NCBI GenBank assembly: GCA_903821875.1
Contig: CAIJMU010000059.1
Location: forward strand, 1-52,070
DNA: 52,070 bases
Direction: 5' to 3'
Source: an uncultured Spirochaetota bacterium
GTDB taxonomy: Bacteria; Spirochaetota; Spirochaetia; Treponematales; Rectinemataceae
Of the stretch, positions 1 through 52,070 are shown in pieces; the first letter of the stretch is position 1; each line of letters begins with the position of its first letter. Position numbers and translations under genes: made by a program. The notes below the pieces were generated by a model. The model did not search any database, was not told where the DNA came from, and worked only from the letters and a program-made list of their open reading frames with translations.

Positions 1-137
1 CCAGTCTAGGACGTTGCCAAATGGCTGAGTACTCGAAGCCATTTGGCAATGTGGGTGAGCCCGGCTCCGCTTGCCGGGCCGGGCGAATCCCCGAGGAGGG
101 AGCGCAGCGACCGACGAGCCTGGACTGGGTGTTAGGC
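1..137 (-). repeat. attC-like recombination site (partial at left edge)
   Basis: On the minus strand the site opens with the inverse core GCCTAAC (RYYYAAC consensus), then the L''-like arm CCCAGTCCAGG, and ends at the window edge with the L'-like arm CCTAGACTGG. These arms pair with one mismatch. The missing GTTRRRY core would fall just outside base 1. The middle holds two further hairpins: a 13-bp perfect stem TTGCCAAATGGCT/AGCCATTTGGCAA (15-50) and a GC-rich stem CCCGGC/GCCGGG (about 60-79). With the missing core the site would be about 144 bases, long for an attC. Confidence 0.7.
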
Positions 138-153
138 GCTGACCCCCAAATGC
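131..153 (+). repeat. left arm of 23-bp inverted repeat bounding the cassette
   Basis: This arm runs from the GTTAGGC core into cassette sequence ending in CCCCCAAATGC. It matches the reverse complement of 1186-1208 at 21 of 23 positions. The 7-bp core alone would be expected in both places; the extra 16 positions (14 matching) lie outside the canonical attC boxes. Confidence 0.75.
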
Positions 154-183
154 GATTTGGACTATAGGATATTTATCGTTATT

Positions 184-1086
184 TCATATCCACTCAATGC
201 GATACCCTTTGCTTTCTGCTATTGTCTTTACATTTCGCTGTAAATCTATCTCAGAATAGCACATGGTCTTTACACCAATTCCGCCTTCTTTTGCTAACTC
301 AACCCTATTACCATCTACAATATAGCAGTAGCCAATTTTCTTCATAAATGCTTCAATGCCATCAAGTCTTAGCTTAATGTCAACTGGTCCTATGACCTCA
401 GATATTTCTTGGCCATGATTTTTAGCAACTATATCGCTTTTCACTGAAGAAGAGTCAATATTATTATCCTTATCAACTCCAAGTGACTTTCCGCAGAAAC
501 GACAAAGTATTGCTTCGGCTTTGATGGTTTCCGCACAATATGGACAAGTTTTAGTATTTTCTACCGGGGCAGTATTTGCTTGGTCACTGCTTGAAGAGAG
601 GATATTTGAGCAGGATTTGCAAATAAATGCTTCTATCGGATTTACCGCCTTGCACTTGGAACATATTTTGGTGTTACGCACATCCAAGTTTGAAGAAGTG
701 TTTTGCTCTTCTGAATCAAACTTACCAAAACCAATGATCATAAGAGCGATTGCTGTACCGCCCCATACAAACCATCCCCATTCATATTGGAGCAGACTAC
801 TAGCGAGACTATTGCTTTTCATGTTTTCATTTATTCTGATTAAGTTGAAGATTACATCTCCAGCTACTGCTACACCCACCCATCCAAGCACTTTGAAGCT
901 TTTTACGAATGACCCATAGAGGCCGATCGCAGCCAAAACCAAAATCTCTATCAATAGCGTATTTCCTTGCTCTTGAAGCTTTATGGCATTAAAGCTTCCC
1001 AGAATAGGAATGCTAAATAATGGAAGGAACAAGACCACTGTCAACAGAACCGATAAAACCATACCAAATACCTGTCTCTGATTCAT
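184..1086 (-). CDS. cassette-encoded membrane protein with two zinc ribbons
   Basis: I do not recognise this 300-residue protein as a named family. The N-terminal half has about four hydrophobic segments (roughly residues 8-30, 44-60, 66-85 and 105-120). Then come two four-cysteine zinc-ribbon motifs: CSKC...CKSC (about 142-159) and CPYC...CRFC (about 181-198). The soluble C-terminal 100 residues carry no motif known to me. The start is supported by AAGGAGA 5 bases upstream of ATG. The gene is clearly more AT-rich than the rest of the window and is the only gene between the recombination core and the attC, as a gene cassette should be. A role in sensing or regulation at the membrane is a guess from the zinc ribbons only. 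Confidence 0.8.
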   Translation of the reverse strand: MNQRQVFGMVLSVLLTVVLFLPLFSIPILGSFNAIKLQEQGNTLLIEILVLAAIGLYGSFVKSFKVLGWVGVAVAGDVIFNLIRINENMKSNSLASSLLQYEWGWFVWGGTAIALMIIGFGKFDSEEQNTSSNLDVRNTKICSKCKAVNPIEAFICKSCSNILSSSSDQANTAPVENTKTCPYCAETIKAEAILCRFCGKSLGVDKDNNIDSSSVKSDIVAKNHGQEISEVIGPVDIKLRLDGIEAFMKKIGYCYIVDGNRVELAKEGGIGVKTMCYSEIDLQRNVKTIAESKGYRIEWI

Positions 1087-1185
1087 AATCTCTCCTTATC
1101 TTAAAATTGTGCTCTTAGGAATGAATACTTAGCATTTTATCCTTTTCACATAGAATGGAACAAGTACCGCGTAAATGCAATTTAG

Positions 1186-1208
1186 GCATTTGGGGGTTTG
1201 CGCCTAAC
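1186..1208 (-). repeat. right arm of cassette inverted repeat, containing the attI/cassette core GTTAGGC
   Basis: On the minus strand this reads GTTAGGC (1208-1202) followed by GCAAACCCCCAAATGC. In integrons strand exchange occurs between G and TT of the core, which here puts the cassette start at 1207. The complementary arm is at 131-153. In an excised circle the two arms would sit on either side of attC and lengthen its stem. Confidence 0.65.
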
Positions 1209-1427
1209 TCGAATTAGGTGATATCCCAAGTATTTTCTAGTCCTCCCATGAGAATTCGCGCAGTATAGTAATTTCAGGGACCTTAATAACCTCAGTCGTG
1301 TGCGATTTTGCTGAGCCTTTCATGACATGCAAAAGCGAAAGGTGCATTCCGAGTGAGCATCTCGCGAATTATGCGGCAGTATCATGTATAGGGCTAGCAG
1401 CTAAGGCCTTTGGGGTTTCGGTATCTG
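1209..1427. other. non-coding attI-like region between recombinase stop and cassette core
   Basis: There is no convincing gene in this 219-base stretch. By position it should hold attI and perhaps a promoter reading leftward into the cassette. A TATACT hexamer on the minus strand (about 1268-1273) could be a -10 element, but no good -35 accompanies it. I could not identify accessory integrase-binding repeats by eye. Confidence 0.35.
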
Positions 1428-2675
1428 CTACTCGGTGTCAAACGGACTGCGGATCTTAAGGACATCCCGCTTTGCAACATGGGTATAGACCTGGGTTGTC
1501 TTTGGGGACGCATGGCCAAGCAGGACCTGGATGAAGCGTAGGTCAGTACCATCTTCGAGAAGGTGCGTGGCGAAACTATGCCGGAGATTATGGATGGAGA
1601 CGCGTTTCCCTATTCCTGCCTCCTCGGCCGCCTTGTAAAAGACAGCCTGCAAGGTGCGAATCGCGAGGGCACTTCCATCAGGACCCTCAAAAAGCCATAT
1701 CCTCGGTCGTTCAAGATCGAGATAGTCAGCAAGCATCTTCTTCAATGCAACAGCCAGGATGGAATACCGGTCCTTGCGCCCCTTTCCTGAACGGACATGG
1801 ATTACTCCGCGAGCCGTATCGATGTCGCCCAGTTTCAAGCGGGATATCTCGCTGACCCGCAAGCCCGCGGAATACGCGATGGAAAGGATCAGACGATGCT
1901 TGAGATTCCTTGGAGACATGCAAATGCGCATGGCCTCCTCTTTTGAGAGTACCCCGGGCAGTTTCCGGTCAGCTCGGGGCCGCCGGGTTGATACTACGTC
2001 GCGGCCATAGACTGAGCTATAGAAGAATTTGATAGCGCTGATTGACTGGTTGAGGGTTGAAGCGGAAGCGCCACGTTTTCTTTCCATCATGGAGAGATAG
2101 CGAGTGATATCGGCATGTTGGGCTTGTTCGGCTGAAACGGAGATAAAAGCCGCGAAATCGGAGATGATTGCGATGTAGCGCTTTCGTGTTCGGGGAGAGT
2201 ACTTCCGGACAGCGAGGGCTTCCTCCATCCGCGATATCCAGCTTTCGCCTGGCAACGTTGCAAGGGGGCTGCCTGGAGCTGCCGCAGCGCAAGGAACCCC
2301 ATGCTTACCTGATCCCGGTGGGGCAAGGGGTGGGTGGGGAAGGCTTGATTCCTGACTCTTGGATTTTCCAGTCGGTTTCTCGGACTTGGAATATTCTGTG
2401 GCGCAAAATAGGCCTGTTTCAAATAGTGAGACCAAGAGGCTGTCCACGCTCCCCTGGTTATCTGGGATGGTCCAAGAATCAATGGCAGGGTCCCAACTGC
2501 TTCGGGGAACCTGTTCCAGCGCGCCAACTATTGCCGCGTTGAAAGGAAAGCTGATTGCCAGGAACTTGTTCCGATGCCCGCAGATCGAAAGCAGTGCAGT
2601 TGGCGTGCGGAGAGCGGACAGATCTGGCCCATCTACGAAGAGAGGCTCAAGGCCATTCGCCGTAGCAGACAACAT
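1428..2675 (-). CDS. tyrosine recombinase (integron-associated, XerC/D-like catalytic domain)
   Basis: This is a 415-residue site-specific recombinase. The catalytic set is complete in the C-terminal half: Arg in AGLRVSEIS, Lys in GKGRKDR, HNLRHSF, LGHASPKTT and the nucleophile Tyr in VYTHV. Before it is a core-binding SAM-like domain (YSPRTRKRYIAII...). The first ~90 residues contain W-DP...SW-IP, resembling the HARP-like segment in Bacteroidetes and spirochaete integrases (from memory). A proline-rich linker joins the parts. The extra block that IntI proteins carry between the second and third catalytic patches is absent. I chose ATG at 2675 because AAGGGAGG precedes it by 8 bases; the open frame begins further up at 2798 without a ribosome site. 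Ends in IRSPFD, a tail shared with IntI-like enzymes. Confidence 0.85.
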   Translation of the reverse strand: MLSATANGLEPLFVDGPDLSALRTPTALLSICGHRNKFLAISFPFNAAIVGALEQVPRSSWDPAIDSWTIPDNQGSVDSLLVSLFETGLFCATEYSKSEKPTGKSKSQESSLPHPPLAPPGSGKHGVPCAAAAPGSPLATLPGESWISRMEEALAVRKYSPRTRKRYIAIISDFAAFISVSAEQAQHADITRYLSMMERKRGASASTLNQSISAIKFFYSSVYGRDVVSTRRPRADRKLPGVLSKEEAMRICMSPRNLKHRLILSIAYSAGLRVSEISRLKLGDIDTARGVIHVRSGKGRKDRYSILAVALKKMLADYLDLERPRIWLFEGPDGSALAIRTLQAVFYKAAEEAGIGKRVSIHNLRHSFATHLLEDGTDLRFIQVLLGHASPKTTQVYTHVAKRDVLKIRSPFDTE

Positions 2676-3065
2676 TATGGCTGCCTCCCTTGGAAGCATC
2701 GAGGTACCGCTTTGTCCGCAGCAGGCCAAAGGCGCCACAGTGACGCTAGGAATCGAGGATTCTTTGACAGGCGCGCGACGGCCTCGGTCGAAACACAATG
2801 ACCATCAGGTTGCCTTACCCGATAATGATACTCGGAGCAGGCAGATTCTGCTTGTAGATAATCGTCTACATTGTTCTTTATCCATTTAGCAGCAGCGTGA
2901 ATGGGTGATATGGCATAAGAAATGCTGGATGATACTTGTTCTGGATTAGTCGATCCATATGGGCTTTTCCAGAGTTCCAGCAACGATCGTCTTTTGAAGC
3001 GCACAGGACCCCTCCTGCCCATTACTACGCATGGAGGGTGGGTCTATGCTTCTGTTTCCAGGGAG
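2676..3065. other. intergenic region upstream of the recombinase gene
   Basis: No supported gene lies here. It contains an 18-base palindrome, TGTAGA-TAATCG-TCTACA (2853-2870), about 180 bases upstream of the chosen recombinase start. It could be a regulator site or chance. A 115-codon open frame on the minus strand (2675-3022) lacks a ribosome site and recognisable content. Confidence 0.3.
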
Positions 3066-3095
3066 AAAAAAGCAGGAAACTTCAGTTCCTGTGCT
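3066..3095 (-). terminator. Rho-independent terminator of cheB
   Basis: On the minus strand the stem AGC-(bulge)-AGGAA/TTCCT-GCT overlaps the cheB stop codon and is followed directly by six T residues (3071-3066). The two-base bulge weakens the stem. Confidence 0.6.
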
Positions 3096-4203
3096 GCTTG
3101 GCCAAGGCCGAGATGGCTCCAGCCATTTCAGGAAGGGCTACCTGCTTCTGCACATGCCCGAGTTCGAAAGCTACCTTGGGCATGCCATAGACAACGCTCG
3201 AAGCTTCATCCTGGCCGAGGGTGTAACCGCCCTCCCTCATGATTGAACCCAGTTCCCGGGCTCCGTCACGGCCCATCCCCGTCATGATTACCCCAAGTGC
3301 CCTGTTTTGGTAGTGCTTCGCGACGCTCGCGAACAGCACATCGGCGCTGGGACGGTGGCCATTCTCGGGCGGAGCATCCGAAATCCGCACGATTGCGCCA
3401 AGCGGGCGCTTTTCCACCTCGATGTGGTGGTCTCCTGGAGCGATGAGGATGCGGCCGGGGCGGATGAGGTCGCCATCGGCAGCTTCCTTTACGTCGAGGG
3501 GGCAGAGGCGGTCGAGGCTCTTGGCAAACTCTTCGGTGAAACCGGGGGGCATGTGCTGGACGACGAGTATGGGCTGGGCGAGATCGGCGTCGATCCTGGC
3601 GAAGACATCGCGAAGTGCGTTCGGCCCTCCTGTGGAAATACCAATTGCGATGATCTCGATGGGACCGCCATTACGGACGGGCTTGGGCGCTTCCGGTTTG
3701 GACGCATGGAGCCGCTCGAGCTTCGGAAGGGGTTCGAACATGCGTTCAGGTGCCGCGAAGTCATAGTGGAGCGGGACCTTCCCCTTGCGTCTCTGGTACT
3801 GGAGCCCCCATGCAAGGAGGAGCCGTGCGAGGTCGCCGGCGACCGTGTGGATGTCAGAGGAAACTGAACCGGAGGGCTTTGTGATGAAATCGGCGGCTCC
3901 GAGGGAAAGGGCTTCCATGGTCACTTCGGCGCCTTTCTTGGCGACAGAAGACAGAATGATGACCGGAATGTCGATGCCGAGGCGGCGGCGCTCCTTGAGG
4001 AACTCGATGCCATTCATCCCTGGCATCTCGATATCAAGGACGATGACGTCCGGGTTGCAGCGTGGGATCTTCTGGAGGGCGAAGATGCCGTTCATCGCCT
4101 TGTCGGCGACCGCAAGGCCGGGAGTAGTTTCTACGATCTTCGAGACAAGGTTCCGCATGAGGGCTGAATCGTCGACAACGAGGACCGAGACTGGATCGGA
4201 CAC
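3082..4203 (-). CDS. cheB: chemotaxis response regulator protein-glutamate methylesterase CheB
   Basis: CheB removes methyl groups (and deamidates glutamines) on chemoreceptors, resetting their sensitivity in the cytoplasm. The 373-residue protein has an N-terminal receiver domain with Asp11/Asp12 and phospho-acceptor Asp57 (VLDIEMPG), then a linker and the esterase domain from about residue 180. Catalytic residues are visible: Ser in GISTGGP, His in VVQHMPPG and Asp in GMGRDGA. Length is normal for the family. It lies 15 bases after cheR, its functional opposite, and the two form an operon. The other che genes are not in this window. The stop overlaps a terminator. Confidence 0.95.
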   Translation of the reverse strand: MSDPVSVLVVDDSALMRNLVSKIVETTPGLAVADKAMNGIFALQKIPRCNPDVIVLDIEMPGMNGIEFLKERRRLGIDIPVIILSSVAKKGAEVTMEALSLGAADFITKPSGSVSSDIHTVAGDLARLLLAWGLQYQRRKGKVPLHYDFAAPERMFEPLPKLERLHASKPEAPKPVRNGGPIEIIAIGISTGGPNALRDVFARIDADLAQPILVVQHMPPGFTEEFAKSLDRLCPLDVKEAADGDLIRPGRILIAPGDHHIEVEKRPLGAIVRISDAPPENGHRPSADVLFASVAKHYQNRALGVIMTGMGRDGARELGSIMREGGYTLGQDEASSVVYGMPKVAFELGHVQKQVALPEMAGAISALAKQHRN

Positions 4204-4218
4204 AAAAAGCTCCTCTGC

Positions 4219-5022
4219 TTATTTCTTGTAGAAACATGCCCAGTCGGTTTTCACGAATTCAAACTTCGTGTTCATTCCGAACAGGGACTCCGAGTGGCCG
4301 ATAAAGAGGTAGCCATGGCTGGCTATCGCATCCCAGAAGCGTCCCACCGCGGCCTTCTGTGCCGCTTCGTCGAAGTAGATCAGGACATTCCTGCAAAACA
4401 CTACATCGAGGTTGCGGAGGCCCAGGTCATTCTTGAGATTGTGGTAGTCAAAACGAACCAGTTTCTTGATCTCGTCGCGGACAGAATAGCCACCGGGCTT
4501 CTTCTCGAAGTACTTGGTGAGATAGTGCTCCGGGATGCCCTGGATGCGGCTGTCGGAATAGAAGCCTTCCTTGCCGACCATGAGGGACTTGAGGCTGATA
4601 TCGGAGGCTACAATCTCGAAGCTCCAGCCAGCAGGGAGGATTTCCTTGAGCAGCATCGCGATTGTGTAGGGTTCCTCGCCGGTGGAGCAACCGGCGCTCC
4701 AGAACTTGAGCTTCTTGTCGTATCCCTTTGCCTTGATGAGGGCTGGAACGACGAATTTCTCTATGGCATCGAAGTGCGCCTGGTTGCGGAAAAAGCGGGT
4801 CAGGTTAGTGGTAACCGAATCTAGGAAGGTCTTGAGCTCTTCCTTGTCGCTGGTGATGACCTGGAAGTATTCCCGGAGACTGGCAAGCTTCTTTTCACGA
4901 AGACGTTCCTTGAGCCTGCTTTCGAGGATGGAGCGGTTCGTCGTCGAGAAATGGATGCCGCTTTCATCATAGACGAGCTTTCGATACAGCTCGAAATCGG
5001 CATCCGAGAGAAACTCCGACAT
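4219..5022 (-). CDS. cheR: chemotaxis protein-glutamate O-methyltransferase CheR
   Basis: CheR transfers a methyl group from S-adenosylmethionine to receptor glutamates. The 267-residue protein has the usual N-terminal all-alpha domain (about residues 1-75, ending with the TRFFRN motif), then the Rossmann-like methyltransferase domain with WSAGCSTGEEPYT, the SAM-binding loop. CRNVLIYFD and the end FIGHSESLFG are also typical. Length and order are canonical. A G-rich ribosome site (GGCAGGGGGC) precedes the ATG. It is the first gene of the cheR-cheB pair; the promoter must lie in 5023-5150, shared with the divergent nuclease gene. Confidence 0.95.
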   Translation of the reverse strand: MSEFLSDADFELYRKLVYDESGIHFSTTNRSILESRLKERLREKKLASLREYFQVITSDKEELKTFLDSVTTNLTRFFRNQAHFDAIEKFVVPALIKAKGYDKKLKFWSAGCSTGEEPYTIAMLLKEILPAGWSFEIVASDISLKSLMVGKEGFYSDSRIQGIPEHYLTKYFEKKPGGYSVRDEIKKLVRFDYHNLKNDLGLRNLDVVFCRNVLIYFDEAAQKAAVGRFWDAIASHGYLFIGHSESLFGMNTKFEFVKTDWACFYKK

Positions 5023-5150
5023 CCTGCCCCCTGCCTCGCCTGACGCTGCCCGGGGATTCCGAGAAAGGAACAGCCTCTCCTCGCGGCCCCGATCGTGCCG
5101 ATATGCTCAAAAAAGTGTAGGGCCACCCTTTGGGGGTGTCAATAGCGGCC

Positions 5151-5597
5151 ATGGACGATGAAAACGGGCAGGGCGAGGGCTATCTTCGAATGATGGATAC
5201 GGACTTCGTGACTATGTCGATACGCGGCGTGTCGGTGGGAGATGGCACTGCATTGCCTGTCGTGACCCTGAGGGAAGTAGCCGAGTCGGGCAGATTCATG
5301 TCGCTGCAGGTTGGCCCCTTCGAGGCAAGTGCCATCATACTCGAGCTCGAGGGCATCGAGCCGGCCAGGCCGCTCACGCATGACCTGCTCGCGGCTGTCT
5401 TCAAGGAAGGCGGCCTCGCCCTGCTGCGTGCAGAGCTTTTTGGCAGCACCGGCGAAGGGCCGCGTGCGCGCCTGGTCTATCGAAGGGGTCTTGGCCACCG
5501 GGTGCGGGAAGTGCGTCCCTCCGATGCGCTGGCCCTGGCGCTCAGACTCAAGGCTCCGATTCGAGCCTCGCGCGGGCTCCTGGCGGGCATTTCCTGA
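5151..5597 (+). CDS. bifunctional nuclease domain (DUF151) protein
   Basis: This 148-residue protein matches the BFN/DUF151 pattern: a strand with LPVVTLREV, then an EASAIILELEG helix, RPLTHDLLAAV, a strand pair and RPSDALALALRLKAPI near the end. Proteins of this family have been reported with RNase and DNase activity (plant BFN1/2), and the domain is widespread in bacteria with unclear roles. The frame is open from TTG at 5130, but ATG at 5151 is the better start; the G-rich stretch upstream is rather far (about 14 bases), so the start is uncertain. It is divergent from cheR and about 46 bases upstream of the next gene, probably co-transcribed with it. Confidence 0.8.
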   Translation: MDDENGQGEGYLRMMDTDFVTMSIRGVSVGDGTALPVVTLREVAESGRFMSLQVGPFEASAIILELEGIEPARPLTHDLLAAVFKEGGLALLRAELFGSTGEGPRARLVYRRGLGHRVREVRPSDALALALRLKAPIRASRGLLAGIS

Positions 5598-5643
5598 GCC
5601 AGGTTGGGGATCTGCCCTTTCTCATACGGGAAGTGGACCCGAC

Positions 5644-7329
5644 ATGCTCCACATGACCTTCCTGGAGCTGGTCCGCAGCCTTATTGAGCGCGTGTTCGGC
5701 GGCGATCCGGGAAAGCTCCGGAAGCGTGCGGAACTGCGAAAACTCTACGCCATCCTCGATAGGCAGCCCCTTCCCTACTACCGGCCCAAACAGAACCAGG
5801 TCCTGCCCGGCTTCGCAGAAACGCTGTTTGCCTGGGCGCGAACGATGCGTCCCCTCCACGACCTGGTCCTTGCTACGGTCGCCCACACGGACTCGCGGGT
5901 CGCACAGAAGCACATCGATTTCCTGATAGAGTGCAGGATTCCGGCAGGGGATCCCGATCGGGTTTATTCTTTTAATTATGAGACTATTTGCGACAGCCTG
6001 CTCAATTCCCTCGATCCAGAAAAGGACATAGATGCGCTGGAAGCCAAATTCAGGGATTTCATCGCAGGGATCGACCAACTCGGGGGCCGCCAGGTCAACG
6101 AGGACCTGGACTTGGTGGAACGCTTTGTCGACATTGTCCGCTTCGACTGCGGGCGTTTCCTGGCGATGTTCGATCCCGCCGTTTCCTTCGACAGCCGCAG
6201 CCGCCACCCTGGATTTTCCCCCCTCGATGCGGACCAAGCGCTCCCCGAGTTGCTGGACCTGCACTACGTGCTCAAGGATTTTGTGTTCGAGCCAACCTTG
6301 CGCGACGATCTCACGAGGCTCTTTGCGCACCACTCAAAGACCGGCCTCGACGAGACGAAGCTGAAGAAGCTGACGAAAATCTTTGAGCAGCTCGATTCTG
6401 CGCTCTCGGGTCCGCTTTCCCCCACGGTCATACTCACGCTGATCCGCGCCTTGAAATCCGATCCCGAATGCGAGCTGACGGCGCCGAGGGAGCGCAAGGA
6501 CCACCTCGCGGCCTATAGACACCGGGTGGTTTCCCAATTCGAAAAGGACATCGCGCGGGTCCGCCACGAACGACAGGAAAGCACGGTCATGGCCGATCTT
6601 GCGAAGCTCTTCCTGGGCATCGAGTTCATGACGGTCGATGGATACGACGAGGAGACGGATTCCTACCTCAGGAAGGAGACACCCAACGGCCTGCTCTGGA
6701 TCAAGCCGTTCCGGGCGCTAAGGACCTTCATAGTACACATATTTGAACCGGCAATCTTCGAGCCCGTCACGAAGCTGCTGCTCGAGGGCAATTTCGATAA
6801 CAAGGAATTCCAGAACAATGTCGCGAACATACTGTACCAATGCGAAAAATCATCGCAGAAGGTCAGTGCGTTCGAAGTGCAGATCAGCGGCAGCGGCCGT
6901 TACTCGATGACGGCGATCCGCCGCTACGTGGAGGAGATGAAGAAGGGCAAGGACCTCGCGCCCTTCCTCGCACGACTCATCGATTCGGTGAACGAGATCG
7001 CCTTCGACCTGATCCGCAACGAAACGGAGATCCTGGCGATGCTCGGCCATGCGCTCGCCGAGGTCACCGCCGACTCCAGTCACACTTCGACGGCAGTCGT
7101 TCCCAACCTGCGGAAAATCGGAGGCGGACGCAACCGGCAATTCCTCGCACAGTTGAATTCCGCCCAGGAAAGCTTCACACTTTTCACGCGGATAATGCGG
7201 AGCTTCGGGATACTGGCTGCGAGAGACAACACTGTCGCGGTGAGCACCGATCCTGAAGCTGTTCCGGTACTGGACGTAGCCGAGATCGAAGCGGAACCTC
7301 CCCGCTCCGGCCATCTTCTGGAAAACTGA
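5644..7329 (+). CDS. spirochaete-type conserved protein (DUF5312-like)
   Basis: This 561-residue, mostly helical protein has no signal peptide or clear membrane segment. Its content (FLELVRSLIERVFG at the start, then a long helical body with repeated charged heptads) fits a family I know only from spirochaetes, annotated as DUF5312. That assignment is from memory of sequence style and was not checked. No catalytic motif is visible. ATG at 5644 has GGGAAGTGG about 8 bases upstream; the longer open frame from 5311 overlaps the nuclease gene and is not needed. It converges with the next gene, leaving 7 bases between stops. Confidence 0.65.
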   Translation: MLHMTFLELVRSLIERVFGGDPGKLRKRAELRKLYAILDRQPLPYYRPKQNQVLPGFAETLFAWARTMRPLHDLVLATVAHTDSRVAQKHIDFLIECRIPAGDPDRVYSFNYETICDSLLNSLDPEKDIDALEAKFRDFIAGIDQLGGRQVNEDLDLVERFVDIVRFDCGRFLAMFDPAVSFDSRSRHPGFSPLDADQALPELLDLHYVLKDFVFEPTLRDDLTRLFAHHSKTGLDETKLKKLTKIFEQLDSALSGPLSPTVILTLIRALKSDPECELTAPRERKDHLAAYRHRVVSQFEKDIARVRHERQESTVMADLAKLFLGIEFMTVDGYDEETDSYLRKETPNGLLWIKPFRALRTFIVHIFEPAIFEPVTKLLLEGNFDNKEFQNNVANILYQCEKSSQKVSAFEVQISGSGRYSMTAIRRYVEEMKKGKDLAPFLARLIDSVNEIAFDLIRNETEILAMLGHALAEVTADSSHTSTAVVPNLRKIGGGRNRQFLAQLNSAQESFTLFTRIMRSFGILAARDNTVAVSTDPEAVPVLDVAEIEAEPPRSGHLLEN

Positions 7330-7336
7330 CAGGCGT

Positions 7337-8131
7337 TTACTGGGCCTTCGGAAAACCCTTCTCGAACCAGGAGAAAAAGGCAGCTGCCCGATTCGAGAAT
7401 GAGTCTTCGAGCCTTCCGGAGAGTATGGGTATCCTCGCCACGGTTGCAGCGCTTGCCACATAGAAGACGATTCCCTCGTCGGCAGGTATCACGAGGATGC
7501 GCGTCCGAAGGCTGCCGGCGCCCAGCATGGGGATCAGGCCATAGGACATCGGAGTGAGGTTGGTCTGTGTAACCATGATCGATCCGTCCTCACGAAAATC
7601 ATACTCGTAACTATACACATTGGAGCCAAAGCTGAGGTCTCGCTGGAAGGCGAGGAAGGCGAACCCTGGCTGCTGTCCATCGGGCCTGAGGTCGGGAAGG
7701 CGTATGCGGTTTTCAAGGCTGTCGACTCGATACGACTCGGCGAAGAAGGTCCGCCAGCGCTTCCGGCTGGCCGACCAATACTGGATCCCCTCGAGAGTCG
7801 AGATCGAGGTGATCTGGCGCAGGAGGGAAGCCCTCTCCCTCGCCGGGTCGGAAGCCTGAGGACGGGCGAGTACGAAAACAGCCTCGACGCGCAGGCCGGG
7901 CTTCTCGGCCTCGAGGGCTAGCTTTATCGGCGCGAAGCCTGGCTGGCTGAGCCAGCCAGCCCCTGCAAGAGCGGTCTGCCCCGAGCTTATGGCTGTAACG
8001 CGTCCCTCGGCTCGAACCTGGGCGAGTACCCCTGCTTCGAGCAAGGAAGAAAGGCGGGGATACGGGGCTGCCGCAAGCGTCAGGCTGATGGCGAAAAAAC
8101 TGGCAGCCATGAAGGCAGGTCGCTTCAACAT
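7337..8131 (-). CDS. exported protein of unknown function (spirochaetal, DUF6675-like)
   Basis: The 264-residue product begins with a typical Sec signal peptide (MLKRPAFMAASFFAISLTLAAA, cleavage near residue 22), so it is probably periplasmic or outer-membrane associated. The body is rich in beta-strand patterns and contains SNVYSYEYDFREDG and QTNLTPMSYGLIPML. It resembles treponemal hypothetical proteins grouped as DUF6675, an assignment from memory and uncertain. No cysteine lipobox is seen. There is no clear ribosome site before ATG 8131; the second ATG at 8110 is possible but would shorten the signal peptide. It stands alone, convergent with its left neighbour and divergent from the cyclase gene. 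Confidence 0.6.
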   Translation of the reverse strand: MLKRPAFMAASFFAISLTLAAAPYPRLSSLLEAGVLAQVRAEGRVTAISSGQTALAGAGWLSQPGFAPIKLALEAEKPGLRVEAVFVLARPQASDPARERASLLRQITSISTLEGIQYWSASRKRWRTFFAESYRVDSLENRIRLPDLRPDGQQPGFAFLAFQRDLSFGSNVYSYEYDFREDGSIMVTQTNLTPMSYGLIPMLGAGSLRTRILVIPADEGIVFYVASAATVARIPILSGRLEDSFSNRAAAFFSWFEKGFPKAQ

Positions 8132-8240
8132 TGGTGAAGCATAGCGGGAAAAGGCAGGCGCGTCACGCAGGGAAATGGGCTGTCGGTGACTGGATGCCCT
8201 GTCCCCAGGTGCCAGCCCATGATGAAAGGGAGCCCGTACC

Positions 8241-8269
8241 TTGGCTGCGCCACTTTGAGGAAGTATAAT
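8241..8269 (+). promoter_or_regulatory. sigma-70-type promoter for the cyclase-ferredoxin-glucosidase run
   Basis: TTGGCT (8241-8246), a 17-base spacer and a perfect TATAAT (8264-8269) lie about 70 bases upstream of the cyclase ATG. Confidence 0.6.
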
Positions 8270-8340
8270 CTCCTACCTGTGGTACCTTGCCTGGCAAGCT
8301 GCGCAAGCGCCCTTGAGCCATCGCTGACAGGAGGACAAGC

Positions 8341-9399
8341 ATGTCGAACGCGGGCACGGCCTCGCTGACCGTCGATGAGCGCGACTACTATGAGCGGCAG
8401 ATCTTCGACCTGCGGCAGCTTCTGGAAGTCTCGAAGATCCTCAACTCGACACTGGACTACGCGACGCTCATCGACTCGATCCTCTATTCGATCATGGGGC
8501 AGTTCAAGGTGCTCCGTGCCGGCCTCTTCGCGAAGAAAGGCATTGACTCTCCCTGGCTCAGTTTTCATCGTAACTATAAAGGATTTGAGGTTGCCAAGGC
8601 GGTCGACTACTCCATCTCGGAGGATCATCCCGCGATCAGGCTCTTCCAGCGCCAGTACGGCTGCTACACCCTCGACGACCTCCAGGGCCGCTTCGGCTCC
8701 CTTAAAGGCCTTGAAGCCCTCACGGCCCTCAAGCCAGACCTCGTCGTGCCGCTCAAGGTCAAAGGCGTGATCAACGGCATCATCGTCATAGGTGAACGCA
8801 TCGAAGGTGAATCGGATTTCACGCCCCTGGAGCGCGAGTACCTGATCAACGTGGCAGTGATGGCTGCGATCGCCATCAACAACGCCTTCCTCTTCGAGAT
8901 GACGACCACAGACATGATGACCCGGCTGAAGATGAAGCATTACTTCTATTCGGTCCTCCTCGAACGGATGGAACGGTCCGGCATCTCGGGCAAGCCTCTC
9001 TCCGTGATGATGCTCGACATCGACCATTTCAAGCACTTCAACGACGAGCACGGCCACCAGTGCGGGGACGCCGTGCTCAAGAATGTGGCACAGGTCCTCC
9101 AGAAGCTCGTGCGCGGGGAAGATATCGCCGCACGCTATGGCGGAGAGGAATTTTGTGTCCTGCTGCCTGACACCGATGGCCAGGCGGCTGGATTCGTAGC
9201 GGAGCGGATCCGCTCGGCGGTAGCGCGCTCGGTGGTCGAGTACGAAGGCAAGCGTCTTTCGGTAACCATATCCATCGGAGTGGCCCAATTCCAGGCTACG
9301 ACAGACTATACAGCGAAGGTCATCATAGAACGGGCCGATCGCGCCCTCTATTCGTCCAAGGCCGACGGACGCAACCGCACAACGATAGCCGGGAGCTGA
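8341..9399 (+). CDS. GAF-GGDEF diguanylate cyclase
   Basis: This 352-residue enzyme should make cyclic di-GMP from two GTP. Residues about 25-185 form a GAF sensor domain (LEVSKILNSTLDYATLID... to the FTPLEREYLINVAVMAAIAINNA helix). Residues about 190-350 form the GGDEF domain with DIDHFKHFND and an intact active site, RYGGEEF. Five residues ahead of GGEEF sits RGED, an RxxD inhibitory site for product feedback. No membrane segment, so it is cytosolic; the GAF ligand is unknown. AGGAGGACAAGC places a strong ribosome site before ATG. It starts a three-gene run, with the ferredoxin 7 bases downstream. Confidence 0.92.
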   Translation: MSNAGTASLTVDERDYYERQIFDLRQLLEVSKILNSTLDYATLIDSILYSIMGQFKVLRAGLFAKKGIDSPWLSFHRNYKGFEVAKAVDYSISEDHPAIRLFQRQYGCYTLDDLQGRFGSLKGLEALTALKPDLVVPLKVKGVINGIIVIGERIEGESDFTPLEREYLINVAVMAAIAINNAFLFEMTTTDMMTRLKMKHYFYSVLLERMERSGISGKPLSVMMLDIDHFKHFNDEHGHQCGDAVLKNVAQVLQKLVRGEDIAARYGGEEFCVLLPDTDGQAAGFVAERIRSAVARSVVEYEGKRLSVTISIGVAQFQATTDYTAKVIIERADRALYSSKADGRNRTTIAGS

Positions 9400-9406
9400 A
9401 ACGTCC

Positions 9407-9730
9407 ATGGCAACGCTTAGGTACTTTCCCGCTGATGGAAGTCCGGCCATCCTGGCCGGGCTTACGCCCTCTTCCTCATTCCTTGTAGCCCTCATGAAGG
9501 CTGGTGCGCCCATCCGGCATGACTGCGGAGGCAAGGCCCTCTGCGGTACCTGCAGGGTCGGGGTCACCCGTACCGAAGGACTGAGTCCGATGCGCCATCC
9601 AGAACGCGAGAGGCTCTCCGCCCTCGGGCTCGCCCTTGAGGGGGGTATCCGGCTGGCCTGCCAAACCCACTCCGCCCGGGACAGCGAAGCCCGAGGCCTT
9701 GTGCCGCTCAAAAAGGAAGGACAGCCATGA
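9407..9730 (+). CDS. 2Fe-2S ferredoxin (adrenodoxin-like cysteine spacing)
   Basis: This 107-residue protein has the four cluster cysteines of plant/adrenodoxin-type ferredoxins: Cys40, Cys46, Cys49 (C-x5-C-x2-C within DCGGKALCGTCRV) and Cys85 (RLACQ). It should carry one-electron traffic in the cytoplasm; its partner is not evident. The x5 spacing between the first two cysteines matches the adrenodoxin/Isc-Fdx type rather than plant photosynthetic ferredoxin (x4). The gene follows the cyclase by 7 bases, and its stop codon overlaps the ATG of the glucosidase (ATGA at 9727-9730), so the three are translationally linked although no shared pathway is obvious. Confidence 0.88.
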   Translation: MATLRYFPADGSPAILAGLTPSSSFLVALMKAGAPIRHDCGGKALCGTCRVGVTRTEGLSPMRHPERERLSALGLALEGGIRLACQTHSARDSEARGLVPLKKEGQP

Positions 9731-11319
9731 CCCGATGGTGGCAGGATTCGGTCTTCTACCAGATCTACCCTCGCAGCTTCGCCGACTCCAATGGTGACGG
9801 CATCGGCGACCTGCAAGGCATCATCGGGAAACTCGGCTACCTTGCTTCGCTCGGCATCGATGCGCTGTGGATCTCCCCCTTCTTCCCGAGTCCACAGAAG
9901 GATTTCGGCTACGATGTAGCGGATTATCGCGGGGTCGATCCCGTTTACGGGACCCTCGACGACGCCAAGGCTCTATTTGTGGAAGCCCACAGGCGCGGCC
10001 TCAGGATTGTCCTCGACCTCGTAGTTAACCACAGTTCCGACGAGCATCCCTGGTTCAAGGCAGCACGAGCCTCGAAGGAAGCACCCGAGCACGATTGGTA
10101 CATCTGGCGGCCCCTGGAGGGCAAGAAACCCAACAATTGGGTCTGCCTCTTCGAGCAGTCCTCGGCCTGGTTCCCAAATCCCGCGACGGGGGAGCGCTAC
10201 CTCTGCACCTTTACGCCCTTCCAGCCCGAGTTCAATTGGCGCAATCCCGAATTAAGGAAGGCTATCTACAGCGTGATGCGCTATTGGCTCGACCTTGGCG
10301 CGGACGGTTTCCGCCTCGATGTAGCGACAGCCTACATCAAGGACGAGGGGCTGCGATCGAATCCCTTTTCGCCAAAGCTTATTCCCGACCTTTTCCAGAA
10401 GCACATCTACGACCGCAACCGCCCCGAGGTGCACGGAATATTCCGCGAGATGCGCGCCATCATGGGCGATGATCGCATCCTGGTCGGGGAGACCCACGGC
10501 TTCGCGCCTGAACTCGCTGCAGCCTCCTACGGCAGGGGTGACGAGCTCCACCTCAATTTCAACTTCGACTTCATGGCAACAAAGTGGAGCGCGCGGAAAA
10601 TGCGAGAGGCCGCCGAACGCTGGTACGCGCTGTTGCCGGATGGCGCCTGGCCCGTCTTCACGCTTTCGAACCACGACCAGAGCCGCCACGCCTTCCGCTA
10701 CCGGGGAAGGAACGGGGCCGAGGCCGCGGGCCGCGCGAAAATAGCTGCCGCCCTCCTCCTCACTCTGCGAGGCAGCCCCTTCCTCTACTACGGCGAAGAG
10801 ATTGCGATGAGCTGCGAGCGCGTTCCCCGTGCGCGGCTCCGGGATCCCCTCGGCATCAGGACCTGGCCCCTCGGTTTCCTCGGCCGCGACCCCGAGCGCA
10901 GCCCCATGCAGTGGGAGGGCGACGAGGCCGGAGGCTTCACGACAGGCCAGCCCTGGTTGCCGGTGAATTCGGACGTCGCAACGAGGAATGTCGCAGCCCA
11001 ATGGGGCGCCCCGGATTCGGTCCTGTCGCGCTATCGCGAACTCATCGCCCTCCGCAGGGCCCACCCGGCCCTCCGGGAGGGCACGATCCGTTTCCTCGAC
11101 GCCCCGGAGGGGGTCCTGGCCTACGAGCGGAGCGCTGGCGAAGGGGGCGAAACTATCATCGTAGTACTTAATTTCGCCTCGCAGGCCAGGCCCGTTGACC
11201 TGGGGATCCCCGGGCGGGTTCTCCTCGGCGAGAATGGACGCGAAGCGCAGGTCAAGGCCGGAACCCTCGAGCTGGGGGCGCTTGAAACGCTGTTGATCCT
11301 AGCCTCTAAGGATCCTTGA
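9727..11319 (+). CDS. GH13 alpha-glucosidase (oligo-1,6-glucosidase/trehalose-6-P hydrolase type)
   Basis: This 530-residue glycoside hydrolase starts WWQDSVFYQIYPRSFADSNGDGIGDL, the hallmark of GH13 exo-alpha-glucosidases. The (beta/alpha)8 barrel shows DLVVNHSS, the nucleophile Asp in GFRLDVA, the acid/base Glu in LVGETHG and the transition-state Asp in LSNHDQSR. A beta-sandwich domain ends the protein. No signal peptide, so it acts on sugars already imported. Substrate (isomaltose, maltose, sucrose or trehalose-6-phosphate) cannot be set from motifs alone; phosphotransferase-linked use is possible, but no transporter lies nearby. Length is normal. The start overlaps the ferredoxin stop; it converges on holA. 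Confidence 0.9.
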   Translation: MTRWWQDSVFYQIYPRSFADSNGDGIGDLQGIIGKLGYLASLGIDALWISPFFPSPQKDFGYDVADYRGVDPVYGTLDDAKALFVEAHRRGLRIVLDLVVNHSSDEHPWFKAARASKEAPEHDWYIWRPLEGKKPNNWVCLFEQSSAWFPNPATGERYLCTFTPFQPEFNWRNPELRKAIYSVMRYWLDLGADGFRLDVATAYIKDEGLRSNPFSPKLIPDLFQKHIYDRNRPEVHGIFREMRAIMGDDRILVGETHGFAPELAAASYGRGDELHLNFNFDFMATKWSARKMREAAERWYALLPDGAWPVFTLSNHDQSRHAFRYRGRNGAEAAGRAKIAAALLLTLRGSPFLYYGEEIAMSCERVPRARLRDPLGIRTWPLGFLGRDPERSPMQWEGDEAGGFTTGQPWLPVNSDVATRNVAAQWGAPDSVLSRYRELIALRRAHPALREGTIRFLDAPEGVLAYERSAGEGGETIIVVLNFASQARPVDLGIPGRVLLGENGREAQVKAGTLELGALETLLILASKDP

Positions 11320-11339
11320 CTCCGGAGAAGGATCAAGGA
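11313..11339. terminator. possible bidirectional hairpin between convergent glucosidase and holA genes
   Basis: TCCTTGA/TCAAGGA arms enclose a 13-base loop that itself contains CTCCGGAG. No T-run follows on either side, so intrinsic termination is doubtful. Confidence 0.3.
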
Positions 11340-11360
11340 GCGGTGAGAGCCCGAAACTAT

Positions 11361-12359
11361 TCATAAATAGGACGAATCGAAGGCGATCTTCCCCTTCCTG
11401 ACCACGATGGCGTAGACCATCGTCTGGAGCAGGGTGCGCTCGAGCTGGCTTCCGGCGCTCCGAGCCATGGCGTCGAACTCGGTCAGCAGGGCGAGCACGC
11501 GCTCGCAGTCCTCGCGGCGGAAACGGCTGCAGGCAGTGCGATGCACTGCCTGCAGGCTCTTGGCCCGAATGCCGGACTTCAGGCAGGCACCATCGAAGGA
11601 CTCGCCATCGTCCTGGAGTACATGGAGGCGGAGCAAACGCTTCCAGCTCCACACCAGGGCGGCGATGAGGGGTACAGCCCCTCCCTGCCGGTCGGCGAGG
11701 ACCGTGTCGAGACATTCCATGGCCCAGACGGGCTCGTCCGACACCATGCGCGCAAAGAGGCTAAAAGCATCCTCGCTGCGGTTGCGCGCAATGGCATTCT
11801 CGATGTCCTCGCTGGAAAGCCGGCTACCCGGGGCGAACACGAGGGAAAGCCGCGCACAGGCAGCTTCCATGGCCTGGGTATCGTTCTCCACCAGTTCCAG
11901 GAAGGTCTCGAGACCCTCCTCGTCGATTTCGAGGCTGGCCTCGGCGAGGCGTTTGGAGACCCATCGCGGTTTTTCGTTTTCAAACAACTCATAGAAGGTT
12001 TTTTTGCGGTCCCTGCCGACTGCATCCTCGACAGACTTCTCAAGGCCGAAGGTATCGGTAACGAGGAGAAGCACGACGTCGGGGGAGGGATGGGCAAGAT
12101 AGCCGAGGAGGGCCGCGACATCAGCCTTGTTTTTCACAGCCTCTGCATCCCGGTACTCTATGATGCGGGCTTCGGAAAAGAGGGCACCGTTCATCGCGAT
12201 CGACAAGAGATCCCCGACAGGGCTCTCAGAGGCGTAGAGCCGGTGCTCTTCAGGCTTCGATCCCGAGGACTTGGCCAGGTCCCGGCGAAGCTCGTCGACA
12301 AACTGGATGCGCCTCCCTGCGTCGGGTCCGGCAAGAATGTAGGCGGAATCTATCTTCAT
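11361..12359 (-). CDS. holA: DNA polymerase III delta subunit
   Basis: HolA opens the beta clamp within the clamp-loader complex. The 332-residue protein fits the family: N-terminal AAA+-like domain (YILAGPDAGRRIQFVDEL, with a degenerate P-loop as is usual for delta), a middle lid domain and the C-terminal collar helices (LIAALVWSWKRLLRLHVL...). It is the last gene of the long leftward operon, 5 bases after the lexA reading frame, and converges with the glucosidase gene. The nonsense codon in lexA could lower its expression by polarity, an inference only. Confidence 0.88.
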   Translation of the reverse strand: MKIDSAYILAGPDAGRRIQFVDELRRDLAKSSGSKPEEHRLYASESPVGDLLSIAMNGALFSEARIIEYRDAEAVKNKADVAALLGYLAHPSPDVVLLLVTDTFGLEKSVEDAVGRDRKKTFYELFENEKPRWVSKRLAEASLEIDEEGLETFLELVENDTQAMEAACARLSLVFAPGSRLSSEDIENAIARNRSEDAFSLFARMVSDEPVWAMECLDTVLADRQGGAVPLIAALVWSWKRLLRLHVLQDDGESFDGACLKSGIRAKSLQAVHRTACSRFRREDCERVLALLTEFDAMARSAGSQLERTLLQTMVYAIVVRKGKIAFDSSYL

Positions 12360-12364
12360 CGTGC

Positions 12365-12964
12365 TCAGTAATTGCGGATGATGCCGCGAAGCCTTCCGAT
12401 GATGCGCGCATCCTGGGTAAAGATCGGCGAGTAGGCGGGGTTCTCCGCGATCAGCTTGATGCGGTTGTTCTCGTTGTAGAAACGCTTGAGCGTGACTGCA
12501 TCATCGATCATGGCAACGACGATCTCGCCGTTTTCGGCGGTGGGTCGCTCCTCGATGATGGCGAGGTCGCCGTTGAAGATGCCCGCGTCTCGCATGCTGT
12601 CGCCCCGAACGGTGAGCGCAAAGCAGCTACCCGAGCGGGTCATTTCCACCGGCACCTGGATGGTGCCCCGGAAGTTCTCCTCGGCAAAGATGGGCTTTCC
12701 GGCCGCGACCGCGCCAAGGAGTGGCACCTCTGAGATGCGGCGGGCCTGCCGCTCGGTACCGACAATCTATATGGCGCGCGATCTGCCCTCGCCGACCCTG
12801 ATGCGCTCCTTCTTCTCGAGAGCCTTCACATGGTCATAGGCGCCCTTCACCGATATTGCGAATTGATGGGCAATTTCACGGATTGTCGGCGGGTAACCAT
12901 GCTCCTCGTGGAAGGAAACAAGAAACCTGAGGATCTCAGCCTGTCGTGGTGTTAGGGCTTTCAT
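12365..12964 (-). pseudogene. lexA: lexA interrupted by an in-frame amber codon (TAG at 12769-12767)
   Basis: Codons 1-65 encode the LexA winged-helix DNA-binding domain (MKALTPRQAEILRFLVSF..., PTIREIAHQF), ending ...GEGRSRAI. Codon 66 is TAG. The same frame then continues without change through the linker into the complete autoprotease domain: cleavage site AAGKP, catalytic Ser in RGDSMRDAG and Lys in VTLKRF. Other LexA proteins commonly have Glu after RAI, so a single G-to-T change (GAG to TAG) explains the interruption. The product may be two fragments, an amber-suppressed full repressor of 199 residues, or the codon may be a sequencing error. The start overlaps the ntrX stop (ATGA); holA follows after 5 bases. 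Confidence 0.85.
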
Positions 12965-14310
12965 TTTCCTGTCTCTATCCCCAGCTTGCGGATGCGGGCG
13001 TGAAGGCCGCTAGGATAGGCGCCGACGGCCTCGGCGGTGCGAGCTACATTATAACCATTCTCCGCGAGCTTGTAAGATATATAGTCGCGCTCGAAAAGTT
13101 CCCGTGCATCGGATAGTCCACGATCAAGAAAGCGGTCGGGCAAATCGCATTTCGGACGGGCTGCACCGCTCGATGCGGCTCCAAGCACTCGATCGACCGC
13201 CTCCGCTCCTATCGGATTGTCATCGCAGAGGACGCGAAGCCTTTCCATGGCATTGCGCAACTCTCGGGCGTTGCCGGGCCAGGATCGCAGCGAAAGGAGG
13301 GTGGCAGCTTCGGGGGAAAGCTGGCGACCCTCACCGAGGAAGGCGCGTGCCAAGAGGGGTATATCGCCAGGGCGTTCGCGGAGAGTGGGCATGTTGATGG
13401 GCACGACGGCGAGCCTGAAATAGAGGTCCTCCCGGAAACGGCCGGCTGCTATCTCGGCCCTGATGTCCTTGTTGGTCGCAGCGAGGATGCGCACGTCCAC
13501 GTGGAGGGTCATCTCGCCTCCAACGCGCTCGAAGGTCATTTCCTGCAGGGCTCGGAGTAGCTTCGCCTGGGCAGCAAGGGAGAGATCCGCTACCTCATCG
13601 AGGAAGAGCGTTCCCCCGTCGGCGGCCTCGAAGCGCCCCAGACGACGCGCTCGGGCATCGGTAAAAGCGCCTTTTTCATGACCGAAGAGCTCACTCTCGA
13701 TGAGGGTCTCCGGGATCGCCGCGCAGTTGACCGCAATAAAGGGCCGAGTCGCCCGAGGCGACAAGCGGTGGATGCGCCTGGCAGCGAGCTCCTTGCCAGT
13801 TCCATTCTCGCCTGTTATAAGCACGCGAGCCTCGGAATCGGCCGCTTGGTCGATCAGGTCCCGGATGGCGCGGGAGGCGATGGAGTCGCCTATGATGTCC
13901 TCTTCTGCGGCGGCGGTCTTGCGCAGCGCCTTGTTTTCCTTGCGAAGGTCTACCAATGAAAGGGCATTTCTGCAGGTCGAGAGCAGTCGGTCGATCGAGA
14001 GGGGCTTTTCGATAAAATCGAAGGCGCCAAGTTTGAGGGTCCGCACTGCCATGTCGATGGTGGCGTGCCCCGAGATCACGACAACCTCGATTCCAGGCCG
14101 CCTCTTGCGGAGCTCGGCCAAGGCCTCGATGCCGCCCAGACGCGGAAGCCAGATGTCGAGGAGGATAAGGTCAGGTGAAAGGTTTTCGAGGAGTTCGAGT
14201 CCGACCACGGCGTCTTCGGCCACCTCGACGCGATAGCCCTCATCGGCCAGGATATCGCGTACGGTGGCCCGTATGCCCGGTTCGTCATCGATGACCAGAA
14301 TAGAGGTCAT
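12961..14310 (-). CDS. sigma-54-dependent response regulator (NtrX/AtoC type)
   Basis: This 449-residue activator has three domains. The receiver (residues 1-120) carries Asp8/Asp9 and phospho-acceptor Asp52. The AAA+ sigma-54 interaction domain (about 140-370) carries Walker A GENGTGKE, the GAFTDA loop that contacts RpoN, and Walker B GGTLFLDEVADL. A Fis-type helix-turn-helix follows (NVARTAEAVGAYPSGLHARIRKLGI). It should open promoters with RpoN, which is encoded upstream in the same operon. It lies 14 bases after its histidine kinase, with AAGGAG upstream. Targets are unknown; no sigma-54 promoter was recognised in the window. Confidence 0.92.
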   Translation of the reverse strand: MTSILVIDDEPGIRATVRDILADEGYRVEVAEDAVVGLELLENLSPDLILLDIWLPRLGGIEALAELRKRRPGIEVVVISGHATIDMAVRTLKLGAFDFIEKPLSIDRLLSTCRNALSLVDLRKENKALRKTAAAEEDIIGDSIASRAIRDLIDQAADSEARVLITGENGTGKELAARRIHRLSPRATRPFIAVNCAAIPETLIESELFGHEKGAFTDARARRLGRFEAADGGTLFLDEVADLSLAAQAKLLRALQEMTFERVGGEMTLHVDVRILAATNKDIRAEIAAGRFREDLYFRLAVVPINMPTLRERPGDIPLLARAFLGEGRQLSPEAATLLSLRSWPGNARELRNAMERLRVLCDDNPIGAEAVDRVLGAASSGAARPKCDLPDRFLDRGLSDARELFERDYISYKLAENGYNVARTAEAVGAYPSGLHARIRKLGIETGK

Positions 14311-14324
14311 GTACCCTGAACTCC

Positions 14325-16091
14325 TTATGTGCGGATCGGAAGGTCAAGCCAGAATACGGTACCTATGCCCTCGGCTGACTCGAAGCGAATGCGCCCACCA
14401 TGATCATGGACAATCCGCTCGACGATTGCCAGACCGAGCCCCGTACCCCGGTCCTTGGTGGTAAAATAGGGAAGAAAAACGTGATCTCGTATCCCAAGAG
14501 GGATGCCGCGGCCTGTATCTCCCAAGCGAAGCCTACAATAGCTTGAGTCACCTGTCTTTACAAGGTTTGCAGAAATCGTGATGACCCCTCGCCCCGCCAT
14601 GGCCTCGATCGAGTTCGAGATGAGATTGCCCAAGGCGCGTTTCATCATCGAGCGGTCTGCATGCAGGCGCGTCTCATCGGGCAGGGTGGCACAGGTGAAG
14701 GCAATGTCAGGATAGGAAGCCTGGAATACGGCGATCGATTCAGCCACAAGGGTCTTTAGGTCAACCCATTCCATCTCGGGCGTCGGAAGGCGCGCGAAGG
14801 CACGAAAGTCAGCCAAGAGCCCGTCCATCGAGTCCACTTCCGCAATGATGGCTAGAGAAGAGCTTTCAATGATGCCAAGGGCCCGCTGTGGATCGCTCCT
14901 GCTCATGCGGAGGAGCCTCTCTGACGCGAGGCGGATGGGAGTGAGCGGATTCTTGAGTTCATGGGCTAAACGCTGGGCAAGGTCCTTCCATGCATCGACA
15001 CGTTCCTGGATTCGCTCACCTTCGCGCGTGCGCTCCAGTTCATCGAGCATTCTATTGAAGGACGCAACCAGCCAGCCTCGCTCATCCCCGGGCTTGGCGA
15101 GGATGCGTGCGGAAAAGTCGCCCCCGGCGACGCGACGAGTAACCTCCTCGAGCCCCCCCAGAGGCTCGGCCACAAAATCTGCGGCGGCTATGCCCAGCAA
15201 CAAAGCCAGAAGGAGGAGGGGCACGACAAAGAATAGATAGACGAGTCCGATGAACTGCGGCCACCGTGTTGAGGCGGCAAGGGATTGGGTGCTGGTCCGC
15301 TCGGTGGCTGCCATTGCGGAAATCGCATTTTCGAGCCCTCCGGGCATCCGAAGGCAGAGCACTGCGATGAGGGTCTCGGTCTTTATGGCGTAACGTTGCC
15401 TCCGGATCCCGCCCTTTGTTTCGGTCGGCAGGGGGCCCGAGACTGCAACCGAGATGGGGGTGTCCAGGCGGGCAGCGGGGGGACCAGCAGATTGCCGCTG
15501 CCCCTTTTGGCCATACAGTTCAATGGCTTCGATGGCGGGATCGAGTCTTTGCATTTCTTCAAGGAGCGCTTCCGGAGACACCGAGGCTTTCAGGCGAGGA
15601 AACAGCGCTTCTTCCGCGAGCGATTTCAGGCGCACGGCTTCCGCCGATTGCCATTCCACGAGCACTGATAAGCCCGCCGCTAGCCCCATCCCAGGCAGGC
15701 TTTCCTTTTGCTTCTCTGCTGCAAGGGCTACGAGACGAAGTGAAAAATAGGCTTGCGGAATTGTCGTCACAAGCATGAACCCGAGAAACAAGAACCCGAG
15801 CTTGATCCGGAGCCTCGCACCATAGCGTTTCTTGGTTATGCCGGAGACAAGTCGTCGCAGCTGGATAAGGAAGAAGATGAAGGTCAGGACCGGTAGGGCT
15901 CCAAGGAGGAAGAGGGGGGGGCTGAGGACGAGGTCTGCCGAGCTTGATTCGATCAGTCGACTGCCGATAATCAGAAAACCTATGCCTGCGATGATGAAGA
16001 CCAGGAAGGCCGAGACGATGTCAGGGGATAAGCGGCGTCCTGAGCCCGAATTGGACAATGGGCCCGGCTGCGGAGCCGGTCCCGGCATCAA
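14325..16091 (-). CDS. membrane sensor histidine kinase (NtrY-like)
   Basis: This 588-residue kinase has three N-terminal membrane segments (about residues 25-45, 58-76, 95-115), a periplasmic or loop sensor region, a fourth segment (about 282-308) and a HAMP domain (PLGGLEEVTRRVAGGDFSARI). The HisKA box has His in LAHELKNPLTPIRLASERL. The ATPase domain has N-box LISNSIEAMAG, DTGRGIP and GTGLGLAIVERI. ELKNPLTPI and the topology are typical of NtrY. Its ATG overlaps the HPr stop (ATGA at 16088-16091), linking its translation to the phosphotransferase protein. It should phosphorylate the regulator 14 bases downstream. Confidence 0.92.
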   Translation of the reverse strand: MMPGPAPQPGPLSNSGSGRRLSPDIVSAFLVFIIAGIGFLIIGSRLIESSSADLVLSPPLFLLGALPVLTFIFFLIQLRRLVSGITKKRYGARLRIKLGFLFLGFMLVTTIPQAYFSLRLVALAAEKQKESLPGMGLAAGLSVLVEWQSAEAVRLKSLAEEALFPRLKASVSPEALLEEMQRLDPAIEAIELYGQKGQRQSAGPPAARLDTPISVAVSGPLPTETKGGIRRQRYAIKTETLIAVLCLRMPGGLENAISAMAATERTSTQSLAASTRWPQFIGLVYLFFVVPLLLLALLLGIAAADFVAEPLGGLEEVTRRVAGGDFSARILAKPGDERGWLVASFNRMLDELERTREGERIQERVDAWKDLAQRLAHELKNPLTPIRLASERLLRMSRSDPQRALGIIESSSLAIIAEVDSMDGLLADFRAFARLPTPEMEWVDLKTLVAESIAVFQASYPDIAFTCATLPDETRLHADRSMMKRALGNLISNSIEAMAGRGVITISANLVKTGDSSYCRLRLGDTGRGIPLGIRDHVFLPYFTTKDRGTGLGLAIVERIVHDHGGRIRFESAEGIGTVFWLDLPIRT

Positions 16092-16354
16092 TCCTCCTCG
16101 AAGCGAGTGGCGAAAAGGTGCTCTATCGATGCAACCGCCTGCTTCTCGTCGGCCCCATCGGCGATGATGCGGATCTGGGTGCCAAAGCTCGCACCGAGAG
16201 TCATGACACCCATGATCGACTTGGCGTTGATCTTGTCGTTGGCCTTGCCGAGCCAGATCTTGCTCGTGAACTTGCTCGCTGTCTGGACGATGAGCGCCGA
16301 GGGACGGGCGTGGATGCCGGCCCTGTTACCGATCGTCACAATTACCTCGGTCAT
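16088..16354 (-). CDS. ptsH: phosphocarrier protein HPr
   Basis: This is an 88-residue HPr with the enzyme-I phosphorylation site His15 (NRAGIHARPSA) and the regulatory Ser46 (NAKSIMGVM), the target of the HPr kinase encoded just upstream. ATG 16354 is preceded by GGAG at 6 bases; the longer open frame to 16444 would overlap hprK and has no support. No enzyme I or enzyme II gene is near. With hprK, rpoN and the NtrY/X pair in the same operon, HPr probably acts here mainly in regulation rather than sugar uptake, an inference from context shared with other treponemes. Confidence 0.95.
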   Translation of the reverse strand: MTEVIVTIGNRAGIHARPSALIVQTASKFTSKIWLGKANDKINAKSIMGVMTLGASFGTQIRIIADGADEKQAVASIEHLFATRFEED

Positions 16355-16386
16355 CGTCACTCCATTCGCTTTCTGGGGAAAGGTTG

Positions 16387-17376
16387 TCAGATGAAGTCGT
16401 CGCGGTTGAAGTAGACTGCCCGCGCGCTTTCGCTTTCGAGCCATCGGAGGATGTTCTGATTGAACTCCTTTGCGGAGTGGTAGCCCATCTTCTTGAGCCG
16501 CTCGTTCATCGCTGCCGTCTCGACGATGATGGGGATGTTTCGGCCAGGCTTGACCGGGATCTCGAGCATCGGGACCTTGACCCCAAGTATCTCCTCCGTC
16601 TTTTCATCGGTACCGATCCGATCGTAGACTTTTTGCGGGTTCCAATCCTCGAGCGCACAGACAAGCTGGATCTGCTTCTTGTCGCGTATCGCCCCAACGC
16701 CGAATAGGTGGGTGATATTGATGATGCCGAGGCCGCGGATCTCCATGTGATGGCCGATGATCTTGTTCGCGCCTTGCCCCATGATGATGGAGCCGTTCAC
16801 GCAGCGGATTTCCACTACATCGTCAGCCACCAGCCTATGGCCACGTTCGATGAGTTCGAGGGCAGTCTCGCTCTTGCCGACGCCTGAGTCACCGGTAATC
16901 AGGATGCCGATGCCATAGACCTCCACCAATACTCCGTGGACAGTCGTCTCGGGAGCGAAGAGATCGGAGAGGACCCGGAGGATACGGCTGGTGAAGTCGG
17001 AAGAAGCCAAGGGAGTCTGAAGAACGGGGCAACCCGATGCTTCCGCGATCTCCATGAATAGCTTTCCCGGAGCAAGGTTGTGGGTAAAAACACAGGCTGG
17101 CAAGGGAAAGGAGAAAAAGCGCTGCAGGCTTTCGGTCTCTCCCCCCGCTTCGAGCTTGTCGAGATAGGCGTTCTCACCGCGGCCAAAAATGTGCAGCCTT
17201 TGCCAAGCGAAGGAATCGAAAAAACCAGAGAGCGGAAGGCCCGGTCTGTTGATGTCAGGCATCGTGATCGTGCGTGAAAGCCCGGCCCGGCCCCCCAGGC
17301 AATTGAGGCTGAGAGCGTTTTGTTCCTTGAGCTCGAGAGAAAGGAGGTCGAGGACGGTAAACTGCTTTTCATCCAT
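16387..17376 (-). CDS. hprK: HPr kinase/phosphorylase
   Basis: HprK phosphorylates and dephosphorylates Ser46 of HPr according to energy state. The 329-residue protein has the N-terminal domain (to about residue 130), then the kinase domain with Walker A GDSGVGKSETALELI, RGHRLVADDVVEI, and the family signature EIRGLGIINI. Length is normal. I start it at ATG 17376, which gives MDEKQFTVLDLL; the frame is open up to TTG 17436, and neither start has a good ribosome site. It is followed by ptsH after 32 bases and lies 111 bases downstream of hpf. Confidence 0.95.
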   Translation of the reverse strand: MDEKQFTVLDLLSLELKEQNALSLNCLGGRAGLSRTITMPDINRPGLPLSGFFDSFAWQRLHIFGRGENAYLDKLEAGGETESLQRFFSFPLPACVFTHNLAPGKLFMEIAEASGCPVLQTPLASSDFTSRILRVLSDLFAPETTVHGVLVEVYGIGILITGDSGVGKSETALELIERGHRLVADDVVEIRCVNGSIIMGQGANKIIGHHMEIRGLGIINITHLFGVGAIRDKKQIQLVCALEDWNPQKVYDRIGTDEKTEEILGVKVPMLEIPVKPGRNIPIIVETAAMNERLKKMGYHSAKEFNQNILRWLESESARAVYFNRDDFI

Positions 17377-17487
17377 GATCAGCGGGAGTCTACACCCAAA
17401 AGCGGGAAGGCGCAAATGCCAGTGCGCGATTGGCAAGGAGCCGAACTGAAACCTTGACGGGCCTCGATTCGCTCCTTGCCCTGATTC

Positions 17488-17778
17488 TCACTTGTGCTCC
17501 TGCATCTTGTCTTTTTCCTTGGTTATCTTCTGCTCCATGCGATCAACAAGCTTGTCGATGGTCGTCTGGATCTCGTAGTCGGTTTCCTCGAGGTGAGCCT
17601 GGGTGCCCTTTCTGAAGTTGATGGTCACCTCTCCCTTGAATTCCTTTTCCCTGGTGAAAATAAAAATCATATCCACGATAATGTCCTTCGCGTACGTGAC
17701 CCGCTCCAACTTCTTGTCCAGATACTCCCTGCTGGCATCCCCAAGGTCAAAATGCACGGAACGAACATCGATGGTCAT
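17488..17778 (-). CDS. hpf: ribosome hibernation promoting factor, short form
   Basis: This is a 96-residue HPF/RaiA-type protein (MTIDVRSVHFDLGDASREYLDKKLERV..., FTREKEFKGEVTINFRKG, ETDYEIQTTIDKLVDRMEQKI). It binds the 30S decoding region in stationary phase and silences ribosomes. It ends after the conserved domain, so it is the short form lacking the C-terminal dimerisation domain of long HPF. AGGAGGTG lies 5 bases ahead of ATG 17778; the GTG inside that site (17784) is not the start. hpf next to rpoN is a gene order also found in proteobacteria. Confidence 0.92.
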   Translation of the reverse strand: MTIDVRSVHFDLGDASREYLDKKLERVTYAKDIIVDMIFIFTREKEFKGEVTINFRKGTQAHLEETDYEIQTTIDKLVDRMEQKITKEKDKMQEHK

Positions 17779-17877
17779 GGGCACCTCCTGTCTACACTGT
17801 CGGCCCAGTAGCCGACCCCGGCACGCTGGCCGGTTGGACTTGCGCAGTCCGCTTTCGCGGCCGCAGGTAACGAGGGT

Positions 17878-19257
17878 TCAGCTGTTCTTCCGCCTCCCGA
17901 AAGACGAATCGAGATCAAGTTCCTGCCGGTACTTCGCGACAGTCCGACGAGCCAAGCCAATACCCCGCTTCGCCAATGCCTCGACGATATCACGGTCTGA
18001 AAGGGATGACTGCTCTGCCTCTATTATTTCCTTGATAACGAGCTTGACACTCGATTTCGAGTATCGCGACCCAGCCGATCCAGCCCCGGAAATGGAATTC
18101 GAGAAAAAGTATCGAAACTGGAATATGCCCCAATCGGTCTGGACGTACTTGGAGTTGGCGATACGCGATACGGTGGTCTCGTGCACGCCGATGTCACGGG
18201 CAACATCACGCAGGGTGAGGGGCGAAAGATGTTTCGGCCCGTTCGCGAAAAAAGCCCGTTGCGATTCAACCACAGCCTTGGCAACCTTGAGGAGCGTCTG
18301 ATTGCGCTGGTGGATGCTGCGGATAAAAAACCGCGCACGCTTGATGTTGTCGCGCACATAGGTTGCCGTCTCTCGGTCGCCACCCTTCTTTTCTGCCAGC
18401 CGGTCGAAAAAGGGGTCGATACCGAGGACAGGGATCTCTTCATCATTGAGGACTATGACAAAGTCCCCATCCTTCAGCTTGACCAGGAGATCGGGAAGCA
18501 CAAAACGAGGGTCTTCCTTCGAATAGGCACGCCCCGGAAAGGGTGAAAGCTTTTTTATGAAGGCCAATGCTTCTGCCATGAGCGATTCGGAGAGGTGGAG
18601 CTTCTTCTGGATCTCCGAGTGCCGGCCTCTTTCGAGAAGGTCGATGTGCTCGCGGAGTATATCGATGGCGGCGGGCGGGGCAGAAGGAATGAGCTGCGCC
18701 TGCACCAGGAGACTCTCCCTGAAGTCTGCACAGCAGGTTCCTGCAGGTTCGAAGGATCGAACAAGGGTCATGAGGTCCTGAAGTACCCGCGGATCAGCGC
18801 TTGGTGCGAGGGTAACGGGATCTTCCTTGTGGAATCCATCATCATTGAGGTTCTGGATGAGGTCCTCACCGATCGCCCGCCATGCCGTGCCGATGGGTTG
18901 AAGCCGGAGCTGCCAGAGTAGGTGTTCCTGGAGCGTTTCCGCGCGGGAAATCGCCCCCTCGAGAAACATGCGGCGAGAATCGTCAGCAGAGCCCGAGCGG
19001 GATTCGAAGCCAGGATCGGAGCTATTGCCGAAAAGATCATCACGGTCAGCGGTGCCTGCATCACCCTCCGGCATGCTCTCAAGGGAAAGGGTGGACCGGT
19101 CTTCGAGCACCTCGAGAGCAGGGTTGGCCTCTATCTCGGCCTGGATTTGCTCGCGGAGTTCCTGGATAGGCAGCGCCATCAGCCTGATCGACTGGATCAT
19201 TTGAGGACTGAGTTTCTGGCGATGCTCCGCGACGAGCGCGGGTCTCTGGAACTGCAC
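17878..19257 (-). CDS. rpoN: RNA polymerase sigma-54 factor
   Basis: RpoN directs RNA polymerase to -24/-12 promoters and needs an AAA+ activator, one of which is encoded in the same operon. The protein (459 residues) has region I (QKLSPQMIQSIRLMALPIQELREQIQAEIEANPALE), an acidic stretch, the core-binding domain, the helix-turn-helix (VARDIGVHETTVSRIANSKYVQT) and the RpoN box ARRTVAKYR near the C terminus. I chose GTG 19257 because GGAGG lies exactly 5 bases upstream; the GTG at 19269 would put that site inside the gene. It is the first gene of the rpoN-hpf-hprK-ptsH-ntrY-ntrX-lexA-holA operon. Confidence 0.93.
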   Translation of the reverse strand: MQFQRPALVAEHRQKLSPQMIQSIRLMALPIQELREQIQAEIEANPALEVLEDRSTLSLESMPEGDAGTADRDDLFGNSSDPGFESRSGSADDSRRMFLEGAISRAETLQEHLLWQLRLQPIGTAWRAIGEDLIQNLNDDGFHKEDPVTLAPSADPRVLQDLMTLVRSFEPAGTCCADFRESLLVQAQLIPSAPPAAIDILREHIDLLERGRHSEIQKKLHLSESLMAEALAFIKKLSPFPGRAYSKEDPRFVLPDLLVKLKDGDFVIVLNDEEIPVLGIDPFFDRLAEKKGGDRETATYVRDNIKRARFFIRSIHQRNQTLLKVAKAVVESQRAFFANGPKHLSPLTLRDVARDIGVHETTVSRIANSKYVQTDWGIFQFRYFFSNSISGAGSAGSRYSKSSVKLVIKEIIEAEQSSLSDRDIVEALAKRGIGLARRTVAKYRQELDLDSSFGRRKNS

Positions 19258-19652
19258 GAAAACCTCCACGATGGAACGTGACCCAGTCGGGCGTCGCCTC
19301 CTCGTTCAGCAGCAAATTTGGCCCGCTTGCGCGAGCAAGTCGGAAATAATCCCTCTCTCAAGCTTAGTCCCATAGCGGGTATTGTCAAGCAATATGGGTG
19401 TCCTGGAGGAACCCAAAGGCTGCCTGGATGCTGACCCAGGAGAGAAGCCTGCCAAGGAATTCAACTAACCTTCATCCCCAGGACCTGAGCTCCGGCTCAG
19501 CCTGGAGGCTTCCCTCGACTCTAGTGCAACTCCCCATGTCCAAGCGGAAAAGCCCTCCTTGTTCGGGTTTTCATGATCCTTTCGAAGGACCCACCGCCCC
19601 TCCCCCGCAAGAAAAGGTCATCAGAACCTGCCAATCTCAGGGCGCTTCGGTG
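19258..19652. other. divergent control region between rpoN and grpE
   Basis: No gene is supported here. On the minus strand TTGACA (19388-19383) with a 16-base spacer and TAAGCT (19366-19361) could be the rpoN operon promoter, with a weak -10. I looked for the CIRCE operator of HrcA (TTAGCACTC-N9-GAGTGCTAA) in front of grpE and did not find it. Short open frames in this stretch show no protein-like content. Confidence 0.4.
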
Positions 19653-19682
19653 TTGACTCTCCACTTGAAGGCTTATTACTTT
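19653..19682 (+). promoter_or_regulatory. candidate promoter for grpE-dnaK-dnaJ
   Basis: TTGACT (19653-19658), an 18-base spacer and TTACTT (19677-19682) lie about 60 bases upstream of the grpE start. The -10 is a weak match; TATTAC at 19674 is an alternative with a 15-base spacer. Confidence 0.35.
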
Positions 19683-19744
19683 ACAGGCCATGCCTTTCCA
19701 ATCCCGAACCTCATCAGGCCTCGGGTCCTTTTCAGGTGGAGTCG

Positions 19745-20395
19745 ATGTCGAGCAAGCACAACGAACGTACAGAATCTCAGGCGGATGCAGCAGACGCATC
19801 CGCAGTTGCGACGGATGCCGCCCGGCCCGCGGTCTCGGAGAGTGACACTCCACGGGAGCGGGAAAGAGATATGGAAGCCCAGATCGCCAAGCTTGTAGAA
19901 GATTCCTCTGCCCTGAAAGACCAGTACCTACGGAGTCTTGCTGACTCTGAAAACTTCCGGAAGCGGATGTTCAGGGAGAGGGAGGACATGCAAAAGTATG
20001 CAAATTACGGCATTCTTACCGATATTGTCCCCATCCTTGATGACTTCGACCGGGCGATTGCCAGCGCCGAGCACGCACGCGATTACGTGACCCTGCATGA
20101 TGGCATCGCGATCATACGAAGGCAGCTCGGCTCCGTTCTTGAAAACAAGTATGGACTAACACGCTATGACTCCCTCGAGAAGCCCTTTGACCCCCACATC
20201 CACGAGGCGGTAGCCAGCGAGCCCGGGGATGTTGCCGAGGCAACCGTTTCGCTGGAGTTCCTTCCCGGCTACAAGCTTCATGAACGGGTCGTCAGGAGCG
20301 CCAAGGTCCGCGTAAAAATGCCCGTGCAGGCCTCCGAAGCATCTAGTGACAACACAATTTCTGTTTCGGGGGATGCCGCCAAGGCTCCTGTTTGA
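19745..20395 (+). CDS. grpE: nucleotide exchange factor GrpE
   Basis: GrpE releases ADP from DnaK. The 216-residue protein has a low-complexity, Ala/Asp/Ser-rich N-terminal tail (about 40 residues), the long coiled-coil helix (ALKDQYLRSLADSENFRKRMFRE...), and the C-terminal beta domain with EKPFDPHIHEAV and the ending KLHERVVRSAKVRVKMP. ATG 19745 has AGGTGGAG 4 bases ahead; an in-frame GTG at 19736 overlaps that site and is less likely. First gene of the chaperone run; no hrcA precedes it. Confidence 0.95.
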   Translation: MSSKHNERTESQADAADASAVATDAARPAVSESDTPRERERDMEAQIAKLVEDSSALKDQYLRSLADSENFRKRMFREREDMQKYANYGILTDIVPILDDFDRAIASAEHARDYVTLHDGIAIIRRQLGSVLENKYGLTRYDSLEKPFDPHIHEAVASEPGDVAEATVSLEFLPGYKLHERVVRSAKVRVKMPVQASEASSDNTISVSGDAAKAPV

Positions 20396-20509
20396 GTATT
20401 TTCTACGCCAAGGAATCACGGCCCGTATCTGTCGGCCGAATGGGGACGGAAGTCCCTACGGGGCACAGCCCCCGCTGAAACGAACGAAGCCATTTGAAGG
20501 AGCTTTAAG

Positions 20510-22468
20510 ATGGGCAGGATAATCGGAATCGATCTTGGAACGACGAACAGCTGCGTAGCGGTCATGGAGGGCGGCGAGCCCGTCGTAATCGCCAATTCCG
20601 AGGGTGGGCGTACAACCCCTTCCATCGTCGGCTTTACCCCCAAGGGTGAGCGTGTCATCGGCGCCCCTGCCAAGAACCAGATGATCACCAACCCCGAGAA
20701 CTCGGTCTACTCGATCAAGCGCTTTATGGGCCGCAAGTACTCAGAGGTTGGGGACGAAACCAGGCTTGTCCCTTACCACGTCGTTGACAATGGATCCGAT
20801 GTGCGCGTCGATGCTGCCGGCAAATCCTACAGTCCCCAGGAAATCTCGGCCTTTATCCTTCAGAAGATGAAAAAGACCGCAGAGGACTACCTTGGAGAAA
20901 CCGTCTCGGAAGCTGTCATCACTGTCCCGGCCTACTTCAATGACGCTCAGCGCCAGGCTACCAAGGACGCAGGCAAGATCGCCGGCCTTGAGGTCAAGCG
21001 AATCATCAACGAGCCAACCGCCGCATCCTTGGCCTATGGCTTCAACAAGGACCAGAAAAAGGAAAAGATCATCGCCGTATATGACCTCGGCGGTGGCACC
21101 TTCGACGTCTCCATTCTCGAACTGGGAGAAGGCGTGTTCGAGGTCAAGTCGACCAACGGTGATACTCACCTCGGCGGCGACGACTTTGACCGCCGCATCC
21201 AGGAGTGGCTCGTCGCCGAGTTCCGCAAGGAAACCGGCATTGACCTGTCCAAGGACCGAATGGCCCTCCAGCGACTCAAGGACGCGGCCGAAAAAGCTAA
21301 GATCGAGCTGTCCAATGTGCAGCAGGCTGAAATTAACCTTCCCTTTATCACCGCTGACGCGAGTGGCCCCAAGCACCTCCAGAAGACCCTGACCCGTTCG
21401 ACCTTCGAACGCATGATCGACGACCTTCTCGACCGATCCAAGGGCCCCTGCATCAAGGCTCTTTCCGATGCAGGACTCACGGTAGCCCAGATTGACGAGG
21501 TCATACTGGTCGGCGGCTCAACCCGCATTCCCAAGGTCCAACAGATCGTCAAGGAACTCTTCGGCAAGGATCCTTCCAAGGGCGTCAATCCCGATGAAGC
21601 CGTCGCTGTCGGCGCAGCCATCCAGGGCGGAATCCTCGGCGGAGACGTCAAGGACATTCTCCTCCTCGACGTCACGCCCCTCTCACTCGGCATCGAAACC
21701 CTAGGCGGCGTCTTTACCAAGCAGATCCAGCGCAACACGACGATCCCCTGCAGAAAGAGCCAGATATTCAGCACGGCTGCCGATGGCCAGAACGCAGTCT
21801 CCATCCATGTCCTTCAGGGTGAACGTGAGATGGCTACGCAGAACCGCACCCTCGGCCGCTTCGATCTCGTGGGCATCCCTCCCGCACCGCGCGGTGTGCC
21901 CCAGATCGAGGTCACCTTCGATATCGATGCGAACGGCATCGTCCACGTCACAGCCAAGGACCTTGGCACTGGCAAAGAGCAGAAGATCCGAATCGAGGCA
22001 TCAAGCGGCCTGAATGAGGGCGATATCGACCGGATGGTGAAGGAAGCCGAGGCGCATGCCGCAGAGGACAAGAAGGAGAAGGAACGAGCGGAGGCTCACA
22101 ACGAAGCTGACAATCTTTCCTACCAGACCGAAAAGCTCATCAAGGATAATGGAGACAAGATCAAGGCGGAGGATAAGGCAGCCATCGAAGGAGCTCTTGC
22201 CGACTTGAAGAAGGCCTTGGAAAGCGGCGATCTCGAGCAAATCAAAGCTAAGACTGAGGCTCTGAAACAAGCCCAGTATAAGATGTCAGAGGAACTCTAT
22301 AAGAATGCTGCCCCAGGGCAGGGAGCGGATGGCCAGCCTGGTCCCGGGGCTGCTGAAGGCGGGCCTTTTGGATCGAAACCCTTCGGTGCTGACGCCAATG
22401 GCCCAGCAAAGGGCGGCACCGCCGATGATGTCGATTACCGCGTCGTGGACGAGGAAGAAAAGAAGTAA
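20510..22468 (+). CDS. dnaK: chaperone DnaK (Hsp70)
   Basis: DnaK is the ATP-driven chaperone working with GrpE and DnaJ, encoded on either side. The 652-residue protein has the nucleotide-binding domain from [13 protein letters not shown], with [31 protein letters not shown] and [11 protein letters not shown]. The peptide-binding domain begins near [14 protein letters not shown], with an alpha-helical lid and a Gly/Pro-rich disordered tail ending [13 protein letters not shown]. All canonical. GAAGGAGC precedes the ATG. The 114 bases upstream contain two short GC hairpins (GGGGcacaGCCCC among them) of unknown role. Confidence 0.98.
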
Positions 22469-22503
22469 GTCGAATAAACCGAAGCGAGCCGGAACATGGT
22501 AGG

Positions 22504-22556
22504 AGAAATGGGCATGGCAGGAAGTTTGTTGATTTTTCCTAGTCTTTCCCATTTCT
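22504..22556 (+). other. stem-loop in the dnaK-dnaJ spacer
   Basis: Outer arms AGAAATGGG (22504-22512) and CCCATTTCT (22548-22556) pair perfectly, and inner arms AGGAA/TTCCT pair within them. No T-run follows the structure. It could trim or attenuate the message between dnaK and dnaJ; function not shown. Confidence 0.4.
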
Positions 22557-22619
22557 ACGCTTCCTCTGTGCCCTTTCTGGCACGACTCCGTGTCTACGTG
22601 GTGAATCGTGGAGGGCCTC

Positions 22620-23762
22620 TTGGCCAAGCGTGATTATTACGAGGTCCTCGGCGTCGAAAAAGGCGCTGTCAAGGATGACATCAAGAAGGCCTATCGGAAA
22701 TTGGCCATCCAGTATCACCCGGACAAGAACCCGGGCGACAAGGTGTCTGAAGATAAGTTCAAGGAAGCGACCGAGGCGTATGAAGTCCTTGGCGACGACC
22801 AGAAGCGGCAAACCTACGACCGTTTCGGCTTTGCTGGCATCGAGGGTATGGGTGGAGGCCAGGGATCCCGTGACTTCTCCGGAGTGTTCCGCGATTTCGA
22901 AGACATCTTCGGCAGCGGCATGGGAGATTTCTCCAACATCTTTGATTCATTCTTCGGCGGCGGCGGGTCGAGGCGCGGCAGTGCGGGTGGTGAGCGGGTC
23001 CAACGAGGATCCAACCTGCGCTACGATCTGGAACTCTCCTTCGAAGACTCCATCTTCGGTACTGCCCTCGATATCACCTATACACATCACGATTCCTGCA
23101 AGACCTGCAGCGGAAGCGGATCGGCTGATGGTTCCAGCCGAAAGGTCTGCCCCACCTGCCAGGGACAAGGGCAGGTTCGGCGTTCATCAGGTTTCTTCTC
23201 GATAGCCCAGCCCTGTCCAAGCTGCCGTGGCGAAGGGGCCATCATCGAAAAGCCCTGCCGCGAGTGCGAAGGCTCAGGGCTCAGCAAGAAGAAACAAAAA
23301 ATCCGGGTAACGATTCCTCCTGGCGTAGAGGATGGAAAACGCGTTGTGATCCCTAACCAGGGTGATGCCGGCTCCAATGGCGGTCCTTTCGGGGATCTCT
23401 ATGTTTTCATCCATGTAAGGCCCCATGAATACTTCGAACGGAATGGCACTGACCTCTATTGCGCGCTTCCGATCAGCCTCGCCATGGCAAGTCTCGGCGG
23501 CGAGATTACCCTCGAAACCATCGACCACAAAAAAGTTGCAGTGAGCGTGCCAGCCGGAACCCAGAATACGACGCTTCTCCGAGTGCGCGGCGAAGGGGTC
23601 CCGAGTCAGGGGGGACGGCGCGGCGATCTATACTTGAAGGTCGTAGTCAACGTGCCCTTGCGCCTTTCGCGCCGTGGTCGCGAACTCCTCGAGGAATTCC
23701 GCAAAATCGAGGGTGAAGAATCGGCAGTTCGGCCAGTAAAACTCTCCGAACTAAAGCGCTGA
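22620..23762 (+). CDS. dnaJ: chaperone DnaJ (Hsp40)
   Basis: DnaJ delivers clients to DnaK and stimulates its ATPase. I start at TTG 22620, giving the universal [18 protein letters not shown] lies 6 bases upstream, whereas the open frame's GTG at 22608 would add four unusual residues. The 380-residue protein has a J domain with HPD (YHPDKNPGD), a Gly/Phe region, four CxxCxGxG zinc motifs ([32 protein letters not shown]) and the C-terminal substrate domains. All parts are intact. It lies 151 bases after dnaK. Confidence 0.95.
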
Positions 23763-23886
23763 GCGCCTAGCCCAGGGAATAGGGTTCACGAGCGCTTCGC
23801 AGCCAATGAGCCCTTGGGCAGTCACGTGGAGCTGTTTTTTCCGGATGCTCTTGCCAGGGTGAACATTGTCTCTGGCGAAAGTTCAG

Positions 23887-24462
23887 TTAAGTAAGGTGCT
23901 CTACCAGCACCTTGACGCCAATTCCAATGAGCACCAGACCTCCACCCAGCTCAGCCCAGCGCTCCAGCCGGCTGCCAATGCGCTTGCCGAACTCGGTCCC
24001 GACAAAGGAAAGCACAAAGGTGATGACTCCGATTATCAATGCGGGGAACAGGATCGGCTCTCCCGCCATTCGGTAAGAAAGTCCGACGGCCAGCGCGTCG
24101 ATGCTGGTAGCAATGGACAAGAGAAAGAGGGTTCGGAGATTCAGTATGGTTTTTTTTTCCGCTTCTTCCCCATCGAGGCACAGGGAAGGATCCGTAATCC
24201 TGAATGAATCCCTGAGCATCTTGCCGCCGATTGCAGCCAGGAGTCCAAACGCTACCCAATGGTCAAAGCCGGAAATAAAAGACTGAAATGTTCCGCCGAG
24301 CAGCCAGCCCACCAGAGGCATCCCGAATTGAAAAAACCCGAAAAAAAAGGCCGCTCTGAGGGCATAGCGCAGCTTGAGTTTTGGGATGCACATGCCATTG
24401 GAAACCGAAACGGCAAAGGCGTCGGCGGCAAGGCTCATTGCGACAAGTATCCACGTGAGCAT
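23887..24462 (-). CDS. mntP: manganese efflux pump MntP
   Basis: MntP exports Mn(II). The 191-residue protein has six hydrophobic segments in two triplets with the family motifs SLAADAFAVSVSNG in the first and SIATSIDALAVGLS in the fourth; the paired Asp residues line the transport path. The start at 24462 (MLTWILVAMSLAADAFAV) matches relatives. The frame is open to GTG 24516, which would add 18 polar residues without a ribosome site. No yybP-ykoY manganese riboswitch was recognisable upstream. It is divergent from the cobalamin transport operon and convergent with dnaJ. Confidence 0.88.
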   Translation of the reverse strand: MLTWILVAMSLAADAFAVSVSNGMCIPKLKLRYALRAAFFFGFFQFGMPLVGWLLGGTFQSFISGFDHWVAFGLLAAIGGKMLRDSFRITDPSLCLDGEEAEKKTILNLRTLFLLSIATSIDALAVGLSYRMAGEPILFPALIIGVITFVLSFVGTEFGKRIGSRLERWAELGGGLVLIGIGVKVLVEHLT

Positions 24463-24548
24463 GGGGCCGACACTACCGTCGGCTCCCATGAAGGTCAACC
24501 GCTCACGCCGATGCACAATCCTGCTCTATCCAGTAGCAATCCTATCCC

Positions 24549-24577
24549 TTGCCCTCCGTACAACGCCTCTATACAAT
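24549..24577 (+). promoter_or_regulatory. candidate promoter for the cobalamin riboswitch transcript
   Basis: TTGCCC (24549-24554), a 17-base spacer and TACAAT (24572-24577) sit just upstream of the riboswitch. Confidence 0.5.
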
Positions 24578-24589
24578 CCCTCTCAATCA

Positions 24590-24775
24590 CGGAGGTGCTT
24601 TGCCCGGGCGTTGCCCGTTCGAAGTGAAAAGGGAAGGCGGTCAGATTCCGTCGCAGCCCCCGCTACTGTAGAAGTCGTCAAGCAGGAACGTCACCACTGG
24701 GCCTTGCCTGGGAAGGGTTCCGAACTGCGGTACCAGCAGCCGCGCGACTTGAGCCAGGAGACCTGCCTCCGCACA
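24590..24775 (+). promoter_or_regulatory. cobalamin (AdoCbl) riboswitch
   Basis: The conserved core is readable: GAAGTGAAAAGGGAA, CGGTCAGATTCCG, GCAGCCCCCGCTACTGT, then a variable arm and the B12 box AGCCAGGAGACCTGCCT (about 24752-24768). Order and spacing fit the family. It precedes btuF by about 40 bases, so cobalamin should lower expression of its own uptake system; whether by a terminator or by hiding the ribosome site cannot be told, but no T-run is seen, favouring control of translation. Confidence 0.92.
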
Positions 24776-24812
24776 TATTCGCATCCGACTTCTCGGAGGG
24801 AGGAGGAGGGCT

Positions 24813-25967
24813 ATGCACAGACCCCCCGCACGGCTCTTCAAACTATGGGCACTGCTGCTGCTTTCCGCTGCTGCGATTTCTGCACAGACAGGCGGGCAGC
24901 AGGCACTTCGCAGTCTTGCCTTGCCACGTCCTGCGGCCTTTTCAATCGACTACTATCCGGGCTATCGCCTCGTCACGGTAAAATCAGCTTGGCCCGGATC
25001 CAAGGACAGCTTCAGTTACCTCCTTGTTGACCGCGGCTCAGCCAAGCCAGCGGCGACGGTCTTTGCCAAGGCTCGCCGGATCGAGACACCAGTCAGGCGC
25101 GTCATCAGCTTTTCAACGAGCTACTTGCCAGCCATTTCCGCAATAGGAGAGTCCGCCAGCATCGTCGGCCTTGATTCAGCAGCCTATGTCTACGACCCAT
25201 CCATCCGCGCACGGGCTGCAGCGAAAACGCTCGCCGAGCTTAGCCCCAATGGCATGCCCGACCTCGAACGGATCGTCGCCCTCAGCCCCGACGCTCTCTT
25301 CACCTATGGCGTGGGCAGCGAATGGGATACGCATCCAAAGCTCATCGAAGCCGGTCTGCCAGTCATCATGGACGGCGAATGGAACGAGGCGGATCCCCTC
25401 GCTCGCGCAGAGTGGGCTATCTTTATCGCAGCATTTTACAGCAAGGAAGATGCGGCACTCGCCCACTACCGCGAGCTTGAAAAGCGATATCTTGACCTCA
25501 AGGCCCGTGCTGCCGCTGCCAAGACCCCAGCTCCCAAAGTCCTGAACAACGGGCCCTTCCAGGGAACATGGTATGTATCGGGAGGGGAAAGCTTCATGGC
25601 CCGCCTCCTGGCCGACTCCGGCTCAAGTTACCTCTGGGCTGACACCAAGGGCACGGGAGGGCTGGCGCTAACTGTGGAAGCGGCCTACCAGCGTGCGCTT
25701 GGGGCCACGGTATGGCTGAACCCCGCCTACGGAATGCGGAAAATTACTGACGTAGTCGCCCTAGACTCGCGCTTCGCCGCGCTGCCGGTACTCAGTTCAG
25801 GCAATGTCTGGAACAATGATCGGAGAGTAAGCGAGGCGGGGGGTAACGACTACTTTGAGTCCGCAGTCACTCGCCCCGACGAGGTGCTCAGTGACCTCGT
25901 CGCGATATTCCATCCCGAGCTGCTTCCAAACCACTCATTTACATGGTACCAGAAGCTCGACCGCTAG
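24813..25967 (+). CDS. btuF: cobalamin ABC transporter substrate-binding protein
   Basis: This 384-residue exported binding protein has a signal peptide (RLFKLWALLLLSAAAISAQ, cleavage near residue 25) and the helical-backbone periplasmic binding fold: RVISFSTSYLPAISAIGESASIVGLD, LERIVALSPDALFTYG, and GGTGGLALTVEAAYQRALGA-type end. The riboswitch upstream points to cobalamin rather than iron-siderophore as ligand. It is longer than E. coli BtuF (about 266 residues), with an extra N-terminal ~80 residues before the binding domain that I cannot assign. A very strong GGAGGGAGGAGGAGGG site precedes ATG. Its 3' end overlaps btuC by 25 bases. Confidence 0.88.
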   Translation: MHRPPARLFKLWALLLLSAAAISAQTGGQQALRSLALPRPAAFSIDYYPGYRLVTVKSAWPGSKDSFSYLLVDRGSAKPAATVFAKARRIETPVRRVISFSTSYLPAISAIGESASIVGLDSAAYVYDPSIRARAAAKTLAELSPNGMPDLERIVALSPDALFTYGVGSEWDTHPKLIEAGLPVIMDGEWNEADPLARAEWAIFIAAFYSKEDAALAHYRELEKRYLDLKARAAAAKTPAPKVLNNGPFQGTWYVSGGESFMARLLADSGSSYLWADTKGTGGLALTVEAAYQRALGATVWLNPAYGMRKITDVVALDSRFAALPVLSSGNVWNNDRRVSEAGGNDYFESAVTRPDEVLSDLVAIFHPELLPNHSFTWYQKLDR

Positions 25968-27022
25968 GGAGTCAGGACGCAGGGCCGCCCATTCCACGCG
26001 GCACTTCGCGATTTCTGCTACTCAGCCTGGCTTGTATCGGACTCTTTTTTCTGGACCTCCTCCTCGGGTCCGTGAGAATACCCCTCATCGAAGTACCCAG
26101 GATTTTCCTGGGAACCGCGAGCGATCCGGTATGGTCAACCATCATGACCCTCTTCCGGCTGCCCAAGGCTGTCACGGCGGTTGCAACCGGGGCCGCCCTC
26201 GCCGTAGCAGGCCTGATCCTCCAGACCCTGTTCAGGAATCCCCTCGCTGGTCCCGACTCCCTCGGCATCGGGGCTGGCGCAAGCATCGGGGCTGGAATCG
26301 TAGTGATCCTTGCTGGCGGGGCAGGTTCGACCTTCCTCGGAGAGCTGGGCTTCGCTGGCTATTCAGCACTCGCCCTCGCGTCGAGCCTCGGTGCAGCCGT
26401 CGTCCTGGCTGTCATCCTTGCCATCTCGCGGAGGGTCGCAAGCAGCGTCACTCTCCTCATAATAGGTATCCTCGTAGGCTACTTTGCCGGTTCAATTCTA
26501 TCCGTTCTCATCTTCTTCGCTTCCCCGCAAAAGGTGCAGGTCTTCCTCGGCTGGACCTATGGATCCTTTGCCGGCGTAACCGCTTCGCGCCTGCCCATAC
26601 TGCTGGGAGCAGCCTTCCTTGGAATACTGATTGTCGCCACCATGACCAAGGACCTCGACGCCCTCCTCCTCGGCGACCGCGCTGCAGCCAGTATCGGAAT
26701 CAATACCAGGCGAGCGCGCACCCGTGTGCTCATCGCAGCCTCCCTGCTCGCCGGGACTGTCACCGCTTTCTGCGGCCCGATCGCCTTCCTCGGTATCGCA
26801 GCTCCGCAAGGCGCGCGCCGTCTTTTCCGCACAAGCGCCCACCGTCGACTAGTGCCAGGTTCCGCCCTGGTCGGAATTTTCTTCGCCCTCCTCGCGGATG
26901 TCATGTCGCAGGGAGCACCTGGCGGAGTGGCCCTCCCCATCAATCCCCTGCTCGCCCTGCTGGGCGCGCCTGTCATCCTTTCGATCGTGCTCCGCTCGCG
27001 GGGCAGGGAGGCTGGCTCCTGA
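25943..27022 (+). CDS. btuC: cobalamin ABC transporter permease (FecCD/BtuC family)
   Basis: This 359-residue FecCD-type permease has about nine to ten membrane segments. Family motifs include FRLPKAVTAVATGAALAVAGLILQTLFRNPLAGPDSLGI, the cytoplasmic coupling region (LLLGDRAAASIGINTRRAR) and FCGPIAFLGIAAPQGARRL. It forms the pore with BtuD as motor. ATG 25943 lies inside the end of btuF, so the two are probably translationally coupled. Relatives start a little later, near the first membrane segment at residue 22, so the first ~20 residues are less certain. The stop overlaps the btuD ATG (TGATG). Confidence 0.92.
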   Translation: MVPEARPLGSQDAGPPIPRGTSRFLLLSLACIGLFFLDLLLGSVRIPLIEVPRIFLGTASDPVWSTIMTLFRLPKAVTAVATGAALAVAGLILQTLFRNPLAGPDSLGIGAGASIGAGIVVILAGGAGSTFLGELGFAGYSALALASSLGAAVVLAVILAISRRVASSVTLLIIGILVGYFAGSILSVLIFFASPQKVQVFLGWTYGSFAGVTASRLPILLGAAFLGILIVATMTKDLDALLLGDRAAASIGINTRRARTRVLIAASLLAGTVTAFCGPIAFLGIAAPQGARRLFRTSAHRRLVPGSALVGIFFALLADVMSQGAPGGVALPINPLLALLGAPVILSIVLRSRGREAGS

Positions 27023-27837
27023 TGTTGCTGGAAGCGCATAAGCTGTCGGTTGGCTACCCTGCACAGAAGGGCAGGGAGGGGGGAGTGCCGCGTAGGGAAA
27101 TCCTCGCGGGCATCGACCTCGCCCTTCCCTCCTCGCGTTTTGTCGCCCTGCTTGGCCCCAACGGAAGCGGCAAATCCACGCTTATCCGGAGCCTTGCGGG
27201 ACTTCAACCCATTCTTGGCGGGATAGTCACCCTGGACGGCGTCAATATGTCCCAGCTGGATCTCGAGGATCGCGCTTCGCGGATGGCGACCGTTCTGACA
27301 GAGCGCTTTGATTCAGGCTATTTCAGCGTCGCCGACATCGTCGCCTTCGGTCGCTATCCACATACCGGATTTCGCAACGAACTGGCCCCAAAGGATCGGG
27401 AAGTTGTGCAGTCAAGCCTCGAGGCAGTCGGATTAGAAGGCTTTTCGCGGCGGATGTTCGCCGAGCTATCCGACGGTGAACGGCAGAAAGCCCTCATCGC
27501 CCTTGCCCTTGCCCAGGAAACCGACATCATCATCCTGGACGAGCCAACAGCCTTCCTTGATGCCCCGGCCCGCAGCGAGATTTTCCATCTCGTGCACGAT
27601 CTCGCATTCGCAGGAAAGGGCATCATCCTTTCCACCCACGAAGTCGATCTCGCCCTCCGCGAAGCTGATGAAATCTGGCTGATCGACCGCCGTGCCCAAT
27701 TGATTAGGGGCAATCCCGATGAGGTGATCGCCAGTGGTGCGATTGGAGCCGCCTTCGATAGCCCGCGGCTCGCCTTCGACGCGGCAAGCCTTCGCTTCAT
27801 CCGAAAAAACAGCGGCGTTTCGCCCAACAGCCCCTGA
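27022..27837 (+). CDS. btuD: cobalamin ABC transporter ATP-binding protein
   Basis: This is a 271-residue ABC ATPase: Walker A GPNGSGKST, a Q-loop region near ATVLTERF, signature LSDGERQKALIALAL (family LSGGQ reads LSDGE here), Walker B DIIILDEPTAFLD, and the switch His in STHEVD. It is the third gene of the riboswitch-controlled btuFCD operon and would power import of cobalamin. The start at 27022 shares one base with the btuC stop; the longer open frame running through btuC is a shadow. The 70 C-terminal residues past the ATPase core resemble those of FecE/HmuV-type proteins. Confidence 0.93.
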   Translation: MLLEAHKLSVGYPAQKGREGGVPRREILAGIDLALPSSRFVALLGPNGSGKSTLIRSLAGLQPILGGIVTLDGVNMSQLDLEDRASRMATVLTERFDSGYFSVADIVAFGRYPHTGFRNELAPKDREVVQSSLEAVGLEGFSRRMFAELSDGERQKALIALALAQETDIIILDEPTAFLDAPARSEIFHLVHDLAFAGKGIILSTHEVDLALREADEIWLIDRRAQLIRGNPDEVIASGAIGAAFDSPRLAFDAASLRFIRKNSGVSPNSP

Positions 27838-27858
27838 GAATCCACAACTTCCCCTCGA

Positions 27859-27887
27859 TTGACAACCGCCTCGAACAAACCTAGCAT
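27859..27887 (+). promoter_or_regulatory. sigma-70-type promoter of the response-regulator cyclase
   Basis: A perfect TTGACA (27859-27864), a 17-base spacer and TAGCAT (27882-27887) lie 17 bases upstream of the ATG, in the gap after btuD. Confidence 0.65.
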
Positions 27888-27904
27888 TGACCTGAGGTAG
27901 GTGC

Positions 27905-28831
27905 ATGAACCAGAACGAAAAGCCGCAGATTCTCATCATTGACGACGCACCAATGAACATTCTCATTCTCGCTCGTATGCTGTCAGATGAGTATGAGGTC
28001 CTCCAGACTACAGGGGGAAAGGAAGGCATCGCCATGGCTGGCACCAAGCAGCCTGACCTGATCTTCCTCGATATCGAAATGCCGGAAATGGACGGCTACG
28101 AAGTCTGTTCGGCGCTGAAGGCAAATCGGATCACTGCCGATATCCCCGTAATCATAATGACCGCTCATTCTGATCAGGAAAGCGAGGTCCAGGCCCTCGA
28201 GCTCGGAGCTGTCGATTTCATTTCGAGACCACCCGTGCCGGCCATCGTCCGGGCCCGGACGCGTACCCACGTCACGCTCAAGCGCCAAGCCGACGCCCTG
28301 CGCCTCCTGTCCAACACCGATGCCCTGACTGGCATGTCGAATCGCCGCCATTTCCTGGAGCATGCGGAACTCGAGCTGGTCAGGATGCGTCGCAACGAAC
28401 GTGCCCTCGCAATCCTCATGATCGACATCGACCGCTTCAAGATGATCAATGACACCTACGGTCATGCCAAGGGTGACCTGGCCCTCCAGACCCTGGCGTG
28501 GGTAGCGCAGCGGGAGCTCCGGCAAATAGACATAATTGGAAGGATCGGCGGCGAGGAATTCGCGGTGCTCCTGCCTGAGACCCAGCAACCTGGGGCTATG
28601 CTTGTGGCTGAACGGCTGAGGATTGCCATCGAGGGATCATCGGTGGAGTTTGCCGCCCTCAACCCTGACATCCCCAAGTTGCCGGACTTCACCGTAAGCA
28701 TAGGCCTCACCATTGCGCTCAAGGCCGATCAGAATTTTTCAGCCTGCCTTGCGCGCGCCGATGCCGCCCTCTATCAGGCCAAGAAGGAGGGCCGCAACCG
28801 CGTCTGTATCGCGGACCTGCCGCAGGTCTAG
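27905..28831 (+). CDS. response regulator with GGDEF output (PleD/WspR-like diguanylate cyclase)
   Basis: This 308-residue protein joins a receiver domain (residues 1-125, Asp13/Asp14, phospho-acceptor Asp56 in IFLDIEMPEMDGYE) to a GGDEF domain (about 140-305) with DALTGMSNRRHF, DIDRFKMINDTYGH and active site GRIGGEEF. RQID five residues ahead of GGEEF is an RxxD feedback-inhibition site. Phosphorylation should switch on cyclic di-GMP synthesis, but no kinase gene is adjacent. It has its own promoter. Its TAG stop overlaps the TAG stop of the opposing gene. Confidence 0.93.
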   Translation: MNQNEKPQILIIDDAPMNILILARMLSDEYEVLQTTGGKEGIAMAGTKQPDLIFLDIEMPEMDGYEVCSALKANRITADIPVIIMTAHSDQESEVQALELGAVDFISRPPVPAIVRARTRTHVTLKRQADALRLLSNTDALTGMSNRRHFLEHAELELVRMRRNERALAILMIDIDRFKMINDTYGHAKGDLALQTLAWVAQRELRQIDIIGRIGGEEFAVLLPETQQPGAMLVAERLRIAIEGSSVEFAALNPDIPKLPDFTVSIGLTIALKADQNFSACLARADAALYQAKKEGRNRVCIADLPQV

Positions 28832-29316
28832 CCGAACTTGTAGCCGAAATTCCGCAGCAGGCCGATGCGCTCCGCCTTCTCCTTCGGACCCTCGACGCCC
28901 AGCGGAGATCCTCCATCCAGCACTCCCAGGATGCCCGCGGCATCCCCCTGGCGCCCGACCACAAGGGACAGGGCATTGGCTGTGGCAGCAAAGATGTGAC
29001 AGACCTCGGGGCAGGCCTTGATCCGGTCGAGCACGTTGATCGGCCAGAAACCAGAACCAATTATAAGATAAAATGTATGCCCCGCCCCGGAAGCCCGGGC
29101 GCATTCGATAGCCTGGGATTCCAGGTCGGGGTCTGTCCCCTCGTGTCGCACGAGGCGCGGTTCCGAAGCCTCGTTGAAGGCCAGCCCCCACTTCGCGCCA
29201 GGCACCGACGAGGCCATGATCTCGCCGATATCCTCGACGGTCTTGATGAAGTGGGATTGCCCGACGATGATGTTCGCTCCGTCTGCCCATGAAAGCTTGA
29301 TTGTCTCAATTGTCAT
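28828..29316 (-). CDS. adenosine-specific kinase family protein
   Basis: This 162-residue protein matches the small family named adenosine-specific kinase (Pfam PF04008, from memory), described from archaea: GANIIVGQSHFIKTVEDI, SVPGAKWGLAFNEAS, RLVRHEG, GAGHTFYLIIG and FPINVL-like WPINVLDRIKACPEVCHIFAATAN. It would phosphorylate adenosine to AMP. It is unrelated to the ribokinase-type adenosine kinases. Its ATG overlaps the glpK stop (ATGA at 29313-29316), so it is the last gene of the leftward operon. Its stop codon overlaps the stop of the convergent cyclase gene. Confidence 0.85.
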   Translation of the reverse strand: MTIETIKLSWADGANIIVGQSHFIKTVEDIGEIMASSVPGAKWGLAFNEASEPRLVRHEGTDPDLESQAIECARASGAGHTFYLIIGSGFWPINVLDRIKACPEVCHIFAATANALSLVVGRQGDAAGILGVLDGGSPLGVEGPKEKAERIGLLRNFGYKFG

Positions 29317-30821
29317 GATCCCTCCTTCTTGTAACCCCGCGCCGCGGCTATGGCCCGATCCCAGCGGCCGATCATCGTCTTCCTCGTCGCATCGTCCATG
29401 GTCGGAACGAACTCGCGTCGTTTCCGCCAGTTTGTGGCTACATCCTCCATCCCGCTCCAGAAACCCGAGGCTATGCCCGCCAGATAGGCGGCGCCGAGGG
29501 CCGTCGTCTCCTGGACTTCAGGAAGTACCACCCGGTGTCCGGCTATGTCAGCCTGGAACTGCATCAGGAAGGAGTTTCCCGAGGCGCCGCCATCGGCCTT
29601 GATCGATTGGAGGGGCCGTCCGAAATCGCGCTCCATAGCTACCAGGAGGTCGTTGGCCTGGAAGGCTATCGACTCGAGCGCTGCCCGCACGATATGGGCG
29701 CGGTTGCTTCCCCGCGTCAATCCGACAATCGTGCCGCGTGCCTCTGAATCCCAGTGGGGAGCACCCAATCCAACAAAGGCGGGCACCAGGACCACTTCCC
29801 CCGAATCGGGTACCGACAAGGCAAGTGACTCGCTTTCGGCTGCATCCCGCACCAGGCCGAGCTGGTCGCGCAGCCACTGGATTACCGCCCCTGCCACGAA
29901 AACCGAGCCCTCAAGCGCATAGGTGTAGCCCTGTCCGAGATCCCATGCCACGGTAGTCAGCAACTTGTGACTTGAGGGAACCGGAAATGCGCCGGTGTTC
30001 ATCAGGGCAAAGCATCCCGTACCATAGGTGTTCTTGACGTCGCCAGGTTCGAAACAAGCCTGGCCGAAGAGGGCAGCCTGCTGATCACCCGCAACCCCAG
30101 TTACAGGAATCTCGATCCCGAACAGCTCCTTTTTCGTCCGTCCAAAGGCCTCGGCCGATGAACTAGGCACTACCTCAGGCAGGATGGCCTCAGGAATCCG
30201 GAAGGCAGTCAGCAATTCTGTATCCCAATGCCCCTGTCGGATATTGAACAAGAGAGTCCGGCTCGCGTTAGTGGGATCTGTCCTGTGAAGCCCGGTCAGG
30301 CGCCATACAAGCCAGGAGTCCACCGTCCCGAACATGAGCTCTCCCCGTTCTGCCCGCATCCGGAGTTCCGGGTATTCAACAAAGAGCCACATAAGCTTGG
30401 TAGCAGAAAAGTAAGGATCAAGAACCAGGCCTGTCTTACGCGCAACCATTTCTGACAAGCCAGCCTCACGCAGCTCCTTGCAGATCCCCGACGAGCGGCG
30501 ACACTGCCACACAATTGCATTGTGTACTGGCTTGCCCGTAGCGCGGTCCCACAGCAGGGTCGTCTCGCGCTGGTTGGTGATCCCGATACTGTCGATCTGC
30601 CCGACCTCGATCTGGGCAGCAGCAATAGCCCCAGTCGCAGCCTCCAACTGGCTCGCCCAGAGATCCTCCGGGTCATGCTCTACCCAACCCGGCTTGGGAA
30701 AGTGCTGCTCGAAGGGCAACTGCCGTGCCGCGATCACAATGCCTTGGCGATTGAAGACAATGGCTCGAGAGGAGGTTGTCCCCTGATCGAGGGCCAGAAC
30801 ATATCGTTCTCTGTGAGCCAT
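29313..30821 (-). CDS. glpK: glycerol kinase
   Basis: GlpK phosphorylates glycerol with ATP to glycerol-3-phosphate. The 502-residue FGGY kinase has the N-terminal motif YVLALDQGTTSSRAIVF, SIGITNQRETTLLWD, FSATKLMWL, the middle NTYGTGCFALMNTG and the C-terminal DGGASGNSFLMQFQADI and ETTALGAAYLAG. Length is normal. GGGAGG lies 7 bases ahead of ATG 30821 and 4 bases ahead of a second ATG at 30824; I prefer 30821. It is 13 bases after the NlpC/P60 gene and overlaps the adenosine kinase gene. No glpF or glpD is nearby. Confidence 0.96.
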   Translation of the reverse strand: MAHRERYVLALDQGTTSSRAIVFNRQGIVIAARQLPFEQHFPKPGWVEHDPEDLWASQLEAATGAIAAAQIEVGQIDSIGITNQRETTLLWDRATGKPVHNAIVWQCRRSSGICKELREAGLSEMVARKTGLVLDPYFSATKLMWLFVEYPELRMRAERGELMFGTVDSWLVWRLTGLHRTDPTNASRTLLFNIRQGHWDTELLTAFRIPEAILPEVVPSSSAEAFGRTKKELFGIEIPVTGVAGDQQAALFGQACFEPGDVKNTYGTGCFALMNTGAFPVPSSHKLLTTVAWDLGQGYTYALEGSVFVAGAVIQWLRDQLGLVRDAAESESLALSVPDSGEVVLVPAFVGLGAPHWDSEARGTIVGLTRGSNRAHIVRAALESIAFQANDLLVAMERDFGRPLQSIKADGGASGNSFLMQFQADIAGHRVVLPEVQETTALGAAYLAGIASGFWSGMEDVATNWRKRREFVPTMDDATRKTMIGRWDRAIAAARGYKKEGS

Positions 30822-30834
30822 CATTCTGCCTCCC

Positions 30835-31797
30835 TTATTGAGAAAACCGCATTTCAAGCATGAGCCCCGCCTTCATGCGGACACCGAAACTCGTAATCTG
30901 GTTCGCTGGGCCACTTGCCGTCGCAACATAGTGATCGTAGGTGAGCATACCAAGTATCCGCCAGCGCTGCTCGCCTGTCCGCCATTCGAAGGGAGCATAG
31001 GCAACTCCGGCGCTCGCTATCATCCCGCCTTCGGGTGAATATGACAGGCCATTGCCCCCGTCTGTGCGGGGTTCGCCAAGAGTGAAGGCTGGACCCGCGA
31101 AGAAGCGCAGGTGCCGATCAAGGCCAAGTGACAACTGGACTGGAAGCCGGAGCACCCCAAGTCCTGCATCCCAAGAGGGCAGCAGCTGGATTCCTGGCTC
31201 CAGAGAGCCAAGCGGAAAGGCGGCCACGAGGGCGGCTGCACCACCTCGAAGCGTGGCATCCGCTCCTATCTGCGGCCCGGCCGCCATGCTGAGAAGTATC
31301 CCGAGGTACTCAGCCGGTGATATGAGCCTGCCCGCATCCGCAAAGCTCCGCTTCCAATAGGGCTCCGACAGTGAGGAACGGATTACTCCCCTCTTCGTGC
31401 CCTCGGAGGCCGAATGGATAAAGCGTCCTTCCCCGATATAGATTCCGACATGTGCCAAGCGACTCGTTGTATCAAAAAAGACGAGGTCCCCCGGCTGGAG
31501 CTTTCCCACAGGAATGGGTTCGACGTACCTGTGGAGCGTCTGAGTTGTCCTTGGAACGGCAACACCGAGCACATCTTTGTATACACGGTACACCAAGCCT
31601 GAGCAGTCAAAGCCCGCGGCATTGCTCCCGCCGTAGGCATAAGGCTTCCCGAGGTAGCGCTCGGCGTTGCTCACAAGCTTGTTGCGCGACTCCTTTGCTA
31701 TGGGGACAGCCATAGGTGGCTCGGCAAAACCAGGAATTGCGAGCACTACACTTCCGAAGATGAGCACTGGCAGGATACGAAGGTTTCTTCTGACCAC
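30835..31797 (-). CDS. exported NlpC/P60 peptidase with a C-terminal outer-membrane-like domain
   Basis: This 320-residue protein begins with a signal peptide (about residues 1-25). The NlpC/P60 cysteine-peptidase domain (about 40-165) has the catalytic Cys in GFDCSGLVYRVY and His in RLAHVGIYIG, with another His in GRFIHSAS. It should cut peptide cross-links or stems of cell-wall peptidoglycan. The remaining 150 residues are not part of NlpC; alternating aromatic and small residues and repeated strands (LPVQLSLGLDRHLRFFAGPAF..., end MKAGLMLEMRFSQ with terminal aromatic) suggest a small beta-barrel or outer-membrane surface-type domain. The start is GTG 31797, overlapping the previous stop (TAGTG). 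Confidence 0.88.
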   Translation of the reverse strand: MVRRNLRILPVLIFGSVVLAIPGFAEPPMAVPIAKESRNKLVSNAERYLGKPYAYGGSNAAGFDCSGLVYRVYKDVLGVAVPRTTQTLHRYVEPIPVGKLQPGDLVFFDTTSRLAHVGIYIGEGRFIHSASEGTKRGVIRSSLSEPYWKRSFADAGRLISPAEYLGILLSMAAGPQIGADATLRGGAAALVAAFPLGSLEPGIQLLPSWDAGLGVLRLPVQLSLGLDRHLRFFAGPAFTLGEPRTDGGNGLSYSPEGGMIASAGVAYAPFEWRTGEQRWRILGMLTYDHYVATASGPANQITSFGVRMKAGLMLEMRFSQ

Positions 31798-32129
31798 TAG
31801 AGAAAGCCCTTCCAGGCTGTCGCGTCCGCCCCAACAACCGCACGCACGCCATCCCGCACAATTGGCGTTCGCAAGAGAAGTGGATTCTCGAGAAGAGCCT
31901 CAGTCAGGTCGAAATCCATGTGCTCAAGCCCCCCTTCCTTCCAGAGCTTCCCGCTTCGATCGGGCAATGCATCGAGTCCTACAGCCGCAGCCACCGCCCG
32001 TAACTCCCCAGGGCTGATGCCCTTATCGGACAGGTCAATGAGCTGGAAAGTTCGTCCCCGCTCCTTGAAAAAGCGCTCGGCCTTACGAGTGCCCATGCAA
32101 CGGGGCGTTCCGAATATCTGGAGTGCCAT
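31797..32129 (-). CDS. ArsC/Spx-family thioredoxin-fold protein
   Basis: This 110-residue protein fits the ArsC/Spx/YffB group: MALQIFGTPRCMGTRKAERFFKERG at the N terminus, with the single Cys and the CxxxTRKA pattern, then PLLLRTPIVRDG near the end, the family's cis-proline region. True arsenate reductases, Spx regulators and YffB-like proteins cannot be separated here; the lone cysteine and short length favour a YffB/ArsC-like protein. The frame is open to 32279, but ATG 32129 gives the family N terminus, with GGAG close upstream. First gene of the operon running through NlpC, glpK and adenosine kinase; divergent from tRNA-Gly. Confidence 0.82.
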   Translation of the reverse strand: MALQIFGTPRCMGTRKAERFFKERGRTFQLIDLSDKGISPGELRAVAAAVGLDALPDRSGKLWKEGGLEHMDFDLTEALLENPLLLRTPIVRDGVRAVVGADATAWKGFL

Positions 32130-32200
32130 GATCTCCGACGATACCATCGCTTCCGAATATCGGGTAGCTAGCCCTGAAGCGCCCAGAATTCTGGCTCTTC

Positions 32201-32230
32201 TTGACGACCCCGTTTCGCCCCAGCTATATT
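32201..32230 (+). promoter_or_regulatory. promoter of tRNA-Gly
   Basis: TTGACG (32201-32206), an 18-base spacer and TATATT (32225-32230) lie 12 bases before the mature tRNA 5' end. Confidence 0.65.
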
Positions 32231-32242
32231 CACTCAGTCCAA

Positions 32243-32313
32243 GCGGCCGTCGTATACCGGTATTACCCCAGCTTCCCAAGCTGGAGAAGCGGGTTCGACT
32301 CCCGTCGGCCGCT
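32243..32313 (+). tRNA. tRNA-Gly (anticodon CCC)
   Basis: The 71-base gene folds into a full cloverleaf: acceptor GCGGCCG/CGGCCGC with discriminator T, a short three-pair D stem, anticodon stem CCAGC/GCTGG enclosing TTCCCAA (anticodon CCC), and a T arm GCGGG-TTCGACT-CCCGT. CCA is not encoded. It reads GGG codons. A strong promoter lies upstream and a long hairpin follows at once. Confidence 0.95.
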
Positions 32314-32321
32314 ATTGAAGC

Positions 32322-32353
32322 GACAAAGCCCCGGTTCCGGCCGGGGCTTTGTC
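32322..32353. terminator. strong hairpin terminator after tRNA-Gly
   Basis: A stem GACAAAGCCCCGG/CCGGGGCTTTGTC with a short loop begins 9 bases after the tRNA. Its 3' side is TTTGTC rather than a clean T-run. It probably ends the tRNA transcript and may also serve the convergent acylphosphatase gene (A-rich on the other flank). Confidence 0.7.
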
Positions 32354-32441
32354 ATTAAGAAATGCTTCCTTCGCTCTGCAAGCAAGGCTCGATTCTTGTT
32401 TGCTCCCCACACAACAGGGACTGTTTTGATTGATCCCTTCA

Positions 32442-32714
32442 TCATTCGATCCCAAAATCCCCGAAATTTCCCGATGCCTCTCGCCGTGATGCCAGGACCT
32501 GCTCAACCCGGGCGCCTGGGGGTCCCACCTCGAGCCAGAGCTCCAAAGCCACGAGCGCCTTGTCATCGCCCTCAGCCCACACCTCGACCTCTCCCGAATC
32601 GAGGTTGCGTACCCATCCAGTCAGCCCCAAGGATCGGCCCTTGTGGCAAGCCGAATAGCGAAAGCCTACTCCCTGCACTCGCCCCCGAACGATCGCGTGC
32701 AGGGCTTTTCGCAT
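32442..32714 (-). CDS. acyP: acylphosphatase
   Basis: This is a 90-residue acylphosphatase, the usual length, hydrolysing carboxyl-phosphate bonds in small acyl phosphates. The motif HAIVRGRVQGVGFRYSACHKG contains the phosphate-binding loop and catalytic Arg; the catalytic Asn is in GWVRNLDSGEVEVWAEGD. ATG 32714 follows GGAAGGTAGGGGT; the open frame to 32783 is not needed. It is divergent from tex and convergent with tRNA-Gly. Its expression would start in the short gap (32715-32835) shared with tex. Confidence 0.93.
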   Translation of the reverse strand: MRKALHAIVRGRVQGVGFRYSACHKGRSLGLTGWVRNLDSGEVEVWAEGDDKALVALELWLEVGPPGARVEQVLASRREASGNFGDFGIE

Positions 32715-32835
32715 ACCCCTACCTTCCACGGCTTCCTCACTTTTCCGAACCAATCTATGCGCTCGCTGACGCGAAAGCCACATGATTCAGCCGAGGCGCT
32801 TGATTTTCCTATCCTCTTCCCCGTACCGTGTCAGA

Positions 32836-35283
32836 ATGGAACTGACCGAAGAATTCATTTCAGGGCTCGCAATCGACGAGATCGGCATACTGAAACGCAT
32901 CGCGTCTGAACTGACAATCCGGATGGAGCAGGTATCAGCAGTAATCGGCCTCGTGGCAGAGGGCTGCACAATTCCCTTCATCAGCCGCTACCGAAAGGAG
33001 CGCACCGGTAGCCTCGACGAGGTCCAGGTCCGCGATTCCGCCCATCACTTCGAAAGCTACAAGAATCTCGAAGAGCGGCGCATTGAGGTTATCAAGGGAA
33101 TCTTCGCCCTTGGGAAGCTCAGCCTGGAACTCTACAGCAACCTCAAGAAGGCCAATACCCTTGCTGAGATCGAAGATATCTGGACTCCATATAAGAAGAA
33201 AAAAAAGACCCGTGGAATGCTCGCAGAGGAAAGGGGCCTGTCCCCTCTCGCCGAAATCATGCTGGCCAAGGATGATGCCGCTGTCGAGGCTGCGGCCCCT
33301 CAATTCGTGCGCATAGACCCGGAAAAGGCCGAACTCACCGTCGCGACGCCCAAGGACGCCATAATGGGGGCCATGGACATTGTCGCCGAGCGCATGTCCC
33401 AGGATCCGGAAAATCGCGCTGCAGTGAAGTCGTACTACCTCAAGACCGGCCATCTCATCACCAAGGGCGTCGGCGACGAGGCGAAGAAGGAGACCTCTAC
33501 CTACCAGATGTACTGGGACTATGCGGAGCCCCTCAACCAGCTGAAAGCGCATCGCGTCCTTGCGGTCAATCGCGGAGAGCGTGAAAACGCCCTGGAAGTG
33601 AAGATCGACGTCGATGAAGAGGGAGCCGTATCAACGCTCAACGATCGGGCCTTCATCCATAACCGCTACCACAAGGAAGCCATCGAAGAAGGACTCCGCC
33701 GATTGCTCTCTCCTGCTGTCGTCCGCGAAATACGCTCCGATGCCCTCGAGGCAGCCGACACCCACGGAATTGTAGTCTTCTCCGAGAACCTCAAAAACCT
33801 CCTCATGCAGCCGCCTATCAAGGGCACCCGCGTCCTCGGTGTAGATCCTGGCATCCGCACAGGCACTAAATGCGCGGCGATGGACGAAACAGGCAAGTAC
33901 CTCGACTACTTCGTGATCATGCAGGAACAGAAACCCGACGAGGCCAAGAAGGCCATATCCGCGGCCGTGAAGAAACACAATATTGCCCTCATCGCTGTTG
34001 GCAACGGCACCGCAAGTCATGAGGTCCGCGAGATTGTTGCCTCGGCCATAAGTGAAAACTCGCTCGCCTGTGAATTTACCGTAGTGGACGAGGACGGAGC
34101 CTCGGTCTATTCGGCAAGCGACATCGCTCGTGAGGAGTTCCCTGACCTCGACCTCACCATACGGGGCGCCATATCCATCGGCCGCCGCCTTCAGGATCCC
34201 CTTGCCGAGCTTGTAAAGATCGACCCCAAGTCCATCGGGGTGGGCCTCTATCAGCACGATGTTAACCAGAAGAAGCTCTCCGAACAGCTCGACGAAGTCG
34301 TAGCCTCGGTCGTAAACAATGTCGGTGTAAACCTCAATACTGCAAGCCACTCCATCCTTCGCCACGTCTCAGGAATCAACGGTGGCCTCGCAAAGAAGAT
34401 AGTGAAGTACCGCGATGAAAAGGGTACGATCACTGGACGAGAGCAACTTCATGCAATACCAGGCCTTGGCGACAAGACCTTTGAGCAGTGCGCCGGTTTT
34501 CTCAAGATACCCGAAAGCTCCAATCCCCTCGACAACAGCTGGGTCCACCCCGAAAACTACCCGCTCGCCGAAGAACTGCTCCCCATCATTGCAGCCGGGG
34601 CCGACCCGGCCCGAGACCAGCGCCTTGTCCTCAAGGAGAAATACAGAGTTGGCGACACCACGATCGACGATATCCTCCTTGAACTCAAGAAGCCTAATCG
34701 CGACCCGCGTGACGGATTTCCTATGCCTATCCTCTCAAAAGGCGTAATCAAGTTCGAGGATCTCCAGGAAGGAATGAAAGTCACCGGCAAGGTAAAAAAT
34801 GTAGTCGACTTCGGTGCCTTTGTTGATATTGGTATCAAGGAATCAGCCCTCATCCACGTCTCCGAGATGAGCGACCGCTTCGTAAAAGATCCACTTGAAG
34901 CCCTCAAGGTTGGCGATGTAAAGGAATTCCGAATCATCAGCCTCGATGTTGCACGCCATCGCATTGGCCTTAGCCTAAAGAGCGAGCGTGGAGGGCAGCG
35001 CAGCTCTCCTCCCCCTGCACACACGCGGAACGGAGCCGCAGAGGCCGATCGCCATGCCGTCGTTCAGAAGAAGCCAAGCGAAGGCCTGCCGAACGCCGGT
35101 TCCGGCGGGAATGTCCCTGGGAGAGACCGCTTCCCTCCATCTGGCACAGCACCCGCATCGCGCGCCCGCGACGGCACGCGCCAGGAAAAGAGCTGGGAAC
35201 CCAGACGAGAGCGTTCCGACAAGGATGATGATGGCACGACCTACAACCCCTTTGCGGAGTTACTGAAAAACCGGAAAAAATGA
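32836..35283 (+). CDS. tex: Tex-family RNA-binding transcription accessory protein
   Basis: Tex binds nucleic acids and affects transcription; its exact reaction is unsettled. The 815-residue protein has the N-terminal helix-turn-helix-like domain (VAEGCTIPFISRYRKERTG), the YqgF-like RNase-H fold (VLGVDPGIRTGTKCAAMDETG), tandem HhH motifs (NTASHSILRHVSGINGGLAKKIVKYR...), and an S1 RNA-binding domain (KVTGKVKNVVDFGAFVDIGIKESALIHVSEM). A charged, Pro/Arg-rich disordered tail of about 95 residues follows. I chose ATG 32836 (MELTEEF...), which matches relatives; it lacks a clear ribosome site. Length is slightly above the usual ~770 because of the tail. Confidence 0.93.
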   Translation: MELTEEFISGLAIDEIGILKRIASELTIRMEQVSAVIGLVAEGCTIPFISRYRKERTGSLDEVQVRDSAHHFESYKNLEERRIEVIKGIFALGKLSLELYSNLKKANTLAEIEDIWTPYKKKKKTRGMLAEERGLSPLAEIMLAKDDAAVEAAAPQFVRIDPEKAELTVATPKDAIMGAMDIVAERMSQDPENRAAVKSYYLKTGHLITKGVGDEAKKETSTYQMYWDYAEPLNQLKAHRVLAVNRGERENALEVKIDVDEEGAVSTLNDRAFIHNRYHKEAIEEGLRRLLSPAVVREIRSDALEAADTHGIVVFSENLKNLLMQPPIKGTRVLGVDPGIRTGTKCAAMDETGKYLDYFVIMQEQKPDEAKKAISAAVKKHNIALIAVGNGTASHEVREIVASAISENSLACEFTVVDEDGASVYSASDIAREEFPDLDLTIRGAISIGRRLQDPLAELVKIDPKSIGVGLYQHDVNQKKLSEQLDEVVASVVNNVGVNLNTASHSILRHVSGINGGLAKKIVKYRDEKGTITGREQLHAIPGLGDKTFEQCAGFLKIPESSNPLDNSWVHPENYPLAEELLPIIAAGADPARDQRLVLKEKYRVGDTTIDDILLELKKPNRDPRDGFPMPILSKGVIKFEDLQEGMKVTGKVKNVVDFGAFVDIGIKESALIHVSEMSDRFVKDPLEALKVGDVKEFRIISLDVARHRIGLSLKSERGGQRSSPPPAHTRNGAAEADRHAVVQKKPSEGLPNAGSGGNVPGRDRFPPSGTAPASRARDGTRQEKSWEPRRERSDKDDDGTTYNPFAELLKNRKK

Positions 35284-35309
35284 TACCCTGAGGGAGGACA
35301 GCCACAGTC

Positions 35310-36044
35310 ATGAGCACCCCGATCATCATCACTACGCCACGACAGCGTATTCTGGGATTGGCAAGTTCTGGGCTTTTCTTGTTGCTGGCCATCGATCTCC
35401 TCAGTATGCCAGATTTCGAAATCTCTTTTTTCGGTGACCACTACTGGCTGTTTATTGGGGCTCTTTTTGCTGCAGCCCTAGCCGGAGTGCCCTGCGCCTT
35501 GCACTATTCAGCACACAGATTGCTTAGCACTGTCTTCCTTTCACTTCTCCCATTCGCCGCATGGTTCAGCCGCGATGGCTTGCTGGTTCCCATATTGTGT
35601 TTCCTTGCCATGACCTTGCTGTATCTCGAAGACAGGCTTAGGATCCACCCGATTTTCCGTGCACTTCTCGCAACCTTTATGCTGTTGATTCTAGGGCTAG
35701 TGCCGTCCTTCATTTCAGGATTCGGATTTCGTCACCTGATCTTGCATCTTGGCTTGGCGGTAGCTTTGCCCCTGTTCGCAGTAGCCTTGGCGAGCGGTTT
35801 CCTCCCTAGACTCTTCTCCCGGGGACGCGCAAGCATAAGCATGAGAACAGCAGGGTTGAGCGACAGGGAGAGACAGTTCAGTACGATGTTGCTTGCAGGA
35901 AACACACATCGGGAAATCGCAACTGCCAATAAAGTCGCCGAGTCCACGGTCAAAGCGACACTTTCCAATTCATATCGAAAACTCGGCGTATCGTCCGCCA
36001 ATGAGTTGAGAAGGCTGGAAGCAGACTTCAAGATTGTTGACTGA
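35310..36044 (+). CDS. membrane-anchored LuxR-type transcription regulator
   Basis: This 244-residue protein has about five or six membrane segments in its first 170 residues (for example LASSGLFLLLAIDLLSM, HYWLFIGALFAAALAGVP, LLSTVFLSLLPFAAWF, ILCFLAMTLLYL, ALLATFMLLILGLVPSFI). These are followed by a cytosolic GerE/LuxR helix-turn-helix (LSDRERQFSTMLLAGNTHREIA... VAESTVKATLSNSYRKLGV, about residues 180-235). There is no receiver or ligand-binding domain, so the signal must be felt within the membrane. GGGAGGACAGCC precedes the ATG. Codon use is less GC-biased than in tex. The next genes (exported protein, aroDE, era) run in the same direction. Confidence 0.82.
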   Translation: MSTPIIITTPRQRILGLASSGLFLLLAIDLLSMPDFEISFFGDHYWLFIGALFAAALAGVPCALHYSAHRLLSTVFLSLLPFAAWFSRDGLLVPILCFLAMTLLYLEDRLRIHPIFRALLATFMLLILGLVPSFISGFGFRHLILHLGLAVALPLFAVALASGFLPRLFSRGRASISMRTAGLSDRERQFSTMLLAGNTHREIATANKVAESTVKATLSNSYRKLGVSSANELRRLEADFKIVD

Positions 36045-36142
36045 TCCCGTCCTCATTCAAATTTCATCAACAGATATCTTCCCTGCCCCCATGAGAAGTG
36101 ATCCGCTTGCATGGGAAGTGTCCGACCGCTACAGTGTTGCCG

Positions 36143-36601
36143 ATGAGTTGGACCTTTCAATCATTCATCCTGCTTGTCCTCATGACGACGCCAGTCATGG
36201 CACAGCAGGTTTTCTATCCAGATGATCCGTCAGCCTTGCTTGGCGCAGGTCCTACAGAATCCATCGCAGCTCGTGGTCCGCCTGTCTCGGTCTCTGCCCT
36301 GCGAGGATCCGAACCTTGGCAGGACGATGTCGTTTTTTCCTATAGCGATGGCTCCCGACTCCACTTGTTTGACAATCATCTCTGGCAGATTGTCGTATCA
36401 CTGGGGTATCAAGGGTCTATCCTAGGAGTCTTCATAGGCGATGAGCCTTCCAAAGTGATATCGCTACTGGGAGAGCCATTTATAGCAAGCGGCGACGCCA
36501 TGGTATGGCGCCTGCCGTGGCGAGGGTATCCTGTCATGATGCGAATGATAGCCAAGGAATCAAAGGTGGTCGAAATCGCCATTTTCAGGGCAGATTTCTA
36601 A
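36143..36601 (+). CDS. small exported protein of unknown function
   Basis: The product of 152 residues starts with a signal peptide (MSWTFQSFILLVLMTTPVMAQQ, cleavage after Ala near residue 20). The C-terminal half reads ILGVFIGDEPSKVISLLGEPF...MVWRLPWRGYPVMMRMIAKESKVVEIAIF, a pattern like SmpA/OmlA-type or related small periplasmic domains in which a short helix with LGEP precedes a strand bearing a Trp-Arg. This is only a resemblance. The frame is open from GTG 36098, but ATG 36143 gives the signal peptide directly. Its TAA stop touches the aroDE ATG. Confidence 0.65.
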   Translation: MSWTFQSFILLVLMTTPVMAQQVFYPDDPSALLGAGPTESIAARGPPVSVSALRGSEPWQDDVVFSYSDGSRLHLFDNHLWQIVVSLGYQGSILGVFIGDEPSKVISLLGEPFIASGDAMVWRLPWRGYPVMMRMIAKESKVVEIAIFRADF

Positions 36602-38113
36602 ATGAGCAGCAATCCTGGAATATGCCTCTGCCTGACCGGTCGAAGCATTGAAGAAGATCTCAGAATTCTCGACCTCTACCGTGGGCAAGTCGATCTTGTC
36701 GAGGTCCGAGCTGACTATCTTGCTGCTGAGGAAATGCCGCACTTGCGGAGCTTTCCGGAACGGGCGGGTCTGCCGAGCATCCTGACTGTCAGACGAAAGT
36801 GCGACGGGGGATGCTTTGAAGGCGGTGAAGGTGTCCGCCTGGTGATGCTTGCCAAAGGCCTTACCCATGCGCGTGCCGATTCTGTCGCCAACTTCGCCTA
36901 TGTGGATCTCGAAAGCGATTTCCATGTCCCGGCAATCGAAGAAGTCTGCCGCATTTTTGGCACCAGGATTATTCGATCAACGCATGTATTCAGCCCTGGG
37001 TCGAAGGACCTCAACGCAATTTGGGCAACTGTAGCCGCTGACCAAAACGAGATTCCCAAACTCGTCATTACCTGCGATGGCTCCGAAGATTTCGCTAAGT
37101 TCCTCCAATGGTCGATATCTCTGCCTCCTGGCGACCGCATCCTGATTGGGACTGGAGTCTATGGATTCCCTACTCGAATCCTTGCCCACAAGATCGGTTC
37201 GTTGTTTGTGTATGCCAGCGCTTTAGGTGCAGGATACGCTGCTGCTGCACCTGGGCAAATTGATCCGGAGCAGCTGATCGATGTCTACCATTTCCGGGCG
37301 CTTAGCCACGATACCATTATCTATGCCCTCGGCGGCGGACAAGCGGTCATCAGTTCACGAGCGCCGGAGCTTCATAATGCCGCTTTCGCGGCGGCAGGCA
37401 TTGACGCCGTCTATCTTCCTCTGCCATCGACTGATATCGATTCCTTTCTCGCCGCCGCCGAGATAGCCGGGGTTCAAGGCGCTTCCATCACTGTCCCCCA
37501 TAAAGAAGCCATCCTGAATCGCCTCCACTCCATTTCCGAAGAAGCACTTTCGGTTGGAGCATGCAACACAATCATCCGGACAGATCAAGGGTGGCACGGC
37601 CATAATACCGATACAACTGGTTTTGCCCGGGACCTGACCCACTTCTTGCGGAGAGACGATCTTGTAGGGCTAAAAGTCACTATTGTCGGAGCTGGAGGTG
37701 TAGCACGCGCAGTTGCAAGTGTCATCGCCCGCCTTGGCGGCAAAGGGCTCATCATCAACAGGACCCTCTCCCGGGCGCGCAATATTGCCCGAAAGTATGG
37801 ATTCCAGTGGGCCAGCAACGATGAGCGCGTAAATGATCTTGTCATGGAGCATTCCGACCTCATCATCAACGCCACCAGTGTTGGAATGGAGGGTGATGCC
37901 GAATCCGATAGAGATCCCCTGGACTGGTATGAGTTTTCTGGCCATGAAGCCGTGTATGACTTGATTTATAGACCCGACAAAACCCCCTTCCTGCTCCGCG
38001 CCTACTCTGTCGGTTGCAGGATCTCGAACGGCATGGGCATGCTGCGATATCAAGCAGCGGAACAGTTCCGAATCTGGATGGGGCGTGAGCCCCCATCAAC
38101 CTACCTGAATTGA
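36602..38113 (+). CDS. aroDE: bifunctional 3-dehydroquinate dehydratase / shikimate dehydrogenase
   Basis: This single 503-residue chain would catalyse steps 3 and 4 of the shikimate pathway. Residues 1 to about 215 are type I dehydroquinase (AroD): Glu in YVDLESD, His in IRSTHVF and Schiff-base Lys in IPKLVITCD are all present. From about residue 235 (IIYALGGGQAVISSRAPELHNAAF) it is AroE: TVPHKE, HNTDTTGFARDL, the NADP loop GAGGVARAV, INRTLSRA, INATSVGM and the end GMGMLRYQAAEQFRIW. In AroE the usual first motif is (V)xGxPxxHSxSPxxHN; here it reads GGGQAVISSRAPELHNAAF, somewhat altered. It begins right after the preceding stop and has no ribosome site of its own, so it is probably coupled. 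Confidence 0.93.
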   Translation: MSSNPGICLCLTGRSIEEDLRILDLYRGQVDLVEVRADYLAAEEMPHLRSFPERAGLPSILTVRRKCDGGCFEGGEGVRLVMLAKGLTHARADSVANFAYVDLESDFHVPAIEEVCRIFGTRIIRSTHVFSPGSKDLNAIWATVAADQNEIPKLVITCDGSEDFAKFLQWSISLPPGDRILIGTGVYGFPTRILAHKIGSLFVYASALGAGYAAAAPGQIDPEQLIDVYHFRALSHDTIIYALGGGQAVISSRAPELHNAAFAAAGIDAVYLPLPSTDIDSFLAAAEIAGVQGASITVPHKEAILNRLHSISEEALSVGACNTIIRTDQGWHGHNTDTTGFARDLTHFLRRDDLVGLKVTIVGAGGVARAVASVIARLGGKGLIINRTLSRARNIARKYGFQWASNDERVNDLVMEHSDLIINATSVGMEGDAESDRDPLDWYEFSGHEAVYDLIYRPDKTPFLLRAYSVGCRISNGMGMLRYQAAEQFRIWMGREPPSTYLN

Positions 38114-38119
38114 GGGAAC

Positions 38120-38995
38120 ATGGGAAAATCAGCCTTCGTTGCAATTGTCGGACGCCCATCAGCAGGAAAATCGACCTTGATCAATGCGCTTTGTGGTGAA
38201 AAGGTCTCCATAGTCTCACCTGTTCCACAAACCACCAGAAACGCAGTACGAGGAATTGTCACCCGTCCAGAGGGTCAGCTTGTCTTCCTCGACACGCCCG
38301 GTTTCCATCTCTCGGATAAGAAGCTCAACAAGAAACTTGCGGATGTTGCGAGGGCAGCCTTTTCCAATGCAGACATCGTGCTCTATGTCGTCGATGCCAC
38401 TCGCAAGGCCGCAGCCGAGGAGGAGGCCCTTGCTGCCGCCCTTTCGCCTGTTTCGAATCTCATGGTTGCAGCAATCAATAAAGTTGATGCCAAGGAAGCA
38501 GCCGAACCCGAGGCGCGCGCCTTCATAGAAGCTCGATTCCCTACAACGCAGATACTTTCCATCTCAGCATTGCATAAACGAGGACTCGATGCCCTGTTGG
38601 CCTTATTGTTCAGCAAGGCGACAGAAGGTCCAACCTGGTATCCAGAGGAATACTATACAGACCAGGAGCCAGTTTTCCGCATTGCGGAAATCATACGCGA
38701 AAAGGTAATGCTTCATACCAGGGAAGAACTTCCTCATGCGGTGTATGTAGCGTACGCCAACTCAAACAAGGAAGAGGATGGATCCCTTGAGGCAGCATAT
38801 GATCTTGTAGTCGAACGTGACTCACAAAAGGGAATCCTGATCGGAAAAGCAGGAAGCATGATAAAGCAGATACGTGAAGAGGCAGAGGCCGATCTTGCTA
38901 GTATTTTTGACTATCATATCAAGCTGCGACTTCGGGTTAGGGTCGATCAAAACTGGAGAAGCGACGAGAAGCGGCTGACAGAACTGATCTTCTAG
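38120..38995 (+). CDS. era: GTPase Era
   Basis: Era binds the 3' end of 16S rRNA and helps 30S assembly. The 291-residue protein has the GTPase domain (G1 GRPSAGKST, G2 region SPVPQTTRNAVRG, G3 DTPGFH, G4 NKVD, G5 SALHKRG) and the C-terminal KH domain (KGILIGKAGSMIKQIREEAEADL). Length is normal. GAGGGA lies ahead of the ATG, 6 bases after aroDE. It ends the rightward run; 68 bases separate it from the convergent DinB-like gene, with no clear terminator between. Confidence 0.96.
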   Translation: MGKSAFVAIVGRPSAGKSTLINALCGEKVSIVSPVPQTTRNAVRGIVTRPEGQLVFLDTPGFHLSDKKLNKKLADVARAAFSNADIVLYVVDATRKAAAEEEALAAALSPVSNLMVAAINKVDAKEAAEPEARAFIEARFPTTQILSISALHKRGLDALLALLFSKATEGPTWYPEEYYTDQEPVFRIAEIIREKVMLHTREELPHAVYVAYANSNKEEDGSLEAAYDLVVERDSQKGILIGKAGSMIKQIREEAEADLASIFDYHIKLRLRVRVDQNWRSDEKRLTELIF

Positions 38996-39063
38996 CGTCC
39001 GCGTCCCGGGCCGATGCGCTATAAATCAGAGCTGCTGGCTATTATTCGCTGCTCAGCATGAGA

Positions 39064-39555
39064 TCAGGGGCGCGTGTGTTCCCAGGCTTCCTTGTTGCGT
39101 TTGATGTACCCTTCATGGAGTTTCCCATGACCCTGATAGATCGTGAGCAAGTCGACCAACCCAAGCTTGCCGCGGACAGGATGCATGACCCAATACTCGT
39201 TCCAGTCATCATCGGCGCAGGCACGAATTGTCGCACAGCTCAACGCTCTCAATTTCAGGGCGACGCCAAGGCAGGATCGACCATCGGCCTGGTCATAATG
39301 CAAGCGGTCATGCCACTGCTCCTCCTCCCATACTGGGACGACAAAGCCAGGCTGCGCCACTGAAGCACGCAAGCGGAAACAGCAAGAAATATCCGCATCA
39401 AGGAGATGCGCCAGGTGGGCATTGATTGACCAAGCATCCGGCAAAGCTGGCAGGAATTTCAACGCAGTGTCAGGAACGACGGCCAGCAAGGCCGCTATGC
39501 CATCGTATGATCGCTCAAAGGACTCTATCAGCCCGACTTTCTCTTGGTGTGTAAT
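39064..39555 (-). CDS. DinB-like protein, apparently started at ATT
   Basis: The protein resembles the DinB/YfiT four-helix superfamily: a first helix with THQEKVGLIESFERSY, PDAWSINAHLAHLLDADI (His at the metal-site position) and LVDLLTIYQGHGKLHEGYIKR near the end with further His residues. These proteins bind divalent metal and often transfer thiols. No ATG, GTG or TTG exists between the upstream stop (39627) and TTG 39489, which would cut off the first helix. A perfect AGGAGG (39566-39561) sits 5 bases ahead of ATT 39555, giving 163 residues with a complete first helix. I therefore choose ATT, a rare start known from infC. Family assignment is moderate. Confidence 0.72.
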   Translation of the reverse strand: MTHQEKVGLIESFERSYDGIAALLAVVPDTALKFLPALPDAWSINAHLAHLLDADISCCFRLRASVAQPGFVVPVWEEEQWHDRLHYDQADGRSCLGVALKLRALSCATIRACADDDWNEYWVMHPVRGKLGLVDLLTIYQGHGKLHEGYIKRNKEAWEHTRP

Positions 39556-39667
39556 AGCAACCTCCTGGATTCCCGACTTTTCATTGGGCTGCGCAGCCGC
39601 GCCATTGCATCCTGCTCCAGAATTCTAAGCCGTGGCCCTGCATTCGTCAACTTTCGGCACCAGCACG

Positions 39668-39698
39668 AAAAAAAGGATGTCCCACCTCGAGACATCCT
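39668..39698 (-). terminator. Rho-independent terminator of the rpmH-jag operon
   Basis: On the minus strand AGGATGTC/GACATCCT form an 8-bp stem with a 9-base loop, followed by seven T residues. It lies 22 bases after the jag stop. Confidence 0.9.
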
Positions 39699-39720
39699 CT
39701 CCTTCTACCTTGAGGTACTC

Positions 39721-40446
39721 TTACAGCCGCCCACGAAAATGAACGCGCACCTGCTTGTAGAGGCCCTCTCCCTCACTTTTTGTGGTGATATCAACAATAT
39801 CGTTGAGAGTTGTGTGCACGATGCGCCGCTCGAAGGGGTTCATAGGTTCAAGCAGCACTGACTGTCGGGTGCGGCGGACCTGCTCTGCAGTATCATAGGC
39901 TAGGCGGACAAGCGCTTCCTCGCGCCGGATCCTGTAGTTCTCTGAATCAAGAATGACGCGGATATCCTCGCGGCCAAGTCTGCCTGCATATACGTTGACA
40001 AGCAATTGCAGCGCGTCAAGGTTTTTCCCCTTCTTTCCAATAATGATCGATGCATGTTCACTATCAATCCTCAGCCCCAGCTTGCGGTCCTCTCGGAAAA
40101 GGACCGCGACTTCGCTGGAATAGCCCATGCCTTCAATCACGCGCTTTGTGAACTCGATGAGCTTTGCTTCATCGTCCACTGAAAGCGGCTCAGCTGGTTC
40201 TTGTTCGATACCACCCGAGGGAGCTTTATAGGATGCAACGCGAGTGCCAGATTCTTCATGGGTCTTTTCTTTGGGAACTCCTGGCTCATTGGTATGAACT
40301 CGGATCTTCACGCGCCCCTTGCGGAATATTCCACCTGCCTCAGACTCGATAATCTCGACATCGAAGCCATCCCGCTCAAGGCGCAGCTCCTTTACAGCCG
40401 CGTCTATCGCGTCTTTTTCAGTTCGTCCCTCGAATTCATGAACCAT
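39721..40446 (-). CDS. jag: Jag/KhpB RNA-binding protein
   Basis: The 241-residue protein has the Jag N-terminal domain (MVHEFEGRTEKDAIDAAVKELRLERDGFDVEII...), a linker, a type II KH domain with IIGKKGKNLDALQLLVN (about residues 130-160), and an R3H domain with NPFERRIVHTTL near the C terminus. KhpB proteins bind many RNAs and in Gram-positive bacteria affect cell elongation. It lies 33 bases after yidC, the usual neighbour. Last gene of the rpmH-rnpA-yidD-yidC-jag operon, with a strong terminator behind it. Confidence 0.93.
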   Translation of the reverse strand: MVHEFEGRTEKDAIDAAVKELRLERDGFDVEIIESEAGGIFRKGRVKIRVHTNEPGVPKEKTHEESGTRVASYKAPSGGIEQEPAEPLSVDDEAKLIEFTKRVIEGMGYSSEVAVLFREDRKLGLRIDSEHASIIIGKKGKNLDALQLLVNVYAGRLGREDIRVILDSENYRIRREEALVRLAYDTAEQVRRTRQSVLLEPMNPFERRIVHTTLNDIVDITTKSEGEGLYKQVRVHFRGRL

Positions 40447-40479
40447 AGGTCATCTCCTGTGGAGAGCAGAGTCGATCCT

Positions 40480-42294
40480 TCATCTCTTGCCGAGCTTTTC
40501 GGCGGCCACTTTCGCCTTATGGGCCTTGATATAGTCATTGATGATGATCTGCTGGAAAATTGTGAGCACATTCTGGGCGATCCAGTACACGAGCAGACCC
40601 GATGGAACGTCATACAGCATGAAGAAGAAAACGATCGGCATGCCGTACATCATGAGCTTCATCTGGTTTGCGCTTTGTCCTGTCTGCGGCATCTGCGTGA
40701 ACTTGCCGTACAACAGCTGACTACCGACATACAGAATTGGCAGGAGCCGAAGATCAGTCCACCCTAGCAGGGGAACCTGGAAGCCGCCAAAGTTCCAGAC
40801 ACTTTCCGGCACGGAAAGGTCTGGAATCCATCCTGGAATAAAACTTGCTCCACGTAGGTCAAAGTGCGTATTGAAAAGATTGTACATCGCAATGAAGAGG
40901 GGGAACTGTATCAGCAAGGGCAAGCAACCCGACATTGGATTGTAGCCTTCCTTCTTATAGAACTCCGCCATCTCCTGGTTGAGCTTCTGGGGATTGTTCT
41001 TGTGCTTGGCCTGCAGCTCCTGCATTTTGGGCTGAAGTTCGGCCATTCGAGCCGAAGCCATTGAGCCCTTCTTGGTCAGCGGGAAAAAAGCGACCTTGAC
41101 AAGGATTGTGAGCAGAATGATGGAGACACCATAATTCGGGACAAGCTTGTAGAACAGGTTCATGATGAGCTTAAGGAAATCCTCGAGCCACTTCAGCAGG
41201 TTGGTATTATCCAACACATTCTCTAGCTGCATATCCTGGATTTTGAATGCATTCCTGTCAGGATAGTCATACTTAGCAAGTGTCGCACTCGTTATAGGGC
41301 CGAAATAGAAATACCATAGATCTTGCTGTGAACTCACGCTGATGGTAGGTCGAGAGAATGACATCGCCGTTGTCTGTGTCGGGCTCGGCGCTGATTCCAC
41401 ATAGGTGGTTTCAAACCTGTCCAGCTTGGGAACTGCAACAAAGGCAAAGTACTTGCCTGAAATCGCTGTCCAAACTGGCTGTTTTGCCGGAGACCAGGGC
41501 TGGTTTTTCTGCTTCTCTTCTTTTCTCTTGCCTTCTGCAAAAGAAAGGATTTTCCTGATATCTGATCCCTGTCCAGCCGAATCTATCGATGGTCCTATGC
41601 GGGGACCAAAGGAAAGGGTATAGGCTGTACTACCTTGGCCAAGGGGCAAGGCTGCGTTCTCTGAATTGTCCAGCTTGATCGCCATCCCAAACAGATACTC
41701 GCCATCCTTGAACGAAAAAATCTTGCGGTAGGTGAATGGAATTGGATCGGGTCGACCGGCAACCGTTGAATACAGCGTACGCGTAAACTCAATGGTTTTG
41801 CCATCCGCACTCTTGGTAACCTTCATAGGCTCACGCATGGGCTGGGTTGCTTCGGATCCGAAGGCAACGGCAAAGCCTTGTACATCTGGCGTCCCTGGGA
41901 CGAACAGATCCACATTGCCAGCCTTCTCCTTGTGCTTCTTCAGCTTCAGGGAAACCAGCTCACCGCCCTTGTTGCTAAACTCGGCTGATAGCAGGTCAGT
42001 CTCGACATGGTCAGTCCGCACAGCAATAGAATCAGAAGGCATAGTAACTGCCGGCTTGGCCGGTATCAGCGAGGGCGCAGGCGATACCGATATTCCGACA
42101 ACCGCTGGCGCCTGGGGCACAGGTTGGGAAGTCGGCGCTGGCGCTGGCGCCGGCGTGCTGACAGGCGGAGACTGCTGGGTTGTCGGAAAGAACATGCCTT
42201 GAATCCAGAATCCGATGGTGATCACCACAACGGAAAGGACAACAGCAATGATGGTCCGTTTGTTTTCGGCAGGGTCGTTGGTATTGATGCTCAT
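40480..42294 (-). CDS. yidC: membrane protein insertase YidC
   Basis: YidC inserts and folds inner-membrane proteins. The 604-residue protein is the long Gram-negative form: N-terminal membrane anchor (residues 13-32, [23 protein letters not shown]), a Pro/Ala-rich linker, a large periplasmic beta domain (about 80-360) and the conserved insertase core with five membrane segments. The core includes [39 protein letters not shown] with its conserved Arg-free Lys/Thr groove region, and [23 protein letters not shown]. The C-terminal tail is basic. It overlaps yidD by 4 bases (ATGA). Confidence 0.96.
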
Positions 42295-42530
42295 GGTACT
42301 GGGTCAAAGCCTCCCGGATTCAGTGGATGACAGCGCAAGATCCGTTTTATTGCCAGCCAGCTGCCCTTGAACGAACCATGCTTCCTGATTGCCTCAAGTG
42401 CATACGCGGAACACGTTGGATAAAAGCGGCAAGAAGGAGGCAAGAACGGAGAAATGATTTTTCGATATCCCAGGATGATCGCTAGAAGTGGCAACGAAAG
42501 TAGTCGCTTCAGCATGATTTGGCTAGGCAT
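42291..42530 (-). CDS. yidD: membrane protein insertion efficiency factor YidD
   Basis: This 79-residue protein has the three conserved Cys-rich features of the family: [26 protein letters not shown] and [15 protein letters not shown]. It has an N-terminal amphipathic hydrophobic stretch ([17 protein letters not shown]) and associates with the inner membrane near YidC. ATG 42530 overlaps the rnpA end by 22 bases; a second ATG at 42515 is possible and closer to family starts. The stop overlaps the yidC start. Confidence 0.93.
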
Positions 42531-42880
42531 CCAGCCTGTCGAAGCAACAAGAGCAGCTGCGCAGCACGTTCAGCCAAGGTATCAAATCCGGGGAAGAGCA
42601 CAACAACACAATCAAAACCGGAATTGAAACGTGGCCTCTGCAATCGCCACGCTTCCCGAACTACCCTCTTAGCACGGTTGCGATCGACTGCTCCGGAATA
42701 TGATCGGACGGGAACGAGCGCAATACGAGTTCGAGACATGCCGTTATGGAGAACATGAACTCTCATGCCTTTGCACGAAAACCGGATCCCAGACTTGAAG
42801 ACCTTATCAATTTCGATCCTCGTCTTGACCCGATCGCTCTGGGGAAATCGCAGCTGGGCGATACCACCGCCTCCGTCCAA
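42509..42880 (-). CDS. rnpA: ribonuclease P protein component
   Basis: RnpA is the protein cofactor of RNase P, which trims tRNA 5' ends. The protein has [25 protein letters not shown] at the N terminus and the basic RNR signature [16 protein letters not shown], followed by DCVVVLFPG. The start is uncertain: TTG 42880 directly abuts AGAGGA, too close for a good ribosome site, whereas GGAGG inside the frame lies 7 bases before an ATC codon at residue 7. No ATG is available before the conserved part. 8 bases after rpmH. Confidence 0.92.
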
Positions 42881-42888
42881 TCCTCTGG

Positions 42889-43044
42889 CTAGTAGGGCTT
42901 CTTCTCATCTGAAGCGCTGAGCTTTGTACGACCCTTCGCTCGACGTCGCTTCAGCACGAGCCGACCACCCTTGGTGGCCATGCGTGCGCGGAAGCCGAAC
43001 TTGCGATTTCGGCGAACTTTGCTAGGCTGATAGGTGCGTTTCAT
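42889..43044 (-). CDS. rpmH: 50S ribosomal protein L34
   Basis: This is a 51-residue L34: [46 protein letters not shown] lies 7 bases upstream of ATG 43044; the open frame to 43077 adds residues not found in the family. First gene of the rpmH-rnpA-yidD-yidC-jag operon, with a good promoter about 90 bases upstream. A short C-terminal extension ([12 protein letters not shown]) goes beyond the usual 44-46 residues. Confidence 0.97.
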
Positions 43045-43129
43045 TTCGCAGACTCCTTGGAATATCGTAGTCGGCATCGCTGCTAAGACGCATCACGATG
43101 ACCGAACCATTCAGGGAAAAGGCTAAAAG

Positions 43130-43158
43130 AGTATAAGCAGTGCAATCCCTTTGGTCAA
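43130..43158 (-). promoter_or_regulatory. sigma-70-type promoter of the rpmH operon
   Basis: On the minus strand TTGACC (43158-43153), a 17-base spacer and TATACT (43135-43130) lie about 85 bases ahead of the rpmH ATG, in the gap after the DUF721 gene. Confidence 0.65.
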
Positions 43159-43170
43159 TGCTGGTCGATT

Positions 43171-43635
43171 TCAGGAGCCATTCTCCATTGTAGCTTTCAG
43201 GCTAGCCAGTAGGGTTCTAAGAAGCGGATCTTCTACCCCTGTTGTATCAGCTTCTCTCACGATCGCTCTATCTTCCTCAGTTAGCAGCACCGTGGCTTGA
43301 GGGGTCGGTTTAAGAGGCTTGCTCTGTTCAGTTGTCGCGGAACCAACGCGAAACACTATCGATCGAAGGTTGAGCTCGGGGTAACGGGCTTCAATCCCAT
43401 CCAAAATCGCTTTTTGTCGAAGCTGAAGAAGCTGAATCCAGCCTGGGTGTTCGGTTTCAATAACGAGGATTCCATTATTCACATCGGCTACCCGAGAATG
43501 GGCTGCTGCTTGCTCCCCAACCAGGAATTTCCAGCTTGAAAAAAACTCAGCATATCCACGGCCCCGGCGAAGCTTTTCCTCATCGAAAAATGCTTCCAAG
43601 AGTTCACGAGCTGATTTGATTCGTGAATCGTCCAT
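43171..43635 (-). CDS. DUF721 protein (DciA-like)
   Basis: This 154-residue protein has the DUF721 fold pattern: KSARELLEAFFDEEKLRRGRGYAEFFSSWKFLVGEQAAAHSRVADVNNGILVIETEHPGWIQLLQLRQKAILDGI. DciA, a helicase loader in many bacteria, belongs to this family, and the gene sits beside recF, dnaN and dnaA as the equivalent gene does in Treponema pallidum. That makes a replication role plausible but unproven. ATG 43635 lies 32 bases inside the recF end and has no ribosome site, suggesting coupling to recF. The C-terminal ~50 residues are specific to this lineage. Confidence 0.8.
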   Translation of the reverse strand: MDDSRIKSARELLEAFFDEEKLRRGRGYAEFFSSWKFLVGEQAAAHSRVADVNNGILVIETEHPGWIQLLQLRQKAILDGIEARYPELNLRSIVFRVGSATTEQSKPLKPTPQATVLLTEEDRAIVREADTTGVEDPLLRTLLASLKATMENGS

Positions 43636-44710
43636 CACGCACACCGTATACCAAGGCGCTGGCATTACGGTAGGCCCTCCAATCCTCCCCGGGAAGGAAA
43701 GTGAAAATAGCTTGTGATTCGGCTGGCAGTGTAGAAAAAAACCGCTGTTTTTTTTCTGGGTCCAGTTCCAGCATGACATCATCCACGAGTAACAGTGGAT
43801 CAATTCCAGTCCGTTTTTGATAGTAGCGTGCTTGGCTGGAGCGAAGAATCAAAGACAGGAGACGCAACTGTCCGGTCGAAGCAGTCGAGGTAAACTCTTT
43901 CCCCTCTGATACAAAAAGCCAGCGATCTCTATGCGGTCCTGAAATGCTTGTTTTCATAGCCATTTCTTCGCGCCGCTTCAAAGCCAATACTCTGGCGATA
44001 CCGACTATTCCCTGTTCTCCATAATCTTTCCAATGTGGTCGGTAGACTAGACTTACTTCGGAACCAAGCAAAGAGACTTCTTCGAATATAGTACTGAAAC
44101 CAGAGGCAAAGGCGTTTGTTAACGCGGTGCGTTCTGTCATGAGTTCAATGCCTTTTGCGGCAAGCTGAAGGTCAAGAACATCAAGGATTTCGACTCGACC
44201 TTCTCTAAGACACATGTTGCGCTGACTCAGGATCTTTCTATAATCCCTAAGAATGTCAATGTAGCCTAGCGATATCAAACCTGCGGTTTGGTCAAAGAAA
44301 AACCGTCTCCGTTCGGGTTCACCTGAAGCGAAGGAAAAATCCTCGTGACAAAAAACAATAGCAGGATTTACTTCAACAAGCTCTTTTCTATCCCGCAATG
44401 CCCTGCCGTTAAGTTTTATTTCCTTTATCTTTGATTTCCACGAAATATCGATGGCTGAGCATTTTGCGAGGTCATCCCCGATAGTTCCAACAAGCCCTCT
44501 TGCTGAAAAACCAAGTGAGCTTTTTTTTGATATTTCTGAATCGACAAGCCCGCGAAAAGAAGAGCCGTATGAAATATAGTACACTGCTTCAAGCAGATTT
44601 GTCTTTCCTTGACCATTTTCTCCGATCAGGAAGACTCTTGGTGCTGACAAAGAAATCTCATCATCAGTGAGATTTCTCCAGTTTTCCAGCTTTATTGACC
44701 GTATTGCCAT
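43604..44710 (-). CDS. recF: DNA replication and repair protein RecF
   Basis: RecF helps load RecA at gaps behind blocked forks. The 368-residue ABC-type ATPase has Walker A in LIGENGQGKTNLLEAVYYISYGSSFRG, the signature region STGQLRLLSLILRSSQA and Walker B LLLVDDVMLELDPEKK. Length and order (dnaN-recF) are standard. GAGGGAGC precedes the ATG, 27 bases after dnaN. The 3' end overlaps the DUF721 start. Base composition falls somewhat from here to dnaA compared with the left part of the window. Confidence 0.95.
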   Translation of the reverse strand: MAIRSIKLENWRNLTDDEISLSAPRVFLIGENGQGKTNLLEAVYYISYGSSFRGLVDSEISKKSSLGFSARGLVGTIGDDLAKCSAIDISWKSKIKEIKLNGRALRDRKELVEVNPAIVFCHEDFSFASGEPERRRFFFDQTAGLISLGYIDILRDYRKILSQRNMCLREGRVEILDVLDLQLAAKGIELMTERTALTNAFASGFSTIFEEVSLLGSEVSLVYRPHWKDYGEQGIVGIARVLALKRREEMAMKTSISGPHRDRWLFVSEGKEFTSTASTGQLRLLSLILRSSQARYYQKRTGIDPLLLVDDVMLELDPEKKQRFFSTLPAESQAIFTFLPGEDWRAYRNASALVYGVRDGRFTNQISS

Positions 44711-44737
44711 TGCTCCCTCGAAGGAAGGGAAAGGCGT

Positions 44738-45841
44738 CTATTCGAGTTGCATCGGCATGACTACATGGAAGTAATCTTCTTGGGACCCAGTTCTGACAGT
44801 AATGGCCTTCGTTGCCTCTGTAAACTCCAAGAGCACTGATTCCGAACTCATTGCCCGTAGAGGGTCTTCGACGTATTTATAATTAAGAGCGATAATTACC
44901 TCAGGTCCATCGTATTGACAAGGGAGTTCTTCCCGGGCTGCGCCAAGCTCGCTTTCTTCGGAAGAAAGCTCAAGAACTCCTGGCGTTAGCTTGAAAAAGG
45001 TCCTTCGTGATTTCTGTTCAACAAAAATCGAAACACGCTTTAGTGCTTCCATCAAATCGCTACGCTTGATTAATACCGAGTTTTTTTGTGCATCCGGTAT
45101 GACCTTATGGTAATTTGGGAATTGACCTTCGATGAGAACGGTTGACAGTCGGTAATTGCCGAAGCGTACGAAAATATTTTTCTCTGTCACTGCAATTTCA
45201 ATCGACCCTTCATCCGGAGCTCGCTTGGCTATGATAGATAAAAGCTTGGGCGGAATAATGACACCCTTGAATTCAGGAATAGGTAAACCCAAATCCTTTC
45301 GTGCGTATGCTAAGCGTCGTCCATCAGTAGCAACCATTATCAGCGCCGCTTCATTTTTCTCCATGAATACGCCGTTCATAAAATACCTGGTTTCATCATC
45401 TGAAACAGCGAAAACGGTTTGTTGAATCATATTTTTAAAATCCTTGGATGGAAGCGAGAAAAAAGAGTCAGTTGAAATGTCAGGCAGTTCAGGAAACTTT
45501 TCGCTTGAGATGGTCTTAATCTGGAATCTCACCTTCTTGAAGCTTGGCTTGATGATTACCTTTTGCTCATCCTGCTCAAATTCGATTTCCCCTTCCGGGA
45601 GCGAAGATAGAACACCAGCCAGTTTGTCGCAAAAAACAGTACACATTCCTTCAGTTGAAATATCTACAGGAATATGGGTCTCAAACCCAACCTTGATGTC
45701 TGTTGCCTTGATAACCAATGTGCCATTCACAGCTGTTAATAGAACGTTAGACATGATGGAAAGGGCATTCTTTGAAGCTACAATTTCTTGGGCTATAAGT
45801 ATTTCTCGAGCAATAGTTGCTTTTTCGCAGCTAAACTTCAT
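44738..45841 (-). CDS. dnaN: DNA polymerase III beta clamp
   Basis: DnaN is the sliding clamp. The 367-residue protein begins MKFSCEKATIAREILIAQEIVASKNALSIMSNVLLTA and shows the three repeated clamp folds, with GRRLAYARKDL in the middle domain and the conserved end VMPMQLE. I start at ATG 45841 (GGGGGC upstream) rather than the open frame's codon at 45862. It heads the dnaN-recF-DUF721 run; its promoter should lie in the AT-rich 45842-46125 gap. Confidence 0.96.
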   Translation of the reverse strand: MKFSCEKATIAREILIAQEIVASKNALSIMSNVLLTAVNGTLVIKATDIKVGFETHIPVDISTEGMCTVFCDKLAGVLSSLPEGEIEFEQDEQKVIIKPSFKKVRFQIKTISSEKFPELPDISTDSFFSLPSKDFKNMIQQTVFAVSDDETRYFMNGVFMEKNEAALIMVATDGRRLAYARKDLGLPIPEFKGVIIPPKLLSIIAKRAPDEGSIEIAVTEKNIFVRFGNYRLSTVLIEGQFPNYHKVIPDAQKNSVLIKRSDLMEALKRVSIFVEQKSRRTFFKLTPGVLELSSEESELGAAREELPCQYDGPEVIIALNYKYVEDPLRAMSSESVLLEFTEATKAITVRTGSQEDYFHVVMPMQLE

Positions 45842-46125
45842 AGATGCCCCCGTAAATCTCAAAAATAACTCCAGACTAATCTACCGAAGTTGATGGCTAG
45901 GTTCAATATATGGAGGATGGCCTGGTTTGGGATCGCTTCTTGTTATTATATATATATAAATAGTAACGCTAGTAATAAGGGCGACTCATTTGTTAATATC
46001 TTGGTTAATTTGTTATAATAAAACAGGTTGAATCTTGTGCATAACTTGGATAAAGGACGCATTCTTATGCACATTTGCACATTCTATGCGAACTGCCTGC
46101 CAAAAAGCATGCTTTTCAACAGAAC
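45842..46125. other. AT-rich dnaA-dnaN spacer with two inverted DnaA-box-like sites
   Basis: The gap is very AT-rich (45938-46024: runs of TATATATATA, TTGTTATAATAA). It contains TTATGCACA on the plus strand (46065-46073) and the same 9-mer on the minus strand (46044-46036), each one base from the DnaA box TTATCCACA. It is a possible part of the origin as well as the dnaN promoter region. Confidence 0.55.
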
Positions 46126-47535
46126 TCACCCCTTTGAACTTAGGTCTTTCACTTGCCGTACCAATGACTGAATGGTGGCATCCAGGTTGGGATCCAGTTT
46201 CATTCTTTCATCTACTTTCTGGCAGCCGTGCATCACGGTTGTATGATCTCTTCCCCCAAACTCATATCCAAGCTCTGTGGTTGAGTACTCAGTTATCTCG
46301 CGAGCAATGTACATGGCTATCTGTCTAGGGAAAGCTATGTTTCGAGTTCGCTTTTTGCCTTTAATGTCAGTGTATGAAAGCTTGAAATAGTCAGAGACAA
46401 CACGGAGAATATTGTCGATTGTTACATTTCCGTGTTTTGCCTGTGAGAATATGTCCTTTAGCTGGTTTTGCGCTACTTCGATGGTTATGTCCTTATGAAC
46501 AAGCTGGGAATAGGCAACAAGCTTCTCTAAGGCCCCTTCCAAATCTCGAACATTGGTGGAAATATTCTTGGCCACGATTTCTATTACTGAATCTGGAACC
46601 TGTACCCTTTTTACCGCTGCTTTCTTCTTGAGAATCGCTACCCTGGTTTCGTAATTGGGCGGTTGCAGGTCAACATTCAATCCGCGTTCGAAGCGGCTTC
46701 GCAATCGGTCGGTCAACTTCTTGAGCTCTGAAGCTGGTCGATCGCACGTAAATACCATTTGCTTGCCGGCGTCATAGAGCGCATTGAAGGTATGGAAGAG
46801 TTCCTCTTGAACGCCCATTTTTTCCTGAAAGAAGTGGATATCGTCGATCAAGAGAACGTCAACCGAGCGATACTTGTTCTTAAAGACAGTGGTGGTTTTT
46901 TCAGGAATTGACTGGATGAATTCGTTTGTAAACTCCTCTGCTGTTACACAAATTACCTTGATTTTGTCCTGTTCTTGCCATATTCGATTTCCTATTGACT
47001 GCATCAAATGGGTTTTGCCGAGTCCGACGCCACCATATATAAGGAAGGGGTTGTAGGCCAAGCCTGGGTTTTTTGAAATTGCAATTGCAGCATTCGCAGC
47101 GAATGAGTTGTTTTCGCCGATCACAAATGAGTCAAATGTATAGTCACTTCGTAGCTGGGAATGCTTGCCTTTGCTCATGCCCATGCTGGGACCCTGTACT
47201 TTGGCTGTTTTCCTGGGTTCGGTGCTCGTTTTGGGGAGATCGCTACTCTCCAGATCTTCTTTCATCCTAGATGCCAAGCCGCTTGGTTTTGTTACTATGA
47301 AGTCCAACAAGAGTGTCTTTCCTGACAGCTCATGGAGTTTGGCCTCGATCATTCTCTGGTATAGGCGAGATACTTGATCCCTATAGAAAGCTGAAGGTAC
47401 CTGTACAGCAATGCTCGTTTCGGTAGCAGAAGCGTAACTCAGGTTAAACCACATGGAAAACTCGTGCTCCCCAAGCTCGTCCTTTATCTGAGAAAGCGCT
47501 TCATCCCAAAAAACTTGATAGTCCCAGTTCACCAT
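46126..47535 (-). CDS. dnaA: chromosomal replication initiator DnaA
   Basis: DnaA melts the origin and recruits the helicase. The 469-residue protein has domain I (MVNWDYQVFWDEALSQIKDELGEHEFSMWF...), linker domain II, and the AAA+ domain III with Walker A GGVGLGKTHLMQSIGN, Walker B VDVLLIDDIHFF and sensor motifs. DNA-binding domain IV has the signature YEFGGRDHTTVMHGCQKV. ATG 47535 follows GAAGGGGAAGCT; the longer open frame to 47580 lacks support. DnaA boxes lie on both sides. Confidence 0.97.
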   Translation of the reverse strand: MVNWDYQVFWDEALSQIKDELGEHEFSMWFNLSYASATETSIAVQVPSAFYRDQVSRLYQRMIEAKLHELSGKTLLLDFIVTKPSGLASRMKEDLESSDLPKTSTEPRKTAKVQGPSMGMSKGKHSQLRSDYTFDSFVIGENNSFAANAAIAISKNPGLAYNPFLIYGGVGLGKTHLMQSIGNRIWQEQDKIKVICVTAEEFTNEFIQSIPEKTTTVFKNKYRSVDVLLIDDIHFFQEKMGVQEELFHTFNALYDAGKQMVFTCDRPASELKKLTDRLRSRFERGLNVDLQPPNYETRVAILKKKAAVKRVQVPDSVIEIVAKNISTNVRDLEGALEKLVAYSQLVHKDITIEVAQNQLKDIFSQAKHGNVTIDNILRVVSDYFKLSYTDIKGKKRTRNIAFPRQIAMYIAREITEYSTTELGYEFGGRDHTTVMHGCQKVDERMKLDPNLDATIQSLVRQVKDLSSKG

Positions 47536-47557
47536 AGCTTCCCCTTCGGTTTTAGGT

Positions 47558-49892
<2,335 letters not shown>

Positions 49893-49913
49893 ACGGGAGC
49901 AGGAACAACACCA

Positions 49914-52070
49914 ATGGCTGAACTAACTGGTAAGACGATCTCTGTTCCTATCGAGGATGAGGTCAAGACTGCGTACCTTAACTATGCGATGTCTGTCATC
50001 GTGGCGAGAGCCCTACCTGACGTTCGCGATGGCTTGAAGCCGGTTCATCGCCGACTTCTCTATGCAATGGATGAGTTGGGTCTCCGGCCCAACGCCGCGA
50101 CCAAGAAGAGTGCCCGCATCACGGGAGACGCCATGGGTAAGTACCATCCCCATGGTGACCTATCCCTTTACGATGCCCTTGTCCGCATGGCCCAGGGCTT
50201 TTCCCTTCGCTATCCCCTTGTTCATGGCCAGGGAAACTTTGGGTCCATAGATGGCGATCCGCCCGCGGCGAGCCGCTATACCGAGGCCAAGCTTTCCCGT
50301 CCCGGCGAGGAAATGCTCGCAGACCTCGACAAGGAAACCGTCGATTTCATTCCTAATTATGATGAGAGCCTTCAGGAGCCCGTGGTCCTGCCTTCTGCCC
50401 TTCCTAACCTTATTGTCAATGGTTCGAGCGGCATTGCCGTTGGCATGGCCACCAACATGGCGCCGCATAACCTGGTAGAAACCGCTGAAGCCATTGCCGC
50501 ATATATCGAGAACCCCGAGATCGACCTTGATGGTCTCATGCGCCATATCAAGGGACCTGACTTTCCGACGGGGGGCATCGTATTCGGACTTCGGGGCATT
50601 CGCGAGGCTTATACGACAGGCCGAGGAAAGATCATCTGTCGTGGCAAGTTCATAATTGAGACGATGAAGGGCGGTCGTGAGCAGATCGTCTTCACCGAGA
50701 TTCCCTACGCCGTCAATAAAACCACTCTTATTACGCGCATCGCGGATCTCATTCGCGACAAGTCGCTTGAGGGGGTTTCTGATCTCCGGGACGAATCCGA
50801 TCGCGATGGAATGCGCATTGTACTCGAGCTTAAAAAGGGTGCTATCCCCAAACTGGTGCTGAATAGGCTTTTTGCTCATACGCCGCTTCAGTCGAGTTTT
50901 GGAGTCATCAATCTCGCCCTCGTAGAGGGTCGTCCGAGGCAGCTCACACTCAAGGAACTCATCCACTACTTTGTGAAGCATCGTGTAGAGGTAATTACCC
51001 GGCGCTCCCGCTACGAACTTCGCAAGGCAGAAGAGAAGGCGCATGTCCTCCGTGGTCTTGTCATCGCCCTCTCGAACATCGATGAGGTCGTGCAGATCAT
51101 CCGCTCATCCCGTGACACCGAGTTGGCCCGGAGACGCCTTGGCGAGCGCTTCGGCCTCGATGATATCCAATGCCAGGCCATCCTGGATATGCGCTTGTCA
51201 CGACTCACTTCCCTCGAGATCGAGAAGGTTAAAGCAGAGCTGGTAGAGATCGAGAATCGCATAGCATTCCTGAAGGATCTGCTTGCCAGTGATCCGAAGC
51301 TTTTTCTTGTAGTAAAAGAAGAGACCCTTGACCTGGCAAAGCGCTATGGCGATAAACGCCGTACCGAGATTGTGCCCGATGAGATTGAGCACTTCAACAT
51401 TGAAGATCTCATCATGCGGGAAGAGATGGTTATCCTCATTTCCAACAAGGGTTTCGTGAAGCGTGTTCCTGCCTCCGCCTACCGCAATCAGGGTCGTGGT
51501 GGTAAGGGTTCCAACTCCGCGACCCTGATGGACGAAGATTTCATCGAACAGCTCTTTGTTGCAAACACTCACGAGTACATTCTTTTCATTACGACTGCAG
51601 GAAAAGCCTATTGGCTAAAGGTTCATGAGATACCCGAAGCTAGTCGAGCCGCCAAAGGCAGCCATCTTAAGGGTCTCCTCGCTATCAGCCCAAATGAAGA
51701 AATCACTACCATTATTGACTTTCCCGACTTCTCTGATACCGACTACCTCTTTATGGGAACGCTTCGCGGTGTAGTCAAGAAGGTAGCAACCAGTGAATTC
51801 ATAAACGCGAAGACTCGAGGAATAATAGCCATTCGCCTCGATGAAGGTGATCGCTTAGTCTCAGCCTGCCTTACGCGCGGCCAAGACGAGGTTGTTCTAA
51901 TCACAAAGAGGGGGCAGGCCCTCAGGATTAGCGAAGGAGACGTCCGGGTTCTTGGGCGAGCTACGCGGGGAGTTGCTGGCATCAGACTGAAGAATGAAGA
52001 TGAACTTGCCTCGATGCTGCGCGTAAACAGTGAGGAGAAGATGTTTCTTCTCTCTGAATACGGTTATGGG
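49914..52070 (+). CDS. gyrA: DNA gyrase subunit A (C terminus beyond window)
   Basis: GyrA cuts and rejoins DNA. 719 codons are present and the frame is open at the edge, so roughly the last 80-100 residues of the C-terminal DNA-wrapping propeller are missing. The breakage-reunion domain starts [27 protein letters not shown]; the catalytic Tyr122 is in ASRYTEAK. The quinolone pocket reads [10 protein letters not shown], with Leu83 in place of the usual Ser and Asp87 retained; numbering equals that of E. coli. The propeller's GyrA box appears as [12 protein letters not shown] 49914 follows GGGAGCAGGAAC. Confidence 0.96.

Follow-up and report, generated by a model that had tools for sequence, protein, structure and literature searches.

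The window (the whole stretch of 52,070 nucleotides analysed here) is contig C59 of an uncultured spirochaete whose genome assembly comprises 193 contigs, and its first 1,208 bp raise a question: why do the two ends of a single gene cassette pair far beyond the 7-bp cores of their R boxes? The original prediction had reported 21 pairs in 23 positions between 131-153 and 1186-1208, and among the inverted repeats of window positions 1-8000 these 23-nt arms, with 91% complementarity, ranked first. When the first 8 kb were shuffled 20 times to first order, no shuffle contained an inverted repeat matching at 21/23 or better with 150-1500 bp between its arms. Counting from the G of GTT, as for all positions below, the two mispaired positions were 10 (140/1199) and 11 (141/1198), and the 7-bp cores GTTAGGC/GCCTAAC occupied 131-137 and 1202-1208. 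The array lies on the minus strand, so that 1186-1208 is the start of the cassette and 131-153 its end, upstream of R''. Read along the minus strand, the order is recombinase, attI-like core, start arm, zinc-ribbon gene, end arm and attC:

1428..2798, minus strand: tyrosine recombinase, IntI/XerA-like, with no I2 insertion and a long N-terminal extension (PF00589, PF13495; the TTG start is uncertain)
1202..1220, minus strand: attI-like core CACCTAA - TTCGA - GTTAGGC, read from the sequence; adjacent to the recombinase and resembling the attI-side start of array L044
1186..1208, minus strand: cassette start arm (S), with R box, positions 8-10, A at position 11 (window 1198) and outer arm (inverted repeat; strict end-pair scan)
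184..1086, minus strand: cassette gene (ORF), 300 aa, predicted zinc-ribbon protein (weak, sub-cut-off matches to PF12773 and PF13248)
131..153, minus strand: cassette end arm (E), including R'' GCCTAAC (137-131); the partner of position 11 is window 141 (inverted repeat; strict end-pair scan)
1..137, minus strand: attC, R'' to L', palindromic, with L''/L' CCCAGTCCAGG/CCTAGACTGG; R' lies past the contig end (sequence, similar copies elsewhere in the genome, fold)

Crossover at the attI-like core would be expected between G1208 and T1207; the core itself is a candidate attI by its position and resemblance. Window position 1 is the end of contig C59, where attC lacks R' and perhaps a few preceding bases, so the whole site of roughly 180 bases foreseen in the original prediction is not visible. 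The contig ends within this attC and the window held no second cassette. Upstream of the recombinase, CheB (with a receiver domain) and CheR genes at 3082-5022 (minus strand) place the array beside a chemotaxis locus.

The recombinase, which had been called unusual, proved to be an enzyme without the IntI-specific domain. It matched Phage_integrase (PF00589) and a SAM-like domain (PF13495) and scored under the cut-off of NF040815 (XerA/integron integrase) as well as that of TIGR02249 (integron integrase); its alignment to TIGR02249 came in two pieces that skipped positions 181-239, the IntI-specific insertion region. The spacing from KGxKxR to HxLRH was 65 residues in the window enzyme and 64-70 in all 34 I2-less proteins measured; in IntI1 and in 15 IntI proteins from the same order it was 107, making the distribution bimodal. 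The IntI-specific (I2) domain of about 42 residues, the unique additional domain by which the IntI of an integron is defined, was thus absent from the window enzyme and from the enzymes adjoining the arrays with cassette-private arms described below. The closest solved structures included XerA (5hxy) and a XerC-like protein (4a8e), beside IntI4 (2a3v). The genome's own Xer-like pair is separate, on C126, and grouped apart from the window enzyme in the tree; housekeeping Xer/dif recombinases have no cassette array, whereas the window enzyme adjoins a cassette. None of nine genomes (the window's own and eight relatives with arrays or array fragments) carried a gene above the TIGR02249 cut-off. 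The proposal that the neighbouring I2-less enzyme acts on the arm-bearing sites rests on this adjacency and on there being no other integron integrase. Relatives scoring E <= 1e-60 against the I2-less profile were present in 42 of the 194 genomes of the order, the lowest scorers among them being maybe other Xer-like proteins, and also in Bacteroidota, Bacillota and candidate phyla among the matches listed (the best 80 were kept). The N-terminal extension of the window enzyme (2230-2798, minus strand) contains an FPxNxx...W..xxxxW.xP-like motif, which is also present in the I2-containing IntI proteins of the same order (L211-L230; matches from about query residue 67).

Since the window offers one cassette only, the arms were examined in arrays that lie next to the enzymes most closely related to its recombinase. 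The attC sites were detected by AAC...GTT boxes, an inner stem and likeness to sister sites, leaving the outer arms unused, and the start of each cassette was then compared with the reverse complement of its end. Arrays of attC sites with AAC/GTT boxes and inner stems were present in L042, L044, L046, L049, L330 and L271. Two apparently mis-called cassettes, L050:10996 (score 2) and L049:9034 (score 4), were dropped from the position table, the folds and the position-11, bulge and arm-pairing counts, and retained in the mean scores of 27 cassettes. Complementarity past the 7-bp cores, which the original prediction had proposed to look for in other cassettes, was present: leaving L044 aside, 19 of 20 spirochaete cassettes with private arms paired at 6-7 of the 7 positions from 12 to 18 (7/7 in 17 of them), the lone weak one, in L335, pairing at 4/7. 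Identity between a cassette's own ends (20 cassettes; 25 with L044) was 80-100% at positions 1-10, 5% at position 11, 90-100% at positions 12-18 and 55-65% at positions 19-21, and fell to about background thereafter. In outline, 10 paired positions are followed by the fixed A/G step of position 11 and then usually by 7-10 more pairs.

This pairing belonged to single cassettes. Different cassettes of one array showed 26-57% identity at positions 12-18, and 19 distinct arm sequences were counted in the 25 spirochaete cassettes. The mean pairing score was 10.6 over 27 cassettes and 9.9 over the 22 outside L044, compared with 4.7 for cross-cassette pairs, and none of 10,000 permutations of ends among cassettes (L044 set aside because its arms are shared) reached the observed total. 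Across one and the same attC of an array, the adjoining end arm and start arm matched at 1-6 of 7 positions from 12 to 18 (13 pairs). Because a cassette's own ends match and its neighbours across attC do not, the long stem is a property of the excised circle and not of the array, which agrees with the earlier expectation that the arms would flank attC in the circle. The arm match was cassette-private in five of the six main spirochaete arrays; the exception, L044 (genome G048), has one arm pair common to all its cassettes and hence the long stem in the array too. GC-rich hairpins, perhaps terminators or further folding elements, were also seen just inside both cassette ends, beyond the arms, e.g., around CCATCCnTGG (L044:10564-10589 and each repeat); similar ones occur in L042 near each cassette start and end and at L009:15752-15770.

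Cassettes next to an I2-containing IntI of the same order served as controls, from arrays detected in 5 of 20 fetched loci. In these 27 cassettes, identity between own ends was 78% at position 8, 37% at position 9 and then approximately at the between-cassette level, with 0-4 of 7 matches at positions 12-18, i.e., no outer arm. The same attC detector found in the class 1 control only two cassettes, with own scores of 5 and 5, too few to rest on. It is very improbable that the arms are simply the slight extension of the R boxes found in all cassettes. That self-pairing can reach past the 7-nt boxes to a total of 9-11 consecutive nucleotides is indeed reported in the available text of PMC2727003, but in the spirochaete arrays pairing restarted after position 11 for about 7-10 positions, and the 27 control cassettes of the same order had dropped to about the between-cassette level by positions 9-12.

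The end pairs were also sought by a strict scan that ignores attC and that replaced a loose version (outer score of at least 9), unusable for its many chance matches. Of 51 I2-less spirochaete loci, 22 contained pairs, 45 in all, where shuffles gave 1.2; part of these 51 loci had been chosen for holding attC-like DNA, and the 45 include likely accidental pairs (one in L273 and three of four in L337). Loci with I2-containing enzymes gave 3 pairs in 1 of 20 (L218, one dispersed repeat) and class 1 loci none in 8. In other phyla there were 33 pairs in 18 of 80 loci against 2.0 in shuffles, some of them accidental and including nested palindromes (L103) and an unrelated large repeat (L114); clear pairs outside the spirochaetes were those of L100 (Bacillota, four) and L064 (Saccharibacillus, three). 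The four loci of the window's own genome yielded the window pair and one in L007 that looks accidental (A/T at position 11), with 0.2 expected.

Copies resembling the window attC elsewhere in the genome, on C119, C44 and C114, are scattered and mostly truncated. The single copies at L007:10335-10471, L008:15510-15576 and 16290-16383, and L009:16381-16474 each follow one or two small genes, away from arrays; several of these genes look toxin-antitoxin-like by eye. Note that the contigs of L040, L041 and L048 end 261, 768 and 481 bp past the recombinase match, as the window contig ends inside attC; assembly breaks in repeats may hide I2-less arrays.

Bacteroidota arrays had shorter arms: identity was 95-100% through position 9, broke at position 11, was 53-86% at positions 12-15 and then vanished (43 cassettes of 10 loci). 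Just past the arm in loci L054-L105, position 16 of start and end matched in none of the 43, the starts being A-rich and the ends T-rich, as though pairing were avoided. The step at position 11 had the same direction in both groups. With orientation taken from the inner stem, A at the start was combined with G in the reverse complement of the end in 18 of 25 cassettes from spirochaetes and in 30 of 41 from Bacteroidota (9 loci, L103 being omitted for its nested palindromes); the opposite arrangement, G/A, occurred in 0/25 and 0/41. The window cassette, with A at its start and G at its end, fits the rule. On the bottom strand an A/G step leaves a T.G wobble; on the top strand it leaves an A.C mismatch.

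These regularities bear on whether the arms might be a functionless relic of cassette birth, for instance if template switching had generated one end from the other. The private arms do resemble copies in their perfect runs (7/7 in 17 of 20). Neutral copies would be expected neither to share a fixed, one-directional A/G break at position 11 nor to have a length characteristic of each lineage (about 18-21 positions in spirochaetes and 15 in Bacteroidota), and I2-containing arrays of the same order have no arm; we consider this origin improbable.

The inner part of the sites differed as well. A canonical-like extrahelical pair, scored as two single-base bulges 5-8 nt apart in one arm, was found in 23 of 32 I2-containing sites but in none of the 28 I2-less sites from spirochaetes and in 1 of the 52 from Bacteroidota (the truncated window attC stood outside this scoring). 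Of the 28 spirochaete sites, 10 had one bulged base, in most cases A or T next to the spacer. Extrahelical bases, which count among the defining features of an integron attC, were thus lacking as a pair in the I2-less sites of the relatives: the absence of I2 goes with that of the bases which, according to the available text of PMC7790495, I2 docks. At the level of sequence, then, the long stem accompanied the absence of both the IntI-specific domain and the extrahelical pair.

The circle junction, which the original prediction had proposed to fold as single-stranded DNA, was more stable than the alternatives. The mean fold of the bottom strand was -56.4 kcal/mol for the circle junction, -46.6 for the array junction and -42.0 for a site with only the 7-bp core, a mean gain of 9.8 kcal/mol of circle over array; the circle fold was the better one in 21 of 25 cases, the remaining four all being from L044. 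The bottom strand folded better than the top in 24 of 25 circle junctions. Since the array junctions also showed top-bottom differences (23 of 25), there is asymmetry beyond position 11. The window junction, folded as 182 nt without the missing R'-proximal bases, gave -66.4 on the bottom and -61.1 on the top strand.

The ends could instead pair across the gene before excision, either in a loop of single-stranded DNA that draws the cut sites close to one another for excision or in a transcript, where pairing would shape the mRNA. The arms are complementary within a cassette whatever its state, both travel with it, and such pairing would be available both in the array and in RNA. It would, however, have to bridge about 0.4-2.2 kb of gene, a costly loop; a role in RNA needs neither arms that start exactly at the crossover nor a step at position 11 directed to one DNA strand, and RNA with the top-strand sequence would be mispaired at position 11. 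We hold pairing across the gene to be unlikely.

One cassette of this kind has evidently moved. In G041, a single-contig genome with two arrays about 25 kb apart, L049:11382-12806 and L330:16458-17882 are the same 1,425-bp cassette, 99.8% identical, with different neighbours. On the right side identity runs to GTTATG and then ends, and the left flanking attC sites differ; the mobile unit is therefore both arms plus the cassette's own attC, with boundaries at G/TT. Movement as G/TT-bounded units, a further mark of integron cassettes, was seen in G041 only, and there the twin cassettes are natural evidence for cassette movement without an I2-containing integrase in the genome. They also speak against arms that are the terminal inverted repeats of a transposon or MITE inserted beside attC. 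A gene between 23-bp inverted repeats does look like a small transposable element, yet the arms start at the G/TT crossover of the R boxes, no transposase match was obtained for the cassette gene, and the unit moved in G041 takes in the whole attC outside the arms; this origin is scarcely credible.

We lean towards the reading that the 23-bp repeat represents the ends of one cassette of an I2-less integron-like array, whose stem serves as a landing arm and as a strand mark replacing the reading by I2. The pairing of the ends themselves is supported by sequence; from it we infer a grip, a choice of strand and a bias towards insertion, as follows. The bottom strand of the excised cassette circle would fold, and the outer arm would extend the double-stranded R arm to about 18-21 bp, which is about the footprint of one Xer-type protomer. 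The I2-less enzyme could then bind the hairpin as though it were duplex DNA. The strand would be marked by the uneven spacer and by position 11, where the bottom strand has T.G and the top A.C; in IntI systems extrahelical bases do this. Since integration at attI would destroy the outer arm, insertion should be favoured relative to re-excision. In L044, where the arms are common to all cassettes, the stem is also present in the array and no such bias would follow; the Bacteroidota arms, ending by position 15, are a poor fit to a single fixed footprint.

How the I2-less enzymes relate to IntI was examined in a tree of 52 rows rooted on the two Xer proteins of the window's own genome. The I2-containing IntI proteins formed one clade (100/99) within the I2-less set, and the I2-less enzymes did not form a single clade; the two root rows were long-branched and sampling was thin, so that an ancestral position of the I2-less enzymes is a hypothesis and no result. 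It is conceivable, if somewhat short of an even chance, that these arrays represent stem-group integrons, in a lineage spread widely over spirochaetes, Bacteroidota, Bacillota and candidate phyla and marked by the private arm and the asymmetry at position 11, within which IntI arose and lost the arm. If this is true, cassettes can be captured through folded sites without an I2 helix or extrahelical bases.

According to the available text of PMC7790495, only integron integrases have I2 and recombine single strands, removal of I2 abolishes function and the ancestral route is not determinable; the available text of PMC3607928 (2013) describes termite-gut treponemes as lacking integrons. Among the open-access papers listed by our searches (subscription literature lay outside them) we recognised no report of I2-less recombinases serving cassette arrays or of cassette-private outer arms; relative to the 9-11 nt of pairing reported, these arrays differ in that pairing restarts past position 11. 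Search tools that require the IntI domain probably list I2-less arrays as integrase-less clusters. A natural family of cassette arrays without I2 or the extrahelical pair would make the transition from Xer to integron testable in living enzymes, and the arrays possibly embody a different, perhaps older way of carrying out the integron reaction.

Among known systems, the chromosomal integrons of the Treponema group share with the arrays described here a recombinase gene with an array of small cassettes at its 3' side, AAC/GTT boxes, a palindromic attC and a long N-terminal extension of the enzyme; the reverse orientation is given as typical of Spirochaetota in the available text of PMC9668308. 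Their IntI differs in having the insertion (spacing 107), their sites mostly have the extrahelical pair (23/32) and their pairing stops at about position 8. Class 1 and Vibrio integrons have the same TT-to-G cassette unit, the same R''/L''/L'/R' plan and a bottom strand that is more stable when folded, but they rely on the I2 helix and on extrahelical bases to dock the site and choose the strand (available text of PMC7790495 and PMC2727003), and the pairing reported for them reaches only 9-11 consecutive nt (our own sample being two class 1 cassettes). XerA and XerC-XerD at dif also lack the I2 insertion, and XerA (5hxy) and the XerC-like 4a8e are among the structures closest to the window enzyme, but they are housekeeping enzymes without cassette arrays. 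CTX phage integration via XerCD, as presented in the available text of PMC7790495, likewise has an I2-less recombinase acting on folded single-stranded DNA; there, however, a phage genome borrows the host XerCD at dif, whereas the arrays described here adjoin a recombinase of their own.
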